A stretch of 64,000 nucleotides of DNA from the NCBI GenBank assembly GCA_017546165.1, contig JAFYXL010000033.1, forward strand, positions 1 through 64,000, read 5' to 3'. Under the pieces are notes generated by a model, which was not told the DNA's origin, did no database searches, and worked only from the letters and a program-made list of their open reading frames with translations. This document shows, piece after piece, positions 1 through 64,000 of this stretch. Position numbers and translations under genes: made by a program. How positions within the stretch are numbered: the first letter of the stretch is position 1; every line of letters begins with the position of its first letter. This DNA is from Clostridia bacterium. Lineage in GTDB: Bacteria > Bacillota > Clostridia > Monoglobales > Monoglobaceae.

Positions 1-1
1 G

Positions 2-796
2 ATTTTGGATAGCGTTAATAATCTTATTGAAAAAAGACGTATAATTTCAGGGGAGATCGTAGCTACAGACAGAGACAAGGAGATTGCCGAGTTAAAGGCT
101 CAAAAGGCACAGCTTGAGCAAAAGTACAGTATTGAGCGAACGGTAGTCCATGCGCCCAAAACAGGGGCGTTCACCTCGCGGATTGACGGGCTTGAGGACA
201 AGCTTTCTTTGGCGGCTTTGGAAAACATAAGCAAAGCATACTTTAAGGAGCTTGACAAACTTTATACCGAAGCCAAAACCAGCGAGAAGGTTGTGGCAGG
301 CGAACCCATAGGAAAGGTTGTAAACAACTTTACCTGGAGCATTGCCGCACAAGTTCCAAAGGATTTAGCAGAAGGGTTAAAAGTGGGTTCCGCCTTGGAT
401 ATCAGGTTTTCAGATATAGGCGTAGAAACTGTTTCCGGAGTTGTGACAAAGATAACCCCTGAGGAGTCGGGTAAAGTTATTGTAGTGGTTAAATCAAATA
501 AATATGTCGATATGATATATTCGATGTCCCGTGCCAAGGTGGAATTTGTAAAACACAGTTATGAGGGTTTCAGAATACCCGCAAAGAGCCTACGTATGCT
601 TGAAGGACAGATGGGGGTATATGTTATCCGCAGCAACAAGGCAAGGTTTATACCTGTGGAGCTAATGTATAACGGCAAAGATTGGGTAGTTGTGGAGGAA
701 CAAATGGAAACTGCCGAAACTCCAAAAGTGCTGAAGCTATATGATGAGTTGATTATAGACGGACAGGATATATATGAAGGTAAGGTTGTGAGATAA
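2..796 (+). CDS. HlyD-like secretion/efflux adaptor, 5'-truncated
   Basis: The reading frame is open to the left edge, so this is the C-terminal ~264 residues of a longer protein. It begins in a charged, Lys/Glu-rich helical stretch (about residues 10-45), followed by a VHAPKTGAF segment typical of the lipoyl/barrel-sandwich part of HlyD-type adaptors, then beta-rich barrel modules (ALDIRF, VSGVVTKI, FRIPAKSL). Adaptors of this type span from the membrane outward and pair with a transporter, although in monoderms the role is often unknown. The stop abuts the GTG start of yggS, so the two are co-transcribed. The family call is by pattern only. Confidence 0.7.
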   Translation: MLDSVNNLIEKRRIISGEIVATDRDKEIAELKAQKAQLEQKYSIERTVVHAPKTGAFTSRIDGLEDKLSLAALENISKAYFKELDKLYTEAKTSEKVVAGEPIGKVVNNFTWSIAAQVPKDLAEGLKVGSALDIRFSDIGVETVSGVVTKITPEESGKVIVVVKSNKYVDMIYSMSRAKVEFVKHSYEGFRIPAKSLRMLEGQMGVYVIRSNKARFIPVELMYNGKDWVVVEEQMETAETPKVLKLYDELIIDGQDIYEGKVVR

Positions 797-1498
797 GTGT
801 CTTATATAAGCGAGAATTTAGAGAATGTAAGAAATAATATAAAAACCTCCTGCGATGAGGCGAAACGTGAGGAGAATTCGGTAAGTCTGATTGCCGTGAC
901 AAAAACTTATGGAGTAGATGTCATAAATGAGGCTATCGACTGCGGTGTTAAGGATATAGGCGAAAACCGTGTTCAGGAGATAATGGAAAAGTACGATTTT
1001 GTAAAGCCTGTCAGATGGCACCTCATTGGTCATTTGCAAAAAAACAAGGTTAAGTATATAATAGACAAGGTGGAACTTATACACTCGGTTGACAGTTTTG
1101 ATTTGGCAACGGAAATAAACAAACAGGCCGGCAAGATAGGCAAAATCCAGAAGATTTTACTTGAAGTCAATGTGTCGGGTGAGGAAAGCAAGTTTGGAAT
1201 AAAGCCTGAAGAATGCCTGGAACTCTGTCAAAACATATCCGAGGAGTTTGAGAATATAAAGATTGAGGGACTTATGACGGTTGCTCCCTATACAGACGAT
1301 ACAGAACTTTTGGAAAAAGTCTTTACAGACCTTAAAGGGCTCAGTGATGAAATATCCAAAAAGTCCATAAAGAATGTGGATATGAATGAGCTTTCAATGG
1401 GAATGACAAATGATTATCCCCTGGCTATAAGATGTGGTGCAACAATGGTAAGAGTTGGCACAGGAATATTTGGAAAACGGGACTATACAAACGGATAA
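797..1498 (+). CDS. yggS: YggS/YlmE-family PLP-binding protein
   Basis: This 233-residue protein has the full COG0325 signature: AVTKT with the PLP-binding lysine near residue 36, GENRVQEI, WHLIGHLQ, SMGMTNDY and the C-terminal phosphate-binding RVGTGIFG. The family adopts the alanine-racemase N-terminal fold and is involved in vitamin B6 and amino/keto-acid homeostasis, with no established catalytic reaction. It starts with GTG directly after the stop of the HlyD-like gene (no gap), which points to translational coupling. In Firmicutes this gene (ylmE) sits just before sepF, as here. Confidence 0.95.
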   Translation: MSYISENLENVRNNIKTSCDEAKREENSVSLIAVTKTYGVDVINEAIDCGVKDIGENRVQEIMEKYDFVKPVRWHLIGHLQKNKVKYIIDKVELIHSVDSFDLATEINKQAGKIGKIQKILLEVNVSGEESKFGIKPEECLELCQNISEEFENIKIEGLMTVAPYTDDTELLEKVFTDLKGLSDEISKKSIKNVDMNELSMGMTNDYPLAIRCGATMVRVGTGIFGKRDYTNG

Positions 1499-1503
1499 AT
1501 TTG

Positions 1504-1512
1504 TGTTATAAT
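1504..1512 (+). promoter_or_regulatory. Candidate extended -10 promoter for sepF
   Basis: TGTTATAAT is a perfect extended -10 element just after yggS. No good -35 box lies 16-18 bases upstream. It would give sepF-ylmH-divIVA a transcript of their own, with a leader of about 60 bases. Confidence 0.5.
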
Positions 1513-1580
1513 CAGTAGTAGAATTAAATTAAATATTATTAAACGTAAAAATATAAAATATCCTTTAGGAGGAAAAACAA

Positions 1581-2036
1581 ATGAGTATAGTTAACAAAAT
1601 GCTTAATCTGATTGGTTTTGAGACAACAGAGGACTATGAGGATGAATTGCTTGAAAACAACGAATTTACAAGCAGCTCAACTTTTGAGGCAGACGAGAGT
1701 GAGACACTTGACAGCGGCAAACGCAACAAAGTGGTTAAAATCCACACAACAGCACAGCTAAAGCTTGTTGTTATGCAGCCCGAGTGCTTTGAGGATGCAA
1801 GAGACATTGCAAACCACTTAAAGAGCAAAAAACCGGTTGTTATGAATCTTGAGTCTGTTGACCGTGATGTTGCGCGCAGAATAGTTGATTTTCTCAGCGG
1901 TGCCGTTTATGCCCTTGACGGAAACATCCAGAAGGTTTCAAACGGAATTTTCCTTATTGCTCCTTACAATGTTGGTATAATGGGCGATTTTAAGGACGAG
2001 CTTCGCAACAAAGGTATTTTTCCCTGGTCAAACTAG
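1581..2036 (+). CDS. sepF: SepF, membrane anchor and organiser of the Z-ring
   Basis: The 151-residue length matches SepF. The N-terminal ~13 residues can form the membrane-binding amphipathic helix, followed by an acidic linker (about residues 15-48) and the C-terminal DUF552 domain with VVKIHT, PECFEDARDIANHL, VVMNLE and FLSGAVYALDG. SepF polymerises and bends with FtsZ at the division septum. The start ATG has a strong AGGAGG site at 1567-1572. The ylmG (YggT) gene usually found between sepF and ylmH is missing; ylmH follows after only 3 bases. Confidence 0.95.
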   Translation: MSIVNKMLNLIGFETTEDYEDELLENNEFTSSSTFEADESETLDSGKRNKVVKIHTTAQLKLVVMQPECFEDARDIANHLKSKKPVVMNLESVDRDVARRIVDFLSGAVYALDGNIQKVSNGIFLIAPYNVGIMGDFKDELRNKGIFPWSN

Positions 2037-2039
2037 TTT

Positions 2040-2807
2040 ATGGACAAGGGTATCGACGAAAAAAAGTTGATTTCCAGAGCAAATGATATTGCCGGAATAT
2101 GCGAAAGACAATACATTCCAAAGGCGATTGGTTTTCTTACCCCTGCTGAGACTGCAATTTTGAAACGCAACTTTAAAAAGAGTGAATTCTCGCCTGATTT
2201 AACATTCTGCTTTTCTGGTGGATTTCCTGATGCAGAGAGACAGATGTTTTTTGCTCTGCCCGAATATGCGGTGGAGGACTTTGCGCAGGAGTTTGTTACC
2301 GTACTTGAGATTACAGGACGGGACATAAGCACTCTTAATCATCGTGACTTTTTAGGCAGTCTTTTGGGTCTTGGCATCAAGCGTGAAAAGATAGGCGATA
2401 TCTTGTGCCTTTCGGGAAAATGTCTTGTGTTTGCAACAGCCGATATTGCGGATTACATAGTTAATAGCCTTGACAAGGTTGGAAGATGCGGCGTTAAAGT
2501 CAAAAAGGCGGATCCGCAAAATCTTGAAATACCCAAACGCGCGGTTCAAGAAATCCGTACAACTGTTGCGGCACTCAGGCTTGATTGCATAATAGGTGCA
2601 GCACTAAAGACCTCCCGGTCCGGGGCTGCAGACATTATCCGCAGCAAACGGGTTAGTGTCAACTGGCTGGAGACGGACGATTCGGCGTTCAAACTAAAAG
2701 GCGGGGATGTTTTTTCGGTCAGGGGAGCCGGACGGTTCAGACTTACTGAGGATATAAACGAGACCCGCAAAGGCAGATTGGGAATATGTATTGAAAAATC
2801 AGTTTAG
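2040..2807 (+). CDS. ylmH: YlmH, S4-domain RNA-binding protein
   Basis: This 255-residue protein has the YlmH layout: an N-terminal region with LTPAE, a central alpha/beta domain with FSGGFPDAERQM and LGSLLGLGIKREKIGD, and a C-terminal S4 domain (about residues 180-245; RLDCIIGAALKTSRS, IRSKRVSVNW). Members of the family bind the ribosome or 50S-tRNA complexes and are linked to ribosome rescue; ylmH also lies in the division cluster of Gram-positives. The ATG has no clear Shine-Dalgarno site and follows the sepF stop by 3 bases, so translation probably depends on sepF. Confidence 0.92.
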   Translation: MDKGIDEKKLISRANDIAGICERQYIPKAIGFLTPAETAILKRNFKKSEFSPDLTFCFSGGFPDAERQMFFALPEYAVEDFAQEFVTVLEITGRDISTLNHRDFLGSLLGLGIKREKIGDILCLSGKCLVFATADIADYIVNSLDKVGRCGVKVKKADPQNLEIPKRAVQEIRTTVAALRLDCIIGAALKTSRSGAADIIRSKRVSVNWLETDDSAFKLKGGDVFSVRGAGRFRLTEDINETRKGRLGICIEKSV

Positions 2808-2842
2808 CGAATGATTATTTAAATTTAATGAGGTGATGCTTT

Positions 2843-3490
2843 ATGATGACACCATTGGAGATTGAAAACAGAAAGTTTAAGAAAGAATTGTCAGGGTACA
2901 GCAAGGTTGAAGTTCAGGAATTCTTAGGCGTAATTGGAGAGAGCTATGAACTTATCTACAAAGAGAATCTTGCAAACAAAGACAAAATCAATATGCTTTC
3001 AAATGCTATAAAACAGTACAAGTCGATGGAAGAAACTCTCCAAAGTGCAATACTTGTTGCACAGAGTGCCGGAGATGAAGTTATTCAGAATGCTAAGAAG
3101 AGAGCTGAAAACATCATTGCTGATGCTGAGCAGAAGGCCTCACAGCTTTTGTCAGATGCAGGCCGTGAGGTTACACGTGTAAGCTATGAATATGAAGATA
3201 TGAAACGAAATGTTGAAGTTTTCAGAACAAGAATCATTTCGCTTCTTACGTCACAGCTTGATATAGTTAAAGAGTTTAATATGCCTGAAAACAAAAACAA
3301 GGTTGGGGAAATTAAGCTTGATACAGCTCCTGTAAAGCTTGACCCTGTATCGGAGGAAAAGCCACAAGAGGTTCTTTCTGCTCTTGAAAAGATTGAGAGA
3401 GTTACAATGGAACTTCCTAAGATTGTTGAAAATGAAAAAGGCGAATATGTAGCTGTCGAGGCCGAGGAAGAAGACAAACCGGCAGAATAA
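2843..3490 (+). CDS. divIVA: DivIVA-domain cell division/polarity protein
   Basis: The 215-residue protein begins with the DivIVA membrane-binding motif (PLEIENRKFKKELSGY, then VEVQEFLGVI), continues as a long coiled coil (about residues 30-140, rich in Ala/Lys/Glu heptads) and ends in an acidic tail. DivIVA proteins sense negative membrane curvature at septa and poles and recruit partners. Two in-frame ATGs occur at 2843 and 2846 behind AGGTGAT at 2831. The gene closes the ylm cluster and is followed by a stem-loop. A Wag31/GpsB-type role is possible, but its position favours DivIVA. Confidence 0.92.
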   Translation: MMTPLEIENRKFKKELSGYSKVEVQEFLGVIGESYELIYKENLANKDKINMLSNAIKQYKSMEETLQSAILVAQSAGDEVIQNAKKRAENIIADAEQKASQLLSDAGREVTRVSYEYEDMKRNVEVFRTRIISLLTSQLDIVKEFNMPENKNKVGEIKLDTAPVKLDPVSEEKPQEVLSALEKIERVTMELPKIVENEKGEYVAVEAEEEDKPAE

Positions 3491-3505
3491 AGATTTTAAG
3501 GTTAC

Positions 3506-3549
3506 AATCTGTTTTTCAGGTGCGACAAGCATTTGAAAAACAGATTTTT
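3506..3549 (+). terminator. Stem-loop terminator or attenuator after divIVA
   Basis: A 13-bp perfect stem (arms 3506-3518 and 3534-3546), a 15-base loop and TTTTT at the end of the right arm. The stem is A/T-rich. It lies only 20 bases before the lspA start, and I see no good promoter between, so partial readthrough (attenuation) is likely. Confidence 0.7.
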
Positions 3550-3568
3550 GCATTGGAGATTTAAGGTT

Positions 3569-4036
3569 ATGCTGAATTTATTATTGGGGATATGCATAGT
3601 GCTGGCGGACGCAGCGACAAAACTGCTGGCAATCAGATATCTTATGCCCGTTGATACCCTTCCTCTTTGGGAGGGTATATTTCACCTTACCTATGTTGAA
3701 AACCGGGGCGCAGCTTTTGGTATGATGCAAGGAGGCCGGGTATTTTTTATCGTTATTTCTATTTTGATAATAGGTGCAATGCTTTATGTGGCAAAAAGAT
3801 ATAAAAACCGGTCAAGATTTTTGGACCATGGCATAGTATTTATCACCGCGGGGGCCATTGGAAATATGATTGACCGGATTTTTCGTGGTTTTGTGGTGGA
3901 TTTTCTTGATTTTTGCCTTATTGATTACCCTGTCTTTAATGTAGCAGATATTTTTGTCTGCATAGGGGCGGGGCTTGTGGCCATATTCATAATCTTCTTT
4001 GAAGACAAAAAGGATTGTAAAAAGAATGAAAATTGA
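3569..4036 (+). CDS. lspA: Lipoprotein signal peptidase (signal peptidase II)
   Basis: This aspartic protease cleaves the signal peptide of prolipoproteins after lipid modification of Cys. From ATG 3569 it has 155 residues, four membrane segments and the family motifs: LADAATK (D14), YVENRGAAFG, GAIGNMIDR (catalytic D102) and FNVADIFVCIG (catalytic D127). A TTG at 3533 would add 12 residues, but it lies in the right arm of the preceding stem-loop; ATG 3569 has GGAG at 3555-3558 and fits better. The 3' end overlaps the next gene by 11 bases. Confidence 0.95.
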   Translation: MLNLLLGICIVLADAATKLLAIRYLMPVDTLPLWEGIFHLTYVENRGAAFGMMQGGRVFFIVISILIIGAMLYVAKRYKNRSRFLDHGIVFITAGAIGNMIDRIFRGFVVDFLDFCLIDYPVFNVADIFVCIGAGLVAIFIIFFEDKKDCKKNEN

Positions 4037-4934
4037 TGTAAAAAACGGCGGCGAAAGACTTGATGTGTTCCTGACTGAAAACATTGATGAAATGACCCGT
4101 TCCAGAATCCAAAAACTGATTTCAGATAAGAATATAACGGTAAACGGCGTGTGGGTTAAGGCGAACTGCAGGTTAAAAGCAGGTGACACTGTTGAAATAA
4201 CTGTTCCGGAGCCAAAAGAAACACAGCTCGTAGCCGAAGAGATACCTTTGGACATTGTGTATGAAGATGAGCATATGCTTGTTGTAAACAAACCTCAGGG
4301 TATGGTTGTACATCCTGCCGCAGGGAATTACAACGGGACTTTGGTAAATGCTCTTATGGCACATTGCGGAAGCAATCTGTCCGGAATAAATGGCGAAATC
4401 CGTCCGGGGATATTGCATCGCATTGACAAAGATACCAGCGGTCTTTTGCTTGTTGCAAAGGACGACAAGGCGCATCTGGGTCTGTCTGAACAAATCAAGG
4501 AACACAGCCTTACACGTGAATATCTTTGCCTTGTCCACGGCAACATAAAAGAGGACAGCGGAACAATTGATGCGCCCATAGGCAGAGACCCAAAGGACCG
4601 CAAAAAAATGACAATAACCCAGAAAAATTCCAAGAATGCAGTTACCCACTTTTTTGTGCTTGAGCGTTTTCAAAAATATACATTTATCAAATGCCGTCTT
4701 GAAACAGGAAGAACGCACCAGATAAGAGTTCATATGTCCAAAAACGGACATCCTATTGTGGGGGACAGTGTATATGGCAGAAAGAAAGAGGAATTCAAGC
4801 TAAACGGTCAACTTCTTCACGCCTGGAAGGTTGGGTATATCCACCCAACAAATGGCGAATATATGGAGTTTGAGCGAAGTGCTCCCGAATATTTTACACA
4901 GGTATTGGCAACCCTTAGGAGGAGAAGCATATGA
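4026..4934 (+). CDS. rluD: RluD-type 23S rRNA pseudouridine synthase
   Basis: This 302-residue enzyme isomerises uridine to pseudouridine in large-subunit rRNA. It has an N-terminal S4 domain (about residues 12-60) and a catalytic domain with VVNKPQGMVVHP, GILHRIDKDTSGLL (nucleophile Asp about 134) and ETGRTHQIRVH. The start at ATG 4026 (MKIDVKNGG) matches the family; an in-frame TTG at 3999 would extend it into lspA. It overlaps lspA by 11 bases, the same lspA-rluD pair seen in Bacillus and many Clostridia. The exact target uridines cannot be read from the sequence. Confidence 0.93.
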   Translation: MKIDVKNGGERLDVFLTENIDEMTRSRIQKLISDKNITVNGVWVKANCRLKAGDTVEITVPEPKETQLVAEEIPLDIVYEDEHMLVVNKPQGMVVHPAAGNYNGTLVNALMAHCGSNLSGINGEIRPGILHRIDKDTSGLLLVAKDDKAHLGLSEQIKEHSLTREYLCLVHGNIKEDSGTIDAPIGRDPKDRKKMTITQKNSKNAVTHFFVLERFQKYTFIKCRLETGRTHQIRVHMSKNGHPIVGDSVYGRKKEEFKLNGQLLHAWKVGYIHPTNGEYMEFERSAPEYFTQVLATLRRRSI

Positions 4935-5641
4935 GTTTGCACGATAAGCATCGTCAAAGACTTGATAAAAAAGTCTGCGAATACGGACTTGAAATGCTTG
5001 AACCTCACGAGCAGCTTGAACATCTGTTGTTTGCTGTTATCCCAAGGGGCGATACCAACAAAATTGCACATCGGTTGCTTGAAAAGTTTGTGTCCGTAGG
5101 GGCGGTTATAAATGCTGACCCTAAAGAGCTTGAAAAGATAGAGGGCGTAGGTCCCCGTACGGCTATGTTTCTTACAACGCTGCCATCCTTGTTGGGGATA
5201 GTTGAGCGCAGCGTAAAGGTTTCAAAACCACCGGAACTTTTTACACAAAATTCCATTATCAAATTTGTAAGAACATATTTCTATGGCAGGCTCAACGAGG
5301 CGGTTTACCTGTTCAGCCTTAACTCAGCCTATAAATTAATTGCAGTGAGCAAGGTGTCGGAGGGTATTGCAGGGGCGGCGTATGTATTTCCGGCGCAACT
5401 TATGAGACAAGCGATCAGGGATAATGCAAGCGCTGTCATAGTGGCGCACAACCATCCGGGTGGCAAAGTTCAACCGTCGCGAAATGATATAGATTTGTCT
5501 CGAAAGCTTGTGGATGCTTTTAAAGCAGTTGATATAGAGTTTAAAGATAGCGTTATTGTGTCAGGTGACAGGTACTTCAGTATGCGTGAAAATGGCTATC
5601 TTGAACCTGTTTCAAAGGATTACAAAGGAAGAGAGAAATAG
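4931..5641 (+). CDS. radC: RadC/JAB-domain protein
   Basis: This 236-residue protein has an N-terminal helix-hairpin-helix (about residues 50-75, IEGVGPRTAMFL) and a C-terminal JAB/MPN domain with the metal-binding AHNHPGG...PSRNDID motif. RadC proteins were named for DNA repair, but their biochemical role is unsettled. The start overlaps the stop of the rluD-type gene (ATGA), behind GGAGGAG. It is unusual to find radC directly before uvrB-uvrA; the shared operon fits a DNA-maintenance role but does not prove it. Confidence 0.92.
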   Translation: MSLHDKHRQRLDKKVCEYGLEMLEPHEQLEHLLFAVIPRGDTNKIAHRLLEKFVSVGAVINADPKELEKIEGVGPRTAMFLTTLPSLLGIVERSVKVSKPPELFTQNSIIKFVRTYFYGRLNEAVYLFSLNSAYKLIAVSKVSEGIAGAAYVFPAQLMRQAIRDNASAVIVAHNHPGGKVQPSRNDIDLSRKLVDAFKAVDIEFKDSVIVSGDRYFSMRENGYLEPVSKDYKGREK

Positions 5642-5664
5642 TCAGAAAGGCAAAGTGAATTGCT

Positions 5665-7623
5665 ATGGATTTTAAAGTTGTATCCAAGTACAAACCAAAT
5701 GGTGATCAGCCTCAGGCAATTGAAAAATTGACCCAAGGTGTACTTCGTGGTGACCGTTTTCAGACCTTGCTTGGTGTTACCGGTTCAGGCAAGACCTTTA
5801 CTATTTCCAATGTTATACAAAATGTGGGCAAACCAACCCTTGTACTTGCCCACAACAAAACCCTGGCAGCGCAGCTTTGCTCTGAGTTTAAGGAGATATT
5901 TCCTGAAAACGCAGTTGAATATTTTGTATCATATTATGACTACTATCAGCCTGAGGCGTACATCCCTCATTCTGATACCTATATTGAAAAGGACGCCCAG
6001 ACAAATGAGGACATAGATAAGCTCAGACACAGTGCTACTGCGGCTCTTTTTGAACGCAAGGATGTAATAATTGTTGCTAGCGTTTCCTGCATTTACGGCC
6101 TTGGAGACCCTATTGACTACAACAACATGGTGGTATCTTTGAGGGTTGGCAAAACAGCTGACCGTGACGAGGTCATACAAAAACTTATTGAAATACAGTA
6201 TGAGAGAAACGATATAAACTTCACACGCAATAAGTTCCGTGTGAGGGGAGATGTTATTGATGTATTTCCCTCCTATTCCAGCGGAAATGCCATAAGAATT
6301 GAATTTTTTGGTGACGAGGTTGACCGGATTGCTGAAATAAGTTCCGTAACCGGCGAGGTGATTTCAAACCTTAAGCATTGTGCTATCTATCCTGCATCCC
6401 ATTATGTTGCGGGCAAGGAAAAGCTTGACCGCGCTATCCCTGCGATTTTGGCTGAGATGGAGCAACAGGTTGAATTTTTCAAAGCGCAAGAAAAATTTAT
6501 TGAGGCACAGCGCATCAAGGAACGTACCAATTATGATATGGAAATGCTGAGGGAAACGGGATTTTGCCAAGGTATTGAAAACTATTCAAGACACATAAGC
6601 GGAAGAGAACCGGGAAGCCCACCATTTACTTTGCTTGATTATCTGCCAAATGACTTTTTGCTTGTGGTGGACGAGTCCCACGTGACAATCCCTCAGGTGA
6701 GAGCAATGTTTGCAGGGGACCGGGCAAGAAAAAACAATCTTGTGGAATATGGCTTTCGTCTGCCCTCTGCATATGACAATAGACCTCTTAATTTTGATGA
6801 GTTTTATGACCATATAAATCAGGCGATATTTGTAAGTGCTACTCCCTCGGAGTTTGAGACTGAGCGTTCAACCCAGGTGGTAGAGCAGGTAATAAGGCCA
6901 ACAGGTCTTCTTGACCCCAAAGTTGATATAAGACCTATAGAAGGACAGGTTGATGACTTGTACGGTGAAATTTGTGAAAGGGTGAAACGCAAGGAAAGAG
7001 TGCTTGTTACCACCCTTACAAAAAAGATGGCTGAACGCTTGACGGAATATTTTGAAGAGATGGGAGTCAAGGTCAGATACCTCCATTCCGAGGTTGAAAC
7101 CATAGAACGTATGGAGATAATCCGTGACCTTCGTCTGGGTGTGTTTGATGTGCTTGTAGGTATCAATTTGCTCCGTGAGGGCCTTGATATCCCGGAGGTG
7201 TCCTTGGTTGCGATACTTGATGCGGACAAAGAAGGCTTTTTAAGGTCTGATACATCTCTTATCCAGACAATAGGCAGAGCAGCACGAAATGCAGAAGGTA
7301 CCGTTATAATGTATGCGGACACAATAACAGGGTCAATGCATCGGGCCATTTCTGAAACTGAGCGTCGTCGAAAGATTCAGGCGGAATATAATAAGGAACA
7401 CGGCATCATACCCCGGACAATCAAAAAAGATGTCTATGAGATTATTGAAGCAACAGTTAAAGATGACCATAGGCCTGAAAAAGAGACGGGTGCAGAAAAG
7501 ATTTCGGAAAAAACAATTGCCGAGCTTACGATGGAGATGAAGAAAGCGGCAGAGCTGCTTCAGTTTGAGCTGGCAGCAAAAATTCGTGATGAGATAAACA
7601 GATTAAGACAGGACTTAAGTTAA
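5665..7623 (+). CDS. uvrB: UvrB, nucleotide excision repair helicase subunit
   Basis: UvrB receives damaged DNA from UvrA2, opens it with its beta-hairpin and recruits UvrC. The 652-residue protein is full length: Walker A GVTGSGKT (residues 37-44), beta-hairpin region [12 protein letters not shown] (about 92-103), DESHVT motif [10 protein letters not shown], the [17 protein letters not shown] helicase motifs, QTIGRAARN, and a C-terminal UVR coiled coil (about 610-650) that contacts UvrC. No uvrC is in the window. It starts 24 bases after radC. Confidence 0.98.
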
Positions 7624-7679
7624 AGACCATATATTACAAAAGGCTTGGCAAGCAAAAATATGAAAGGAGCAGGGAAAAG

Positions 7680-10514
7680 ATGCACAAATATATTGATATC
7701 AAAGGCGCAAGAGAGAACAATTTAAAAGATATAGATGTGAAAATCCCAAGAGATAAGCTGGTTGTACTCACAGGTCTTTCAGGCTCAGGCAAATCATCCC
7801 TTGCTTTTGAAACCATATATGCAGAGGGCCAGCGCAGATATGTTGAGTCCCTTTCGGCTTATGCCCGTCAATTTTTGGGGCAAATGGAAAAACCCAATGT
7901 TGATTCAATTGAGGGTCTTTCTCCTGCAATTTCAATTGATCAAAAGACTACAAGCAAGAACCCTCGTTCAACAGTTGGGACTGTGACGGAAATTTATGAT
8001 TATGTAAGGCTTTTGTTTGCGAGGATTGGCGTTCCCCATTGTCCCAAATGCGGCAAGGAGATACGTTTTCAATCCATTGACCAGATTGTGGATGAAGTTT
8101 TAAAATTGCCTGAAAAGACAAAATTTCAGATTCTTGCTCCGGTAGTCCGTGGCAGAAAGGGCGAATACACTAAAGTTTTTGAAAAGGCGGCAAAGGACGG
8201 GTTTGTTCGTGTGCGTGTTGATGGTGAGCAATATGACCCTACATCGGATGAGATAGTGCTTGACAAACAAAAAAAGCACAATATTGAGATTGTGGTAGAT
8301 AGACTTGTTGTCCGTGACGGTATTGAAAGACGCCTTACAGATTCCCTTGAAACAGCTCTTAAAATGGCACAGGGGCTGGTAGTTGTTCAGCTGCCTGACG
8401 AGGATAGAGAACTGCTGTTCAGCCAGAATTATGCCTGTGAAGATTGCGGCATAAGTCTTGAGGAGCTTACTCCAAGAATGTTTTCATTCAATACGCCATA
8501 TGGCGCCTGCCCTCACTGTATGGGTCTTGGAAGTGTCGAGATACTGGACCCGGACCGTCTTATCCCTGACAAGACAAAAAGTATAAACGAGGGTGCGATT
8601 CAGGTATATGGCTGGACAGGGACTGACAGAAACAGTATTTCAGCTATGTATTACCGTGGACTTTCCGAGAAGTATGGTTTTAGCCTTGATACACCCGTTC
8701 AGGATTTGCCAAAAGAGATTATGGATATTATTCTCTATGGAACAAAGGGCGAAAAGGTCCGTCTTTCGTATGAACGTAAGTTCGCCAGGGGCGAGCAATA
8801 TGCACGTTTTGAAGGCGTTTTGCGAAATGTGGAACGCAGATACAAGGAAACAGATTCGGAGTGGGCGAAGGGTGAAATTCGGGAATTTATGTATAGTATG
8901 CCTTGCCCTGAATGTGGCGGTACAAGGCTCCGCAAAGAGAGTCTTGCGGTAACAATAAAAGGGCATAATATAGACGAGATTTCAAATCTGTCAATTGCAG
9001 AGGGTCTGGAATTCTTTAAAAACCTTGAACTCAGTGAAAGGGAAGCCCTCATAGGCAATCAGATTTTAAAGGAAATACGTGACCGTATGAACTTTTTGGT
9101 AAGTGTAGGCCTTGATTATCTCACGTTGTCAAGATCAAGCGGCACCTTGTCCGGTGGAGAGGCGCAGCGTATCCGCCTTGCAAGTCAGATAGGGTCCGGG
9201 CTTATGGGTGTACTTTACATTCTGGATGAGCCCAGCATAGGTCTTCACCAGCGTGACAATCACAAGCTGATAGAGATGCTGAAAAGACTTCGTGACCTTG
9301 GCAATACTTTGATTGTGGTTGAGCACGACGAGGACACAATGTACGCTGCTGACCATATCGTAGATATTGGTCCCGGTGCAGGCATTCACGGAGGTTACGT
9401 TGTGGCTGAGGGTACTGTTGAAGAAATTAAAAAGTGTCCAAAGTCCGAGACAGGACTTTACCTCAGCGGCAAAAAGAAAATCCCTGTACCAACAGAACGA
9501 CGCAAAGGTAATGGTAACTTTTTGACCCTTACAGGGGCCAGTCAGAATAACCTTAAAAATGTGAATATAAAAATACCCCTTGGCACAGCGACCTGTATCA
9601 CAGGTGTGTCGGGCAGCGGCAAAAGTTCACTTGTGAATGAGGTTCTTTACAAAGTTCTGGCAAATGAGCTTAATGGTGCAAAGCAAAAGCCGGGGAAGTA
9701 TAAAAAAATTACAGGTCTTGAATATCTGGACAAGGTTATCAATATTGACCAGTCACCAATCGGCCGAACCCCACGTTCAAACCCGGCAACCTATACAGGA
9801 CTTTTCGGGGATATCCGCAATTTGTTTGCCCAGACTCCGGATGCAAAGGCACGGGGTTATACTGCGGGGAGATTCAGTTTTAATGTAAAAGGCGGAAGGT
9901 GTGAGTCCTGTTCCGGTGACGGCATCATCAAGATAGAGATGCACTTTTTGCCTGATATATATATGCCTTGTGAAGTGTGTGATGGAAGGAGATACAACCG
10001 TGAAACGCTGGAGGTAAAATATAAGGGCAAAAGTATATATGATGTGCTTGAAATGACGGTGGAAGAGGGAATAGAGTTTTTTGAGAATATTCCCAAAATC
10101 CGTAATCGTCTGCAGACCCTTTTTGATGTGGGACTTGGCTATATCAAAATAGGACAACCCTCAACAACCCTTTCAGGGGGAGAAGCGCAACGGGTCAAGC
10201 TTGCTACGGAGCTTAGCCGCCGCAGTACAGGCAAGACTGTCTATATCCTTGACGAACCAACAACGGGACTTCACACAGCAGATGTCCACAAGCTCATCGA
10301 GGTACTTCAAAAGCTTGTGGATGCAGGCAACACTGTTATATTGATTGAACATAACCTTGATGTAATAAAGACTGCGGATTATATAATTGATCTTGGCCCT
10401 GAAGGGGGCAACCGTGGTGGTGAGATTATTGTAACAGGCACGCCTGAAAAGGTTGCAAAATGCGAGAAGTCCTATACGGGAATGTACCTCAAGGAAGTGC
10501 TAAGAAAACCATAA
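7680..10514 (+). CDS. uvrA: UvrA, damage-sensing ABC ATPase of excision repair
   Basis: At 944 residues this is a full-length UvrA with two ABC ATPase cassettes: Walker [10 protein letters not shown] near the N-terminus and GVSGSGKSS in the second half, two LSGGEAQR signatures, and Zn-binding Cys pairs (CPKCG, CEDCG...CPHC, CESC...CEVC). UvrA2 scans DNA for bulky lesions and loads UvrB. An AAAGGAG site lies about 13 bases before the ATG. The uvrB-uvrA order is typical of Firmicutes. The operon ends in a strong bidirectional terminator. Confidence 0.98.
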
Positions 10515-10549
10515 AAAAAGAGATGTGAAATTTTCACATCTCTTTTTTT
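10513..10549. terminator. Bidirectional terminator between uvrA and the PF06695-like gene
   Basis: A long stem (arms about 10513-10530 and 10532-10549; core AGAGATGTGAAA) with A-run and T-run flanks. It works in both directions and separates convergent genes. Confidence 0.9.
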
Positions 10550-10568
10550 ATATAATAACATCATTTTG

Positions 10569-11057
10569 TTAAAAGAACAAAAAAGTCATACCGGTTGCCA
10601 CAAGATAGGATGAAAGGCCCATAATAATAGCGGCGATTACAACGCCCAAAAAGATTGAGGGTATTGCGTCTTTAAGACGCATTTCAAGCATAGCTGCAAT
10701 CAATGCTCCTGTCCAGGCCCCTGTGCCCGGCAAGGGAATTGCAACAAACAGACAAAGCCCCCAGAATTCATAGCGGGTAACCTTTGCTTTGTGTTTGTCT
10801 GCTTTTGCCTCCAGCCGTGAAACAAGCTTATTTAATCTGTCGCTTTTAGACCGCAGCCATTCAAAAATTTTGCGAATAAACAAGATAATAAATGGTGTGG
10901 GTATGATGTTTCCGATAATTGCAAGTATAGACACGGTCCATACATCAAGACCAATGCTGACCCCAAAAGGAATTGCACCGCGAAGCTCAATCACAGGCAC
11001 CATTGATATAAAAAAAGTTGCTATAATTTTGCCTAAATATGTGGAAAAAAAGTTCAT
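10569..11057 (-). CDS. Small multidrug-export-like membrane protein (COG2426/PF06695)
   Basis: The 162-residue protein has about four membrane segments and the family pattern VPVIELRGAIPFG near residue 20, GNIIPTP, and CLFVAIPLPGTGAWTGA in the second half. The two re-entrant Pro/Gly-rich motifs resemble those of the DedA/SNARE-associated fold. Despite the family name, export of drugs is poorly supported and the substrate is unknown. It has its own promoter and an AGGAGAAG ribosome-binding site, and stands alone, convergent with uvrA. Confidence 0.85.
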   Translation of the reverse strand: MNFFSTYLGKIIATFFISMVPVIELRGAIPFGVSIGLDVWTVSILAIIGNIIPTPFIILFIRKIFEWLRSKSDRLNKLVSRLEAKADKHKAKVTRYEFWGLCLFVAIPLPGTGAWTGALIAAMLEMRLKDAIPSIFLGVVIAAIIMGLSSYLVATGMTFLFF

Positions 11058-11094
11058 TACACTTCTCCTGAGATCGTTAATTATATATAAAAAT

Positions 11095-11124
11095 ATTATA
11101 CAATGTCACAAGGTCAATTGTCAA
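11095..11124 (-). promoter_or_regulatory. Promoter of the PF06695-like gene
   Basis: On the minus strand, TTGACA (11124-11119), 18-base spacer, TATAAT (11100-11095): both consensus boxes are perfect. The leader is about 30 bases. Confidence 0.8.
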
Positions 11125-11152
11125 TCAAAAAACTGTTAATTTTTTGTATCCG

Positions 11153-12124
11153 TTATTGGCTGTCAGATTGTAAAAAGTATAGGTCTGCCCCAAAACTTTC
11201 CGCAAGGGCTTCTCCCTGATTTTTTCCCAACACAAAGGTTGCGGTTGCGATGCAGTCTGCAAGGGCAGCACTTGATGAAACCGCTGTTACACTGTCAAAA
11301 TCCTGACGGGCAGGCCGCCCTGTTTTTGGGTCAATTATATGATGATATTTTGTGCCGTCATACTCAAAATATCGTTGGTAAGTCCCTGATGTAACAACGG
11401 CGCAGGACGAGGTTTCTATAATTTTTGAATATTCTCCCGTAGGAGCATATGGCGCCTGCAAGCCGATACGCCACTTTTTGTTATGGGTTTTGGGGTTTTC
11501 GCCGATGGTTACAATGTTTCCGCCAAAGTCGATTATAGCACTATCCACCCCAAGGTTTGAGAGAATTTCTGCTGCTTTGTCTGCGGCATAACCTTTGGCG
11601 ATGCCGCCAAGATCAATTTTTGTTTCGGCAAAGTTTTTTAAAACTGTCATATTGTCTGCATCCAGCATCAGCTTGTCACGCCCAACAAATGGGAGATACG
11701 CTTCGATTTGTGCATCCGTTGGCGGAATGGGGGACTCTTCATCAAACTTCCATAATGTTGAAACCGGGGCGATGGTTATGTCAAATGCGCCCTCTGATTT
11801 TTCCCTTATTTCCCGGGCCAGCAGTAGCATATCCATGATGTTTGGGTCAACTTTGATTGCCACCTTGGCTTTTGCACTATTTATTCTTGACACATCTGAC
11901 TGAGGGTCAAAAAAATCTGCAAGGCGATGGATGCGTCCTGCTTCGCTAAACGCAGCGTCAACTGCTGCGTGGTGGGATTTTGAATAGGTGGTTATGGTGC
12001 AAAGAGTGTCAAAAAGAAACTCAGTATCTTTCACCGGGTCCTGGCCCCCAAACCCTCTTGCGAAAAGCCCTGCAAAAAGGAAAACAACCAAAACCGCTGT
12101 CAGTACGCCCTTTAGCCACTTCAT
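11153..12124 (-). CDS. apbE: ApbE-like FAD:protein FMN transferase
   Basis: ApbE proteins attach FMN covalently to Ser/Thr of flavoproteins such as RnfG/NqrC, outside the membrane. This 323-residue protein begins with a hydrophobic segment (about residues 5-22, no lipobox Cys, so probably a signal anchor) and has the family motifs FDTLCTITTYS, DLGGIAKGYAADKA, DFGGNIVTIG and HHIIDPKTGRPA (metal and FAD binding). A GGGGG site precedes the ATG. No rnf/nqr gene is in the window, so its target lies elsewhere. Confidence 0.95.
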   Translation of the reverse strand: MKWLKGVLTAVLVVFLFAGLFARGFGGQDPVKDTEFLFDTLCTITTYSKSHHAAVDAAFSEAGRIHRLADFFDPQSDVSRINSAKAKVAIKVDPNIMDMLLLAREIREKSEGAFDITIAPVSTLWKFDEESPIPPTDAQIEAYLPFVGRDKLMLDADNMTVLKNFAETKIDLGGIAKGYAADKAAEILSNLGVDSAIIDFGGNIVTIGENPKTHNKKWRIGLQAPYAPTGEYSKIIETSSCAVVTSGTYQRYFEYDGTKYHHIIDPKTGRPARQDFDSVTAVSSSAALADCIATATFVLGKNQGEALAESFGADLYFLQSDSQ

Positions 12125-12155
12125 TCAAAAAACCCCCAACATTTAAGATATATAC

Positions 12156-12184
12156 ATTTTAGCACAAATATAATTTACCGTCAA
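12156..12184 (-). promoter_or_regulatory. Promoter of apbE
   Basis: Minus strand: TTGACG (12184-12179), 17-base spacer, TAAAAT (12161-12156). It is back-to-back with the murJ promoter, its -35 box lying 4 bases from the other. Confidence 0.75.
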
Positions 12185-12188
12185 TTGC

Positions 12189-12217
12189 TTTACTTTTGAA
12201 GATAATTGTGGTACAAT
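12189..12217 (+). promoter_or_regulatory. Promoter of the murJ operon
   Basis: TTTACT (12189-12194), 17-base spacer, TACAAT (12212-12217) preceded by TGG, giving an extended -10. The transcript would start about 25 bases before the TTG start of murJ. Confidence 0.75.
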
Positions 12218-12247
12218 ATCCCTAAGTAGTTTTAAGGAAGTGATTTC

Positions 12248-13801
12248 TTGAAAAAGGATTCTTCCGCCAAAACCGTACGGACAATCGGATTTATGGCGGT
12301 TATAATATTTTGTGCAAAGTTTATGGGGCTCCTTCGTGAGGTTCTGATTGCAGGAGTTTATGGTCAGGGCTATGCCTCGGATGTTCTAAACACGTCAACT
12401 CAAATACCCCTGCTGTTTTTTGATATGACTTTGGGGGTTGCTATTTTATCTACATTTGTTCCTGTTTTCAACAAATGCCTTGAAAGGGAGGGCAGGCCCC
12501 GGGCCATAGAGTTTGCCAACAACTTTATGACAGTGGTGACGCTACTTGCCACCATATTCGCAGTTTTGGGTATGGTTTTTGCTGAGCCTGTGGTCGGGTT
12601 TATGGTTCCCGGTTACGGTGAGGAAAAAATTGCTGAAACCGCAAAACTTCTCAGAGTACTGTTTCCGTCCATTATTTTCACGGCGGCGGCATACACATCT
12701 GTTGGCATACTTCAGTCCTTTGGCGAGTTTAATATTCCATCAATCATTAGTGTAGTATCAAATCTGATAATGATTTTGTACCTGATTGTTTTTGGCAACC
12801 GATTTGGTCTTTTGGGGGTAATAGTTTCAATGCTGATTGCCTGGGCGGCTCAGCTTTTTGTGCAGATGCCCCATCTCAAAAAATTCGGATATGCCTTTCG
12901 TTTTAAACTGAATTTGCGGGACAATGGTCTTGTGTCTGCTGCAAAACTTGCAGTTCCGGTGCTTATCAGCTCCTGGGTTCAGCCACTTTGCGTGGTTATC
13001 AATATGGCTTTCGGGTCAGGATTTGGTGACGGAGCGGTATCAGGCCTTAACTGGGCCAATAAGATTTATATAATAATGGTGGGTGTCTTTGCTTACGCTG
13101 TTACAAACTTTATATTTCCCAAACTTGCAAGGCTTGATGCAGGCCGGGACAGCGGTCAGTTTGGCAATGTAACACGGACCTCTGTCGGGTGGACGGTGTG
13201 CATTATTGCATATGTTTCGGCAATGTTTATGGTGCTTTGCCAACCCATAATAAAACTGGTTTTTGAACGTGGCGAGTTTACCTCTGAGGATACCATTCTT
13301 TGCGCTAATGCACTTTTTCATTATTCAGTAGGTATGATTGGTTATGCTATATGCGAAATACTCAACAAAAGCTTTTATGCAATTGAGGACGGAAAAACCC
13401 CAATGTTTACTTCTATGCTTGGTGTTGCGGTAAACTTTGCATCTGCTTTTGTGTTTGTAAGGGTGGCCAATATGGGGGTTGGCGGTCTTGCCCTGGCAAG
13501 TGCCACAAGCTCAATTGTTATGGCGCTCGTATTGTTGTTGATGATGAATAAACGCCGCCCTGGCACCTTCGAAAGAGGCTTTTGGCTTAACCTTTCAAAG
13601 ATAGTGGTAGGGGGGCTACTCTCTGCAGTGGTTGCAGGGGTTATTTACTCAAAATTGGGCAAATTCAGTGATGGTATGCTGTGGGTTTTCATTAAGCTTT
13701 GCATTTCAGCAATTCCGGCACTGGTGGTATATATTGGTATTTCGGGAGTTTTAAACACCGAGGAATTTAAACAGGTAAGGAGGTTTCTTTGTGAAAAATA
13801 A
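12248..13801 (+). CDS. murJ: MurJ/MviN lipid II flippase
   Basis: MurJ moves lipid II across the membrane for peptidoglycan synthesis. The 517-residue protein has about 14 hydrophobic segments and family motifs: an N-terminal TIGFMAVI...LGLLREVLIA-like stretch, PLLFFDMTLGVAI, and SWVQPLCVVINMAFGS. The TTG start follows AAGGAAGTG. It heads an envelope operon with an O-antigen-ligase-like gene (11-base overlap) and a GT4 gene. Because MurJ belongs to the same exporter superfamily as Wzx flippases, it could instead flip the polysaccharide precursor of this operon; overall similarity favours MurJ. Confidence 0.88.
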   Translation: MKKDSSAKTVRTIGFMAVIIFCAKFMGLLREVLIAGVYGQGYASDVLNTSTQIPLLFFDMTLGVAILSTFVPVFNKCLEREGRPRAIEFANNFMTVVTLLATIFAVLGMVFAEPVVGFMVPGYGEEKIAETAKLLRVLFPSIIFTAAAYTSVGILQSFGEFNIPSIISVVSNLIMILYLIVFGNRFGLLGVIVSMLIAWAAQLFVQMPHLKKFGYAFRFKLNLRDNGLVSAAKLAVPVLISSWVQPLCVVINMAFGSGFGDGAVSGLNWANKIYIIMVGVFAYAVTNFIFPKLARLDAGRDSGQFGNVTRTSVGWTVCIIAYVSAMFMVLCQPIIKLVFERGEFTSEDTILCANALFHYSVGMIGYAICEILNKSFYAIEDGKTPMFTSMLGVAVNFASAFVFVRVANMGVGGLALASATSSIVMALVLLLMMNKRRPGTFERGFWLNLSKIVVGGLLSAVVAGVIYSKLGKFSDGMLWVFIKLCISAIPALVVYIGISGVLNTEEFKQVRRFLCEK

Positions 13802-15689
13802 CGGATACATTTTGACATTTTGGTTATTTTTTTGGAACCGATTTATTAAAAACAGTGTGGTTTACCGTATTCTTTGCGGTGTTTACTCGTATATTTCAAC
13901 CAAGTGGAAAGAGAGCGCAATAACAAACATTTTCCGCAAAGTATTTTTTAGCGAGGAGGCCGTTAGGAAAAGTGTAGTAGGAAAGCTTTGCTTTTTGCCC
14001 CTTATACTTGTTGAATGGATACAAAAAAAGTCCGGGACAAAGATTACTTCTCAGACGGAAAACAGCTTCATTGTCCGCAGCTGCAAATATTATCTCCACA
14101 ATCTGTTGGCGTTTAATCTGAGATTTGTGGGAACACTCCTTCTTTCGGCGGCAACAAGCAGTTTTATTGTATCTGTCATTATGGGTACAGGCATTAAGCT
14201 GGAACTTGCAGGGATTATCCTTGGTGCATTTTTGATGCTTTTTGATATCAACGCAACAGACTTTCTCAAGGATTCACTGGTATCAAAATTGATTGAAAAA
14301 GCTTTAGATACAGACCTGTCTTTTGATTTTTATTATATTACCAAATGCGGCGGGCTGAAAAGTATAATTTGTGCGGTAGTTTTTGGCACAATTACAGGTT
14401 TGATTTCAGGTTTTGCATCTCCCCTTCTTGCAATTTTGTTTGCAGGCGGATTGTGGTTTTTTTTCATGGTCCTTTACAAAGTGGAGTTTGGTGTTTTTGT
14501 TACACTATTCTTGGCACCTATCGTACCAACTATGATGGTTGTGGCGTTGTGCCTTTTGTGCCTGTTTTCGCTATTCGTCAGAGCGTTTACCACAAAGAAG
14601 TTTGAGTTTAAAACCGAGGGTGTGGGCCTTGTAATAATACTGATGCTTGGGATTTACTTCCTGGCGACCCTTACTTCTTTTGCTCCTTTAAAGGGCGTGC
14701 AGATATGGGCGGTTTACTTTGCATTTATGGTATTCTATTTTGTGGTGATTAATACTATAAAAACAAAAAAGCAACTTATGAATCTGCTTACAGTGTTTGC
14801 ATTGTCAGGATTTGCAGTTTGTCTTTACGGAATACTTCAGTATATTTTTGGCTGGAATGTAACTCAGGCGTGGATTGATGAAGAGATGTTTGAAGATATC
14901 AAGATGCGCGTATATTCCACCCTTGAAAATCCGAATGTTTTAGGTGAATACATTTTGCTTGTGCTACCCGTAACAATTGCTCTTATGTGGAAGAAAAAGA
15001 CCGTATTTTCAAAAATTGTTTACGGCGGCATGGCTGGGGTTATGGGTATAGCCCTTATCCTTACATTCTCACGCGGTTGTTGGATAGGTGTTATAGTTTC
15101 GGCAGCAATTTTTATAACATTTGTGGCGGGCAAACTGTGGGGACTTATGCTCCTGGCACTTCCTATTATTCCTATGGTTTTGCCTGAGAGCATAATTAAC
15201 CGCTTTGCAAGCATTGGGGATATGAAGGATTCCTCAACTTCGTACCGTGTATATATTTGGATGGGAACAATCCATATGCTCAAAGATTTTTGGGTATCGG
15301 GAATAGGCCCCGGCACGGAAGCCTTTACTCAAGTTTATCCCTTTTATTCCTACAGTTCAATTGTTGCACCACATTCCCACAACTTGTTTTTGCAGATAAT
15401 GGTTGAATCAGGAATCTTGGGCATAGTTGCCTTTGCTGTACTGATGTTTGTATTTTTCAAAAAGCTGATGGTGGGCTATCAGGTCCAGGGTAAGTTTGGT
15501 GAAATTTCGGTTATGCTGGTTGGTATAGGTTCTGCGGTAATGGGATTTTTAGTTCAGGGACTCTTTGACAACTGTTTCTACAATTACCGTGTATTTATGA
15601 TATTCTGGTCTGTTATTGCTATCGGCGTAGCGGCTTATAATATTGCAAACAACGAAAAGACGGAGTTGGAGGTAAAGGCAGATGCTTAA
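13791..15689 (+). CDS. O-antigen ligase/polymerase-like membrane protein
   Basis: This 632-residue polytopic protein (about 12 membrane segments) has the Wzy_C/O-antigen ligase region in its second half: TFSRGCWIGVI, a periplasm-side loop with SGIGPGTEAF, and PHSHNLFLQIMVESGILGI with the characteristic His pair. Such enzymes polymerise or transfer glycans on a lipid carrier outside the membrane. The N-terminal ~130 residues are a family-specific extension with an initial cytoplasmic part. Start GTG 13791 has AGGAGG at 13779 and overlaps murJ by 11 bases. The glycan made is unknown. Confidence 0.85.
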   Translation: MKNNGYILTFWLFFWNRFIKNSVVYRILCGVYSYISTKWKESAITNIFRKVFFSEEAVRKSVVGKLCFLPLILVEWIQKKSGTKITSQTENSFIVRSCKYYLHNLLAFNLRFVGTLLLSAATSSFIVSVIMGTGIKLELAGIILGAFLMLFDINATDFLKDSLVSKLIEKALDTDLSFDFYYITKCGGLKSIICAVVFGTITGLISGFASPLLAILFAGGLWFFFMVLYKVEFGVFVTLFLAPIVPTMMVVALCLLCLFSLFVRAFTTKKFEFKTEGVGLVIILMLGIYFLATLTSFAPLKGVQIWAVYFAFMVFYFVVINTIKTKKQLMNLLTVFALSGFAVCLYGILQYIFGWNVTQAWIDEEMFEDIKMRVYSTLENPNVLGEYILLVLPVTIALMWKKKTVFSKIVYGGMAGVMGIALILTFSRGCWIGVIVSAAIFITFVAGKLWGLMLLALPIIPMVLPESIINRFASIGDMKDSSTSYRVYIWMGTIHMLKDFWVSGIGPGTEAFTQVYPFYSYSSIVAPHSHNLFLQIMVESGILGIVAFAVLMFVFFKKLMVGYQVQGKFGEISVMLVGIGSAVMGFLVQGLFDNCFYNYRVFMIFWSVIAIGVAAYNIANNEKTELEVKADA

Positions 15690-16803
15690 GGTTCTTCAGG
15701 TATCATCGGATACAAACATAGGTGGTGCAGGCAAATGCATACTCACCTATCTAAAACACTTTGACAGAGAACAGCTTGAGGTTGCAGTGGTGCTGCCTAA
15801 AAACAGCTTGTTAAAGCCTGAGGTGGAAGCTCAGGGAGTAAAGATTTTTGAAATAGATGCTATGGCGGACAAGTCCCTTGATATGAAGGCTATTAAAAAG
15901 CTCCTTGCAATTTTTAAGGAATTTAAGCCCGATGTTGTCCATACCCACGCAAGTATGTCGGCCAGGATTGCAGCAAGGCTGTTTGGTGCAAAAATTGTTT
16001 ATACAAGGCACAGCGTGTTCCCGCCAAACCCAAGGCTCACACAGGGCATCGGCAAGGCGCTTTGCGGCCTTATCAACAACAGCACTGCGGATAAAATTAT
16101 TGCGGTTGCTGAGGCGGCTAAAGAGAATATATGTGCCATCGGTGTGTCTGATAAAAAAATTGATGTTATATTAAACGGGGTTGAGCCACTCAGAAAATTT
16201 TCAGAGGAAGAAATTGCCGAGGCAAAGGCAAAGTTTGGTGTACCTGAGGGCTATAAATGTGCTGCCATTGTTGCACGTCTTAATGAGGTCAAAGGACATA
16301 AATACTTTGTAGAAGCGGCCAGACTGCTGAAAGAGAAAGGGATAAAGGCAAAACTCCTTATTGCGGGCACAGGGGATATGGAAGAAAAAATAAAACAGCA
16401 GATAGAGGAAAGCGGACTTTCGGATGATGTTTTGATGCTGGGCTTTTTGACAGATGTTGAACCTCTTATGAACGTAATCGATGTCCAGGCAAACTGCTCT
16501 TTTGGAACAGAAGCAACAAGCCTTTCTCTCCTTGAAGGTATGAGCCTTGGCAAGCCGGCAGTGGTGTCCGACTTCGGCGGCAATCCGGGTGTTATAAAAA
16601 ATGGCATCAACGGGTTTGTAGTGCCTACGCACAGTGCAGATGCGGTTGCTGAAAAACTGGCAGAACTATTTTGTGATGAGGATTTATACAAAAAAATGTG
16701 TGATGAGAGCAAGAAAGTATTTGAAAGTACATTTACTGCAAAGAAGTATGCTCAAAGCATCGACAATATTTACTTAAATCTTGGAGGTAAAAATAATGGA
16801 TAA
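15682..16803 (+). CDS. GT4-family glycosyltransferase
   Basis: The 373-residue protein has the GT-B layout: an N-terminal domain with VSSDTNIGGAGKCIL and a VHTHASMSA motif (about residue 85), and a C-terminal domain with a NGVEP hinge, AARLNEVKGH and the nucleotide-sugar-binding EATSLSLLEGMSLGKP motif. It is a cytoplasmic retaining transferase that probably adds a sugar to a lipid-linked precursor used by the neighbouring ligase/polymerase. The start overlaps the preceding gene by 8 bases and has a GGAGG site. Donor and acceptor are unknown. Confidence 0.9.
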   Translation: MLKVLQVSSDTNIGGAGKCILTYLKHFDREQLEVAVVLPKNSLLKPEVEAQGVKIFEIDAMADKSLDMKAIKKLLAIFKEFKPDVVHTHASMSARIAARLFGAKIVYTRHSVFPPNPRLTQGIGKALCGLINNSTADKIIAVAEAAKENICAIGVSDKKIDVILNGVEPLRKFSEEEIAEAKAKFGVPEGYKCAAIVARLNEVKGHKYFVEAARLLKEKGIKAKLLIAGTGDMEEKIKQQIEESGLSDDVLMLGFLTDVEPLMNVIDVQANCSFGTEATSLSLLEGMSLGKPAVVSDFGGNPGVIKNGINGFVVPTHSADAVAEKLAELFCDEDLYKKMCDESKKVFESTFTAKKYAQSIDNIYLNLGGKNNG

Positions 16804-17287
16804 GCCTAAATTTAACATTCTTGACGGACTTATTATATTACTTTTAATTCTTGTAATTGCGGCAGGAGTATTTTTCCTAAAAGGCGCCAATAGTGGAGCA
16901 TCAGGCGGTGCTGAGACCAAGACGGCAGTGTTTAAGATCCAACTTACCAAGGTGGAAGAATCCCTGTATGATAAATTTCTTGCAGCATTGGAAAATGAAG
17001 AGACAGTATGGATTGGGGTAAAGGAACGCTTTGAAGGAAAGATTGAAGAAATAGAATTCGGTCCGGCCGCTAAAGTTTCTACAGATCTTTACACAGGCAC
17101 AGCAGTTTTAGCCGAGGACCCGACAAGCAGCGATATAACAATTACCGTAAGGTCAGAGGCGGTTGAAACAAAAGATGCAATTTCTGCTTCAGGCACAGCA
17201 ATTCGTGTAGGCGAGGAAACCGCAATCCGAGGCAAAGAGGTTGCAGGGTATGGTTTCATAATTGACCTGAAAACTGTGAATGAGTAA
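16796..17287 (+). CDS. DUF4330-family membrane-anchored protein (first copy)
   Basis: From ATG 16796 (GGAGG at 16784-16788) this is 163 residues: one N-terminal membrane segment (about residues 13-30, LIILLLILVIAAGVFFL) preceded by FNILDG, then a beta-rich outer domain. The short pre-membrane motif and size match DUF4330 (PF14221), whose function is unknown. It overlaps the GT4 gene by 8 bases and is followed by a related gene, so it probably takes part in the same envelope glycan pathway. Confidence 0.75.
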   Translation: MDKPKFNILDGLIILLLILVIAAGVFFLKGANSGASGGAETKTAVFKIQLTKVEESLYDKFLAALENEETVWIGVKERFEGKIEEIEFGPAAKVSTDLYTGTAVLAEDPTSSDITITVRSEAVETKDAISASGTAIRVGEETAIRGKEVAGYGFIIDLKTVNE

Positions 17288-17301
17288 GGAGGAAGAGACT
17301 T

Positions 17302-17793
17302 ATGATTAACAAAGAAGGTAAGCTGTTTGGCAAAATCAGTATTATAGATATAGCTGTTGTCCTTGCAATTGCTGTTGCAGCTCTTGGTATGTATATGAGA
17401 TTTTTTGTGGGCAATGAAAAGGTTGAAACTGCGTCAAGTCATATTGAATACAAAATGAAAGTTCAAGAGGTTCGGATTGGTACAGCTAAGGCTCTTGAAA
17501 ATTATCAAAGTGCCATTTATGATTCAACAACCAAAGAATATCTGGGGGATATTGTTGCGGTGGAATATACAAATGCAACAAAAGGCGTCGAAATGGCAAA
17601 TGGCAAGATGCGTGAGACTACCGTTCCTGAAAGATATGATGTTATTGTGACGGTGAGGGTTGACGGCAAGATAAACAGTTCAGGCTATTACACAGCCACA
17701 AATCAGGCATTGGCAGCAGGCTCCTCTTGTTTATTCAACTCCAAGGCAGCAAAGACCACAGGAAGAGTTTTAGAAGTTTATGAAGTAGAATAA
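17302..17793 (+). CDS. DUF4330-family membrane-anchored protein (second copy)
   Basis: This 163-residue protein has the same plan as its upstream neighbour: a short cytoplasmic stretch with KISIIDIAVV, one membrane segment (about 17-36) and an extracellular beta-rich domain ending in RVLEVYEVE. The two have similar length and topology but differ clearly in sequence, suggesting an old duplication. A GGAGGAAG site precedes the ATG. It is the last gene of the murJ operon, followed by a strong terminator. Function unknown. Confidence 0.8.
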   Translation: MINKEGKLFGKISIIDIAVVLAIAVAALGMYMRFFVGNEKVETASSHIEYKMKVQEVRIGTAKALENYQSAIYDSTTKEYLGDIVAVEYTNATKGVEMANGKMRETTVPERYDVIVTVRVDGKINSSGYYTATNQALAAGSSCLFNSKAAKTTGRVLEVYEVE

Positions 17794-17799
17794 TTTTAC

Positions 17800-17833
17800 G
17801 GCGGTGATAGATTTCTATCACCGCCTATTCTTT
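17800..17833 (+). terminator. Terminator of the murJ operon
   Basis: An 11-bp G/C-rich stem (arms 17800-17810 and 17815-17825), a 4-base loop and a T-rich tail. Confidence 0.85.
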
Positions 17834-17839
17834 TTGAAT

Positions 17840-18517
17840 TTATAAAAATATACCGATAATAATTGTTGCAAGACCGCAAAGCCCAACGGCGATGCCGCTG
17901 ATGGTCCCTTCAACCTCGCCCATTTCAATGGCTTTGGATGTGCCAAGGATGTGGCTTGATGCACCGATTGCAAGACCGGTAGCCACAGGGTCGTTAACCC
18001 TAAACCATTTTACAAAGTAAGGGGCAAGGATTGAACCTGAAACACCGGTAACACAAACCCCCGCCACAGTGATAGGAACAATGCCGCCAAGCTGAACAGC
18101 CAATTTTGTGGCAAATGCGTTGGTGATTGATTTTGGGATAAGGCTGGCAGTAACTTCAGGGGTAAGGTTGAAAAGTCGGCACAAAAGGATGATGCTGGCA
18201 ATTGAAGAAGCAGCCCCAACAACAGAACCGACAAGGATAGGAATAAAGTTCCTTTTTATTGCACCCAACTGATGATACATTGAAACTGCTAGAGCTGCTG
18301 TTGCAGGGGTCAGGAACATTGCTATAAAATTTCCGCCTGCCATAAAATTTTTAAGAGGAATCTTAAAAGCCAGGAGAATTACTATAATCATAAGCGCTGA
18401 AAGGAGCATGGGGTTTAGGATAGTATAATTAAACCGTCTTTTTATTGCAGCGGCGAGGCTATATGTGCCTATACAAAGGGCAAAACCAAATATGGGGTCA
18501 CCTGTCAATTCAAGCAT
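17840..18517 (-). CDS. lrgB: LrgB/CidB-family membrane protein
   Basis: The 225-residue protein has about six membrane segments and family motifs: GLAIGASSHILGTSKA near the C-terminus, KSITNAFATKLA in the middle. LrgAB and CidAB proteins act in murein-hydrolase control and, in several bacteria, pyruvate uptake or overflow metabolism. The start overlaps the end of lrgA by 8 bases, the usual arrangement. Confidence 0.9.
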   Translation of the reverse strand: MLELTGDPIFGFALCIGTYSLAAAIKRRFNYTILNPMLLSALMIIVILLAFKIPLKNFMAGGNFIAMFLTPATAALAVSMYHQLGAIKRNFIPILVGSVVGAASSIASIILLCRLFNLTPEVTASLIPKSITNAFATKLAVQLGGIVPITVAGVCVTGVSGSILAPYFVKWFRVNDPVATGLAIGASSHILGTSKAIEMGEVEGTISGIAVGLCGLATIIIGIFL

Positions 18518-18884
18518 TTTTTTCGTCTCCTTTCAATTTGTTTAAGAGATATATGGTCAGCTTTACCGAATATGCGGTCAGGACAAATGTTATAACAGTT
18601 GTGACTATACATATAAAAAAGAATTGCCAGAGTATGTCCCTTAAGGTGCCAATATATGATATAATTGATACTGTAGGGGGAACAAGAGTAAGAGACATAT
18701 TATTAAGCAAAAAGTCTGACACAGGCTCAACCTGAGGGGATTTGATCACACCGCAGGTGAGACATACAAATAGAAGTATCATAGCAAGAACACTGCCCGG
18801 AAAGGGAAATGGCAGAAATTCTGATATTATATCACCGATAAAACAAAAAAGAAAAAGCACAAAGACTTTTTTAAGGATTTCCAT
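18510..18884 (-). CDS. lrgA: LrgA/CidA holin-like protein
   Basis: From ATG 18884 this is 124 residues with four membrane segments and a GDIISEFLPFPFPGSVLAMILL motif region that marks the LrgA/CidA family (PGSVLAM is the core). A longer frame to 18953 exists, but GAGGTGAG just before 18884 decides for the shorter one. LrgA is thought to form holin-like oligomers that work with LrgB. No LytTR or other regulator gene is adjacent. Confidence 0.88.
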   Translation of the reverse strand: MEILKKVFVLFLFCFIGDIISEFLPFPFPGSVLAMILLFVCLTCGVIKSPQVEPVSDFLLNNMSLTLVPPTVSIISYIGTLRDILWQFFFICIVTTVITFVLTAYSVKLTIYLLNKLKGDEKNA

Positions 18885-18919
18885 TTTCTCACCTCGCAAG
18901 ATGTTATATTGTAAAATTA

Positions 18920-18948
18920 AGTATATCATATTGTGTAGTTGTTTGCAA
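18920..18948 (-). promoter_or_regulatory. Promoter of lrgAB
   Basis: Minus strand: TTGCAA (18948-18943), 17-base spacer, TATACT (18925-18920). It is divergent from the SLOG-gene promoter; the two -35 boxes are 8 bases apart. Confidence 0.7.
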
Positions 18949-18956
18949 ATCAAACA

Positions 18957-18986
18957 TTGACAAAAAATGCCGGATTGTGATAGACT
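18957..18986 (+). promoter_or_regulatory. Promoter of the SLOG-family gene
   Basis: TTGACA (18957-18962), 18-base spacer, TAGACT (18981-18986) preceded by TGA (extended -10). Confidence 0.65.
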
Positions 18987-19020
18987 ATCTTGGAAAACAT
19001 TAAAAAGGACGAATATTAAA

Positions 19021-19512
19021 ATGCAATCACATTATAAAAGAGAAACAACTTGCTGCTTTACAGGGCACAGGTTTGTTCCTCCGGAAAGTAGTTCAAAACT
19101 AAACAAAGCCCTGCAAAATGCAATTACAGAGCTTATGGAGGCAGGCGTTTCGACATTTATTTCAGGAGGAGCGTTGGGCTTTGATACTTTAGCGGCGCAA
19201 GGCGTTCTGGACTTAAAAAGAAGTGGCGCCGATATCAATCTGGTGATGATTTTGCCTTGTCGTGACCAGTATATTAAATGGAGCAGCAGAGACCGAAGTG
19301 CATATGAAGAAATTTTAAAGGTAGCAGATGACGTAATTTTTCTGAACGACAAATACGTAACAGGCTGTATGCACCAAAGAAACCGTGTTATGGTCAGTCA
19401 AAGCGGACATTGTATTGCTTACTATGATGGAAGATCCGGAGGTACTGCCCATACAATTGGTTTGGCAAAAGAGCAGGAGTTGAATATTTTAAATATTTTT
19501 GAAGACCTTTAA
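19021..19512 (+). CDS. SLOG-family (DUF1273/YpsA-like) nucleotide-binding protein
   Basis: From ATG 19021 the protein has 163 residues with a Rossmann-like SLOG fold: CCFTGHRF at the start, ISGGALGFDTLAAQ (ligand-binding Gly loop), LPCRDQ, and YDGRSGGTAHTIGLA near the end. SLOG domains bind nucleotides or related ligands; B. subtilis YpsA is linked to division and cell shape, but its ligand is unsettled. An in-frame ATG at 18967 lies inside the promoter and is unlikely. The gene ends 4 bases into the convergent minus-strand gene. Confidence 0.88.
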   Translation: MQSHYKRETTCCFTGHRFVPPESSSKLNKALQNAITELMEAGVSTFISGGALGFDTLAAQGVLDLKRSGADINLVMILPCRDQYIKWSSRDRSAYEEILKVADDVIFLNDKYVTGCMHQRNRVMVSQSGHCIAYYDGRSGGTAHTIGLAKEQELNILNIFEDL

Positions 19513-19823
19513 CCAAGAATATGAAAAACAGTAGCACAAAGTCCCACGCAGATGATTCCCAATGCTGAGAGCATCCAGAGAAGAAGCGTCGGTGACTTTG
19601 TTTTTCTTTGCTTCCCGGAAATATTAGAAGGGTATCCGACTTTTATGCGTTCCACCTGGCGGATATAGTTGTCAATTATGCTCTGTGCCTCTTTTGCGAT
19701 ATTTGAATCAACAAATTTGGCGGGTTTCACAGGGTCGGATTTGAGTATAAAAATTGCCTGGTCTATATTATCTGAGTCTATGTTATTTATTATTACTACT
19801 CTTCTTGATTTTTTGTCTGTCAT
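19509..19823 (-). CDS. Small tail-anchored hypothetical protein
   Basis: I do not recognise a function. The 104-residue protein starts with MTDKKSRRVVIINN, has a helical middle (IDNYIRQVERIK) and ends with one membrane segment (about residues 79-101) and almost no tail, so it is probably anchored by its C-terminus with the N-terminal part in the cytoplasm. A GGGAGG site lies before the ATG, which makes expression likely. It is convergent and overlapping by 4 bases with the SLOG gene, and lies downstream of the SLH gene but beyond that gene's terminator. Confidence 0.75.
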   Translation of the reverse strand: MTDKKSRRVVIINNIDSDNIDQAIFILKSDPVKPAKFVDSNIAKEAQSIIDNYIRQVERIKVGYPSNISGKQRKTKSPTLLLWMLSALGIICVGLCATVFHILG

Positions 19824-19940
19824 ATTTTTTGTGGTCCTCCCATATTTTTGTGTATCTTATGGAAGTATTTGCAAAAAATCAGAAACTTATACAAAGAAAA
19901 GGCTGAGCGGAGTTATTCGTTCAACCTCTTATAAAAAATA

Positions 19941-19964
19941 AGGTGGGGCAAAAATGCCCCACCT
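19941..19964 (-). terminator. Terminator of the minus-strand SLH gene
   Basis: A 10-bp stem (arms 19941-19950 and 19955-19964, AGGTGGGGCA) with an AAAA loop; read on the minus strand it is followed by TTATTTTTTAT. Confidence 0.85.
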
Positions 19965-19977
19965 TTAAAATATCTGA

Positions 19978-21801
19978 TTACTGAAGAACAATTACGCTTG
20001 CTTCAAGTACTCCGGATGCGTTCGAACCTGTAACAGAAACTGTACGATTCTTTTCTACGTTTTTAAGAAGAACTGTGCGGCCGGTAACGCTGTCAATAAT
20101 TTTTGTATTGCTGTTTACAAATACGTTGTATTCAACACCGCCTTCTTCCACAATCATAAGTCCGTAGGTTGCGTTTATGCTCTTTACAAGGCCGGAAAGC
20201 TGAGTTTTTGCAACCTGGCTTGCAGCTTCAATTCGGATTATTTCCTGACTTTCAAGGCTAATTTCTATATCTGTACCGGGGCGAAGGTCATAGACTGTAG
20301 CATTCTCGAATGAATCAACAATAACCTTAACGCTCTTGTTAACTTTATATTCCTTAACTTCGTCCCCTATTGTGATGCCTAATGTTGTGCCATTGACTGA
20401 GTGTGTAATAAAGTTGATTGAACCTGAATTGTTTTTCTTTTGGCTGCTTGCCTGAACTTTTGTAACCTTGTTATAGGTCATACGGAGAGAAACAGTGTCG
20501 CCTGACATAAGGTCACCGAGCGAAGCTGACAGGCTATTGCGTGATACCTGTACGCCATCAGCCGCAACTTCATAATCCTTAATGTTTCCGCCAGCATCTT
20601 TTACACTGAGGATTGTGTATGTTCCTGAAGCATCCACTGCAATCAAAGTTCCATAGGCAGATGTTGTTTTTTCAACTACTTCCAAAACGGCAACCAAACC
20701 GTCTTCAATTGTGAGGGCAACATAGTCGTTAGCCTTTACTTTTGAGAAGAGGTCAATGGCGCCGCTAACTCTGATTTTTGCACCATCTGCAAGGATGTAG
20801 GTTTCCTTCTTTGCGGTGTCATTTGCATCGGCAATGACAACTGTTTGGGTTCCTGCAGAATCCTTTGTAGATACAACCACGCCATAGAGAACAGTGTCTT
20901 CAATTGTTGCCTGGTTTTCGATCATAGCAACTTTGCCTGCGATATAAGTAACCTTAACGTGCATACCCTTCTTAAGCTTTGCAAGAGTAACATCTGAACC
21001 GTTAATTTTGTACTTGGTTGCATCGCTTATGTTGTTAACGATGTCATTTCCGTTGATTGTAACAGTAATTGTCTCGTTGAATGAGTCGGTTGAAACAACA
21101 GTGCCTACCTCGGTTGAAAGGTCGATAATATCAATAAGGCAGCAAAGCATTTTTGCCATCTGTGAACGTGTAACAGATGTGTTTGGTGAGAATATGGGAG
21201 AGCCTGCGGCGTTGTTGCCCATACCCTGCATAATGCCTTGTTCTTTTACATATTCAACATATGCACGTGCTGAGTCAGGGATTTCTACTGTGTCGGCATA
21301 TGAAGAAGACACAAATGCATTGGTTTCAACTTCTTCTTCAGCGCCAAGGAGCTTTGTAAGGAGAATTGCTGCCTCATATCTTTTGAGGGCTGAATTTTTG
21401 TTTGAGTTTGAGATGTATGTATCAAGCTCATCTTCATCCAGAATGCCTGCATAAAGAAGGAACGAAATTTCCTTTGCGTAGTTGGTGGAATATTTGCTCA
21501 AAGTAGCAGAATATTCATCAACGGCAAACTCAACTGAATCTGCAAAACTGTCGTCGTTGACGCCGATCATTCGTGAAAGGAGAATAAGAGCTTCGGTTTT
21601 TGAGATAGTGTTGTTTGGCTTAAAAGTACCATCCTCATATCCCTTGATGTAACCTTTCTCACTCATTTCGTTGATGTAAGGTACAGCCCATGCGACAGTA
21701 GGGTCATTTTCTACATCAGAAAAGCTTGCGGCTGCTACAGACACGGTTGAGAAGAGCATAACCGCACTTAAAATACCGCTAAGGATTTTTTTGTTGAACA
21801 T
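19978..21801 (-). CDS. SLH-domain surface protein with beta-repeat C-terminal region
   Basis: This 607-residue exported protein has a signal peptide (about 1-25, cut near VAAA-S) and three SLH domains: about 27-80 (FSDVENDP...AWAVPYINEM, GYEDGTFKPN, TEALILLSR), a divergent one about 95-155, and about 163-228 (GMGNN, FSPNTSVTRSQMAKML). SLH domains bind pyruvylated cell-wall polymers. The rest (about 230-607) is a chain of short beta-modules with repeated themes (TYIAGKVAMIENQ, VVVSTKD, TVSLRMTYNKVTKVQ). It is divergent from a second SLH gene and probably a cell-surface or S-layer-like protein. No catalytic motif seen. Confidence 0.9.
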   Translation of the reverse strand: MFNKKILSGILSAVMLFSTVSVAAASFSDVENDPTVAWAVPYINEMSEKGYIKGYEDGTFKPNNTISKTEALILLSRMIGVNDDSFADSVEFAVDEYSATLSKYSTNYAKEISFLLYAGILDEDELDTYISNSNKNSALKRYEAAILLTKLLGAEEEVETNAFVSSSYADTVEIPDSARAYVEYVKEQGIMQGMGNNAAGSPIFSPNTSVTRSQMAKMLCCLIDIIDLSTEVGTVVSTDSFNETITVTINGNDIVNNISDATKYKINGSDVTLAKLKKGMHVKVTYIAGKVAMIENQATIEDTVLYGVVVSTKDSAGTQTVVIADANDTAKKETYILADGAKIRVSGAIDLFSKVKANDYVALTIEDGLVAVLEVVEKTTSAYGTLIAVDASGTYTILSVKDAGGNIKDYEVAADGVQVSRNSLSASLGDLMSGDTVSLRMTYNKVTKVQASSQKKNNSGSINFITHSVNGTTLGITIGDEVKEYKVNKSVKVIVDSFENATVYDLRPGTDIEISLESQEIIRIEAASQVAKTQLSGLVKSINATYGLMIVEEGGVEYNVFVNSNTKIIDSVTGRTVLLKNVEKNRTVSVTGSNASGVLEASVIVLQ

Positions 21802-21884
21802 TTTTAGTTCCCCCTTTTGTATTCATACCATTTTATTATTGAAAATTAATAATATTTAAATAAAAAAATGTTTTTATATGTTCT

Positions 21885-21913
21885 ATTTTACCATATAAAA
21901 AACAAGATTTCAA
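21885..21913 (-). promoter_or_regulatory. Promoter of the minus-strand SLH gene
   Basis: Minus strand: TTGAAA (21913-21908), 17-base spacer, TAAAAT (21890-21885) with TGG before it (extended -10). The leader is about 75 bases and ends in an AAAGGGGG ribosome-binding site. Confidence 0.75.
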
Positions 21914-22065
21914 CTATATTTGTATAAAAAAGTTTTACAGATTTATTACAAATTTAAAACTGTAATTTTTTTCAAGCAAATCCAAAAAGTTAAGGTTGTA
22001 AATTCTTTTACTCGGCACACAATAAATTCGAACCATTTTCAATTTTTAAATGAGGAGGAATAAAA
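21914..22065. other. AT-rich spacer between the divergent SLH genes
   Basis: Together with the minus-strand leader this is a 264-base gene-free region. It is very A/T-rich. I see a strong AGGAGGA site (about 22052-22058) for the plus-strand SLH gene but no convincing plus-strand -35/-10 pair, and no hairpin of note. Confidence 0.5.
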
Positions 22066-25059
22066 ATGACAAAAAGATTTATTGCCCTATGCCTTTCAGT
22101 ATTAATGGTTTTGGGTGTGGGCGTAAATGTTTTTGCTGCTACAACCGAAGCAGTGCCCGTATCGGGTGAAAGTGCTGCGGATTTGGGCGGCAACGGTGCA
22201 GGGACAAACACTGCTGTACCAAACACAACCGGTCAGACCACACAAGGTAATAGTAGTACTGATGTAGCACCGGGAACAACTACAACAAATAATAGTCAGG
22301 CTGCACAAGGTAACGATAGTACAAATGCAGCACAGGGAACAACTACAACAAACAATGGTCAGACGGCACAAGGCAACAGCGACGGTGTAGCGCCAAGAGT
22401 AACCACAACAACCGATAATAGTGAAGCCACAGTAGAGGAAAACAGAACAAAGAACAATTCAATGATGGAACGTGGCTTGTACGAGGGTATGGGCCTGTCA
22501 CGTTACAGTGATGCAAGAGTGGCTCTTGCTCCCGATATTGCAGACACAAAATATGCTGAGGCTGCAAGAATACTCGGCGCACTTGGCATAATGGTAGGCG
22601 ATGCGGAAACAGGAAACTTCAGACCAAATGACAACATTCTGCGTTCAGAAATGGCAAAGGTTTCAGTATATTCAGTAGGTCTTGAGGAAGTGGCAAAGAG
22701 TGCTGTTCACAAAACACGTTTCCCTGATGTTGTTTCAAATCACTGGGCAAACGGTCCTATCAATGTTGCTGATCAGCAGGGAATGGTGATAGGCGATGAT
22801 GTAGGCACATTCCGTCCTGATGACCCTGTTCTTTTTCAGGAAGCGGTAACAATTATGGTGCGAGCACTTGGATATGAGCCAAGGGCAGCAACAGTTGGTG
22901 GATATCCAACAGGCTATATGGTAGTAGCATCAGAAAACCAGATGCTCAAAGGTATAACTGCAACTGCAGCAGCACCTGCAACACGTGGAGATATTGCACA
23001 GCTCGTATTTAACAGTCTTACAGTAAACCTTATGGAACAGACAGGTTTTGGTGCAAATGCAAGTTATGAAGTAGTTGACAAGACTTTGCTTTATGACAGA
23101 CTTAACGTTGAAAAAGCCTATGGCCAGATTACAGGCACTCCTGAGACAACACTCACAGGCGGTAGTACAACAGCAGAGGACAAAATAACAATCAATGACA
23201 AAACATTTGGCGAGGGTGACACAATGGCAAGCCAGCTTCTTGGCTACAATGTGGTATATTATGCCCGTATAGACAGAACAACTGATGAAAAGACTCTTAT
23301 TGCAGTAATTCCACAGGATAGCAAAAACAATGTTCTTGAGATTGCGGCAAGCAATCTGGAATCAGTTACAGGCGATGCAGATACAAATAAAACCGTGACT
23401 TATTGGCGTGAGAATGGAAATGACAAAACTACAAGAACTGCAACAGTAGTTGCAAAGCCAACCTATATTTACAACGGCAAGTATGCAGAAACTCTCACAA
23501 ACGAACAGCTTAAGCCTGCGACAGGCAACCTTATCCTGCTTGACACAGATGTAAACAACGTATATGACATTGTGTTTGTAAATCACTTTACAAACCTCGT
23601 TGTAGAGACAGTTTCATCAGCTACAGGCAGAGTAACAGACAAATACAACAACAGCTCACTCCTCCTGGATGAGAACAGCACAACAGTTGATTTTGTTCTT
23701 ATCAAAAATGGAGAAGAAATTTCACCAGCTGAACTTAAAGAATGGGATGTAATTTCTTACACCATCAGCCAGGATAAACAGCTTATAAAAGGCTATGTTT
23801 CAACCGAAAGTGTCCTTGGTACAGTAACACAGATTTCAAAAGACGGATTCAGAATTGATAACTCAGAGCAAGTTTACAAAAAGGCAGCAAATTATCCAAA
23901 CGAAATCAACCTCCGCGACAGTGGTAGATTCTACCTTGATATGGAAGGTAATGTTGCCGCGGTTGACCCAACAGCAACTACAACAGGTACAGCAATCAGG
24001 GGAACTTACGGTTACCTTGTAGATGCTGCCAAGGAAGGCACATTTGAGGAAACAGCAAGATTCAGAATTTTCACAGTAAATGGTGACACACAAATATTTG
24101 AAGGCACAACAAAAATCCGACTCAACGACAAGTATGGACTGACACCTGACGAAGTGCTCGCTGCATTTGGCAAGGATGGCGCAGTAACACCACAGCTTAT
24201 CACTTATGAAACCAATTCAAGCGGTCAGATAACAGGCATTGACATCGCTGTTGACAAAACCGAGACCGGTGCAGTTAACAGAGGCGTATTCACAAAGAAT
24301 ATAACAGCCGCAGAGCAGATTTACAAGAGCGCATCAAACACATTGGGAAGTGTAAAGGTTGATGAACAGACAGTAGTATTTGATATTCCTACAGATGCAG
24401 GTACAGATACAACAAGATATGCGGTTCGCAATATTTCCATGTTCAGAAACAACACACCTTATGATATCGTAGTATATGACCTTCAGGAGGACTTCTCAGC
24501 AGGAGCAATTATTGTGACAAATACAACAGGTATTACCGAGGCACAGTCGCCAATCGTATTGGTGGATGAAGTAGCTGAGGGTCAAAACGAGAACTTTGAC
24601 GCAGTTGACATTGTTTACGGTATTGAAAACGGAAAGCGCGTAGAACTTATGTCAAGTGACAGAACAGTATTTACAAAGGGCGGCGACAAGAAAGTTGCTC
24701 AGGGTGATATCTTCCAGTACAGTACAAACTCCAAGGGCGAAGTTGACAAAATCACTCTTCTCTTTAATGCTGAAAACAAAACAACAGAGTTCTCCAATAC
24801 TGTTTCAACAGAGCTTCGTACCGTTTACGGAAAGGTTACCAAAAAGTTTGCTGATTCGGTAAACGTAAGTGTAAACGGCACTGTGCAGAACTATTCAACT
24901 CGCGATGTAATGGTTTATGAGTATAATTCAGGACTCAGAAATAACAATGTAAGCGTTGTGACATCAGGCGATATTGAAGTGTTTGAAGAGGGTAACGAAG
25001 TAAGACTCTTCATCAAGATAAGCGAAGACAGACCTACCGAAATGGTAATAGTAAGATAA
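22066..25059 (+). CDS. Large SLH-domain surface protein with Thr/Asn-rich repeats
   Basis: The 997-residue protein has a signal peptide (about 1-24, NVFA-A), a low-complexity region (about 26-128) that includes three 21-residue tandem repeats (56-118), three SLH-like domains (about 160-210, 217-270, 278-322; FRPNDNILRSEMAK, HWANGPINVA, FRPDDPVLFQEA) and a long beta-rich part (about 330-997) without catalytic motifs. The strong ribosome-binding site and Lys/Thr-rich, frequent-codon composition fit an abundant surface protein. It is divergent from the other SLH gene, with the same domain plan. The Thr-rich part may be a glycosylated spacer; that is inference. Confidence 0.9.
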   Translation: MTKRFIALCLSVLMVLGVGVNVFAATTEAVPVSGESAADLGGNGAGTNTAVPNTTGQTTQGNSSTDVAPGTTTTNNSQAAQGNDSTNAAQGTTTTNNGQTAQGNSDGVAPRVTTTTDNSEATVEENRTKNNSMMERGLYEGMGLSRYSDARVALAPDIADTKYAEAARILGALGIMVGDAETGNFRPNDNILRSEMAKVSVYSVGLEEVAKSAVHKTRFPDVVSNHWANGPINVADQQGMVIGDDVGTFRPDDPVLFQEAVTIMVRALGYEPRAATVGGYPTGYMVVASENQMLKGITATAAAPATRGDIAQLVFNSLTVNLMEQTGFGANASYEVVDKTLLYDRLNVEKAYGQITGTPETTLTGGSTTAEDKITINDKTFGEGDTMASQLLGYNVVYYARIDRTTDEKTLIAVIPQDSKNNVLEIAASNLESVTGDADTNKTVTYWRENGNDKTTRTATVVAKPTYIYNGKYAETLTNEQLKPATGNLILLDTDVNNVYDIVFVNHFTNLVVETVSSATGRVTDKYNNSSLLLDENSTTVDFVLIKNGEEISPAELKEWDVISYTISQDKQLIKGYVSTESVLGTVTQISKDGFRIDNSEQVYKKAANYPNEINLRDSGRFYLDMEGNVAAVDPTATTTGTAIRGTYGYLVDAAKEGTFEETARFRIFTVNGDTQIFEGTTKIRLNDKYGLTPDEVLAAFGKDGAVTPQLITYETNSSGQITGIDIAVDKTETGAVNRGVFTKNITAAEQIYKSASNTLGSVKVDEQTVVFDIPTDAGTDTTRYAVRNISMFRNNTPYDIVVYDLQEDFSAGAIIVTNTTGITEAQSPIVLVDEVAEGQNENFDAVDIVYGIENGKRVELMSSDRTVFTKGGDKKVAQGDIFQYSTNSKGEVDKITLLFNAENKTTEFSNTVSTELRTVYGKVTKKFADSVNVSVNGTVQNYSTRDVMVYEYNSGLRNNNVSVVTSGDIEVFEEGNEVRLFIKISEDRPTEMVIVR
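22231..22419 (+). repeat. Three tandem 63-bp repeats in the SLH gene
   Basis: Three in-frame 21-codon units encode variants of GQTTQGN...TTTTNN. Units one and two align without gaps; the third has diverged in its middle (VAPRV). Such repeats can vary in number by slippage. Confidence 0.8.
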
Positions 25060-25063
25060 TTTT

Positions 25064-25083
25064 GGGCGGACCTATGTCCGCTC
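25064..25083 (+). terminator. Weak stem-loop after the large SLH gene
   Basis: GCGGAC/GTCCGC stem with a 4-base loop just after the stop codon. The following tract (CTCTACATATT) is not a clean T-run, so termination may be inefficient. Confidence 0.4.
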
Positions 25084-25105
25084 TACATATTAAATCATAT
25101 TTCTA

Positions 25106-25134
25106 TTGCTTTTTTTCAGAAAAAATGTTAGAAT
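25106..25134 (+). promoter_or_regulatory. Promoter of ppa
   Basis: TTGCTT (25106-25111), 17-base spacer, TAGAAT (25129-25134) preceded by TGT (extended -10). The leader is about 25 bases. Confidence 0.7.
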
Positions 25135-25166
25135 GATAAAAAGTCTTAGAAATGGAGTTGGTGATA

Positions 25167-25703
25167 ATGGCAAATAATATATGGCACGACATTTCTCCCA
25201 AAAGAATTTCCTCGGAGGATTTTATTTGTGTGATTGAAATTTCAAAGGGGAGCAAAAAGAAGTACGAGTTGGATAAAGAAACGGGATATATTATTCTTGA
25301 CCGAATCTTATATACATCAACCCACTATCCTGCAAATTATGGATTTATCCCAAGGACTTATGGGGACGACAATGACCCACTTGATGTTTTGCTTGTATGC
25401 TCTGAGCCGCTTGAACCAATGTCCTTGGTTCGTGCTTATCCTATAGGGGTAATCACAATGGTGGACAACGGCAGAAATGATGAAAAAATCATTGCAATAC
25501 CATTCAATGACCCAAATTACAATCACTACACGGATATTGACCAACTTCCTCAGCATATTTTCAATGAAATGAAGCACTTCTTCTCGGTGTATAAGAATTT
25601 GGAAAACAAGGACACCGCAGTAGATGAAGTAAAAGGTAGGGAAGAGGCCATAAAGGTTATTAAAGACGCGCTAAACAACTATGTAGAAAAATTTTGCAAA
25701 TAA
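25167..25703 (+). CDS. ppa: Inorganic pyrophosphatase, family I
   Basis: The cytoplasmic enzyme hydrolyses pyrophosphate to two phosphates and drives biosynthetic reactions. From ATG 25167 it has 178 residues, with ELDKETGYI, HYPANYGFIP and the metal-binding GDDNDPLDVLL signature. An ATG at 25152 is in frame, but GGAG at 25155-25158 lies just before ATG 25167 and decides for it. It is a single gene with its own promoter and a bidirectional terminator. Confidence 0.95.
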   Translation: MANNIWHDISPKRISSEDFICVIEISKGSKKKYELDKETGYIILDRILYTSTHYPANYGFIPRTYGDDNDPLDVLLVCSEPLEPMSLVRAYPIGVITMVDNGRNDEKIIAIPFNDPNYNHYTDIDQLPQHIFNEMKHFFSVYKNLENKDTAVDEVKGREEAIKVIKDALNNYVEKFCK

Positions 25704-25708
25704 AAAAC

Positions 25709-25746
25709 AAGGAGATGCTTTTTTAAAAGCATCTCCTTTGTCTTAA
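25709..25746. terminator. Bidirectional terminator between ppa and recG
   Basis: A 14-bp perfect stem (arms 25709-25722 and 25725-25738, core GGAGATGC). Read on the minus strand it is followed by GTTTTTTAT, so it is strongest for the recG operon. Confidence 0.85.
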
Positions 25747-27806
25747 TTAAGAATTCCGTTTTCACTGACCTCCGAAAATCGGGAATGTATTTTATTCTTC
25801 AGTAACTGATTTTCGGGAAGATTTAATTTTGGGTCAGCTGAAAGCAGCTTCTCTGCAGCGTCTTTTGCATGTGATAAAAGCTGCATATCCAAGGACAGGT
25901 TTGCAACCTTAAGCTCAGGTAAACCGTGTTGCCGGACTCCAAAAAATTCGCCGGGACCACGTAGTTCCAAATCTTTTTCTGAAATTTTGAATCCGTCATT
26001 TGTGTCACACATGATTTTCATTCGTTCTTCTGCAATTTTGCCGCCTTCAGAAAACATAATGCAATAAGACTCATATTCCCCTCGTCCGATTCGGCCTCTG
26101 AGCTGATGGAGCTGGGAAAGCCCGAAACGCTCGGCGTTTTCGATAAGCATTACACTTGCATTTGCCACGTCAACACCAACCTCAATAACGGTGGTTGAAA
26201 CCAAAATATCTATTTCGCCTGCGGTGAACTTATCCATAATTTCTTTTCGCTGAGCCGCCTTAATCCGTCCGTGAAGAACCTCAATACGAAAATTTTTTAA
26301 GGCGGTTTTCTTTAGATTTTCTGCATATTCAATGGCAGATTTTGCAATTAATGCCTCAGACTCTTCGATTAAAGGGCATATAATGTAAACCTGCCTGCCC
26401 TGGTGGATTTTGTTGGCAACAAAGTCAAAGACCCTTTTCCGCATTTTTTCGTTTGCTGTGTAAGTTTCTATAGGTTTTCTCCCGGGGGGAAGCTCGTCAA
26501 TTACCGAAATATCCAAATCTCCATAGAGAATCAGGGATAAGGTGCGTGGTATTGGTGTTGCGGTCATCACAAGAGTGTGTGCCCCTAAGCCTTTTTCGGT
26601 AAGGGTAGTGCGTTGCCGTACTCCAAAACGGTGTTGTTCGTCTGTGATTACAAGGGCGGGATTGCTAAATTCTACGCCCTCTGAGATAAGTGCGTGAGTT
26701 CCCACTATAATTTTTGCCTCTCCAGATTTGATTTTTGAGATTGATTCCCGCTTTTCTTTGGCGGACATTCCTCCACTTAAAAGCACTGTTTCAAAACCAA
26801 AGGAAGAGAAAAGTTTTTTGAGATTTTTGAAATGCTGCATAGCCAGAATTTCGGTGGGTGCCATAAGAATTGCCTGATACCCTGAATTGGCTGCGGCATA
26901 CATTGCGGCGGCTGCGACCATTGTTTTGCCCGAGCCAACGTCGCCCTGGACAAGACGGTTCATAGGAGTGGTTTTGGTAAGGTCGGCGGAAATCTCATTT
27001 ATAACCCGCTTCTGCGCCTTTGTCAATTCAAATGGCAGTGCCTTTGCAAATTCTGCAATACATTTAACGTTTTTTATTGGGGTTGCGGAATAGTTTTTCC
27101 GTTCTTCACCCATTATGCGGATACCTGTCTGTAATACCAAAAGCTCCTCAAATGCAAGCCGCTGCCGAGCTGCCTCAAAGGCGTCGGCGGATTGAGGACA
27201 GTGCAAATTCTTAAGCGCCGGGAAGAGGGGCAGAAGATTATTTTCCGCAGCCAAAGAATTTGGGATAATGTCTTTAGGAAATTCCTCAAGATTGTCTAAA
27301 ATATTTTCAACGGCATTTCTGAGGTTGGTTTGCCCAAGTCCTGCGGTGGATGGGTAAACGGGTAAAAGCCTGCCTGTCTTTTTAATACCCGATTCACTTT
27401 CTGTTACAGGGTTTATCATTTCGAATACCTGACCACGGTAAATAGCCCTGCCGTAAAAGGTGAATTCGCCGCCTGATTTTAGCGTATTTGCAATATAAGG
27501 AGCATTGAACCAGGTGACTTTCATAATGTTTGCCCCATCACTGACAAAGGTTTGGGTGACAGTGACCCTGCCTCTTGTGCGGTAAGTCTTTACCCCTTGC
27601 GCCAAAGCGGCACGGACACAGACTGTTTCGCCGTCTATAAGGTCTGCGATTGCTTTGACCTCAGAGCGGTCCTCAAGACTACGTGGAAGATGAAACAACA
27701 TATCCTGCACGGTAAAAATACCAAGCTTTGCAAAAAGCTTGGCCCTTGCCTCACCTATTCCTTTTACGTATTTGATGCTGTCGCTTAGTTTCATATGTTT
27801 CACCAA
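25743..27806 (-). CDS. recG: RecG, branched-DNA helicase
   Basis: RecG remodels stalled replication forks and Holliday junctions. The 687-residue protein is full length: an N-terminal wedge/OB domain (about 60-150), Walker A GDVGSGKT (about 285), DEQHRFG motif II, TATPIPRTL, and helicase domain 2 with VSTTVIEVGVDV and QLRGRIGRG. It ends the yloU-yloV-recG block, an order also found in Bacillus. The first codon could be ATG 27806 or the one two codons on (MVKHMKLS). A MITE-like element lies just upstream. Confidence 0.97.
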   Translation of the reverse strand: MVKHMKLSDSIKYVKGIGEARAKLFAKLGIFTVQDMLFHLPRSLEDRSEVKAIADLIDGETVCVRAALAQGVKTYRTRGRVTVTQTFVSDGANIMKVTWFNAPYIANTLKSGGEFTFYGRAIYRGQVFEMINPVTESESGIKKTGRLLPVYPSTAGLGQTNLRNAVENILDNLEEFPKDIIPNSLAAENNLLPLFPALKNLHCPQSADAFEAARQRLAFEELLVLQTGIRIMGEERKNYSATPIKNVKCIAEFAKALPFELTKAQKRVINEISADLTKTTPMNRLVQGDVGSGKTMVAAAAMYAAANSGYQAILMAPTEILAMQHFKNLKKLFSSFGFETVLLSGGMSAKEKRESISKIKSGEAKIIVGTHALISEGVEFSNPALVITDEQHRFGVRQRTTLTEKGLGAHTLVMTATPIPRTLSLILYGDLDISVIDELPPGRKPIETYTANEKMRKRVFDFVANKIHQGRQVYIICPLIEESEALIAKSAIEYAENLKKTALKNFRIEVLHGRIKAAQRKEIMDKFTAGEIDILVSTTVIEVGVDVANASVMLIENAERFGLSQLHQLRGRIGRGEYESYCIMFSEGGKIAEERMKIMCDTNDGFKISEKDLELRGPGEFFGVRQHGLPELKVANLSLDMQLLSHAKDAAEKLLSADPKLNLPENQLLKNKIHSRFSEVSENGILN

Positions 27807-27815
27807 TTAAAAAAT

Positions 27816-27873
27816 GTAGGGGTCGATTCTATACCAACCCGAAGCTACGGGCGGATATGGAATCCGCCCCTAC
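27816..27873. repeat. MITE-like palindromic element
   Basis: A 58-bp element with 7-bp perfect terminal inverted repeats (GTAGGGG/CCCCTAC) and an internal hairpin (arms 27849-27856 and 27862-27869, GGGCGGAT). It sits in the 100-base gap between recG and the FakA gene, is much more G/C-rich than the spacers around it, and codes for nothing. No clear target-site duplication was seen. It resembles short dispersed repeats known from clostridial genomes; copy number cannot be judged here. Confidence 0.6.
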
Positions 27874-27906
27874 GGATTATGTCATATCGCATACAGTTGT
27901 TTTGAA

Positions 27907-29550
27907 TTACTCAACTGACATTATATAAAAATATACAGGCTGTCCACCCTGAATCACCGATACATCAAGTTCAGGGAACTTTTCTTCAAGGGATGCACCA
28001 AGATTTTCCGCTACATCGGATTCAATATCTTCGCCATAGTAGATGGTAATAACCCCGGACTCGTCATCCACCAATTTTTCACAAAGCTTTAGGACAGCTT
28101 CCTCGGGAGTTGCGGTTACCGCATCAATGTCCTTACCACTTACAGCAAGACAATCGCCCAGCTTTATCTCCATACCGTCGAGGTTTGTATCTCTTGCCGC
28201 AAAGGTAACCTGACCGCATTTTACACTGTTTTTAAAATCCTTCATCGCCTCAAAATTCTCTTCGGGTGAGGCTGATTCGTCAAATGCTGTCAGTGCGGTT
28301 ATACCCTCAGGAATGTTTACTGTAGGGACAACAAAAACTGTTTTTTCGGTCAGGGCATCCACCTGGTCTGCCGCAAGAATGATATTCTTGTTGTTTGGAA
28401 AAATATATACAATCTCGGCGGGAATCTTTTCCACTGCAGAAAGCAGGTCCTGAGTACTTGGGTTCATTGTCTGGCCGCCTTCAATAATCTCGTCAACATT
28501 TAGAGAACGGAAGATTTCGGATAGGCCGTCGCCTACTGAAACTGCAGCAAAACCATATTTTTTGAGAGGTTCTGCTGACTTTTGTGTATCGGGTTCCTGT
28601 TTCTCTGGCTGTGGGACTGCTTCTTCAAGGTTTTCCTCGTGTTGATATTTCATATTATCAATTTTAAGGTTGGTAAGTTCACCAAGCTTGATCGCCTGTT
28701 CAAGCACAAAACCGGGATGATTGGTGTGGATATGAACTTTTACGATATCCTCATCATCAATCACCAGCATACAATCGCCCTTTTCCGCTATTGCGGCACG
28801 GAACTGACTTATCTGACGTTCCTGAGTTTTGTTTATGATAAATTCAGTGCAGTAAAGAAACTTGATGTCAACATCGGTATCTGCTGCCTTTACTGTGGTT
28901 TTAACTGCAAAAGTTTTGTCGATAGGTGCAATTGCCTTGCCTTCCTTAAGTGCGGTATATGCACCTTCAATCAAGGTCATAAGGCCCTTGCCACCTGCAT
29001 CAACCACACCGGCTTTTTTGAGGGCAGGAAGAAGGTTTGGAGTATTGTCAAGACTTTTATTGCCTGCGTCAACTATTGCTGACAAAAAGTCTGTTACAGA
29101 CTCAAATTCATTAAAATGCCCATCCGCAAATTCTGAGATTTCACGTATAACAGTAAGGATTGTACCCTCGGTTGGCTTCATAACCGCGCGGTAAGCGGTA
29201 GCCTTTGCAGATAGTAAACCGTCTTTGATATCAGCTACAGAAAAAACTTCTTTTGCCTCTACCCCTTTGGAGAAACCTCGTATAATCTGTGAGAGTATAA
29301 CACCGGAGTTGCCCCTTGCGTTGCGAAGGGATGCAGAAGCCAGCTTTGAAATAAGCTTGCCTGCGTGAGGTATATCTTCTGCGAGAGTCATATCTGCCGC
29401 ACCGCTGAAGGTAAGACTCATATTTGTACCTGTATCACCGTCGGGTACAGGGAATACATTAAGGTCATCAACCGCCTTGCGGTTATTTTTAAGATTAGCT
29501 GAGGCGGATTCAATCATAATTCTCAGCATTGATGTATCTAAATTATTCAC
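27907..29550 (-). CDS. fakA: DAK2-domain fatty acid kinase, FakA/YloV-like
   Basis: FakA phosphorylates fatty acids held by a DegV-type FakB protein so that they can enter phospholipid synthesis. The 547-residue protein has an N-terminal DhaL/DAK2 nucleotide-binding domain (about 1-200; FPVPDGDTGTNMSLT, RNARGNSGVILSQ, PTEGTILTV), a middle domain, and a C-terminal DegV-like region (about 330-547; IFPNNKNIILAA, VVPTVNIPEG). It follows the Asp23-family gene by 27 bases. A DegV protein that could be its partner is encoded about 3.5 kb away at 33055. Confidence 0.92.
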   Translation of the reverse strand: MNNLDTSMLRIMIESASANLKNNRKAVDDLNVFPVPDGDTGTNMSLTFSGAADMTLAEDIPHAGKLISKLASASLRNARGNSGVILSQIIRGFSKGVEAKEVFSVADIKDGLLSAKATAYRAVMKPTEGTILTVIREISEFADGHFNEFESVTDFLSAIVDAGNKSLDNTPNLLPALKKAGVVDAGGKGLMTLIEGAYTALKEGKAIAPIDKTFAVKTTVKAADTDVDIKFLYCTEFIINKTQERQISQFRAAIAEKGDCMLVIDDEDIVKVHIHTNHPGFVLEQAIKLGELTNLKIDNMKYQHEENLEEAVPQPEKQEPDTQKSAEPLKKYGFAAVSVGDGLSEIFRSLNVDEIIEGGQTMNPSTQDLLSAVEKIPAEIVYIFPNNKNIILAADQVDALTEKTVFVVPTVNIPEGITALTAFDESASPEENFEAMKDFKNSVKCGQVTFAARDTNLDGMEIKLGDCLAVSGKDIDAVTATPEEAVLKLCEKLVDDESGVITIYYGEDIESDVAENLGASLEEKFPELDVSVIQGGQPVYFYIMSVE

Positions 29551-29577
29551 ATTATCACCTCGATAGTCTGAAAATTA

Positions 29578-29931
29578 TTAATCAACACGGACGCTTTCTA
29601 CGTTAACCTGAACGCTTGAAACCTCCATACCGGTAAACTTCTCCACGTTGTACTTAACATGACTGCGAATGGTTTCACCGATGGTGCCGATGTTAAGACC
29701 ATATTCAACTATTATAAAAAGGGAGATGTCGATAACGTTGTTATCTGTTTTCACCTTTATGCCCTTATCCATATTTTCCTTTTTAAGAAGTCCGGCGATA
29801 CCGTCCTTGCTGGTTTTTGCACACATGCCAACTACGCCGTAACACTGGGTTGCGGTGTAACCTGCCAGCTTTGCAATAACCGTATTTGAGATACTAATAG
29901 TACCGCGTTCGTTTTTGATTTCAGCACTCAT
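29578..29931 (-). CDS. Asp23/Gls24-family protein (YloU-like)
   Basis: From ATG 29931 this is 117 residues, with the family motifs GTISISNTVIAKLAGY, GVVGM and VNIDV-like C-terminal strands (VQVNVESVRV). The start is set by GGAGG just upstream; a longer frame to 29970 has no such site. Asp23 proteins lie at the membrane and relate to envelope stress or lipid metabolism. The gene is first in the yloU-yloV-recG transcript. Confidence 0.92.
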   Translation of the reverse strand: MSAEIKNERGTISISNTVIAKLAGYTATQCYGVVGMCAKTSKDGIAGLLKKENMDKGIKVKTDNNVIDISLFIIVEYGLNIGTIGETIRSHVKYNVEKFTGMEVSSVQVNVESVRVD

Positions 29932-29995
29932 AATTTTGCCTCCACTCAATAAAGAATTGGAATTAAGCATATTAATCTACTTTAATTCACTTTAT

Positions 29996-30024
29996 ATAAT
30001 ACAATATTTTTTGTCTGTGGTCAA
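29996..30024 (-). promoter_or_regulatory. Promoter of the Asp23/fakA/recG transcript
   Basis: Minus strand: TTGACC (30024-30019), 17-base spacer, TATTAT (30001-29996). Confidence 0.65.
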
Positions 30025-30118
30025 GTGTAATAAAACAAAATAATATGTCGTCCGGTGAATAGTTTTGAAAAATTCCGAAAAAATACTACCTAAAATAAAG
30101 GCTATGGACAAATTTTTA

Positions 30119-30147
30119 TTGCCTTTTCGAAGGGTTTATGTTAAAAT
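30119..30147 (+). promoter_or_regulatory. Promoter of the rlmB transcript
   Basis: TTGCCT (30119-30124), 17-base spacer, TAAAAT (30142-30147) preceded by TGT (extended -10). The spacer between the two divergent promoters (30025-30118) is A/T-rich with nothing else evident. Confidence 0.65.
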
Positions 30148-30190
30148 TATTATGTGTAATTTTGTGAATTTTTAAAAGTGGTGAAACATT

Positions 30191-30934
30191 ATGGATGATA
30201 GAATTTTTGGTACAAACCCTGTTTATGAAGCACTTAACTCAGGCAGGGAAATAGACAAGATATTTATACTTGAAGGGGCAAGACACAGCCGATTGGCACA
30301 AATCACTTCTCTTGCAAAAAAACGTGGCATACACTACACCTTGGTAAACCGCAAAAAGCTTGACGAACTTTCAGAAGGCGGCAATCACCAGGGGGTCCTT
30401 GCCTTTGCTGCAATGCACAGCTATGCTGAGGTGGAGGATATACTTGCTCTCGCCAAAGCGAAAAATGAGCCGCCCTTTATATTGATTGCCGAAGGGTTAA
30501 AAGACCCGCACAATCTTGGCAGTATTATAAGATGTGCAAATGCTGCCGGGGCACACGGCGTTATTATCCCCAAAAACCGCAGCGTGGGACTTAATTCAAC
30601 CGTTGCAAAGGTTTCAGCCGGGGCGGTAGAATATACGCCTGTTGCAAGAGTTACCAATATAGGTGCGGTGATAGACAAGCTCAAGGATGCCGGACTTTGG
30701 ATTGCAGGCACTGCCCTTGAGGGCAGCACTTTTCATACCGAAGCGGACCTGACAGGGGCTTTGGCCATTGTTATAGGCAGTGAGGGTGAGGGCCTTAGCC
30801 GTTTGGTTCGTGAAAAGTGTGACTTTTTGGTAAAAATCCCTATGCTGGGCCAGGCAGAATCTTTAAATGCATCTGTAGCAGCAGGAATACTGTTATATGA
30901 GTCAGTTCGTCAACGTCAGGCAAAAGCTAAATAA
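30191..30934 (+). CDS. rlmB: TrmH/RlmB-family 23S rRNA 2'-O-methyltransferase
   Basis: The 247-residue SPOUT enzyme methylates a guanosine 2'-OH in 23S rRNA with SAM. It has an N-terminal substrate-binding domain (about 1-75, FGTNPVYEAL) and the trefoil-knot domain with LKDPHNLGSIIRCANAAG, IGSEGEGLSRLV and IPMLGQAESLNAS. In many Firmicutes rlmB follows cysS-mrnC; here those genes are in a separate minus-strand cluster. A tRNA rather than rRNA target cannot be excluded, but RlmB is the usual call. Confidence 0.92.
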   Translation: MDDRIFGTNPVYEALNSGREIDKIFILEGARHSRLAQITSLAKKRGIHYTLVNRKKLDELSEGGNHQGVLAFAAMHSYAEVEDILALAKAKNEPPFILIAEGLKDPHNLGSIIRCANAAGAHGVIIPKNRSVGLNSTVAKVSAGAVEYTPVARVTNIGAVIDKLKDAGLWIAGTALEGSTFHTEADLTGALAIVIGSEGEGLSRLVREKCDFLVKIPMLGQAESLNASVAAGILLYESVRQRQAKAK

Positions 30935-30985
30935 AACTGCTGTTTGGAGAGATGAAACCACAATCTAGCGAAAGGACGGATATTT

Positions 30986-32515
30986 ATGATTGCACAGGTA
31001 AACAGCGCTGCACTCTTTGGAATAGACGGATTTATCGTAGATGTTGAGACGGACATATCAAACGGCCTTCCGGCTTTTGATATTGTAGGTCTTCCTGACG
31101 CTGCGGTTAAGGAGTCAAAGGAACGTATCCGTGCTGCCATAAAAAATTCGGGGCTTACTATGCCATCAAAACGGATTACCCTTAATCTTGCACCGGCAGA
31201 TATCAAAAAAGAGGGCACACACTTTGATTTGTCCATTGCAGTTGGCATCCTTATAGCGTCTGAACAACTAAAGCAACCAACGCCGGATTCAGTATTTATG
31301 GGTGAGCTTTCACTGAACGGTGATTTAAGACGCATAAACGGAGTTTTGCCAATGGCAATTTCCGCTTACCAAAGGGGGATAAAGGCCATATACCTGCCTG
31401 AGGAAAATGCTCGTGAAGCTGCGGTCATTGAAGGACTTAAGGTTTATGGAGCAAAGTCTCTTAGAGATATTGTAATGCACTTTACAGGTGAGAAAAAGCT
31501 TTCGCCATACCGTGAAGAGAGAAACTTTTCAAAACCTGATGAAAATGAATATAAATATGATTTCAGGGATGTAAAAGGGCAGGTCTTTGTAAAACGTGCA
31601 CTTGAGATAGCGGCAGCGGGAGGCCACAACATACTGATGATTGGCCCGCCGGGGTCGGGCAAGACCATGATTGCGCAACGAATTCCCGGAATTTTGCCTG
31701 ATATGAGCTTTGACGAGGCCCTGGAGGTAACAAAAGTCCATAGTATAGCAGGACTTGTATCGGACAATCAGCCTCTTGTAAAGACAAGACCATTCAGACA
31801 TCCACATCATACAATTTCGTCGGTGGGACTGTCCGGAGGCGGAACAAATCCGCGACCGGGAGAAATCAGCCTTTCCCACAACGGCGTATTGTTTTTGGAT
31901 GAATTACCTGAGTTCAGACGAGATGCTCTGGAGGCTATGCGTCAGCCACTGGAGGATGGGGAAGTTACAATCACAAGAGCAAGCGGCACTGTTACATACC
32001 CGTGCAGCGTAATGCTTGTGGCATCAATGAATCCTTGCCCCTGTGGTTATTATGGAGATCCTACCAGGGAGTGTAGCTGTACACAGACTCAGATTATGAA
32101 GTATATGAGCAAAATCAGCGGCCCCCTTCTTGACAGAATTGACCTGCACATTGAGGTTCCGGCAGTAAAATATGAGGAGCTTGAAAAAAAGCAGGAGGGC
32201 GAATCTTCACAGGGTATAAAAACCAGGGTGGATTTGGCCCGTCAGGTGCAGCTTGAACGTTACAAATGCCGAGGGGTATATTCAAACAGTCAGCTCACAC
32301 CTGAACTGATGAAGCTACATTGTGAACTGGATAAAGAAACCAATGAACTTTTGCGTGAAGCGTACAATACGCTTGGACTCAGTGCAAGAGCCCACAATCG
32401 AATTTTAAAAGTGGCAAGAACCATTGCGGACCTTGCCGGAGAAGAAAAAATCAAAATGGAACACATAGCTGAGGCGATACAGTATCGGGCCCTGGACAAA
32501 AAGTTTTTTAACTAA
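30986..32515 (+). CDS. YifB/ComM-family Mg-chelatase-like AAA+ ATPase
   Basis: The 509-residue protein has an N-terminal Lon-protease-like domain (about 20-130; GLPAFDIVGLPDAAVKES), an AAA+ domain with Walker A GPPGSGKTM (about residue 217) and LFLDELPEF Walker B, a Cys-rich insert (NPCPCGYYGDP...CSC), and a C-terminal lid (LSARAHNRILKVARTIADL). ComM of this family is a helicase that extends branch migration of incoming DNA in natural transformation. Start ATG has AAAGGA upstream. No dprA or other competence gene is adjacent. Confidence 0.93.
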   Translation: MIAQVNSAALFGIDGFIVDVETDISNGLPAFDIVGLPDAAVKESKERIRAAIKNSGLTMPSKRITLNLAPADIKKEGTHFDLSIAVGILIASEQLKQPTPDSVFMGELSLNGDLRRINGVLPMAISAYQRGIKAIYLPEENAREAAVIEGLKVYGAKSLRDIVMHFTGEKKLSPYREERNFSKPDENEYKYDFRDVKGQVFVKRALEIAAAGGHNILMIGPPGSGKTMIAQRIPGILPDMSFDEALEVTKVHSIAGLVSDNQPLVKTRPFRHPHHTISSVGLSGGGTNPRPGEISLSHNGVLFLDELPEFRRDALEAMRQPLEDGEVTITRASGTVTYPCSVMLVASMNPCPCGYYGDPTRECSCTQTQIMKYMSKISGPLLDRIDLHIEVPAVKYEELEKKQEGESSQGIKTRVDLARQVQLERYKCRGVYSNSQLTPELMKLHCELDKETNELLREAYNTLGLSARAHNRILKVARTIADLAGEEKIKMEHIAEAIQYRALDKKFFN

Positions 32516-32561
32516 AAAAGGGTATCCATATTGCCTTGATAAAGAAAGGACAAGAAGACCT

Positions 32562-33062
32562 ATGCGACTTAATATTGTGCTTGTTGAACCTGAAATCCCT
32601 GCCAATACAGGCAATATTTCAAGGACCTGTTCGGTGATTGATGCGCAGCTCCATCTTGTGCATCCCCTTGGGTTTGATATAAGTGAAAAGGCTGTCAAGA
32701 GAGCAGGACTTGATTACTGGGATGAACTGAAACTTTACGAATACCAGAGCTTTGATGAGGTAAGGTCAAAATATCCGGATGGTGAATTTTATTTTTGTAC
32801 AACAAAGGCATCCAATACCTACAGCAGAGTGAAATTTCCCGTTGACAGTGACAAGGATATCTTTTTGGTATTTGGCAAGGAGACAAAAGGGTTGCCGGAG
32901 GAATTGCTCCGGGAGAATATGGAAAATTGCATAAGGATTCCTATGAAAATTAATAAGCGGTCTTTGAATTTGTCAAATTCTGTTGCCGTTGTTGCATATG
33001 AAGTTTTGAGACAAAATGATTTTAAAAATTTGGAAGAGAAAGGACATTTACACAATGATTAA
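32562..33062 (+). CDS. trmL: TrmL-type tRNA (wobble) 2'-O-methyltransferase
   Basis: The 166-residue single-domain SPOUT enzyme methylates the ribose at the wobble position (34) of certain leucine tRNAs. Motifs: LVEPEIPANTGNISRTC at the start, FGKETKGLPEELL, and the knot IPMKINKRSLNLSNSVAV. The length is usual for the family. It overlaps the next gene by 8 bases. Confidence 0.93.
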   Translation: MRLNIVLVEPEIPANTGNISRTCSVIDAQLHLVHPLGFDISEKAVKRAGLDYWDELKLYEYQSFDEVRSKYPDGEFYFCTTKASNTYSRVKFPVDSDKDIFLVFGKETKGLPEELLRENMENCIRIPMKINKRSLNLSNSVAVVAYEVLRQNDFKNLEEKGHLHND

Positions 33063-33903
33063 AATAATGACAGATTTATCAGCAGATATCCCAAGAGAGT
33101 TAGTGGATGAACTTGATATTGCGGTTTTGCCTTTTTATATTAACTTTGGTGAGGAGAGTATCCTTGCGGATATGGATTATACGGCAGATATGTTTTACGA
33201 AAAATTCAAAAGCCTGGAAGAGATGCCTACAACAAGTCAGGCCACGCCGGGAATTTTGGAGGATATGTATCGTGATTTGGGCAAGGACAACCAGATTATT
33301 CACATCACAATCCCTGCAAATGGAAGCGGTATTGTAAACACCGCAAGAAACATCTCAAATCAGCTTATTGAAGAAGAGGGATTTGATATTACAATTGTAG
33401 ATTCAAGTATGTATAGTCTGGGTATTGGTGCAAATGTTGTTGAAGCTGCACGTATGGCCCAAAAGGGTGCCACGAGGGATGAAATCATTGCATACTTGAA
33501 TGAGAGATTCGAAAAAGACAGGGTCTATTTCATAGTAGATGACCTTAAGTACCTTCAAAAAGGCGGCAGAATAAAAGCTACAACAATGGTTGTGTCAAAG
33601 GTGCTTGACATCAAGCCGATCCTTTGGTCAAACGATGGTATGGTTGAGGCTTTTGACAAGGTAAAGGGCCTTAAACGTGCTATTTCAAAAATGGTTGATA
33701 TTGCGGCTGAAAAGATTGACGATGCTGAGAATGCAACGGTTTACGTTCTGCACGCGGATGCACTTAAATCGGCTGAGATTACTGCCGAAATGATAAAAAA
33801 CAAAATCAATCCCAAGGAAGTAGTAATTAGAAAGGTTGGACCTGTCATTACTTGCCACGCAGGGGTTGGAGTATTTGGTATTTATTTTAAGCATAAGGGT
33901 TGA
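33055..33903 (+). CDS. DegV-family fatty-acid-binding protein (FakB-like)
   Basis: From ATG 33055 the protein has 282 residues. It shows the DegV pattern: IMTDLSADIPRE at the start, TSQATPG (head-group contact), TIPANGSGIVNTAR, IVDSSMYSLG, YLQKGGRI and a C-terminal GPVITCHAGVGVFGI with the conserved His. DegV/FakB proteins bind a fatty acid for phosphorylation by FakA, which is encoded at 27907-29550. The start used here has GAAAGGAC upstream; the longer frame from 33016 lies within trmL. Confidence 0.93.
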   Translation: MIKIMTDLSADIPRELVDELDIAVLPFYINFGEESILADMDYTADMFYEKFKSLEEMPTTSQATPGILEDMYRDLGKDNQIIHITIPANGSGIVNTARNISNQLIEEEGFDITIVDSSMYSLGIGANVVEAARMAQKGATRDEIIAYLNERFEKDRVYFIVDDLKYLQKGGRIKATTMVVSKVLDIKPILWSNDGMVEAFDKVKGLKRAISKMVDIAAEKIDDAENATVYVLHADALKSAEITAEMIKNKINPKEVVIRKVGPVITCHAGVGVFGIYFKHKG

Positions 33904-33908
33904 TAAAG

Positions 33909-34436
33909 ATGTATCTCGAAAAGGAAGAAATGAAGTTTGCGGCACTTTATGCCATAAGGCAGTACAAGGCTCCTATGAGTGAAAGCCGTATTTTTGAAAT
34001 TTTTACCTGGGACAAGGAGATAATGGAATATTTTGACTTGTCGGGAGTTCTTGCAGAGCTCATTGAGGATGGGTATATTCTGAAAAAATATTACCGGAAC
34101 GAGGAGGCTCTTTGCCTTACTGAACTTGGCGAACAGGCGGATTTGTTTTTCAAGAGCCGTGTCCCATACAGCATAAGGGAGAGAATTGATTCTGCAATTG
34201 GTCACATAAAGTACAATGAGCTTGCAGACCCCAATGCTGTAAAGAGCGAAGTGGTTCTTGCGGCGGCGGAGCGCTATATGGCAAAATGCAGTATATGTGA
34301 AAACAAGGTCCCTGTTCTTGAACTTTCCCTGACAATGGGCAAAAAGGTTCAGGCCCAAAAGGTTGCAGATTACTTTAAAAAACACGCAGACGAAATTTAT
34401 GAAGGCATACTCAAGCTTTGCACCGAGGAGGAATAA
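33909..34436 (+). CDS. DUF4364-family protein
   Basis: The 175-residue protein matches DUF4364 (PF14277): LEKEEMKFAALYAIRQYKAP at the N-terminus and a predicted winged-helix-like first half (GVLAELIEDGYI, ALCLTELGEQ), then an alpha/beta second half. The fold suggests a transcription regulator, but no function is established. It follows the degV stop by 5 bases. A TTG at 33900 is an alternative start that overlaps degV. Confidence 0.85.
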   Translation: MYLEKEEMKFAALYAIRQYKAPMSESRIFEIFTWDKEIMEYFDLSGVLAELIEDGYILKKYYRNEEALCLTELGEQADLFFKSRVPYSIRERIDSAIGHIKYNELADPNAVKSEVVLAAAERYMAKCSICENKVPVLELSLTMGKKVQAQKVADYFKKHADEIYEGILKLCTEEE

Positions 34437-34481
34437 TCGGGCAGGGTGAGCGATTTGGTTTTATGATTTGGAGGAAGAAAA

Positions 34482-36362
34482 TTGTTTACAGCAGGTAGTT
34501 ATGATGTAGTGGTAGTTGGTGGCGGTCACGCAGGTGTTGAGGCATCTTTTGCGGCAGCGAGGCTTGGTATGAGCACCTGCCTTTTTTCAATCAGTCTTGA
34601 CAGCATTGCAAACCTTCCCTGTAATCCAAGTATAGGTGGTACAGCAAAAGGCCATCTTGTGCGTGAGATTGATGCTCTTGGTGGCGAAATGGGTAAGGCT
34701 GCGGATTCCACACTTTTACAGTCCAGAATACTTAACCGGGGCAAAGGCCCTGCGGTTTATTCGCTTCGTGCGCAAATCGACAGACGTGCTTATCAGAACG
34801 AGATGAAGCATCGTCTTGAAATGTGCCACAACCTCCACATCAAGCAAGGAGAAATTGTAAAAGTTAATCTGGATGAAGAAGGCAAAGTTGAATCTGTTGA
34901 AACCCGAATGGGGGCAAAGTACCTCTGCCGCGCAGTTATTATCTCGACAGGAACATATTTAAAATCCAGAATAATAATCGGCGAGTTCAGTCAGGAAAGC
35001 GGCCCTGACGGGGTATTCCCTGCAACAGAACTTTCGCAGAATTTAAGGGATATAGGCGTGGAGCTTGTAAGGTTCAAAACCGGAACTCCCCCCAGAGTAA
35101 ATCGTCGTTCAATTGACTTTTCAAACCTTGAAGAACAACAGGGCGATGAGGAAATCACCCCATTTTCTTTTGAAACCACAAAGGAATTACAAAACACGGT
35201 CAGTTGTTTTGTGACTTATACAAACGAAAAGACCCACAAGGTGATTCTGGACAACATTCACCGTTCCCCTTTGTATGGCGGTGGCATAAAGGGCATAGGA
35301 CCCAGGTATTGCCCGTCAATTGAGGACAAGATTGTAAGGTTCAAGGACAAGGAACGTCACCAGCTGTTTATTGAGCCTATGGGCGAGGACACTGAAGAGA
35401 TGTATATTCAGGGATTTTCAAGCAGTCTGCCGGAAGATGTGCAACTTGAAATGCTAAAGACCCTTCCCGGTCTTGAGAACGCACAGGTTACACGCAACGC
35501 CTATGCTATTGAGTATGATTGTTGCAACCCGCTTCAGCTTGCTGCCACATTGGAATTCAAAAACATCAGCGGTCTTTACGGCGCAGGCCAGTTCAACGGC
35601 ACTTCAGGGTATGAAGAGGCTGCAGCCCAAGGCCTTATAGCAGGGATTAATGCGGCACTGAAGTTAAAAGGCAGAGAGCCTTTTATACTGGACCGCAGTG
35701 ATGCTTATATCGGCACCCTGATTGACGATTTGGTTACAAAGGGCACAAATGAGCCATACCGGATGATGACATCCCGCTCGGAATACAGGCTTGTTTTAAG
35801 ACAGGATAATGCAGATTTAAGACTTACAGAGTTTGGACACAGAATTGGGCTTATCTCGGATGAGAGATATAATAAATTTTTAGAAAAAAAGCGCCTTATT
35901 GATGAGGAGATTGAAAGATTAAAGAAGATAGTCTATCCCCCCTCAAAAGAAGTGAATGACTTTTTGGAAGAGCTTTCAGCAACACCTATATCCACAGGCC
36001 TTCACGCAAGTGATATGTTAAAACGACCTGAGGTTACATATGCGGCTATGGCAAAGCTTGACCCAGATAGACCGGACCTTCCCAGAGAGGTGCAGGAGCA
36101 GGTAGAAATCAGCCTGAAGTATGAGGGGTATATAAACCGCCAGATTGCTCAGGCAAACAAGTTCAAAAAGATGGAAAACAAGAAAATTCCTGAAAATATT
36201 GACTACAGCACAATTGAAGGCCTCAGGCTTGAGGCAAGACAAAAGCTTGAAAAGTTAAGACCGCACTCTATCGGCCAGGCGTCACGTATTTCAGGAGTTT
36301 CGCCTGCGGATATTGCTGTTCTTGTGGTTTACCTGAAGCAAAGACGAGGAAATGAAGATTAA
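34482..36362 (+). CDS. mnmG: MnmG (GidA), tRNA U34 modification enzyme
   Basis: With MnmE, MnmG adds the carboxymethylaminomethyl group to U34 of certain tRNAs, using FAD. The 626-residue protein has the FAD-binding [12 protein letters not shown] at residues 10-21, [43 protein letters not shown] and a helical C-terminal MnmE-binding domain. It starts with TTG behind GGAGGAAG at 34470. MnmG usually lies with mnmE near the origin; here it follows DUF4364 and mnmE is not in the window. Confidence 0.97.
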
Positions 36363-36376
36363 AGGTTGATATATTT

Positions 36377-37267
36377 ATGAAAAAGTTTACAGTTGGCGAA
36401 AACGATGCAGGACAACGTCTTGACAAGTTTTTGGCAAAGCTTTTTAAGGATGCCCCAATGGGGTTAATTTACAAATGGATTCGCAAAAAGAGGGTTAAGG
36501 TCAACGGCAAAAAACAGGAGATTTCATATATGCTTCAAAGAGATGACCTTTTGGAGCTTTACATCAATGATGAATTTTTTGCGGAAGATAAGAAGGTTGT
36601 AAAAAAGAGCCTCCCCCTTGATGTGGTGTATGAGGATAAGAACCTTTTGATTGCAGACAAACCCTCAGGTATTGCCGCTCACGGCGAGGCTGATTGCCTG
36701 CTTGACAGAGTTCAAAGTTACCTTTTTGAAAAAGGTGAGTACAACCCGGACCAGGAGCATACCTTTGCTCCGTCTCTTTGTAACCGTATTGATAAAAACA
36801 CATCAGGACTGGTTATTGCGGCAAAGAATGCTGCTACACTCCGCACCATTAATGAAAAGCTGAGAAGTCGTGAAATTGATAAGTTTTATGTAGCAAAGGT
36901 GGAGGGAAAGTTAACTCCCGACAGGGGAATTATTGAAGGCTATACAAAAAAGAACGAGGGCGAACGTAAGGTTTATTTTTTCAAGACCCAGGTTCCCGGT
37001 TCGAAATATTGTAAGACAATCTACAGAGTTTTATCAGAGGGAATGGTTGAAGTGCAGCTTGTCACGGGAAGAACTCACCAGATACGTGCAAGTTTTGCAG
37101 CCATTGGACATCCCCTTGTGGGGGACGTAAAGTATGGGGCACCAAAAAATAATGGGAAAGACTTCCAGATGCTCCGTGCATATAAGATAGAATTTAACTT
37201 TAAGACTCCCGCAGATGGCTTGGAATATTTAAATGGCAAGACCATAAGTACAGATTACAAATTTTAG
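36377..37267 (+). CDS. RluA-family pseudouridine synthase with S4 domain
   Basis: The 296-residue protein has an N-terminal S4 domain (about 13-60, GQRLDKFLAKLF) and the catalytic domain with ADKPSGIAAHG, LCNRIDKNTSGLV (catalytic Asp) and VTGRTHQIRASF. The target is probably 23S rRNA (RluC/RluD-like), though the exact uridine cannot be told. It is a second paralogue of the synthase at 4026, with NRIDKN in place of HRIDKD. It lies in the run from mnmG to addA. Confidence 0.9.
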   Translation: MKKFTVGENDAGQRLDKFLAKLFKDAPMGLIYKWIRKKRVKVNGKKQEISYMLQRDDLLELYINDEFFAEDKKVVKKSLPLDVVYEDKNLLIADKPSGIAAHGEADCLLDRVQSYLFEKGEYNPDQEHTFAPSLCNRIDKNTSGLVIAAKNAATLRTINEKLRSREIDKFYVAKVEGKLTPDRGIIEGYTKKNEGERKVYFFKTQVPGSKYCKTIYRVLSEGMVEVQLVTGRTHQIRASFAAIGHPLVGDVKYGAPKNNGKDFQMLRAYKIEFNFKTPADGLEYLNGKTISTDYKF

Positions 37268-37283
37268 TGAAAGGGTGGGGCTG

Positions 37284-40200
37284 ATGGCTGTTAAGTGGAC
37301 ACCGGAACAACGTGAAGCAATTGAATACAGCGGCAAAAATATTTTGCTTGCAGCAGCAGCAGGCTCCGGCAAAACTGCGGTTTTGGTTCAGCGTATAATT
37401 GAACTCATATGCCGCAAGGATGACCCAGTAAATATAAACGAACTCCTTGTGCTGACCTATACCGATGCGGCAGCAAAGGAGATGCGTGAAAAGATTTCGG
37501 ATGCGGTGGAAAAGGCTTTGGAGGAAAACCCTGAAGATGAGCATCTTCAAAGACAAAGACTGCTTATACATTCCGCAAGCATATCTACCATACACTCCTT
37601 TTGCCTTAATGTATTAAAGAATAATATACATATGACTACACTGCCTGTAAACTTTTCCCTGATTTCCGAAACGGAAAACAAAATGATGATTGCAGAAAGT
37701 CTTGACAGGGTGCTTGAACGTTTTTATGGACAGATGGGCAGGGACAGCTCTGTTGCAAACCTGGTTATGGGTTATGGCGGAATTAAAAACGACAATACCC
37801 TGCGGGAGACGGTGCTTTCACTTTTTCACTTCAGCAAGAGTATGGCATACCCTGCAAAATGGCTCAACAGTGCAGTGAGAGAATTCAAGGATGTTGCCCA
37901 AACAAGAACCATCAAGGGCACAGTCTGGCTTAAATGGCTAAAAAGAAAAACCGACCAAAGCTTTTTTGAATTGGTGGATATTTACAGAGATATAGAAAGT
38001 GAGATTGATACAAAGCTGGGGACACAGCATCGTTACAGTAGCTTTTTTGCAGAGGAAGAGGCTTCAATAAGGAGAGTTTTTGACCATATGGATATGGGAG
38101 ATTACACTTCGGTAAGAGAAGCTCTTTTGTCGTTTAAATTTGCCACTTTGCCAACAGGAGTCAAAGGGGCTACAGGTGAAACTTTAGCGTCCCAGGAAAA
38201 GGTCAAGGCACTTCGCACCCTTGCAAAGAGTGTGATTTCGGATTTGTGGGAATTTTACAAAATCCCGGAGGACGAAATGATTAGCCGCATTACAGAACTC
38301 TATCCTATATTGAGGACTCTTAAAAATATAGTATTGATTACCGACAGAAGTTACACAAAACAAAAGAGGGGAAAAAACTATCTTGACTTTTCTGACCTTG
38401 AACACGAAGTTTTGAAACTTCTTGACAGTAATGACGGACAGAATTCCATTACAGAATCACTCAGAAGTAAATACAAAGAGATATTGATTGACGAGTATCA
38501 GGACACCAACCATATCCAGGACACTATCTTTCGCACGGTGTCAAGAGACAACAATAATATATTTATGGTAGGTGATTTAAAGCAGAGCATTTATGCCTTT
38601 CGTAATGCAGTACCCAAGCTGTTTGCCGATAAGTATTTTGAGTATGGTGAGCAAGACGGCAGGGGCCACCTTATAAGGCTTTTCAAAAACTTTCGTAGCC
38701 GCAGCCAGGTGGTGGATACGGTAAACTTCATTTTCCGAAGTGTGATGAATCCTGAAGTAGGGGATGTGGATTACACTGAGGAAGAATATCTTGTTCAGGG
38801 TGCTCCATACCCAAACACGGATGATGGGAAGAACTTTATTCCTGAATTTCACTTTGCTTGCAGCAACAGTGAGGTAGCTGAGGGGGATGAAGAGCTTTCA
38901 AGACAGGAGATAGAGGCATACATCTCTGCCGGCCGAATTCGTGAAATGATAGACAGCGGAATGGAAATTTTCGATAAGAATCTGCAGAAAATGAGACCTG
39001 TAGAATATCGGGATATTGTAGTTCTTATGCGTAACACCAAGACCACAGCCCCCATCTTTGAACAGATTTTTGAAGAAAGCTCAATTCCTGTATATACAGA
39101 GGTGGGCAAAAGTTACTTAAACTCACGAGAAGTGCAAACTGTATTGAGCTTCTTGCAGATTATAGACAATCCAAGGCAGGACATACCGTTGATTGCGGTT
39201 ATGCGTTCACCTATCTGGGGTTTTACTGCGGAGGAACTGGCTCAAATCCGGGCGGCAATGCGCACAGGATGTTTTTTTGATGCGGTTATCTTTGCTGCTG
39301 AGAATGGCGACACAAAGGCAAAAGGCTTTTTGACAGAACTTGAAAAGCTTCGTCAAAGGGCTGAAACAGAAGGTACTGAACGCTTGATATGGCGTATATA
39401 TTATGAATATGGGTATTTTGCATATTCAGGGGCACAGAGCCACGGCGCTATGCGTCAGGCAAATTTGAGGCTTCTTTTTGAGCGTGCTGCAGAATTTGAA
39501 CACACAGCGCTAAGTGGTTTGTTCAGCTTTATGAATTATATTGAAACCATAAGGAGTCAGGGCGATGATCTTACCCCTGCCAAGGCTTTAGGTGAGGGTG
39601 ACAATGTGGTTCGAATAATGACAATCCACAAGTCCAAAGGTCTTGAGTTCCCTGTGGTTGTTCTTGCGGATACAGCCCATGAATTCAATATGATGGATTT
39701 AAACAAAAATATCATATGGAACAACGAAGTGGGACTTGGATGCGACTTCGTTGACACAAAAATAAGGGTCAGGTATCCAACTCTTCCGAGGAATATAGTT
39801 GTAGCAAAGTCAAAAAGTGAACTATTCTCTGAGGAAATGCGCCTTCTTTACGTGGCACTTACAAGAGCCCGTGAAAAACTTATAGTGACATCAACTTTCA
39901 AACAGACAAAATCAGGGCCGGGACTGCCCCTTTATGACAGCGAGAAGAGGGTAAAAGGCGCATATGTGAGAAGTAAAAGATGTTTTAGGGATTGGATGCT
40001 TGCGGCTATAGCTACCCATCCTGACGCAGAAAATCTGCGTGAGTATTTTGGCTTTGAGGGTTTGGTTCCCGTTGCTGATAGTGATTTTGGTATAAGGACC
40101 TTTATTTACGAAAATCAGTCAGATATACCAAGGTCTTGCTGTGAGGCAAAAGAGGTTTTGGATACGGCTGCTCAAAAATCGGTGGGTGTTGATGAAGAGA

Positions 40201-40874
40201 TAAGGAATAGATTGGAATATGTATATAAAAACTCCAACCTTGGCAAAATACCAACCAAACTTTCGGTAAGTGAGGTCAAGCGTATGCAAGCGGAGAGTGA
40301 TGAGCATATACCTTTGCTTGAAGAGTTAAAAGTGTCCGGCATAAATCCTTTAGAAAGAGTTACAGGGGCTATGCGCGGAACGGTTGTGCATTTTGTGATG
40401 CAGAGCATGGAGCCACAAAAAATAAAGACACACCAGGATGTCAAGGACTTGATTGCAAGACTTACCCGGGAAAAAATCATTACAAGTGCTCAGGCAGAGG
40501 CAGTGGATACAAAAAAAATATTTGCCTTTTTTGAAAGCGAAATGGGCAGGCGGCTCAAAAACAGCAAACGTCTTGAACGTGAGTTCAGTTTTTATACAAA
40601 GGCAAAAATTGATGAGATTTATAAAAACGGGATTGATGGCGACATTTTGCTTCAGGGTACAATGGATTGCTTTTTTGAGGAAGAGGATGGCAAGGTTGTT
40701 CTTCTTGACTTCAAAACCGACAGAGCAAAGACCCTTGATGATGCAAAACGCATTTCGCAAAAGTATAAGGTACAGATGAAGTATTACAAGCAGGCACTGA
40801 GGGAGATTTTAGAGAAAGACGTGGATGAGTGTTATCTCTATTTTCTTGATTGCGGCGAAATGATAGAGATGTAG
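37284..40874 (+). CDS. addA: AddA, helicase-nuclease subunit of AddAB
   Basis: AddAB resects double-strand breaks and loads RecA. From ATG 37284 this protein has 1196 residues, the usual length: UvrD-like helicase motifs (LAAAAGSGKTAVLVQRI at 23-39, DEYQDTN, GDLKQSIYAFRNA, MTIHKSKGLEFPVV, LYVALTRAREKL), and a C-terminal PD-(D/E)XK nuclease domain (GTMDCFFEEEDGKVVLLDFKTD; catalytic Asp-Lys). An earlier GTG at 37275 is possible. The partner addB, usually just before addA, is absent here. Confidence 0.95.
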   Translation: MAVKWTPEQREAIEYSGKNILLAAAAGSGKTAVLVQRIIELICRKDDPVNINELLVLTYTDAAAKEMREKISDAVEKALEENPEDEHLQRQRLLIHSASISTIHSFCLNVLKNNIHMTTLPVNFSLISETENKMMIAESLDRVLERFYGQMGRDSSVANLVMGYGGIKNDNTLRETVLSLFHFSKSMAYPAKWLNSAVREFKDVAQTRTIKGTVWLKWLKRKTDQSFFELVDIYRDIESEIDTKLGTQHRYSSFFAEEEASIRRVFDHMDMGDYTSVREALLSFKFATLPTGVKGATGETLASQEKVKALRTLAKSVISDLWEFYKIPEDEMISRITELYPILRTLKNIVLITDRSYTKQKRGKNYLDFSDLEHEVLKLLDSNDGQNSITESLRSKYKEILIDEYQDTNHIQDTIFRTVSRDNNNIFMVGDLKQSIYAFRNAVPKLFADKYFEYGEQDGRGHLIRLFKNFRSRSQVVDTVNFIFRSVMNPEVGDVDYTEEEYLVQGAPYPNTDDGKNFIPEFHFACSNSEVAEGDEELSRQEIEAYISAGRIREMIDSGMEIFDKNLQKMRPVEYRDIVVLMRNTKTTAPIFEQIFEESSIPVYTEVGKSYLNSREVQTVLSFLQIIDNPRQDIPLIAVMRSPIWGFTAEELAQIRAAMRTGCFFDAVIFAAENGDTKAKGFLTELEKLRQRAETEGTERLIWRIYYEYGYFAYSGAQSHGAMRQANLRLLFERAAEFEHTALSGLFSFMNYIETIRSQGDDLTPAKALGEGDNVVRIMTIHKSKGLEFPVVVLADTAHEFNMMDLNKNIIWNNEVGLGCDFVDTKIRVRYPTLPRNIVVAKSKSELFSEEMRLLYVALTRAREKLIVTSTFKQTKSGPGLPLYDSEKRVKGAYVRSKRCFRDWMLAAIATHPDAENLREYFGFEGLVPVADSDFGIRTFIYENQSDIPRSCCEAKEVLDTAAQKSVGVDEEIRNRLEYVYKNSNLGKIPTKLSVSEVKRMQAESDEHIPLLEELKVSGINPLERVTGAMRGTVVHFVMQSMEPQKIKTHQDVKDLIARLTREKIITSAQAEAVDTKKIFAFFESEMGRRLKNSKRLEREFSFYTKAKIDEIYKNGIDGDILLQGTMDCFFEEEDGKVVLLDFKTDRAKTLDDAKRISQKYKVQMKYYKQALREILEKDVDECYLYFLDCGEMIEM

Positions 40875-40889
40875 GCTTAAAGGAAGGAT

Positions 40890-42020
40890 ATGGATGATGT
40901 GATGAAAGTTCTGATTTTGACAATAACAACAGGACAAGGACACAACCAGGCAGCAAAGACCATAAGTGAATATCTTGAGAAAAATGAGGGTGTAAAAGCC
41001 ACCACCCTTGATGCGTTTGAATATATAAACCAGGGACTTAAGGAGATTGTTTCAAGGGGTTATCTTATGTCCGCCAAAAGACTCCCCAAGGTCTATGGCA
41101 AGGCGTATCGTATGGCTGAAAAGCGGGATTCGGAGAATGGTTATATTATGCGTGCCACCAGCAGCATTATGGCAAAAAAACTCATTAAGTTTGTGGAGGA
41201 ATATGATGCAGATGTTATAGTCTGCACTCACGTTTTTGCTGCAATGCTGGTGACGGATATCGAAAAAAAGTTCAAAAGAGATATAAAGACAGTAGGTATT
41301 GTTACAGACTTTACCATACATCCCTATTGGGAGGAAACAGACCTTGATTACTACATAACGGCAAATGAATTTTTAATCAATCAGGCAGTCAAAAAAGGGA
41401 TTGACCAAGAAAAGGTGGTACCTCTTGGCATACCAATTGACCCCAAGTTTGCCACAATGTGTGAAAAAGAGCAGGCGAGAAAGAGTCTGGGAATTGAAAA
41501 CAAAAATACCGTTCTGGTTATGAGTGGAAGTATGGGTTACGGCAAGGTGGCGCGTATGGTCAAAAGACTTGATAGCTCGGATATGGATTTTCAGATAATT
41601 TCAGTTTGCGGAAACAACCAAAAACTTAAAAAACAGATAGACAAGATGAATGGAAAGCACAAAATATACAATTTTGGTTTTACAGACAAGGTTGACCTTA
41701 TGATGGATGCGGCAGATTGCATTGTGACAAAACCGGGGGGCATCACTTCAAGTGAGGCTTTGGCAAAGGAATTGCCTATGATAATAGCAAACCCCATACC
41801 AGGACAAGAGGACAGAAATGTAGAGTTTTTAATGAACAACGGGGCAGCATTTAAGGTCAGCAGCACATTCCCGGTTGATGAGGCTATATATCAGATGTTT
41901 ACAAATAAGATAAGAATGCGGGAGCTTAAGGAAATTGCAGGGGTACTGGGCAAGCCTGACTCTACGCTTAAAATAGTTGAATTTGTTCTTAAAGTGGGAG
42001 GGCATACAAATGAAGCTTAG
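40890..42020 (+). CDS. GT28 glycosyltransferase, MGDG synthase/UgtP-like
   Basis: The 376-residue GT-B enzyme starts with MKVLILTITTGQGHNQAAK (the MGDG-synthase N-terminal domain) and has the C-terminal GT28 motifs GSMGYGK, FGFTDKVDLMMDAADC and TKPGGITSSEALAKELP. Such enzymes put hexoses on diacylglycerol to make glycolipids and the lipoteichoic-acid anchor. AAGGAAGG lies before ATG 40890; ATG 40902 is an alternative. Sugar and number of additions are unknown. The end overlaps feoA by 11 bases, which is unusual company. Confidence 0.9.
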   Translation: MDDVMKVLILTITTGQGHNQAAKTISEYLEKNEGVKATTLDAFEYINQGLKEIVSRGYLMSAKRLPKVYGKAYRMAEKRDSENGYIMRATSSIMAKKLIKFVEEYDADVIVCTHVFAAMLVTDIEKKFKRDIKTVGIVTDFTIHPYWEETDLDYYITANEFLINQAVKKGIDQEKVVPLGIPIDPKFATMCEKEQARKSLGIENKNTVLVMSGSMGYGKVARMVKRLDSSDMDFQIISVCGNNQKLKKQIDKMNGKHKIYNFGFTDKVDLMMDAADCIVTKPGGITSSEALAKELPMIIANPIPGQEDRNVEFLMNNGAAFKVSSTFPVDEAIYQMFTNKIRMRELKEIAGVLGKPDSTLKIVEFVLKVGGHTNEA

Positions 42021-42252
42021 CGATGGATTGATAGGCAGCAGTTATGCAGTAAAGGAAATTTCCCTTGAGTTGCCTGCCAAAAGACGTCTTGAGATACTTG
42101 GTATGACAAGTGATGCAAAAGTAACGGTGCTCAACTCCAAAAAATCCGGAACAAAAATAATCAAAGTGCGAGGAACAAGATTTGCCATTGGATGCAAATT
42201 TGCACAACAGATTGAAGTTGAGGAAGTTGACAAAAGGGGCGATATGATATGA
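42010..42252 (+). CDS. feoA: FeoA, SH3-like accessory of ferrous-iron uptake
   Basis: From ATG 42010 (GGGAGG just upstream) this is an 80-residue FeoA protein with an SH3-like fold: LSDGLIGSSYAVKEI, RRLEILGMTSDAKVTVL and GTRFAIGCKFAQQI. FeoA is a small cytoplasmic partner of FeoB. The start overlaps the GT28 gene and the stop overlaps feoB (ATGA). An earlier in-frame ATG at 41977 lies deep in the GT28 gene and has no site. Confidence 0.92.
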   Translation: MKLSDGLIGSSYAVKEISLELPAKRRLEILGMTSDAKVTVLNSKKSGTKIIKVRGTRFAIGCKFAQQIEVEEVDKRGDMI

Positions 42253-44282
42253 ACAATGAGATAAATGTTGCCTTTATAGGCAACCCCAACTGTGGCAAGA
42301 CAACCCTTTTTAACGCCTACACAGGGGCCAACCTTAAGGTTGCAAATTGGCCCGGTGTCACGGTGGAAAAAAAGGAAGGGCAGATGTCCTACCACAACAA
42401 AAAATATAAACTGGTGGATTTACCCGGTACATATTCCCTTACTTCATATACAATGGAGGAACGTGTTTCAAGGCATTATATTCTTGAAGATGAGGTGGAT
42501 GTAATCATTGACGTGGTGGATGCGTCAGCATTGGAACGCAATTTATATCTGGCAATACAACTGATAGAACTTGGCAAACCTGTTGTACTTGCACTAAATA
42601 TGATGGATATTGTTGAAGAACGTGGTATGGAAATTGACCTGCACCGTTTGCCTGAGATGCTTGGCGTGCCGGTTGTGCCGGTGTGTGCAAGAAAAAGGAC
42701 AGGGTTAAATGTGCTGATGCACGCAGTGGCACATCATCAAAACAAAACCTCGGACCGATTTGAGCATCATCACACAGCAGGAAGTCACGAACACTCCCAC
42801 CACGATGAATATGCTATGGTGTATAGTGATGATATTGAAGACAAGATTGACAAGATATCAGAACTTCTCTCGGTGAAATATCCGAACCTGAAAAATTACA
42901 GATGGCACGCAATAAAGTTTTTAGAGGCGGACCAGGAGATTTGCAAAAAGTATCCTCTCAATCTTTCAGGTATAGCTGACAGAAGTTATGAAGAGGATAT
43001 TATAAATCAAAGGTATGACTTTATTGAAGAGATAGTCAGCGAGGTTCTGGTTAACAAAGAAGAAAAATCTCAAAACACTGACAAAGTGGACAGAATTGCC
43101 ACCCACAGCATCTGGGGAATGCCTGTGTTTTTTGGGATAATGGCACTTGTGTTCTTTTTTACCTTTACAATAGGTGATTGGATAAAAGGCTATTTTGAAA
43201 TGGCGCTGGAGTGGTTTTCAGGCGCTTCTTCAGAGTTCCTTGTAGGGCTTGATGCCGGAAGGGTTTTGACATCACTGATTGTTGATGGAATTATTGCAGG
43301 TGTTGGCGGCGTGCTGACATTTTTGCCAAATATCTTTATCCTGTTCCTTGCCCTTGCGATTTTAGAGGACAGCGGTTATATGGCCCGGGTTGCTTATGTG
43401 ATGGACGGCATAATGTCTAAAATAGGGCTCTCCGGCAGGGCCTTTATACCGATGCTGCTTGGCTTTGGCTGTACGGTACCTGCAGTTATGGCATCCCGCA
43501 CCCTGGAAAACAAAGGTGACAGATTAAGGACTATTCTTGTGACGCCATTTATGTCTTGCAGTGCAAGACTTCCAATTTACGTATTGTTGTCCCAAATGTT
43601 TTTTGGAGATGGTGCTATGATCGCGGCATACTCAATGTATGTTATTGGGGTGATTATGGCAATCGTAGTAGCAAAGCTTTTGTCTGTGTTTGCAAAAAAC
43701 AAGGAAGAAAACACTCTTTTAATAGAGCTTCCGGAATACAAATCGCCCAATGCCCGCACAATTATCATTTATGTGTGGGACAAGGTTCGTGACTATCTGA
43801 CCAAAGCGGGTACTACTATTTTTGTTGCATCCATTATACTGTGGGCATTACTGAACTTTGGCAGTACCGGAATGGTGACAGATATGTCCCAAAGCTTTGC
43901 TGCAGAAGTCGGCAGATTTTTAGAGCCTGTTATGAAAACAGCGGGGCTTGGTTATTGGCAGATTATTGTGGCGCTCATTTCAGGCATCGCCGCAAAAGAA
44001 GTTGTGGTATCAAGTATGAGTGTTCTTTACGGCATAGGGAATATTGCATCTCAAGGTGGTATGGCAAGCCTTACCGCTGTTTTGGCGGCAAGTGGATTTA
44101 CTGCAGTAAATGCTTACTCTATGATGCTTTTTTGTCTTATGTATGTACCTTGCGTTGCAACGATTGCAACAATTCATCGGGAGACAAAATCTTTAAAGTG
44201 GACGCTTTTTGCTATTTTACTTCAGCTTGGTACGGCGTGGCTGTGTTCATCTGTTTTTTATACAATTGCAACAATGTTTTAA
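42249..44282 (+). CDS. feoB: FeoB, GTP-dependent ferrous iron transporter
   Basis: The 677-residue protein has an N-terminal G domain (G1 GNPNCGKTT at 11-19, G3 DLPGTYS, G4 NMMD at 117-120), a GDI-like helical domain, and a membrane domain from about residue 295 with two Gate motifs (LLGFGCTVPAVMASR; LMYVPCVATIAT). It imports Fe(II). Unusual is a His-rich stretch between G and GDI domains (nine His at residues 162-185, FEHHH and HEHSHH). It sits in a feoA-feoB-Cys-rich gene trio. Confidence 0.97.
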   Translation: MNNEINVAFIGNPNCGKTTLFNAYTGANLKVANWPGVTVEKKEGQMSYHNKKYKLVDLPGTYSLTSYTMEERVSRHYILEDEVDVIIDVVDASALERNLYLAIQLIELGKPVVLALNMMDIVEERGMEIDLHRLPEMLGVPVVPVCARKRTGLNVLMHAVAHHQNKTSDRFEHHHTAGSHEHSHHDEYAMVYSDDIEDKIDKISELLSVKYPNLKNYRWHAIKFLEADQEICKKYPLNLSGIADRSYEEDIINQRYDFIEEIVSEVLVNKEEKSQNTDKVDRIATHSIWGMPVFFGIMALVFFFTFTIGDWIKGYFEMALEWFSGASSEFLVGLDAGRVLTSLIVDGIIAGVGGVLTFLPNIFILFLALAILEDSGYMARVAYVMDGIMSKIGLSGRAFIPMLLGFGCTVPAVMASRTLENKGDRLRTILVTPFMSCSARLPIYVLLSQMFFGDGAMIAAYSMYVIGVIMAIVVAKLLSVFAKNKEENTLLIELPEYKSPNARTIIIYVWDKVRDYLTKAGTTIFVASIILWALLNFGSTGMVTDMSQSFAAEVGRFLEPVMKTAGLGYWQIIVALISGIAAKEVVVSSMSVLYGIGNIASQGGMASLTAVLAASGFTAVNAYSMMLFCLMYVPCVATIATIHRETKSLKWTLFAILLQLGTAWLCSSVFYTIATMF

Positions 44283-44292
44283 GGAGTAGAAA

Positions 44293-44442
44293 ATGAAAGT
44301 TATCTTGTGGATATTAATAATCTTTGCAGTTTTAATGATTGTTGTAAGGAAAGTTCGTGACTTTAAAGCGGGGAAGTTTTGTGATTGTGGCTGCAGCGAT
44401 TGCCCTTCAAAATGCAAGAAGGCAAAGGAATTTAAGGATTAG
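44293..44442 (+). CDS. FeoB-associated Cys-rich membrane protein
   Basis: This 49-residue gene was found by reading the gap after feoB. It has one N-terminal membrane segment (about 3-18), a basic stretch, and a Cys-rich tail CDCGCSDCPSKC (five Cys, residues 30-41). The pattern matches the FeoB-associated Cys-rich family (PF12669). It follows feoB by 10 bases with an AAGGAG site. Its role is probably metal binding or FeoB assembly; the exact role is unknown. Confidence 0.85.
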   Translation: MKVILWILIIFAVLMIVVRKVRDFKAGKFCDCGCSDCPSKCKKAKEFKD

Positions 44443-44460
44443 GAAAGAGGTATAGTAAAA

Positions 44461-45147
44461 ATGCTTGGCACGGTTGTGAACTGCCTTGCTGTGGTTGTGG
44501 GCAGCACTCTGGGAATTATCTTAAAAAAAGGTTTACCTGAACGGATAAGCGCCGCTATTATGCAGGGGCTTGCACTTTGTGTCATGTATATTGGCATAAG
44601 TGGCGCCCTTGAAGGCAAAAATGTGCTGGTAGCAATATTGTCTATCGCCATTGGCGTATCAATTGGTGAAGCAATTGACCTTGATAAGCGCCTGGAGAAT
44701 TTGGGGAAAAGGCTTGAGTCGGCTGTCAGCAAAAACAGCGACGGAATGATTGCAAAGGGTTTTGTTGCGGCAAGTCTTTTGTTCTGTGTGGGAGCGATGA
44801 CTATTGTTGGGTCGCTTCAAAGTGGTTTGACAGGCAACCACGAAACCATTTTTGCAAAATCCCTTATTGATGGAATTGCCGCAATAGTTCTTGCATCAAC
44901 TATGGGAATAGGTGTTATGTTTTCGGCAGTATTTATTCTTGTTTATCAGGGCGCAATTACACTGTGTGCAGGGTTTTTGGCACCATTACTTACAGAAACA
45001 ATTATTGCGGAAATGACCTGCGTGGGTTCACTCCTCATTATTGGTCTTTCCTTTAATATGTTAAAAATCACCAGTATTAAGGTTATGAACTTCGTTCCGG
45101 CAGTTCTTATGCCTATAGTAATATATTGGATAATGAATGTATCCTAG
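44461..45147 (+). CDS. DUF554-family membrane protein
   Basis: The 228-residue protein has about six membrane segments and the DUF554 pattern: MLGTVVNCLAVVVGSTLG at the start, ALCVMYIGISGAL, SIAIGVSIGEAIDLD, FCVGAMTIVGSLQSGL and GIGVMFSAV. These proteins are annotated as uncharacterised membrane proteins (YdfK-like) and may be transporters; substrate unknown. It starts 18 bases after the Cys-rich Feo gene, so it may belong to the same transcript. The six-hairpin array begins at its stop codon. Confidence 0.88.
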   Translation: MLGTVVNCLAVVVGSTLGIILKKGLPERISAAIMQGLALCVMYIGISGALEGKNVLVAILSIAIGVSIGEAIDLDKRLENLGKRLESAVSKNSDGMIAKGFVAASLLFCVGAMTIVGSLQSGLTGNHETIFAKSLIDGIAAIVLASTMGIGVMFSAVFILVYQGAITLCAGFLAPLLTETIIAEMTCVGSLLIIGLSFNMLKITSIKVMNFVPAVLMPIVIYWIMNVS

Positions 45148-45316
45148 AGAAAAACACAATCAGTGTTTTTCTCTGTCAAAACAAGGCTTGACAGAGAAAT
45201 TGTGAAACAATTTCTCGATACTTCATTTGAACTAGGTTCTCAAAAAGTATTTTTACAAAATACTTTTTATAGCTGCAATTAAGCAGCTACGAAACATTGA
45301 TATAATCAATGTTTCG
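45146..45316. repeat. Run of six perfect hairpins
   Basis: The 227-base gap between the DUF554 gene and dut holds six perfect inverted repeats in a row: 45146-45157/45163-45174 (12 bp), 45171-45179/45188-45196 (9 bp), 45194-45203/45207-45216 (10 bp), 45242-45253/45257-45268 (12 bp), 45270-45276/45283-45289 (7 bp), 45290-45301/45305-45316 (12 bp). Neighbouring stems one to three share bases, so they are mutually exclusive in part. Only 45217-45241 is unpaired. No coding frame is evident. Confidence 0.85.
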
Positions 45317-45331
45317 ACAAAGAATCGTCGT

Positions 45332-45337
45332 TATAAT
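45332..45337 (+). promoter_or_regulatory. Possible -10 box for dut
   Basis: TATAAT, 38 bases before the start of dut, but no matching -35 box; the usual -35 position is occupied by the last hairpin of the array. Confidence 0.35.
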
Positions 45338-45374
45338 TGGTGTTTTTGAAAAAATTTGATGGAGGATAGAGAAA

Positions 45375-45878
45375 ATGAAAAGAATAGCAAAGTTTGAAAA
45401 GGTAAGCCTTGAACAGTTTGTTTTGGGCTGGGCGGATATCGGCGGCGGTACGGGAATGTATGACTTATACAAGGAAATAAAATTGCCAAAACGTGCCACA
45501 AAAGGTTCGGCGGGCTATGATTTTTATGCGGTAAAGGACATAACTTTATCTCCCGGTGAAACTATAAAGATACCAACAGGGATACGTGCGAAGATTGAAG
45601 ATGGTTGGGTGCTTAAAATCTATCCCAGGAGCGGTCTTGGATTTAAATACAGGCTTCAGCTTGACAATACTGTTGGCATAATCGACAGCGATTACTATTA
45701 CTCAAGCAACGAGGGACATATTATGATAAAAATGACAAACAATTCTCTTGAAGGCAAGTCGGTATTTATTGGGAAAGGCACTGCTTTCGCTCAAGGTATA
45801 TTCTTAGAGTATGGTATAACCGTTGATGATGATGCAGACGGCATCCGTGACGGAGGTTTTGGAAGTACCACAAAGTAA
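45375..45878 (+). CDS. dut: dUTPase (dUTP pyrophosphatase)
   Basis: The 167-residue enzyme converts dUTP to dUMP, keeping uracil out of DNA. The five trimeric-dUTPase motifs are present: AGYDFYA, PRSGLGFK, GIIDSDYY, a GTAFAQGI-like fourth and RDGGFGSTTK. It has an N-terminal extension of about 37 residues before the LPKRATKGSAGY core, common in Firmicute enzymes. The ATG follows GGAGGATAG. The leader contains the last hairpins of the array. Confidence 0.92.
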   Translation: MKRIAKFEKVSLEQFVLGWADIGGGTGMYDLYKEIKLPKRATKGSAGYDFYAVKDITLSPGETIKIPTGIRAKIEDGWVLKIYPRSGLGFKYRLQLDNTVGIIDSDYYYSSNEGHIMIKMTNNSLEGKSVFIGKGTAFAQGIFLEYGITVDDDADGIRDGGFGSTTK

Positions 45879-45911
45879 TTTTTGCGGCAGTAGATATAAA
45901 TTTAAATAAAA

Positions 45912-45945
45912 AAAAGACCTGTGCAATTTTTTGCACAGGTCTTTT
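45912..45945. terminator. Bidirectional terminator between dut and transketolase
   Basis: A 15-bp perfect stem (arms 45912-45926 and 45931-45945, core GACCTGTGC) with A-run and T-run flanks; it serves both convergent transcripts. Confidence 0.88.
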
Positions 45946-45953
45946 GGATATTA

Positions 45954-46907
45954 TTAGTTCTTTTTAGCAATAGCTTCTTTAACTTTTTCTGCGATAGTCT
46001 TTGCGTCAAGACCATATATCTCAAAGAGTTTTGCAGGGGCGCCTGAACGGCCGAACTCGTCGCGTGTACCTACTCTGAGCATAGGAACAGGACATTCTTC
46101 GCAAAGAACTTCCGCTACGGCAGAACCAAGACCGCCGATGATGTTATGCTCTTCAGCGGTTACAATTGCGCCGGTTTCCTTTGCGGCTTTAACAATGATT
46201 TCGCGGTCGATTGGCTTGATAGTATGTATATTGATAATTCTTGCTGAAATTCCCTGTTCTTCAAGAATTGTCTTTGCCTCCAATGCGTGGGCAACCATAA
46301 GACCTGTTGCGATAATTGTAACGTCTTTTCCCTCAGAAAGCTGTACACCTTTGCCGATTTCAAATTTATAATCTTCGCCAAAGATTGTAGGAACAGCAAG
46401 TCTTCCAAAACGAAGATATACAGGACCTGTATAATCAATTGCAGCCTTTACTGCAAGGCGTGCTTCGGCTGCGTCAGCAGGGTTTAAAATAACCATATTG
46501 GGGATTGTACGCATCAAACCTATATCCTCAAGGCACTGATGCGTTGCGCCGTCTTCACCAACAGAAATACCTGCGTGTGTTGCACCAATCTTTACGTTGA
46601 GCTTTGGATAACCGATGGAATTGCGGATTTGTTCAAATGAACGGCCTGCCGCAAACATAGCAAAGGAGCTTGCAAATACTATCTTGCCGCAAGTTGACAT
46701 ACCTGCTGCAACAGACATCATATTACCCTCAGCAATACCGCAGTTGAAAAATCTTTCCGGGTGTTCCTTCTTAAAGGTTCCGGTTTTTGTAGCAGGAGAA
46801 AGGTCAGCGTCAAAAACTACAACTCTTTCATCACAACCAAATTCTGCAAGGGCTGCACCGTAAGCCTCACGGGTAGCCTTTTTTTCACCGATCATATACA
46901 TTAGCAC
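45954..46907 (-). CDS. Transketolase, C-terminal subunit
   Basis: This 317-residue subunit holds the pyrimidine-binding and C-terminal domains of transketolase: DADLSPATKTG, FFNCGIAEGNMMSVAAG (with the catalytic-loop Glu), HAGISVGEDGATHQ and EEHNIIGGLGSAVAE. It acts with the N-terminal subunit encoded just upstream (overlap of 7 bases) to interconvert pentose phosphates in the cytoplasm. Split transketolases are common in Clostridia and Archaea. Which first ATG of MLMYMIG is used is unclear. Confidence 0.93.
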   Translation of the reverse strand: MLMYMIGEKKATREAYGAALAEFGCDERVVVFDADLSPATKTGTFKKEHPERFFNCGIAEGNMMSVAAGMSTCGKIVFASSFAMFAAGRSFEQIRNSIGYPKLNVKIGATHAGISVGEDGATHQCLEDIGLMRTIPNMVILNPADAAEARLAVKAAIDYTGPVYLRFGRLAVPTIFGEDYKFEIGKGVQLSEGKDVTIIATGLMVAHALEAKTILEEQGISARIINIHTIKPIDREIIVKAAKETGAIVTAEEHNIIGGLGSAVAEVLCEECPVPMLRVGTRDEFGRSGAPAKLFEIYGLDAKTIAEKVKEAIAKKN

Positions 46908-47749
46908 GCACCTCCCAAAAGTTTGATTTCCTCATCAATTTCGGCAATAGCCTGAGCGTACTGCTCATCATTTGGAGCACTTCCGTGCCAGCTTGCCTGA
47001 TTTTCCATAAATGAAACGCCCTTACCTTTAACTGTATTTGCAATGATGATAGTTGGCATTCCCTTTGTAGCCTTGGCCTTAGCTAAAGCTGCTTCGATTT
47101 CTTCGAAATTGTGTCCGTCAATGGTTATTACATTCCACTGGAATGCCTCGAATTTCTTGTCAAATGGTGTAGGATTCATAACTTCTGTTATGTCACCGTC
47201 TATCTGAAGGCCGTTAAAGTCGAGGAATACGCACAGGTTGTCAAGATTGTAATGAGCGGCAAGCATTGCTGCCTCCCAAACCTGACCTTCTTCACATTCG
47301 CCATCACCAAGAATTGCATATACACGGTAGTCCTTGTTGTCGATTTTGCCGGCGAGAGCCATACCGCAAGCCGCACTGATGCCCTGACCCAAAGAACCTG
47401 TTGACATATCAACGCCGTTTGTACCCTTCATATCAGGATGTCCCTGAAGATAGCTGTCTGCCTTACGCAAGGTTTTGATATCTTCCTTTGGTATGTAACC
47501 GCATTCTGCCAAAACTGCATAGAGTAAAGGCGCCGCGTGACCTTTTGAGAGGACAAATCTGTCACGGTCAGGGTCCTTTGGATTTTTGGGGTCAACATTC
47601 ATTTCTGCCTTGTAGAGGTAAGTGAGAATGTCTGTGGCAGATAATGAACCGCCCGGGTGACCTGACTTTGCACTGTGAACTGCTTCAAGTGCCATTTTGC
47701 GCACATTTGCAGCAGAAAGCTTCAGTGAAGTTAAAGTTTCTGTGTTCAT
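46901..47749 (-). CDS. Transketolase, N-terminal (thiamine diphosphate) subunit
   Basis: From ATG 47749 (GGAGG 9 bases upstream) this is a 282-residue subunit with the TPP-binding fold: HSAKSGHPGGSLSATDIL, RDRFVLSKGHAAPLLYA, GSLGQGISAACGMA and the GDGECEEGQVWEAAM...FLDFNGLQIDG metal/TPP motif. It pairs with the downstream C-terminal subunit. A longer frame to 47791 runs past the ribosome-binding site and is unlikely. Confidence 0.93.
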   Translation of the reverse strand: MNTETLTSLKLSAANVRKMALEAVHSAKSGHPGGSLSATDILTYLYKAEMNVDPKNPKDPDRDRFVLSKGHAAPLLYAVLAECGYIPKEDIKTLRKADSYLQGHPDMKGTNGVDMSTGSLGQGISAACGMALAGKIDNKDYRVYAILGDGECEEGQVWEAAMLAAHYNLDNLCVFLDFNGLQIDGDITEVMNPTPFDKKFEAFQWNVITIDGHNFEEIEAALAKAKATKGMPTIIIANTVKGKGVSFMENQASWHGSAPNDEQYAQAIAEIDEEIKLLGGAC

Positions 47750-47793
47750 AAGATAGAACCTCCGTTTTATATAATAATTTATTTTTAACAAAA

Positions 47794-48630
47794 TTAGTGA
47801 TTGTCAAAACCATTACCCAAAACCTGACGGGCATCAGTAAATATGACAAATGCGTTTTCGTCCACTTCCTTGATGATGTTTTTAAGTGAAGATATCTGGT
47901 GCTTTCTGACTACACACAAAAGGATTCCCTTTTTTGAGTTGGTGTAAAATGATGAACCGTGAAGCAGGGTTGTCCCTCGGCCAAGCTGTTTTGAAATGCA
48001 ATCTGAAATTGTCTCCTGAAGATCAGAGATTATATAAACCGCTTTTGCCGCATCCCCGCCTTCTACTATTATATCAATTATAAAAGTGCTGATATAGATT
48101 GCAATTGCAGAGTACAGGATAACTTCCCATTTGCCAAAGATTATACCTGCCAGGGTAATAATAAAGGCGTCAATAATAAGAACAAACCGACCCACAGAAA
48201 TGGCAGGGAACTTCTTTTTCAGTATTTGAGCTGCGATATCGGTGCCACCGGTGGTGCAACCTGAAGAAAACACCAATCCAACGCCGATGCCCAAAAGCAG
48301 TCCGCCGTAAATTGCTGAAAGCAGAACATCCTCTGTTATACGGGGAATCCCTGCCAACAAATCGGTAAATAAGGAAAGCAAAAACATTCCAAGCAATGAA
48401 TACAGCAGAAACTTGTGACTAAAGTGTCTAAGGCCCCAGATAAATATGGGTATATTAAGAACAAGTATCAAAAAGCCCAAAGGGATGTCCGCCAGATGAT
48501 TTATCACTATTGCAAGTCCGCTGATACCGCCGGGGGCAATGTCCGCCGGGGCGAGGAACGCATCAAGAGCTATTGCTACCACAATTGTACCAAGCAGAAC
48601 TGTAAGAAAGTTTTTGATTTTTGCACGCAT
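47794..48630 (-). CDS. YitT-family membrane protein (DUF161/DUF2179)
   Basis: The 278-residue protein has about five or six membrane segments (pattern IALDAFLAPADIAPGGISGLA; GLLLGIGVGLVFSSGCTTGGTDI) and a C-terminal cytoplasmic DUF2179 domain (about 205-278; SSFYTNSKKGILLCVVRK, FVIFTDARQVLG). The family is uncharacterised and paralogues are frequent in Firmicutes. It lies between mrnC and the transketolase genes on the same strand, with 45-51-base gaps, and may share their transcript. Confidence 0.9.
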   Translation of the reverse strand: MRAKIKNFLTVLLGTIVVAIALDAFLAPADIAPGGISGLAIVINHLADIPLGFLILVLNIPIFIWGLRHFSHKFLLYSLLGMFLLSLFTDLLAGIPRITEDVLLSAIYGGLLLGIGVGLVFSSGCTTGGTDIAAQILKKKFPAISVGRFVLIIDAFIITLAGIIFGKWEVILYSAIAIYISTFIIDIIVEGGDAAKAVYIISDLQETISDCISKQLGRGTTLLHGSSFYTNSKKGILLCVVRKHQISSLKNIIKEVDENAFVIFTDARQVLGNGFDNH

Positions 48631-48681
48631 TTTTACATTCTCCTAAAAAGTTAGTATGATATGTAAAAATGCTATGAAGAT

Positions 48682-49086
48682 TTAATCAATCAGATTGCGA
48701 AGAATTTCTAAAATTCTTTCACTGTTATTGGTTAAGTAAAGGTAGCCAATCAGTGCCTCCATACCTGTGGCGGATTTGTAATCCACCATACTGGCATTTT
48801 TGGGAGGACGGGAATTTGTGTTGCGGCCACGCTTGTAAACAGCCATTTCTTCCTCCGAAAGGCTGCCTTTAACTTTTTGAAAAAGGTCGGATTGTGCCTT
48901 TGCGTTGACCATTTTTATTGCGGACTTGTGGAGCTTTTGGACAGGGAAGTTTGCATCCCTTAAAAGATATGTCCTGACAAAAAGCTCATACACAGCATCG
49001 CCAACATATGCAAGGGTCAATGCTGAATATTGGGAGGGAGGGACCTTGTCTCCCAGATTAAAGTGTTTCGTAAATGTATCAAGCAT
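48682..49086 (-). CDS. mrnC: Mini-ribonuclease III
   Basis: Mini-III is an RNase III catalytic domain without an RNA-binding domain; it matures 23S rRNA ends. The 134-residue protein has ALTLAYVGDAVYELFVR (catalytic Asp), a GRNTNSR region and ATGMEALIGYLYL with the second acidic cluster. It follows cysS by 17 bases, the usual Firmicute order. Confidence 0.93.
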   Translation of the reverse strand: MLDTFTKHFNLGDKVPPSQYSALTLAYVGDAVYELFVRTYLLRDANFPVQKLHKSAIKMVNAKAQSDLFQKVKGSLSEEEMAVYKRGRNTNSRPPKNASMVDYKSATGMEALIGYLYLTNNSERILEILRNLID

Positions 49087-49103
49087 ATATCCTTATACCC
49101 CGA

Positions 49104-50507
49104 TTAAGCTTTTGTTATCTGCTGACCCTGAGGTGTGTCTTTTACTATTATCCCCATTTCACGCAAACGATCACGGATTTCATCAGATTTTGCCCAATTC
49201 TTGTCGGCGCGAGCCTGAGCTCTTTCCTCAATGAGACTTTTTACCTCATCTGACAGAGCCTCGTCTTTCTCGGCAAGGAGACCTAAAACACCGCCAAGCT
49301 CCCGAATCAGCCCGGAAGTATATGAGATAATTTCCCTTGAGAAGTTGCCGCCTCCGGTAATGTGCTTGTTTGCCTCGGATACAATTTCAAAGATAACGGA
49401 AATTGCGTCCGCTGTGTTAAGGTCATCGTCCATAGCGGCAATATATTTTTCTCTGAGCTTGTTAATAGATTCCTTATATGCTTTTTCAGTGTCATTAAGT
49501 TCTGCACGTGAGTCTGCATTTTCTGCGGCAAACTTCATATCATCCAGGCAGTTGTAAATTCTCTCAAGGCTTGACTTTGCAGATTCCATCAGGGATTTGC
49601 TGAAGTTGATTGGACTTCTGTAATGTGCTGACAGCATAAAGAAACGAATAACTTCGTAGTCGAATTCTTCGGAAATTTCACGTACAGTAAAGAAGTTGCC
49701 CAAAGACTTTGACATTTTGCGGTTGTCAATATTGATGTAACCATTGTGCATCCAGTAGTTTGAGAATGTAACATCGTGAGCACACTCGCTCTGAGCAATT
49801 TCGTTTTCGTGGTGGGGGAAGATAAGGTCCTGACCGCCACTGTGTATGTCGATTGTTTTAGCCAAAAACTTGTTCGCCATAGCACTACATTCAATATGCC
49901 AGCCGGGACGGCCCAAACCCCAAGGACTTTTCCAAGCGGGTTCACCTGGCTTTTGTGCTTTCCAAAGAGCAAAGTCCATTGGGTCGTTTTTATCTTCGTT
50001 TATATTAATTCTTGCACCACTTTCAAGGTCTTCAAGGGGCTGATGTGAAAGTTTGCCGTATTCTTTAAACTTTTTAGCAGCAAAGTAAACATCGCCGTTT
50101 ACGTTATAGGCATAACCTTTTTCTTCAAGGGTTTTTACAATTTCAATGATAGCATCTATATTGTCTGTAGCACGCGGATGCCAGGTGGCACGCTTAATAC
50201 CCAGGCCGTCTGCGTCCTTAAAGTATTCCTCGATGTATTGGTCAGCCAGCTCCTTGACGGTGATGCCCATTTCGTTGGCTTTGTTAATCATTTTATCATC
50301 AATGTCAGTAAAGTTCTGAACAAAGTAAACGGTGTAACCGCTGTATTCAAGATAACGGCGCAAAGTGTCAAAAATAATAAATGGTCTTGCGTTACCTATA
50401 TGAAAGTAGTTGTAAACGGTGGGGCCGCAGGAGTACATACGGACAACACCTTTCTCAACAGGGATAAACTCTTCCTTTTTACGGTTAAGGGTATTAAAAA
50501 TTTTCAT
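49104..50507 (-). CDS. cysS: Cysteinyl-tRNA synthetase
   Basis: The 467-residue class I synthetase charges tRNA-Cys. It has [18 protein letters not shown] (Zn ligand Cys and HIGN), [10 protein letters not shown] with the second Zn cysteine, [23 protein letters not shown], and a C-terminal helical anticodon-binding domain. It follows cysE by 24 bases. Confidence 0.97.
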
Positions 50508-50531
50508 AATATGATAGTTCCTTTCTCGGAA

Positions 50532-51191
50532 TTATTGGTTAAGGTTTTCGGATTTTTCTAGTTGTTTTTTTAGTTGTTCAAGTTCAACACGCAATTTGCA
50601 AAGTTCCATTGACACAGGATCGGGAATGTGTATCTGGTCAAGGTCAATTTTTGCAGGTGCGATTTTTACATTATCACGTTTTACTATATGCGCCGGAACA
50701 CCCACGCAAGTGCTGTTGGCAGGGATTTCGTTAAGCACCACTGCGTTTGCGGCAATTTTGCTGTTGTCACCAACGGTAAAAGGCCCCAGCACTTTTGCAC
50801 CGCTGCCAATTGTAACGTTGTTGCCAATTGTTGGGTGGCGCTTGCCCTTATCCTTGCCTGTACCGCCCAGGGTAACACCCTGATAGATTGTACAGTTGTC
50901 ACCTATAACGGTTGTTTCGCCAATCACGACGCCCATACCGTGGTCAATAAAAAGACCTTTGCCAATTTGAGCCGCAGGATGAATTTCGATACCTGTCTTG
51001 CGACGGGTACGCTTGGATATCCAATCGGCGATAAAGTAAAGCTTCAAATTATATAGTTTGTGAGCGATACGGTAATTTAAAATTGCCTTGACACCGGGAT
51101 ACAAAAACAAAACCTGCATTCTGCTTTTTGCAGCAGGGTCACGTTCAAATACAAGATTAATTTCTTCGGTTAAGAGTTTTAAAAAAGACAT
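50532..51191 (-). CDS. cysE: Serine O-acetyltransferase
   Basis: CysE makes O-acetylserine from serine and acetyl-CoA, the first step to cysteine. From ATG 51191 it has 219 residues: an N-terminal helical domain and a left-handed beta-helix with hexapeptide repeats (IDHGMGVVIGETTVIGDN, GVTLGGTGKDKGKRHP, VTIGSGAKVLG). ATG 51191 has GAGG 8 bases upstream; the TTG at 51197 is too close to it. The leader is only about 25 bases, so no T-box is present. It heads cysE-cysS-mrnC. Confidence 0.95.
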   Translation of the reverse strand: MSFLKLLTEEINLVFERDPAAKSRMQVLFLYPGVKAILNYRIAHKLYNLKLYFIADWISKRTRRKTGIEIHPAAQIGKGLFIDHGMGVVIGETTVIGDNCTIYQGVTLGGTGKDKGKRHPTIGNNVTIGSGAKVLGPFTVGDNSKIAANAVVLNEIPANSTCVGVPAHIVKRDNVKIAPAKIDLDQIHIPDPVSMELCKLRVELEQLKKQLEKSENLNQ

Positions 51192-51220
51192 AGACAAAAC
51201 CTCGCTATTATACTCAATAT

Positions 51221-51249
51221 ATTATACACCAAACTTTGGTTATAGTAAA
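51221..51249 (-). promoter_or_regulatory. Promoter of the cysE operon
   Basis: Minus strand: TTTACT (51249-51244), 17-base spacer, TATAAT (51226-51221). Confidence 0.75.
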
Positions 51250-51393
51250 GTAATTTCTTAAAAAATAATCCAAATTTATGAATTTTTAAAAGCTTGATAT
51301 ACTTTAGTTAACAATATATGGAAATAATTTGAAATTCGTGACGGCTAAAGCCTTCAAAATGTGACAGTCCCTTTAAAAACTTTACAAAATCTA
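51250..51393. other. Spacer between the divergent cysE and GT2 genes
   Basis: The gene-free gap from 51192 to about 51491 is 300 bases. It holds the cysE promoter at its left end and the GT2 promoter at its right end. The A/T-rich middle shows no coding frame, no clear hairpin and no known riboswitch. Confidence 0.6.
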
Positions 51394-51422
51394 TTGAAAT
51401 TATCAGGCGGTTGATGTATAAT
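51394..51422 (+). promoter_or_regulatory. Promoter of the GT2 gene
   Basis: TTGAAA (51394-51399), 17-base spacer, TATAAT (51417-51422). The leader is about 65 to 85 bases, depending on the start codon. Confidence 0.7.
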
Positions 51423-51491
51423 CGTAGATGTATAGGTATGTATATTATGCACCGCTCGGAATAAATATATTAAAAGGTATTCGTTGCGGTT

Positions 51492-52745
51492 TTGAAAAGG
51501 TGGAAAGCAAAATTGTTTTTTAAATACTTATTGAATTTACTGCAGATTATTTTGTTTTTAATAGGTTGTTATTACTTTGCTGTAGCGCTGTTTTCACTTG
51601 CAATTTCTGAAAAAAAACATCGTAGTGCAAAGGAAAATACTTTTGCGCTCATTGTTGCGGCACATAATGAAGAAAGTGTAATAGCTGAACTTGTGAGTAG
51701 CCTGAAGGCCCTTGATTACCCCGGTGATAAGTTCGAAATTTTTGTGGTGGCAGACAATTGCACCGACAAAACTGCCGAACTTGCAAAAGAACAGGGTGCC
51801 ATAGTTCTGGAAAGGTTTGATACCCAAAGGCGGGGTAAGGGATATGCTATGGAGTTTGCGTTTGAGCATATTTTTTCCTTAGACCGTGAATATGAATATA
51901 TTTGCATATTTGATGCAGACAACATTGTAAAAAATGACTTTTTAAGACAGATGAACAACAAAATAAATGAGGGATATCGTGCAGTTCAAGGCTATCTTGA
52001 CAGCAAAAACCCCACTGACAACTGGCTGACCTTTTCATATTCGCTTTGGTATTGGATAAACAATCGTATGTCGCAGCTTGCCCGTGAAAACCTGGACATT
52101 GGTTGCCGACTTGGTGGCACAGGCTTTGCTGTTGAGTCTGCCCTTATTAAAAAATACGGCTGGGGCGCAACCTGCCTTGCTGAAGATACTGAGTTTACAT
52201 TAAAGCTGGCATTGAACGATATAAAGGTTGGCTGGGCACACGGTGCGGTAGTCTATGATGAAAAACCTACTCTTTTGGGGACATCAATTCATCAGCGAAA
52301 GAGGTGGATGCAGGGCTTATCTGAAGTTGCAACCAGGTACGTAAAGCCTCTGCTTCAAAAGGGGTTCAAGGAAAAATCTCCCGATGCATTTCATATGCTG
52401 ATGAACTTTTGGGGTGATAGTCTTTACCCAATATCGGTAGGCTTCTTTTGGGGAATTTATATATTGGCCCTGTTTTTAAGCAAGAGCTCACCTGTGTTCA
52501 GTACCTTGTGCGGTATGTGGGACGGCGCTTCAGGGATGCTTATTTTGTCGGTATTCACCTGGGGTAATCTGTTTTTGATGCTTGCCGGACTTTACAGTGA
52601 CCACAAGCTTGATAAGAATATTATGAAAAATTCGCTGGGATTTTTGGTTTATATACTATCCTGGATTCCGATTGGCATAATGGGATTTTTGAAAAAGGAT
52701 GAGAAGGAGTGGTTTCACACACCCCATTCGGGAAAGAGAAACTAG
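51492..52745 (+). CDS. Processive GT2 glycosyltransferase (BcsA/NodC-like)
   Basis: The 417-residue protein has an N-terminal membrane segment, a cytoplasmic GT2 domain (LIVAAHNEESVIAELV, VVADNCTDKTAELA, CIFDADN, CLAEDTEF, QRKRWMQGL = QxxRW) and three C-terminal membrane segments. This plan fits processive enzymes that make and extrude a polysaccharide. The start is unsure: TTG 51492 has no site, while TTG 51513 follows AGGTGG. It stands beside a small membrane protein gene. The product is unknown. Confidence 0.88.
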   Translation: MKRWKAKLFFKYLLNLLQIILFLIGCYYFAVALFSLAISEKKHRSAKENTFALIVAAHNEESVIAELVSSLKALDYPGDKFEIFVVADNCTDKTAELAKEQGAIVLERFDTQRRGKGYAMEFAFEHIFSLDREYEYICIFDADNIVKNDFLRQMNNKINEGYRAVQGYLDSKNPTDNWLTFSYSLWYWINNRMSQLARENLDIGCRLGGTGFAVESALIKKYGWGATCLAEDTEFTLKLALNDIKVGWAHGAVVYDEKPTLLGTSIHQRKRWMQGLSEVATRYVKPLLQKGFKEKSPDAFHMLMNFWGDSLYPISVGFFWGIYILALFLSKSSPVFSTLCGMWDGASGMLILSVFTWGNLFLMLAGLYSDHKLDKNIMKNSLGFLVYILSWIPIGIMGFLKKDEKEWFHTPHSGKRN

Positions 52746-52768
52746 ACCTTCTATTTGGGGGTTAAATT

Positions 52769-53290
52769 ATGGACGTGTTCATAGAGGAAATAGTGAGAAA
52801 GAAAAAGACCCAAGGGGACTTTTTGCTTGTGCTGGGGGTTTTGCTTTTAGGCTCTTTGATTTCTGCAGTTTTGCTTGCTATAGTTCTTCCTGTATTTATT
52901 AAGTATGGAACGTTTGTGCTGGCCTTGGTCATAGCTGTGATTTATGGGGTATATTATGTAGTTACTTCGGTAAATGTGGAGTATGAGTATGCCCTGGTAA
53001 ATGCGGAACTTGATGTTGACAAAATTATAAACAAAACCAGACGCAAACGCCTTGCTACACCCAATATACGTGAAATTGAAGACTTTGGGACAAAGAAAGA
53101 GCCTGGGTTTGGCAGATACTTGAAGAATTCGTCTATCACAAAGGTTTATGCCTGCCGGGATAAAAAGGCGGAGGATATATTCTTTTTGGTTTATAACCAA
53201 GGGGATACAAAGATGATGTTGATTTTCAATCCGAGCGCGGAGATAATAGACCAGATTGCAAAGCGCAATCCTCAAAAGAGATATATATGA
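52769..53290 (+). CDS. Small membrane protein, DUF6106-like
   Basis: The 173-residue protein has two membrane segments (about 20-42 and 47-66, LGVLLLGSLISAVLLAIV), then a cytoplasmic domain of about 105 residues (VEYEYALVNAELDVDKII, DFGTKKEPGF, FNPSAEIIDQIAKRNP). I tentatively place it in DUF6106; no function is established. A GGGGG site precedes the ATG. It starts 23 bases after the GT2 gene and overlaps the AcpS-NnrD gene by 4 bases (ATGA), so it is a bridge gene in the operon. Confidence 0.75.
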   Translation: MDVFIEEIVRKKKTQGDFLLVLGVLLLGSLISAVLLAIVLPVFIKYGTFVLALVIAVIYGVYYVVTSVNVEYEYALVNAELDVDKIINKTRRKRLATPNIREIEDFGTKKEPGFGRYLKNSSITKVYACRDKKAEDIFFLVYNQGDTKMMLIFNPSAEIIDQIAKRNPQKRYI

Positions 53291-54501
53291 AGAACTGTGG
53301 AATTGATATAATAGAAATATCGCGTATTGAAGATGCGATTAAAAAGAATCCTGCTTTTTTGGAAAAGGTCTTTTCCCGAGAGGAAATAGAATATTTCAAT
53401 GAAAAGGGCAGAAACTTTCAGTCCTTAGCCGGCTTTTTTGCGGCAAAAGAGGCTTTTTCAAAGTATATGGGGACGGGAATTTCGGGCTTCAAACTCTGCG
53501 AAATTTCGGTTGGACATAAAGAGTCCGGCGAGCCGTTTTTATCATTTAGGGGCAAGAAGATGGACGTGTCACTTAGTATTTCTCACAATAAGACTACGGC
53601 AGTTGCGGTGGTGTGTGGGACTGATGACTTTATTGAAACACCTTTGAAAGATGAAATGAAGAAGCTTTTGCCTAAACGGGAGAAGAATTCAAACAAAGGC
53701 GATTTTGGCAGGGTCTTAGTTATTGCAGGTTCTTGTGGTATGACAGGGGCAGCCGTGCTTTCTGCATATTCAGCCCTAAGGACGGGCAGTGGTCTTGTGA
53801 CATTAGCAACGGCGGATAGCGAAAGAAGTATTGCAGCCGGTTTTCACCCCGAAATTATGACATATGGACTATGCTGTGAAAATGGTATAATCAAGGCATG
53901 CGCATTAAGGGATATATTAAAGTTAAGCAGGGATAAGGATGCAGTTGTGTTTGGGCCCGGCATAGGTCAAAGCAATGAGTTGATTGTTGTCCTTGAAGAA
54001 CTGATGAAAAATTATACAGGCAAGCTCCTTGTTGATGCTGACGGACTCAATATTCTTGCCAAGCGGCTTGAAATGCTTAGCGAAAAGACCTGCAAGATTG
54101 TGCTTACACCGCATCCCGGCGAGATGTCACGGCTTACAGGATTATCCGTAGATGAAATTCAAAAAAACCGAAAAGCGGTGGCTTGGGATTTTGCCAAAAG
54201 GTATGGTGTTTGCCTTGTTCTCAAAGGGTATGAAACAGTTGTGGCAGAAAAAGACAGAGAAGTATATATAAACCAAACAGGCAACCCGGGAATGGCCACT
54301 GCCGGAACGGGAGATGTTTTGTCAGGTGTTATTGCTTCCCTTATGGGGCAGGGACTTGAATGCTTTGATGCGTCCAGGTTAGGCGTGTATATCCACGGCC
54401 TTGCAGGGGATTTAGCCAAGAACTGTTTTGGAGAGTACGGGATGGTTGCCTCTGATGTGATGAGCAAAATACCTGAGGTCATAAGATATATTTCAAAGTG
54501 A
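53287..54501 (+). CDS. Fusion of holo-ACP synthase (AcpS) and NAD(P)HX dehydratase (NnrD)
   Basis: The 404-residue protein joins two enzymes. Residues 1-111 are AcpS, which puts the phosphopantetheine arm on acyl carrier protein: GIDIIEISRIE with the metal-binding Asp, FFAAKEAFSKY and SISHN. Residues about 116-404 are the NnrD/YjeF C-terminal carbohydrate-kinase fold, which repairs hydrated NAD(P)H: VIAGSCGMTGAA, RTGSGLVTLA, TPHPGEMSRL and TAGTGDVLSGVIAS (catalytic Asp). The epimerase domain (NnrE) is absent. There is no stop or frameshift at the junction (about 111-135). Confidence 0.9.
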   Translation: MKNCGIDIIEISRIEDAIKKNPAFLEKVFSREEIEYFNEKGRNFQSLAGFFAAKEAFSKYMGTGISGFKLCEISVGHKESGEPFLSFRGKKMDVSLSISHNKTTAVAVVCGTDDFIETPLKDEMKKLLPKREKNSNKGDFGRVLVIAGSCGMTGAAVLSAYSALRTGSGLVTLATADSERSIAAGFHPEIMTYGLCCENGIIKACALRDILKLSRDKDAVVFGPGIGQSNELIVVLEELMKNYTGKLLVDADGLNILAKRLEMLSEKTCKIVLTPHPGEMSRLTGLSVDEIQKNRKAVAWDFAKRYGVCLVLKGYETVVAEKDREVYINQTGNPGMATAGTGDVLSGVIASLMGQGLECFDASRLGVYIHGLAGDLAKNCFGEYGMVASDVMSKIPEVIRYISK

Positions 54502-54533
54502 TTGGACTTACAATAGTGGTTTTAAAAAATATT

Positions 54534-54556
54534 GAGAAGTTGCTTTGTAACTTCTC
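54534..54556 (+). other. Hairpin before the lipoprotein gene
   Basis: An 8-bp perfect stem (GAGAAGTT/AACTTCTC, loop 54542-54548), extended by outer A/T pairs with a bulge. No T-run follows, so it is not a classic terminator; it ends about 30 bases before the start codon and might affect translation. Confidence 0.45.
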
Positions 54557-54585
54557 TGCAATATATTTATGAAAAGGGGCAGAAA

Positions 54586-55203
54586 ATGAAAAAAAGTATA
54601 ATTGCAACAATGTTTGCACTTGTACTTACGACAAGCCTTTTTGGTTGTGGTGAGAAGTCTCAGCATGACATATACAAGGAGATATACAAAAGATACAGCA
54701 ATATGGAGTCATTTTATGCTGCAGCAACCGTTACGGTAAGAAGTGATAAGTCAGAAAGTGTGTATTCAGTAAGGCAATTTTATGAGCAACCTGACAAATT
54801 TGCGTTTTTCGTGGATTCCCCCGAAGAAGTGGCCGGAAGCGGCTACGTGGCAAGGGGTGGCGAGTTCAAACTGAAGTCAGGCACAGGCAGTGACTTTGAT
54901 ACAAAAGTTGCCTTCCCTGACAGTAAAAATTATATGTTCCTCTGTGACTTTTTTGAGGAATACTACAAGAGCGAGGAAACATCTGTAGTGGCGGATAATG
55001 GCATAGGCACAGACAAAACGGTGATGAGCTGCTTTATGTCAGACAAAAACCCAAAAAGGTTTATGCAAAGCCTGACAGTTGATAGCCAAACATATATCCC
55101 CCTTACTTTGACCACTTATGACATTGACAAAAATCCTGTGATTGAGGTCAGTTTCAATGACTTCAAACGCAATGCGAAGATTGACCAAAGAATATTTAAT
55201 TAA
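54586..55203 (+). CDS. GerS-like / LolA-fold lipoprotein
   Basis: From ATG 54586 this is a 205-residue lipoprotein: signal peptide with lipobox LFGC (Cys about residue 21), then a beta-rich domain of the LolA/outer-membrane-lipoprotein-sorting type (YKRYSNMESFYAAATVTV, VRQFYEQPDKFAF, KNPKRFMQSLTVDSQTYIPLTLTTYD). In C. difficile the germination lipoprotein GerS has this fold and is co-transcribed with alr2; here too the next gene is alr. The GerS function is inferred from fold and neighbour only. AAAGGGG precedes the ATG. Confidence 0.8.
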   Translation: MKKSIIATMFALVLTTSLFGCGEKSQHDIYKEIYKRYSNMESFYAAATVTVRSDKSESVYSVRQFYEQPDKFAFFVDSPEEVAGSGYVARGGEFKLKSGTGSDFDTKVAFPDSKNYMFLCDFFEEYYKSEETSVVADNGIGTDKTVMSCFMSDKNPKRFMQSLTVDSQTYIPLTLTTYDIDKNPVIEVSFNDFKRNAKIDQRIFN

Positions 55204-55221
55204 TAGGAGTTAAAGGGTAAT

Positions 55222-56418
55222 ATGAACAACACGCAAAGGGCCTGGGCAGAAATCGATCTGGATAATATAGCCCAAAATGTGAGGGAAATAAAAAAACGCC
55301 TTAAATCCGGAGTGAGATTTATGGGCGTGGTAAAAGCCGATGCCTATGGGCACGGGGTGAGAGAAACCGCGAAGACTATTTTGGAAAACGGCGCGGATTG
55401 TCTTGCTGTTGCCTTTATCGATGAGGCGGTCCAACTCCGCAAAACGGGTATAACAGTTCCGATACTGATACTTGGCAACTCGGCAGAATCTTCTGTTGAT
55501 GAATTGCTTGAATACCAAATTACTCCTGCAGTTTTTACCCAAGACTTTGCCAAAGCTCTTTCAAGACGTGCAAGTGAGCTTGGCAAAACCGCAAAGATAC
55601 ACATCAAGGTAGATACCGGAATGCATAGAATTGGATTTTTATATGGTTCCAGTGATGAGGAAAAGACGGCTACAGTTAAAAAAATAATTGAAATTTCCAA
55701 ACTTCCCAATATCGAAATTGAGGGACTGTTTACACATCTTTCAACCTCTGATGAGGCAGATACAGAGTACACATATGACCAGTATAATCGGTTTATGGAA
55801 CTTAATCAAAGACTTTTGGACGGGGGCCTTTCGGTACATATCAGGCATATTGCAAACAGCGCTGCCCTTGTGAGATTTCCGGAACTTCAGCTTGATATGG
55901 TTCGCGCCGGCGTGATTATGTACGGTATGTATCCGTCAAGGGATGTGGATTATAATGACCTTAAACTAAAACCTGCAATGAAGTTTAAGACCCGTGTCAT
56001 AAATGTAAAAGATGTTAAACCCGGGGCAGGGATAAGCTATGGAAGAAGCTATGTTACCGACAGTGTGAAAAAGATTGCAACCATTGCTGTTGGTTATGCC
56101 GATGGATATTCCCGGATACTTTCGGGCAAGGCTGATATCATAGTAGATGGAGTCAAGGTAAGGCAGCTAGGAAGAATTTGTATGGATCAATGTATGATTG
56201 ATGTAACAACTGTCAATAATATAAATATCGGTGACGAAGTTACCTTGTTTGGCGAAAGCTGTGGATGCAATATCCCAATTGAGGATGTTGCGGACAAAAT
56301 GGGTACTATTAATTATGAGATTGCCTGCATTGTGGGCAAACGCATTCCCCGTATTTATATCAAAGACGGCAAACCGGCAAAGAGTGTGAATTATCTTTTG
56401 CCGGAAGAAGGCGAGTAA
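55222..56418 (+). CDS. alr: Alanine racemase
   Basis: Alr interconverts L- and D-alanine for peptidoglycan. The 398-residue PLP enzyme has MGVVKADAYGHG (Schiff-base Lys 38), HIKVDTGMHRIGF, RAGVIMYGMYPS and the C-terminal beta domain with GISYGRSYVT (catalytic Tyr) and RICMDQCMIDVT. AGGAG and AAAGGG sites precede the ATG. It lies between a GerS-like gene and a MazEF-type pair, the order known from clostridial alr loci. Confidence 0.96.
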   Translation: MNNTQRAWAEIDLDNIAQNVREIKKRLKSGVRFMGVVKADAYGHGVRETAKTILENGADCLAVAFIDEAVQLRKTGITVPILILGNSAESSVDELLEYQITPAVFTQDFAKALSRRASELGKTAKIHIKVDTGMHRIGFLYGSSDEEKTATVKKIIEISKLPNIEIEGLFTHLSTSDEADTEYTYDQYNRFMELNQRLLDGGLSVHIRHIANSAALVRFPELQLDMVRAGVIMYGMYPSRDVDYNDLKLKPAMKFKTRVINVKDVKPGAGISYGRSYVTDSVKKIATIAVGYADGYSRILSGKADIIVDGVKVRQLGRICMDQCMIDVTTVNNINIGDEVTLFGESCGCNIPIEDVADKMGTINYEIACIVGKRIPRIYIKDGKPAKSVNYLLPEEGE

Positions 56419-56518
56419 ATACTACATAGGAAATTTAGTAAAAGAGGTATTTAACATTCGCCAAAATCACAAACTCTGCGTAAGATGTTAGTAGGTTGAT
56501 ATTGGGGAGGTGCACAAT

Positions 56519-56716
56519 ATGAATTCAAAAGTTTTGGAAAAGGCAGAAATGGATTCATATGAGAGAGATAATGGTCTCAAAAAGTGCCTTGAATCCGGTT
56601 ACAAGGAAATGTCCCGAATCAATCTGAGTTTGGCAGAGGAGGCCGTGGCTTCGGACAATGAGGCTCAGCTCCTTGCAGAACAAAACTTGCGGAGCGTGAA
56701 TTTAAGTGATAGTTAA
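56519..56716 (+). CDS. MazE-type antitoxin lacking a DNA-binding domain
   Basis: The 65-residue protein has [23 protein letters not shown], resembling the C-terminal toxin-wrapping part of Firmicute MazE/EndoAI antitoxins. The N-terminal ribbon-helix-helix is missing: only about 20 residues precede this part and none resemble it. The start ATG has GGGGAGG at 56504-56510. The stop overlaps the toxin start by 11 bases. It may inhibit MazF without binding DNA; that is inference. Confidence 0.75.
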
Positions 56717-57050
56717 AAGAGGAGACATTTATTATGCAGATTTAAGCCCTGTGGTAGGTTCGGAACAGGGCGGCGTGAGGCCGGTACTTATAATCCAAAA
56801 TGATATAGGCAATAAGTATAGTCCTACGGTTATTGCAACAGCCATTACTTCCCAGATAAATAAGGCAAAAATGCCCACCCATATTGAACTTGATGCCAAT
56901 GAATATGGACTTTCAAAGGATTCGGTGGTGCTTGCTGAACAGATACGAACCATTGACAAACGGAGATTAAAAGAAAAAATAGGGCATCTCGATGACAATT
57001 TGATGAATCGTGTCAATGAGGCTCTTGAAATAAGTTTTGGACTTTTGTGA
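56706..57050 (+). CDS. MazF/NdoA-family mRNA interferase toxin
   Basis: The 114-residue protein matches Firmicute MazF/Ndo[63 protein letters not shown]. MazF cleaves mRNA at short sites (UACAU for B. subtilis NdoA); the site here is unknown. It starts with GTG inside the antitoxin gene. Near-perfect family fit and intact catalytic Arg/Thr residues indicate an active toxin. Confidence 0.93.
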
Positions 57051-57073
57051 AAAATTTGTAAGAGGTGAACTTT

Positions 57074-57544
57074 ATGAAAAAGAGAATAAGCAAGACAAAG
57101 ATTGTGGCGGCGGTTTTGTGCTTGGCATCAGCTTTCACTGTTGTGTTGGCAGAACCGGGCGGAACTGATGATCCGCTGATTTCAAAGTCATATATTGAAA
57201 ATGTGCTTATGCCGCAGATTAAGGAGTATGTTGAAACAAAGATAAGCCAGGTGAATTCCGGCGGAGGAACACAAACTGCTTCAAGTTTCAAGGTTGTAAA
57301 TATGACATCAGGACAGAAGCTGATTTGCGATGCGGGAGCAGAGCTTATTTTGAGAATGGGCAGTGCAGACATAATTGCCACTGAAAAAGGAGGTCTTGCA
57401 GACACTACTGCAGGATTTGACCTGGCAAACGGCACACAAATGCCATCAAATCATCTGCTTATTGTTCCTGTTGCCGATGGCAGAGGAATGGTTGCAAAAA
57501 ATGATGTAATCGTTATGGTAAAAGGCGGATACACAATAAAGTAG
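57074..57544 (+). CDS. Secreted small protein of unknown function
   Basis: From ATG 57074 (AGAGGTGA upstream) this 156-residue protein has a signal peptide (about 1-25; KIVAAVLCLASAFTVVLA) and then DPLISKSYIENVLMPQIK, a Gly/Ser linker, and a beta-rich domain with GQKLICDAGAELILRMG and NHLLIVPVADGRGMVAK. I recall similar proteins in many Clostridia but know no name or function. The mazF stop is 24 bases upstream, so it may be in that operon. The signal peptide has no lipobox Cys, so it is secreted or wall-associated. Confidence 0.8.
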   Translation: MKKRISKTKIVAAVLCLASAFTVVLAEPGGTDDPLISKSYIENVLMPQIKEYVETKISQVNSGGGTQTASSFKVVNMTSGQKLICDAGAELILRMGSADIIATEKGGLADTTAGFDLANGTQMPSNHLLIVPVADGRGMVAKNDVIVMVKGGYTIK

Positions 57545-57557
57545 CGCGGTTAAAATT

Positions 57558-57594
57558 AAATGGGTTGCAACATATGTTGCAACCCATTTTTTGC
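57558..57594. terminator. Bidirectional terminator between the secreted protein gene and ispE
   Basis: A perfect 32-base palindrome (57558-57589, core GGGTTGCAACAT) flanked by A-runs and T-runs. Confidence 0.85.
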
Positions 57595-57599
57595 TTTTA

Positions 57600-58454
57600 T
57601 CAGGCAAGATATACCTGGCGTGTGAGTTTTTTAAGTTCCTTTGCAGCAGAGCCTGCCAAGACTTTATCCATAAATACACCAAATACTGATGAGCCGCTTC
57701 CGCTCATTAGTGAATATACCGCACCGTGTTTCTTCATTATTTCTTTATACTGATTGATTTCGGGATATTTGTCCACAACCACAGTTTCAAGCACATTTTT
57801 GCAGGACTTTGCAATAAGTTCGAGGTTCCCTGTTTTGATTCCCTCAATTACCGACTTGGTATCAGGGTGAGGCGTTTTTTCGTCAAGAAGCAGATTCTTA
57901 TAAACAAAGGGTGTTGAAATGCCATATTTAGGCTTTGCAATAAGAATAGTTACGTTCTTAAGGGTGGGTAAAGGTGAGAGGATTTCCCCAATACCTGTAG
58001 CAAGCATACAGCCACCATAAAGGAAGAAAGGTACATCTGCGCCGATTTTCGCGGCAAGATTGGACAGTTCTTTTGAAGACAAAGGGTTTAAGGTCAGTTT
58101 ATTAAGTGCAAGAAGTGTACCTGCCGCGTCTGAAGAGCCGCCGCCAAGACCGGCACCTACAGGAATATTCTTTTTAATACAGATTTCAACTTTACCGGTG
58201 ATATTCGCTTTTTCCAGAAAAAGCCTGGTGGCTTTCGCGCAGAGATTGCGATCATCTGTGGGGATAAATCCGCTGTCGGTTGAAATTGTCAACTTGTTTT
58301 CAGGGACGGATTCAAAGCTTATATCAAGAATATCAAAGAGTTTTACTGTGTGCATAATCATTTCAAGATTATGGTAGCCGTCCTCCCTGCGATTAACCAC
58401 ATCAAGGGAGAGATTAATTTTTGCGGGACACTTGATTTTGAGTGATTTTTTCAT
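57600..58454 (-). CDS. ispE: IspE, CDP-methylerythritol kinase
   Basis: IspE phosphorylates CDP-ME in the non-mevalonate isoprenoid pathway. The 284-residue GHMP kinase has CPAKINLSLDVVNRREDGYHNLEM, the ATP-binding PVGAGLGGGSSDAAG (about residues 92-106) and the C-terminal SLMSGSGSSVFGVF. Isoprenoids supply the lipid carriers for lipid II and glycans, so this fits the wall genes around it. It lies downstream of the MATE gene on the minus strand. Confidence 0.95.
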   Translation of the reverse strand: MKKSLKIKCPAKINLSLDVVNRREDGYHNLEMIMHTVKLFDILDISFESVPENKLTISTDSGFIPTDDRNLCAKATRLFLEKANITGKVEICIKKNIPVGAGLGGGSSDAAGTLLALNKLTLNPLSSKELSNLAAKIGADVPFFLYGGCMLATGIGEILSPLPTLKNVTILIAKPKYGISTPFVYKNLLLDEKTPHPDTKSVIEGIKTGNLELIAKSCKNVLETVVVDKYPEINQYKEIMKKHGAVYSLMSGSGSSVFGVFMDKVLAGSAAKELKKLTRQVYLA

Positions 58455-58520
58455 AAAAATTCAATCCTTGATTTTATAAAAATGCGGGGAGATATCAAAA
58501 CTCTGATTCCCCTCTGAAAT

Positions 58521-59858
58521 TTATTTCCCTAATTTTTTGAGAGCACAGTTTGTCCATATGGTCGCAACTGTGGCTGCAAGCACATCAGATACAGGCTGTG
58601 CATAGAAAATACCGTTAAGACCGAAATAGTGTGACATTATAAACAAGGCAGGGATAAGAAACAGACATTGTCGTGAAAGACTCAAGAAAGTAGCTGCTTT
58701 TGGTTTGTTTATATATTGGAAGTAGTTTGAGTATATTATCTGTGCACCCACCACGGGCAGAGCAAGGGAGTTGACGTTAAGTGCCTGTTTGCCAAGCTTG
58801 ATAAGCTCAGGTGATGAATTGAAGGCACGGACAATCTGCTCCGGGAACCTATGAATAAGGATAAAGCTAAGTACCACCAAAACGGTGGCTGAAAGCACAC
58901 CGTACTTCATAGTTTTTCGGACACGGTCATATTTCCTTGCCCCATAGTTATAGCCCACAATTGGCTGGACACCTTGGTTTATACCAAAGATTGGCATAAT
59001 GGCAATGGTCATTGCGCTGTTATATACAGAAAAAGCCGAAACAGCTATGTCTCCCCCATAAGCCATTAAAAGATTGTTGTAGATAATGTTAACACTTGCC
59101 ATAGCAAGCTGAACAAGGGCAGGGGAGAGCCCAATGAACATAGTCTTTGCCATAAGCGAAAAGTCGGGGCGGTAGCCTTTGAAGTTAAGGCGGATATTAC
59201 TTTTTTGGGTAAAGTAATAAAGGACCCATACCATTGTAGCAAGTTGCCCCAAAACTGTAGCAATAGCAACACCCGATACCCCAAGGCGAACAATCATTGT
59301 TAAAAGCCAGTCAAGAACTATGTTGGTAATAGCACCTGCAAGCATTGTTATCATTGCCATTTTGGGACTGCCGTCGGAACGGATTATGGCATTAAGAGCA
59401 AAGCCGATACCCTGAAAAACAGAGCCCAAAAGAACGATGCTCATATATTCCCGGGCATAGTCCATAATCTGACCGTAAGGGGTTCCAAACATTTTAAGGA
59501 GCGGTTCTAAAAATATGTAGCTTAATACTGCAACGATAATTTCAAGTACTCCTGCAAAAACGCACACGTTGGCAAGTATTTTTTCGGCTCTTTGTTTGTT
59601 GCCTTCGCCAAGGCTGATTGCAACCAGAGATGTGCCACCAAGACCTACCAGCATAGCCACGGCCATAATGGCGGTCATAAAAGGGAATGCAAAGGACAGG
59701 GCAGCAAGGGCTTTGTCCCCTACTGCCTGACCTACAAAGATTCTATCAACTATATTATAAATAGCATTTACTATCATACCCAGGATAGCCGGCGCGGAGA
59801 AACTCCAAAGAAGCTTTCCGATTGACTCTTCCCCAAGTCTTTTTGTTCTGTCGTCCAT
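58521..59858 (-). CDS. MATE-family efflux transporter
   Basis: The 445-residue protein has 12 membrane segments in two halves and MATE signatures: LLWSFSAPAILGMIVNAIYNIVDRIFVG at the start, SLGEGNKQRAEKIL, and GINQGVQPIVGYNYGARKYDRV in the second half. MATE pumps export drugs or metabolites with Na+ or H+. AAGGAA precedes the ATG. It starts 12 bases after the ftsH stop, so it probably reads from the ftsH promoter. Substrate unknown. Confidence 0.92.
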   Translation of the reverse strand: MDDRTKRLGEESIGKLLWSFSAPAILGMIVNAIYNIVDRIFVGQAVGDKALAALSFAFPFMTAIMAVAMLVGLGGTSLVAISLGEGNKQRAEKILANVCVFAGVLEIIVAVLSYIFLEPLLKMFGTPYGQIMDYAREYMSIVLLGSVFQGIGFALNAIIRSDGSPKMAMITMLAGAITNIVLDWLLTMIVRLGVSGVAIATVLGQLATMVWVLYYFTQKSNIRLNFKGYRPDFSLMAKTMFIGLSPALVQLAMASVNIIYNNLLMAYGGDIAVSAFSVYNSAMTIAIMPIFGINQGVQPIVGYNYGARKYDRVRKTMKYGVLSATVLVVLSFILIHRFPEQIVRAFNSSPELIKLGKQALNVNSLALPVVGAQIIYSNYFQYINKPKAATFLSLSRQCLFLIPALFIMSHYFGLNGIFYAQPVSDVLAATVATIWTNCALKKLGK

Positions 59859-59870
59859 CTGAAAAATTCC

Positions 59871-61736
59871 TTAATCTGTAGTGATTTCTATATTTTTGGA
59901 TTCCTCTGTTGATGTGCTAATATCAACACTTTCGGCAAACAATGTTTCAAATTCTTCGGCATCAACTTTTTCCTTTTCGAGCAGAAGCTCTGCTGTTGCC
60001 TTAACCTTGTCACTTTGTGCAGACAATATCTTTGAACAATCCTCATAAGCCTTATCGATAATGTTTTTGATTTCAGCGTCAATTTTTGCGGCAACCGCCT
60101 CACTGTAATCTTTTGTGTGACCAAAGTCGCGGCCGATAAATACTTCATCGTTGCTGCTGCCAAAAGTACGGGTTCCAAGCTCATCACTCATACCATATTT
60201 GACAACCATATTTTTGGCAATGGCAGTTGCACGTTCGATATCGTTTGATGCACCTGTGCTGATGTCGTCCAGGAAGAGTTTTTCGGCTACTCTGCCGCCC
60301 AAAAGCGAAACGATTTCCTCACACATTTCGGTTTTTGATGTGTATGAGGTATCCTCTTTCGGGAGTGACAATGTGTATCCGCCGGCTCTTCCACGGGGTA
60401 TAATCGAAATCTGGTGCACACGGTTCTGTGTAGGCAGCATTTTTGATACAACTGCGTGACCTGCCTCGTGATAAGCTGTAAGTTTGCGTTCCTTTTCGGT
60501 TACAACACGGGTCTTCTTTTCAGGACCGGCGATAACCTTCATAATAGATTCTTCAAGGTCAAACATTGTGATTTCCTTTTGGCCGTTCTTTGCGGCCCTG
60601 AGGGCGGCTTCGTTAACAAGGTTTTCAAGGTCTGCACCGGTGAAACCGACTGTTGTTTTTGCAAGGACATCAAGCTTGACATCTTCTGCCAGGGGCTTGC
60701 CTTTTGAGTGGACTTTCAGGATTTCCTCTCTGCCTTTTACATCCGGGGCGTCAACCAGAACCTGACGGTCAAATCGACCGGGACGAAGAAGCGCACTGTC
60801 CAGTATATCGGGGCGGTTTGTTGCAGCGATTACTATTACGCCTTCGTTAATTGAAAAGCCGTCCATTTCTACAAGCAATTGGTTGAGGGTTTGCTCTCTT
60901 TCATCGTGGCCACCGCCAAGGCCTGCGCCACGCTGACGGCCTACGGCATCAATTTCGTCTATAAAGATAATGCAGGGTGATGATTTTTTAGCCTGTTCAA
61001 AAAGGTCACGCACACGTGATGCACCCACACCTACAAACATTTCCACAAAGTCTGAACCGGAAATAGAGAAGAATGGCACACCGGCCTCTCCTGCAACTGC
61101 TTTTGCAAGCAATGTCTTACCTGTTCCCGGAGGGCCCACAAGAAGGAATCCTTTTGGAATTCTTGCGCCCAGTTCACGGAATTTTTGAGGGTTTTTAAGG
61201 AATTCAACAATTTCCTGAAGCTCTTCCTTTTCCTCGTCTTCGCCTGCTACATCAGCGAAGGTTTTCTTGTTTTTGTCATCAACTGAAAGTCTTGCGCGGC
61301 TTTTTCCAAAGGACATAGCCCCACCCGGACCGCCGCCTTGAGCCTGTTTCATAAAGAATATCCAAAAGACAACCATTATGAGAATAAGTCCAATGGTTGG
61401 CAAAAAGCTGAGCCACCAGGGCGGTGAGGCCGGCTCAGGTGTTGACAAACGCAATGTACCCAGGGCGACCTGACGTTCTATATCCTCACCTACGCTTGCA
61501 TAAATAGCGCCGTAACCCGGGGTCACAACCACAATCTTTGTGCCGTCGCTCAAAGTCGCGGTGGCCTCCGCCTCTACAATTTGAAGGTCTGTAACCTTGC
61601 CCTCTTTAATCATATTAATAAGGTCTGAATACACGTAGTTTACGGGAGTTTCAGGCGTAGAAGTAAGTACAAAAATGGTAAGTATTATTAAAAATAATAC
61701 TAAATAAAAACCTAGTCCTCGCAAATATTTTTTCAA
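59871..61736 (-). CDS. ftsH: FtsH, membrane ATP-dependent zinc protease
   Basis: FtsH degrades misfolded membrane proteins and short-lived regulators. It has two membrane segments (about 8-27 and 113-130) around a 80-residue outer domain, an AAA+ domain with GPPGTGKT (Walker A) and [13 protein letters not shown], the SRH, and the Zn site HEAGH. The start is probably TTG 61736, 8 bases after GGAGG; an upstream ATG (61751) would put the ribosome-binding site inside the gene. The 621-residue length is usual. Confidence 0.96.
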
Positions 61737-61816
61737 TGCAATGTCCTCCATCTAACAAAATTTCAAACCCGTAATATATACGGAAGAATTTTACAAAAAA
61801 TGCTACATCTTAATAT

Positions 61817-61846
61817 ATCATATTTTAAATTTAAAAACAATAGCAA
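61817..61846 (-). promoter_or_regulatory. Promoter of ftsH
   Basis: Minus strand: TTGCTA (61846-61841), 18-base spacer, TATGAT (61822-61817). Confidence 0.55.
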
Positions 61847-61882
61847 AAGTGAAAAATTCACAAAATTGAAACATTCTTAGTA

Positions 61883-61911
61883 TTGACAAAATATTGAATA
61901 ACAATTACAAT
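61883..61911 (+). promoter_or_regulatory. Promoter of the cyclophilin genes
   Basis: TTGACA (61883-61888), 17-base spacer, TACAAT (61906-61911). It should serve both cyclophilin genes. Confidence 0.8.
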
Positions 61912-61957
61912 TAAATATGTTAGAATTCTTGCGAAAATGAGAGGACAAGCGATTAAA

Positions 61958-62626
61958 ATGAAAAATAATAAAAATTCAAATAAAAAAGCCGCACAAAAGA
62001 AAAAGAATATGTCGTTTAATCAAATATGCGGCAGTATTATTGTGCCGATTGCTGTAGTTGTATTGGCAGCAGGGCTGATAATATTTGGAACAAACAGCGG
62101 CAAGGAGGACAAAAATATGACAGAAGAAAATGTAAAAGTTTTGGTTGAAATGGAAAACGGTGAGGATTTTGTGCTTGAACTTTATCCTGAGTATGCACCT
62201 CAGACAGTTCAAAACTTTGTAGATCTTGTAACAGACGGCTTTTATGACGGTGTTGGCTTTCATAGAGTGGTTGATGGCTTTATGGCCCAAGGTGGTGACC
62301 CTGAGGGAACCGGTATGGGCGGTAGCGGCGTAAATATTCCCGGGGAATTTGCGGCAAACGGTTTTACTCAAAACACACTTTCGCATACAAGAGGTGTGAT
62401 TTCTATGGCTCGTTCACAGGACCCTGACAGTGCATCGAGTCAGTTCTTTATTTGCTACGATGACGCATCATTCCTGGACGGACAGTATGCAGCCTTTGGC
62501 AAAGTGGTTGAGGGTATGGATACAGTTGATGGATTTTTGGATGTTGAAAGAAGCTACAATGCAATGGGAGAGGAAGCGGTTCCTACTCAGCCTATAACAA
62601 TGAAGAAAGTGACTATTATTGAATAG
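61958..62626 (+). CDS. Membrane-anchored cyclophilin peptidyl-prolyl isomerase
   Basis: The 222-residue protein has a basic Lys/Asn-rich N-terminus, one membrane segment (about 27-45), and an extracytoplasmic cyclophilin domain (about 58-222): YPEYAPQTVQNFVDL, GFHRVVDGFMAQGGDP (catalytic Arg), SMARSQDPDSASSQFFI and LDGQYAAFGKV. It speeds folding of exported proteins. ATG 61958 follows GAGAGGA; ATG 61937 has no site. The next gene encodes a close paralogue fused to SLH domains. Confidence 0.93.
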   Translation: MKNNKNSNKKAAQKKKNMSFNQICGSIIVPIAVVVLAAGLIIFGTNSGKEDKNMTEENVKVLVEMENGEDFVLELYPEYAPQTVQNFVDLVTDGFYDGVGFHRVVDGFMAQGGDPEGTGMGGSGVNIPGEFAANGFTQNTLSHTRGVISMARSQDPDSASSQFFICYDDASFLDGQYAAFGKVVEGMDTVDGFLDVERSYNAMGEEAVPTQPITMKKVTIIE

Positions 62627-62641
62627 TCTTGGGTGAATGAT

Positions 62642-63877
62642 ATGAAAAGAATAATTTCTCTGATACTTGCGTTGGCCCTTGTTGGCACCACGGCTGTATT
62701 TGCACATCCTTTCAGTGATGTTTCAGGTCACTGGGCTGAGGCGGAGATTGAAAAAGGATATAACAACAAGGCAATAAACGGTGACCCGGATGGCAGATTC
62801 AGACCTGATGACATAGTTACCAGGGGCGAATTCATGAAGATGCTTACGACTATGGTTTGTAAAGTAATTGAGTTTGAAATCCCTGAGGATTGGAGTAGCG
62901 GCAACCATTGGGCGTCAAAGTATTACTCATTTGCCAGAATGTTCCTTTTCCCCCCTGTAGCCCAAGAGGTTGACGGAGTTAAAGGCGGAGCAATGGAAAA
63001 TGACGAAGATTATGACCTGCCTATCTCAAGATGGGAAATGGCTTATATGTCCAGCTATTCCGTAATCAGTGCTTTGGGTTATGAAATGTCAGAAAAAGCT
63101 GCAGAATTTGCAGATAAAGACGAAATAGACCAATACCCTGTTGCGATTGTTGAAACAATTGCAACAAGTAATGAACTTGGAATAATGAAGGGTGATGAGA
63201 ACAGCAACTTTGTGCCAAAAGCCAACGGCACCCGCGCAGAGGCGGTTACCGTAATCAACAGGGTCAATAGTTTAATTAATAAGGCTATTGGGGAATATAC
63301 GGAAGAGACACAGTCACAGCAAGAGTCTTATTACAAAGATATTGATGAGAACCGTGTTACATATGACAAGATTCCAACCGGGCACCCTAAAGTAACAATT
63401 CTTATGGCAAACAACAAAAAGATTGTGGTGGAACTTTATCCTGAGTATGCGCCTCAAACCGTTGCCAATTTTATAAAACTTGCAAAAGACGGATTTTATA
63501 ACGGCACCACATTTCACAGAGTTGTAAAAGGCTTTATGGCACAGGGCGGTGACCCCAATGGTGATGGCACAGGGGGTAGCGGCAAGTATATCCTGGGCGA
63601 GTTTTCATCAAACAGTTTTAGCAAGAACACACTTTCCCACACAAAAGGTGTGATTTCAATGGCTCGGTCACAGCATCCGGATAGTGCGTCAAGTCAGTTT
63701 TTTATATGCCTGGAAGATGCACCACACCTGGATGGACAATATGCCGCATTTGGCAAGGTTATCCAAGGGATGGATGTAGTAGAGGAATTTGCCGAAGTTG
63801 AAATGACAATAAACAGCACAGGCGAACTTGCATCACCTGTTAAACCTATCACAATAAAATCAATAACAGTAAAATAA
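62642..63877 (+). CDS. SLH-domain cyclophilin, cell-wall-bound foldase
   Basis: From ATG 62642 (GGGTG upstream) this 411-residue protein has a signal peptide (about 1-21, TAVFA-H), SLH domains (about 24-70, HPFSDVSGHWAEAEIEK and DGRFRPDDIVTRGEF; a divergent second about 85-150; a third about 160-210), a Gln-rich linker, and a C-terminal cyclophilin (about 250-411; YPEYAPQTVANFIKL, FHRVVKGFMAQGGDP, SMARSQHPDSASSQFFI). It is a foldase held to the wall by its SLH domains. Its catalytic domain is very close to that of the preceding gene, indicating duplication. Confidence 0.92.
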   Translation: MKRIISLILALALVGTTAVFAHPFSDVSGHWAEAEIEKGYNNKAINGDPDGRFRPDDIVTRGEFMKMLTTMVCKVIEFEIPEDWSSGNHWASKYYSFARMFLFPPVAQEVDGVKGGAMENDEDYDLPISRWEMAYMSSYSVISALGYEMSEKAAEFADKDEIDQYPVAIVETIATSNELGIMKGDENSNFVPKANGTRAEAVTVINRVNSLINKAIGEYTEETQSQQESYYKDIDENRVTYDKIPTGHPKVTILMANNKKIVVELYPEYAPQTVANFIKLAKDGFYNGTTFHRVVKGFMAQGGDPNGDGTGGSGKYILGEFSSNSFSKNTLSHTKGVISMARSQHPDSASSQFFICLEDAPHLDGQYAAFGKVIQGMDVVEEFAEVEMTINSTGELASPVKPITIKSITVK

Positions 63878-63892
63878 AATCAGTTAAACATT

Positions 63893-63929
63893 AAAGCCCT
63901 TGCAACGAATTGCGTTGCAAGGGCTTTTT
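63893..63929. terminator. Terminator after the SLH-cyclophilin gene
   Basis: A 15-bp perfect stem (arms 63893-63907 and 63913-63927, core GCCCTTGCAACG) with T-run; probably also ends the minus-strand gene at the right edge. Confidence 0.9.
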
Positions 63930-63943
63930 GTATTGATTCAAAG

Positions 63944-64000
63944 TTATTTTTGGTATAGTCTTCCGGTTTCATATCTTGGCTCAAAACTTACGTTTATGCC
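63944..64000 (-). CDS. 3' end of a minus-strand gene at the right edge
   Basis: The minus strand is open from the right edge for 18 codons, ending NVSFEPRYETGRLYQK and TAA at 63946-63944, just outside the terminator. The composition looks coding and the terminator fits a convergent pair, but the fragment is too short to name. Confidence 0.4.
   Translation of the reverse strand, partial: GINVSFEPRYETGRLYQK

Follow-up and report, generated by a model that had tools for sequence, protein, structure and literature searches.

A hairpin array upstream of dut in a Clostridia genome as a probable copy of a dispersed, MITE-like mobile DNA element

The array of perfect hairpins lying between the DUF554 gene and dut in the window (the whole stretch of DNA that was analyzed, 64,000 nucleotides) very probably represents a single copy of a mobile DNA element that is MITE-like and non-autonomous. 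The element is dispersed, has defined ends, occupies different places in different species, and keeps its fold through compensatory changes, while the positions of its copies suggest that the element itself moves. Among the origins proposed for the array in the preliminary description, a dispersed repeat agrees with these observations and a dut leader does not, such that the interpretation given there is supported in part.

The spacer at 45146–45316 contains, on the plus strand, all six of the perfect inverted repeats that had been described: hairpin 1 at 45146–45174 (12 bp arms, from the inverted-repeat search, and helix 2 in the pair counts), hairpin 2 at 45168–45199 (12 bp arms, helix 3), hairpin 3 at 45194–45216 (10 bp arms, helix 4), hairpin 4 at 45242–45268 (12 bp arms, helix 6), hairpin 5 at 45270–45289 (7 bp arms, helix 7) and hairpin 6 at 45290–45316 (12 bp arms, helix 8). 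The sharing of bases among the first three is likewise present, as hairpin 2 overlaps hairpins 1 and 3, and the family structure discussed below uses only the inner part of hairpin 2, at about 45174–45193. This is the only such cluster in the 64-kb window: of perfect inverted repeats whose arms reach at least 8 bp, the window has 25, and 5 of these fall within the spacer. None of 5000 dinucleotide shuffles of the 171-base spacer contained at least five repeats of at least 7 bp (the maximum was four, in two shuffles, compared to six in the real sequence), and the folding z-scores of the array are −10.4 on the plus strand and −11.4 on the minus strand. No terminator-like sites were found, and predictions place neither a strong promoter nor a strong terminator inside the element. 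The stems do differ from one another within the array, and the statement that they are not one repeat copied holds at that level, but the complete array is itself a repeat that has been copied.

A search with 45120–45340 as the query against its own genome (G000; 1.34 Mb in 54 contigs, 88% complete) recovered near-complete copies on contigs 37 (6626–6828, 94%) and 36 (3206–3403, 91%), as well as fragments on contigs 35, 29 and 33, bringing the near-complete copies in G000 to three, plus fragments. We refer to the array before dut as B-type (~200 bp), and to a sister element with the same plan as A-type (~184 bp); the latter was found first on contig 29 of G000, and again on contig 37, where it directly abuts a B-type copy. 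Full-length copies measure 184 bp (A-type) or about 205 bp (B-type), and carry no transposase gene. Across the nine genomes of the genus compared here (G000–G008, all incomplete, with assemblies 68–89% complete), the A-type is present in four others (G001, G004, G006 and G008) and the B-type in two others (G001 and G004), with neither found in G002, G003, G005 or G007. Several dispersed copies occupy non-orthologous sites, the only species-shared sites noticed being two (L144/L146 and L055/L056). Copies occur in both orientations relative to neighboring genes and, both in G000 and in sister species, adjoin unrelated genes, those following other copies including spmB/YigZ-family, lysC/OadG-like and ABC transporter/TspO genes. 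The copy in the window is 64–68% identical to the B copies of sister species, with every helix kept.

Beyond the genus, matches are weak or partial only, and the phage, plasmid and viral (IMG/VR) collections gave zero matches to the element. A pattern scan of named genomes found the A-type in Clostridia/Oscillospiraceae metagenome-assembled genomes from goat, sheep and water-deer gut, and in one further such genome. Matches to the A-type pattern in Pelatocladus and Methanogenium proved unrelated on inspection; those in the cyanobacterium Pelatocladus (L105 and L120) belong to a long palindromic repeat without relation to the element, TGACTTGATTGCAATACAGTCGG...CCCCACCCC, present in two copies and matching the pattern by chance. 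We also note a weak, half-element-like match from a different genus of the family (G029 contig 6, 4721–4807, L156); it has two of the three hairpins and may be a distant relative.

The true unit behind the array is the stretch 45131–45333 (plus strand, 203 bp, TAATGAATG...GTCGTTA), which recurs in the genome and takes in the last DUF554 codons. All 31 delimited copies start with TAAT and nearly all finish with TTA, the last base of the left flank being A in 31 of 31 and the first base of the right flank T in 29 of 31. Terminal inverted repeats are present but imperfect: a single pattern matches both A-type ends (TAATAGTAGTCGGTGAAAC / TAATCATTGTCGTGGAAAC), and in the window the right terminal strand AGAATCGTCGTTA (45321–45333, plus strand) has a reverse complement, TAACGACGATTCT, that corresponds to the left end.

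Two interrupted genes locate the point of entry. The DUF554 gene (PF04474; 44461–45147, plus strand) has its last four codons (MNVS) and stop inside the element, and joining its flanks without an added base gives ...IYWIIGVFEKI*, which matches ...IYWIIQLFEMLIK* in the relative G002, with the C-terminus after the join (...PIVIYWIIGVFEKI*) in register with ...PIPIYWIIQLFEMLIK* of G002. An A-type copy on contig 83 of G004 (31877–32059, L065) interrupts the integrase gene of an apparent integrative element, and joining the flanks brings back the integrase frame and a complete C-terminus (...HDLRHTTASLLILKGWQMKEISEWLGH..., Phage_integrase 2.4e-14). Since removing the element restores both frames, insertion would take place at A^T, which in many cases lies inside TATA; the sequence fits a 2-bp duplication of AT as well as the absence of any duplication. 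The right junction AT lies at 45333–45334 (from the flank tabulation and the DUF554 join), and the left junction AT at 45130–45131 (from the flank tabulation and the flank joins); the latter is the 2-bp target duplication under the AT reading, and in the case of no duplication the left boundary of the element shifts by one base. A TA target duplication, which was our first reading, breaks both the DUF554 and the integrase joins. Targeting of promoter −10 boxes, considered in view of TATAAT at the ends, was rejected in turn, as −35 boxes are not enriched there (3 observed compared to 1.1 expected from shuffling at a 5/6 match, and 6 compared to 7.9 at a 4/6 match).

RNAalifold, applied separately to the A-type and B-type alignments, returns an identical plan. 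In the first half, three hairpins are enclosed by a stem formed between the left terminal strand and an internal one, giving a four-way junction. A linker with TTGCAA (in the B copies of G000, TTTGAA) leads to the second half, in which another internal strand is followed by a further three hairpins and then by its pairing partner, the right terminal strand. In the copy in the window, the closing stems are AATGAATGTATC/GATACTTCATT and GGTTCT/AGAATC, all on the plus strand. In the consensus fold, the left terminal strand (45132–45143) is the outer strand of the stem closing the first half, and its inner complement (45217–45227) completes helix 1, followed by the linker TGAACTA (45228–45234, TTGCAA-type in sister species) and by GGTTCT (45235–45240), the inner strand of the stem closing the second half, which pairs with AGAATC (45321–45326) as helix 5. 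The bases at 45217–45241, earlier considered free, thus hold two strands that pair with the terminal strands of the element.

Covariation was assessed on MAFFT alignments of 10 B copies and 19 A copies. The proportion of paired cells is 98.2% (B) and 97.5% (A), a level reached by 0 of 500 shuffles and dropping to 34–49% in slid-structure controls, although this figure is favored by the fact that the consensus structure was derived from the same sequences. The stronger evidence is therefore provided by pairs changed on both sides, of which there are 21 (B) and 17 (A), spread over all eight helices, and the observed covariation score was unreached by any shuffle.

We consider it more likely that this fold is kept because the DNA itself needs it for mobility than because it shapes a particular RNA, since distinct G·T departures from pairing are no commoner than A·C departures (7 and 8, respectively, for the A-type, 4 and 9 for the B-type, and 11 and 17 in total, which are few events) and since copies lie in both orientations; the absence of −35 enrichment at the ends leans further in this direction. 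An enzyme supplied in trans would recognize the ends, the folded DNA, or both. More tentatively, the family could represent a class of mobile DNA that is transposed as two folded four-way junctions by a recombinase outside the three families tested below; in such a class the halves would be modules that can be exchanged for one another, and compensatory changes that preserve the DNA fold would be selected through mobility. A rather improbable alternative is a family of structured small RNAs or leader RNAs that has spread in the manner of a repeat and whose fold is maintained by a function of the transcript, such as regulation or service as a processing platform. The very strong covariation in all helices, the stability of the fold on either strand, and the position of some copies directly behind good −35/−10 promoters (for example G004:C82, TTGACT-18-TATAAT) would fit such a family; however, this reading sits poorly with the lack of a G·T excess, with −35 boxes no more frequent at the ends than in shuffled sequence, and with the two orientations relative to neighbors. 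In addition, four relatives of the genus are without the element, and Rfam 15 gave no match above the gathering score for the window and related loci, the sub-threshold matches being chance ones.

Still less probable is a neutral cluster of palindromes, perfected by fold-back template switching with no selection for structure. The stems are indeed very perfect, and there are collapsed copies, such as that at G004:C14, in which a perfectly complementary arm replaces the inner strand. However, stem changes between close copies are mostly one-sided (42 one-sided compared to 8 two-sided for the A-type, and 41 compared to 8 for the B-type), such that the double changes are not single mutational events, and the eight-helix plan is common to two sequence types. 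Close A copies show 121 differences in 51 unpaired columns, compared to 58 in 136 paired columns. Such an excess of unpaired and one-sided differences would follow from selection that maintains the stems in the lineage that spreads, with decay setting in once a copy has inserted. Single-hairpin derivatives lie on contig 14 of G004 (about 671–712, L176) and contig 14 of G001 (about 16665, L175); in both, the inner strand reproduces the terminal arm almost perfectly, a product to be expected of fold-back copying.

Whole halves have also been exchanged between the two types. Contig 12 of G001 carries a chimera of a B first half and an A second half, and contig 67 of G004 the reverse, an A first half with a B second half, each joined in the central linker; a 73-bp hybrid derivative is found on contig 68 of G004. 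The G001 contig 12 site has flanking sequence in common with a half-size element on contig 64 of G004, and is thus one site with different forms in the two species. This site lies in a promoter region (L144:291–413 for the half-size form in G004, and L146:260–449 for the B/A chimera in G001), and its two forms suggest that exchange may occur at an already occupied site.

Three transposase families were searched as carriers: IS630, Y1 and IS110. For RUP-like repeats mobilized by IS630, one expects TA to be duplicated at the target and the genome to encode an IS630 transposase. The IS630-type DDE_3 domain (PF13358) is absent from all nine genomes of the genus, and the TA reading breaks both tested genes, such that an IS630-mobilized, RUP-like repeat was rejected. 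Y1 transposases occur in five of the nine genomes, but in none of the carriers G004, G006 and G008, nor were they found in the most copy-rich genome; as they do not track the element, mobilization of the REP/BIME (RAYT) type was set aside. The IS110 DEDD transposase was not found in G000 and exceeds the cut-off only in G005 and G007, both without the element, which likewise speaks against an IS110-related origin. When unpaired A-type ends were searched for in the nine incomplete genomes, no longer, gene-carrying element was seen, and each A-type end that was located either came from a short element or a half-size or single-hairpin derivative, lay at the edge of a contig, or was a weak match resembling a chance one.

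With respect to the neighboring gene, dut (dUTPase, PF00692; 45375–45878, plus strand) starts 41 bp downstream of the element. In five of the eight relatives (G001, G004, G005, G006 and G008), about 25 nt or less separate the DUF554 stop from dut and there is no element, which is likewise absent from G002 and G007, where DUF554 and dut are arranged differently. A dut-specific cis-regulatory leader or attenuator, to which the position of the array just upstream of the dut ribosome-binding site lends some appeal, is therefore highly improbable, as the array is absent before dut in every relative examined (G001, G002 and G004–G008) and other copies precede unrelated genes. A dut leader or dut-specific element thus also falls by the refuting condition that the preliminary description had set. 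The element would instead have landed in the last DUF554 codons, so that a new C-terminus took the place of the old one and hairpins spanning about 200 bp came to lie before dut, and any putative effect on dut, such as attenuation of read-through or RNase III cleavage, would be a by-product of co-transcription.

MITE-like elements are short (about 100–200 bp), gene-less and dispersed, with terminal inverted repeats, a target duplication, and ends in common with an autonomous element from which the transposase comes. Short structured bacterial repeats are usually single stem-loops of little-known origin, and BOX elements are built in boxA-boxB-boxC modules. The present family resembles bacterial MITEs (Correia/NEMIS, RUP, ERIC and RPE; PMC2229807), which are also 100–200 bp long, gene-less, intergenic or sometimes intragenic, and have terminal inverted repeats and strong predicted structure. 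However, the 5′ end of bacterial MITEs pairs with the 3′ end to give a long stem-loop (Delihas, PMC2229807), whereas the ends of our element each pair with an internal strand and enclose three hairpins, giving two separate four-way junctions; RUP and Correia, moreover, typically show a TA duplication, whereas the element enters at A^T. Caulobacter CIR repeats (PMC2229807) similarly have two structured arms and a linker, no pairing of 5′ and 3′ ends, and an obscure mobility mechanism, but each of their arms is one long inverted repeat, they carry GANTC motifs, and they lack terminal inverted repeats, in contrast to the three-hairpin junctions and imperfect inverted-repeat ends of our element. 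Membership in CIR was rejected, as GAATC occurs in the window's copy at the right end only, outside loops, and the halves are three-hairpin junctions, not simple stems. Pneumococcal BOX elements (PMC3049150) are likewise interspersed in Firmicutes, structure-rich and probably parasitic; our element, in contrast, has no A-B(n)-C module order, but exchanges whole halves with a fixed three-hairpin plan in each. Finally, REP/BIME sequences with RAYT (PMC2817692, PMC3733652) share paired palindromes and a proposed mobilization, in the form of structured DNA, by a tyrosine transposase acting in trans, but REPs are 20–40 bp long with GTAG or CGTC tags, from which the element is set apart by its size and by Y1 transposases not tracking it.

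We found no description of this element family in the open-access literature, and the reading we favor is that of a new MITE-like family of gut Clostridia with an unusual structure, for which a search of three transposase families gave no carrier. As it keeps an eight-helix, two-domain fold by compensatory change while apparently moving within one genus and swapping whole halves, it provides a tractable case for asking whether a mobilizing enzyme recognizes DNA secondary structure itself. It also counsels caution: when hairpins are arrayed ahead of a gene such as dut, one should check whether they form a repeat before labeling them a regulatory RNA.

Finally, some stretches of G000 depart from the full plan. 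Contig 35 carries, at 3640–3743 (L161), a B-type second half with hairpin 4 different or missing, among phage-structural-looking genes. Degraded remnants of the element lie on contig 8 and on contig 33, the latter (L013:1495–1680) being an element-like stretch directly before dnaA with a B-like start and an A-like TTGCAATC...CCACGATGATTATA end.
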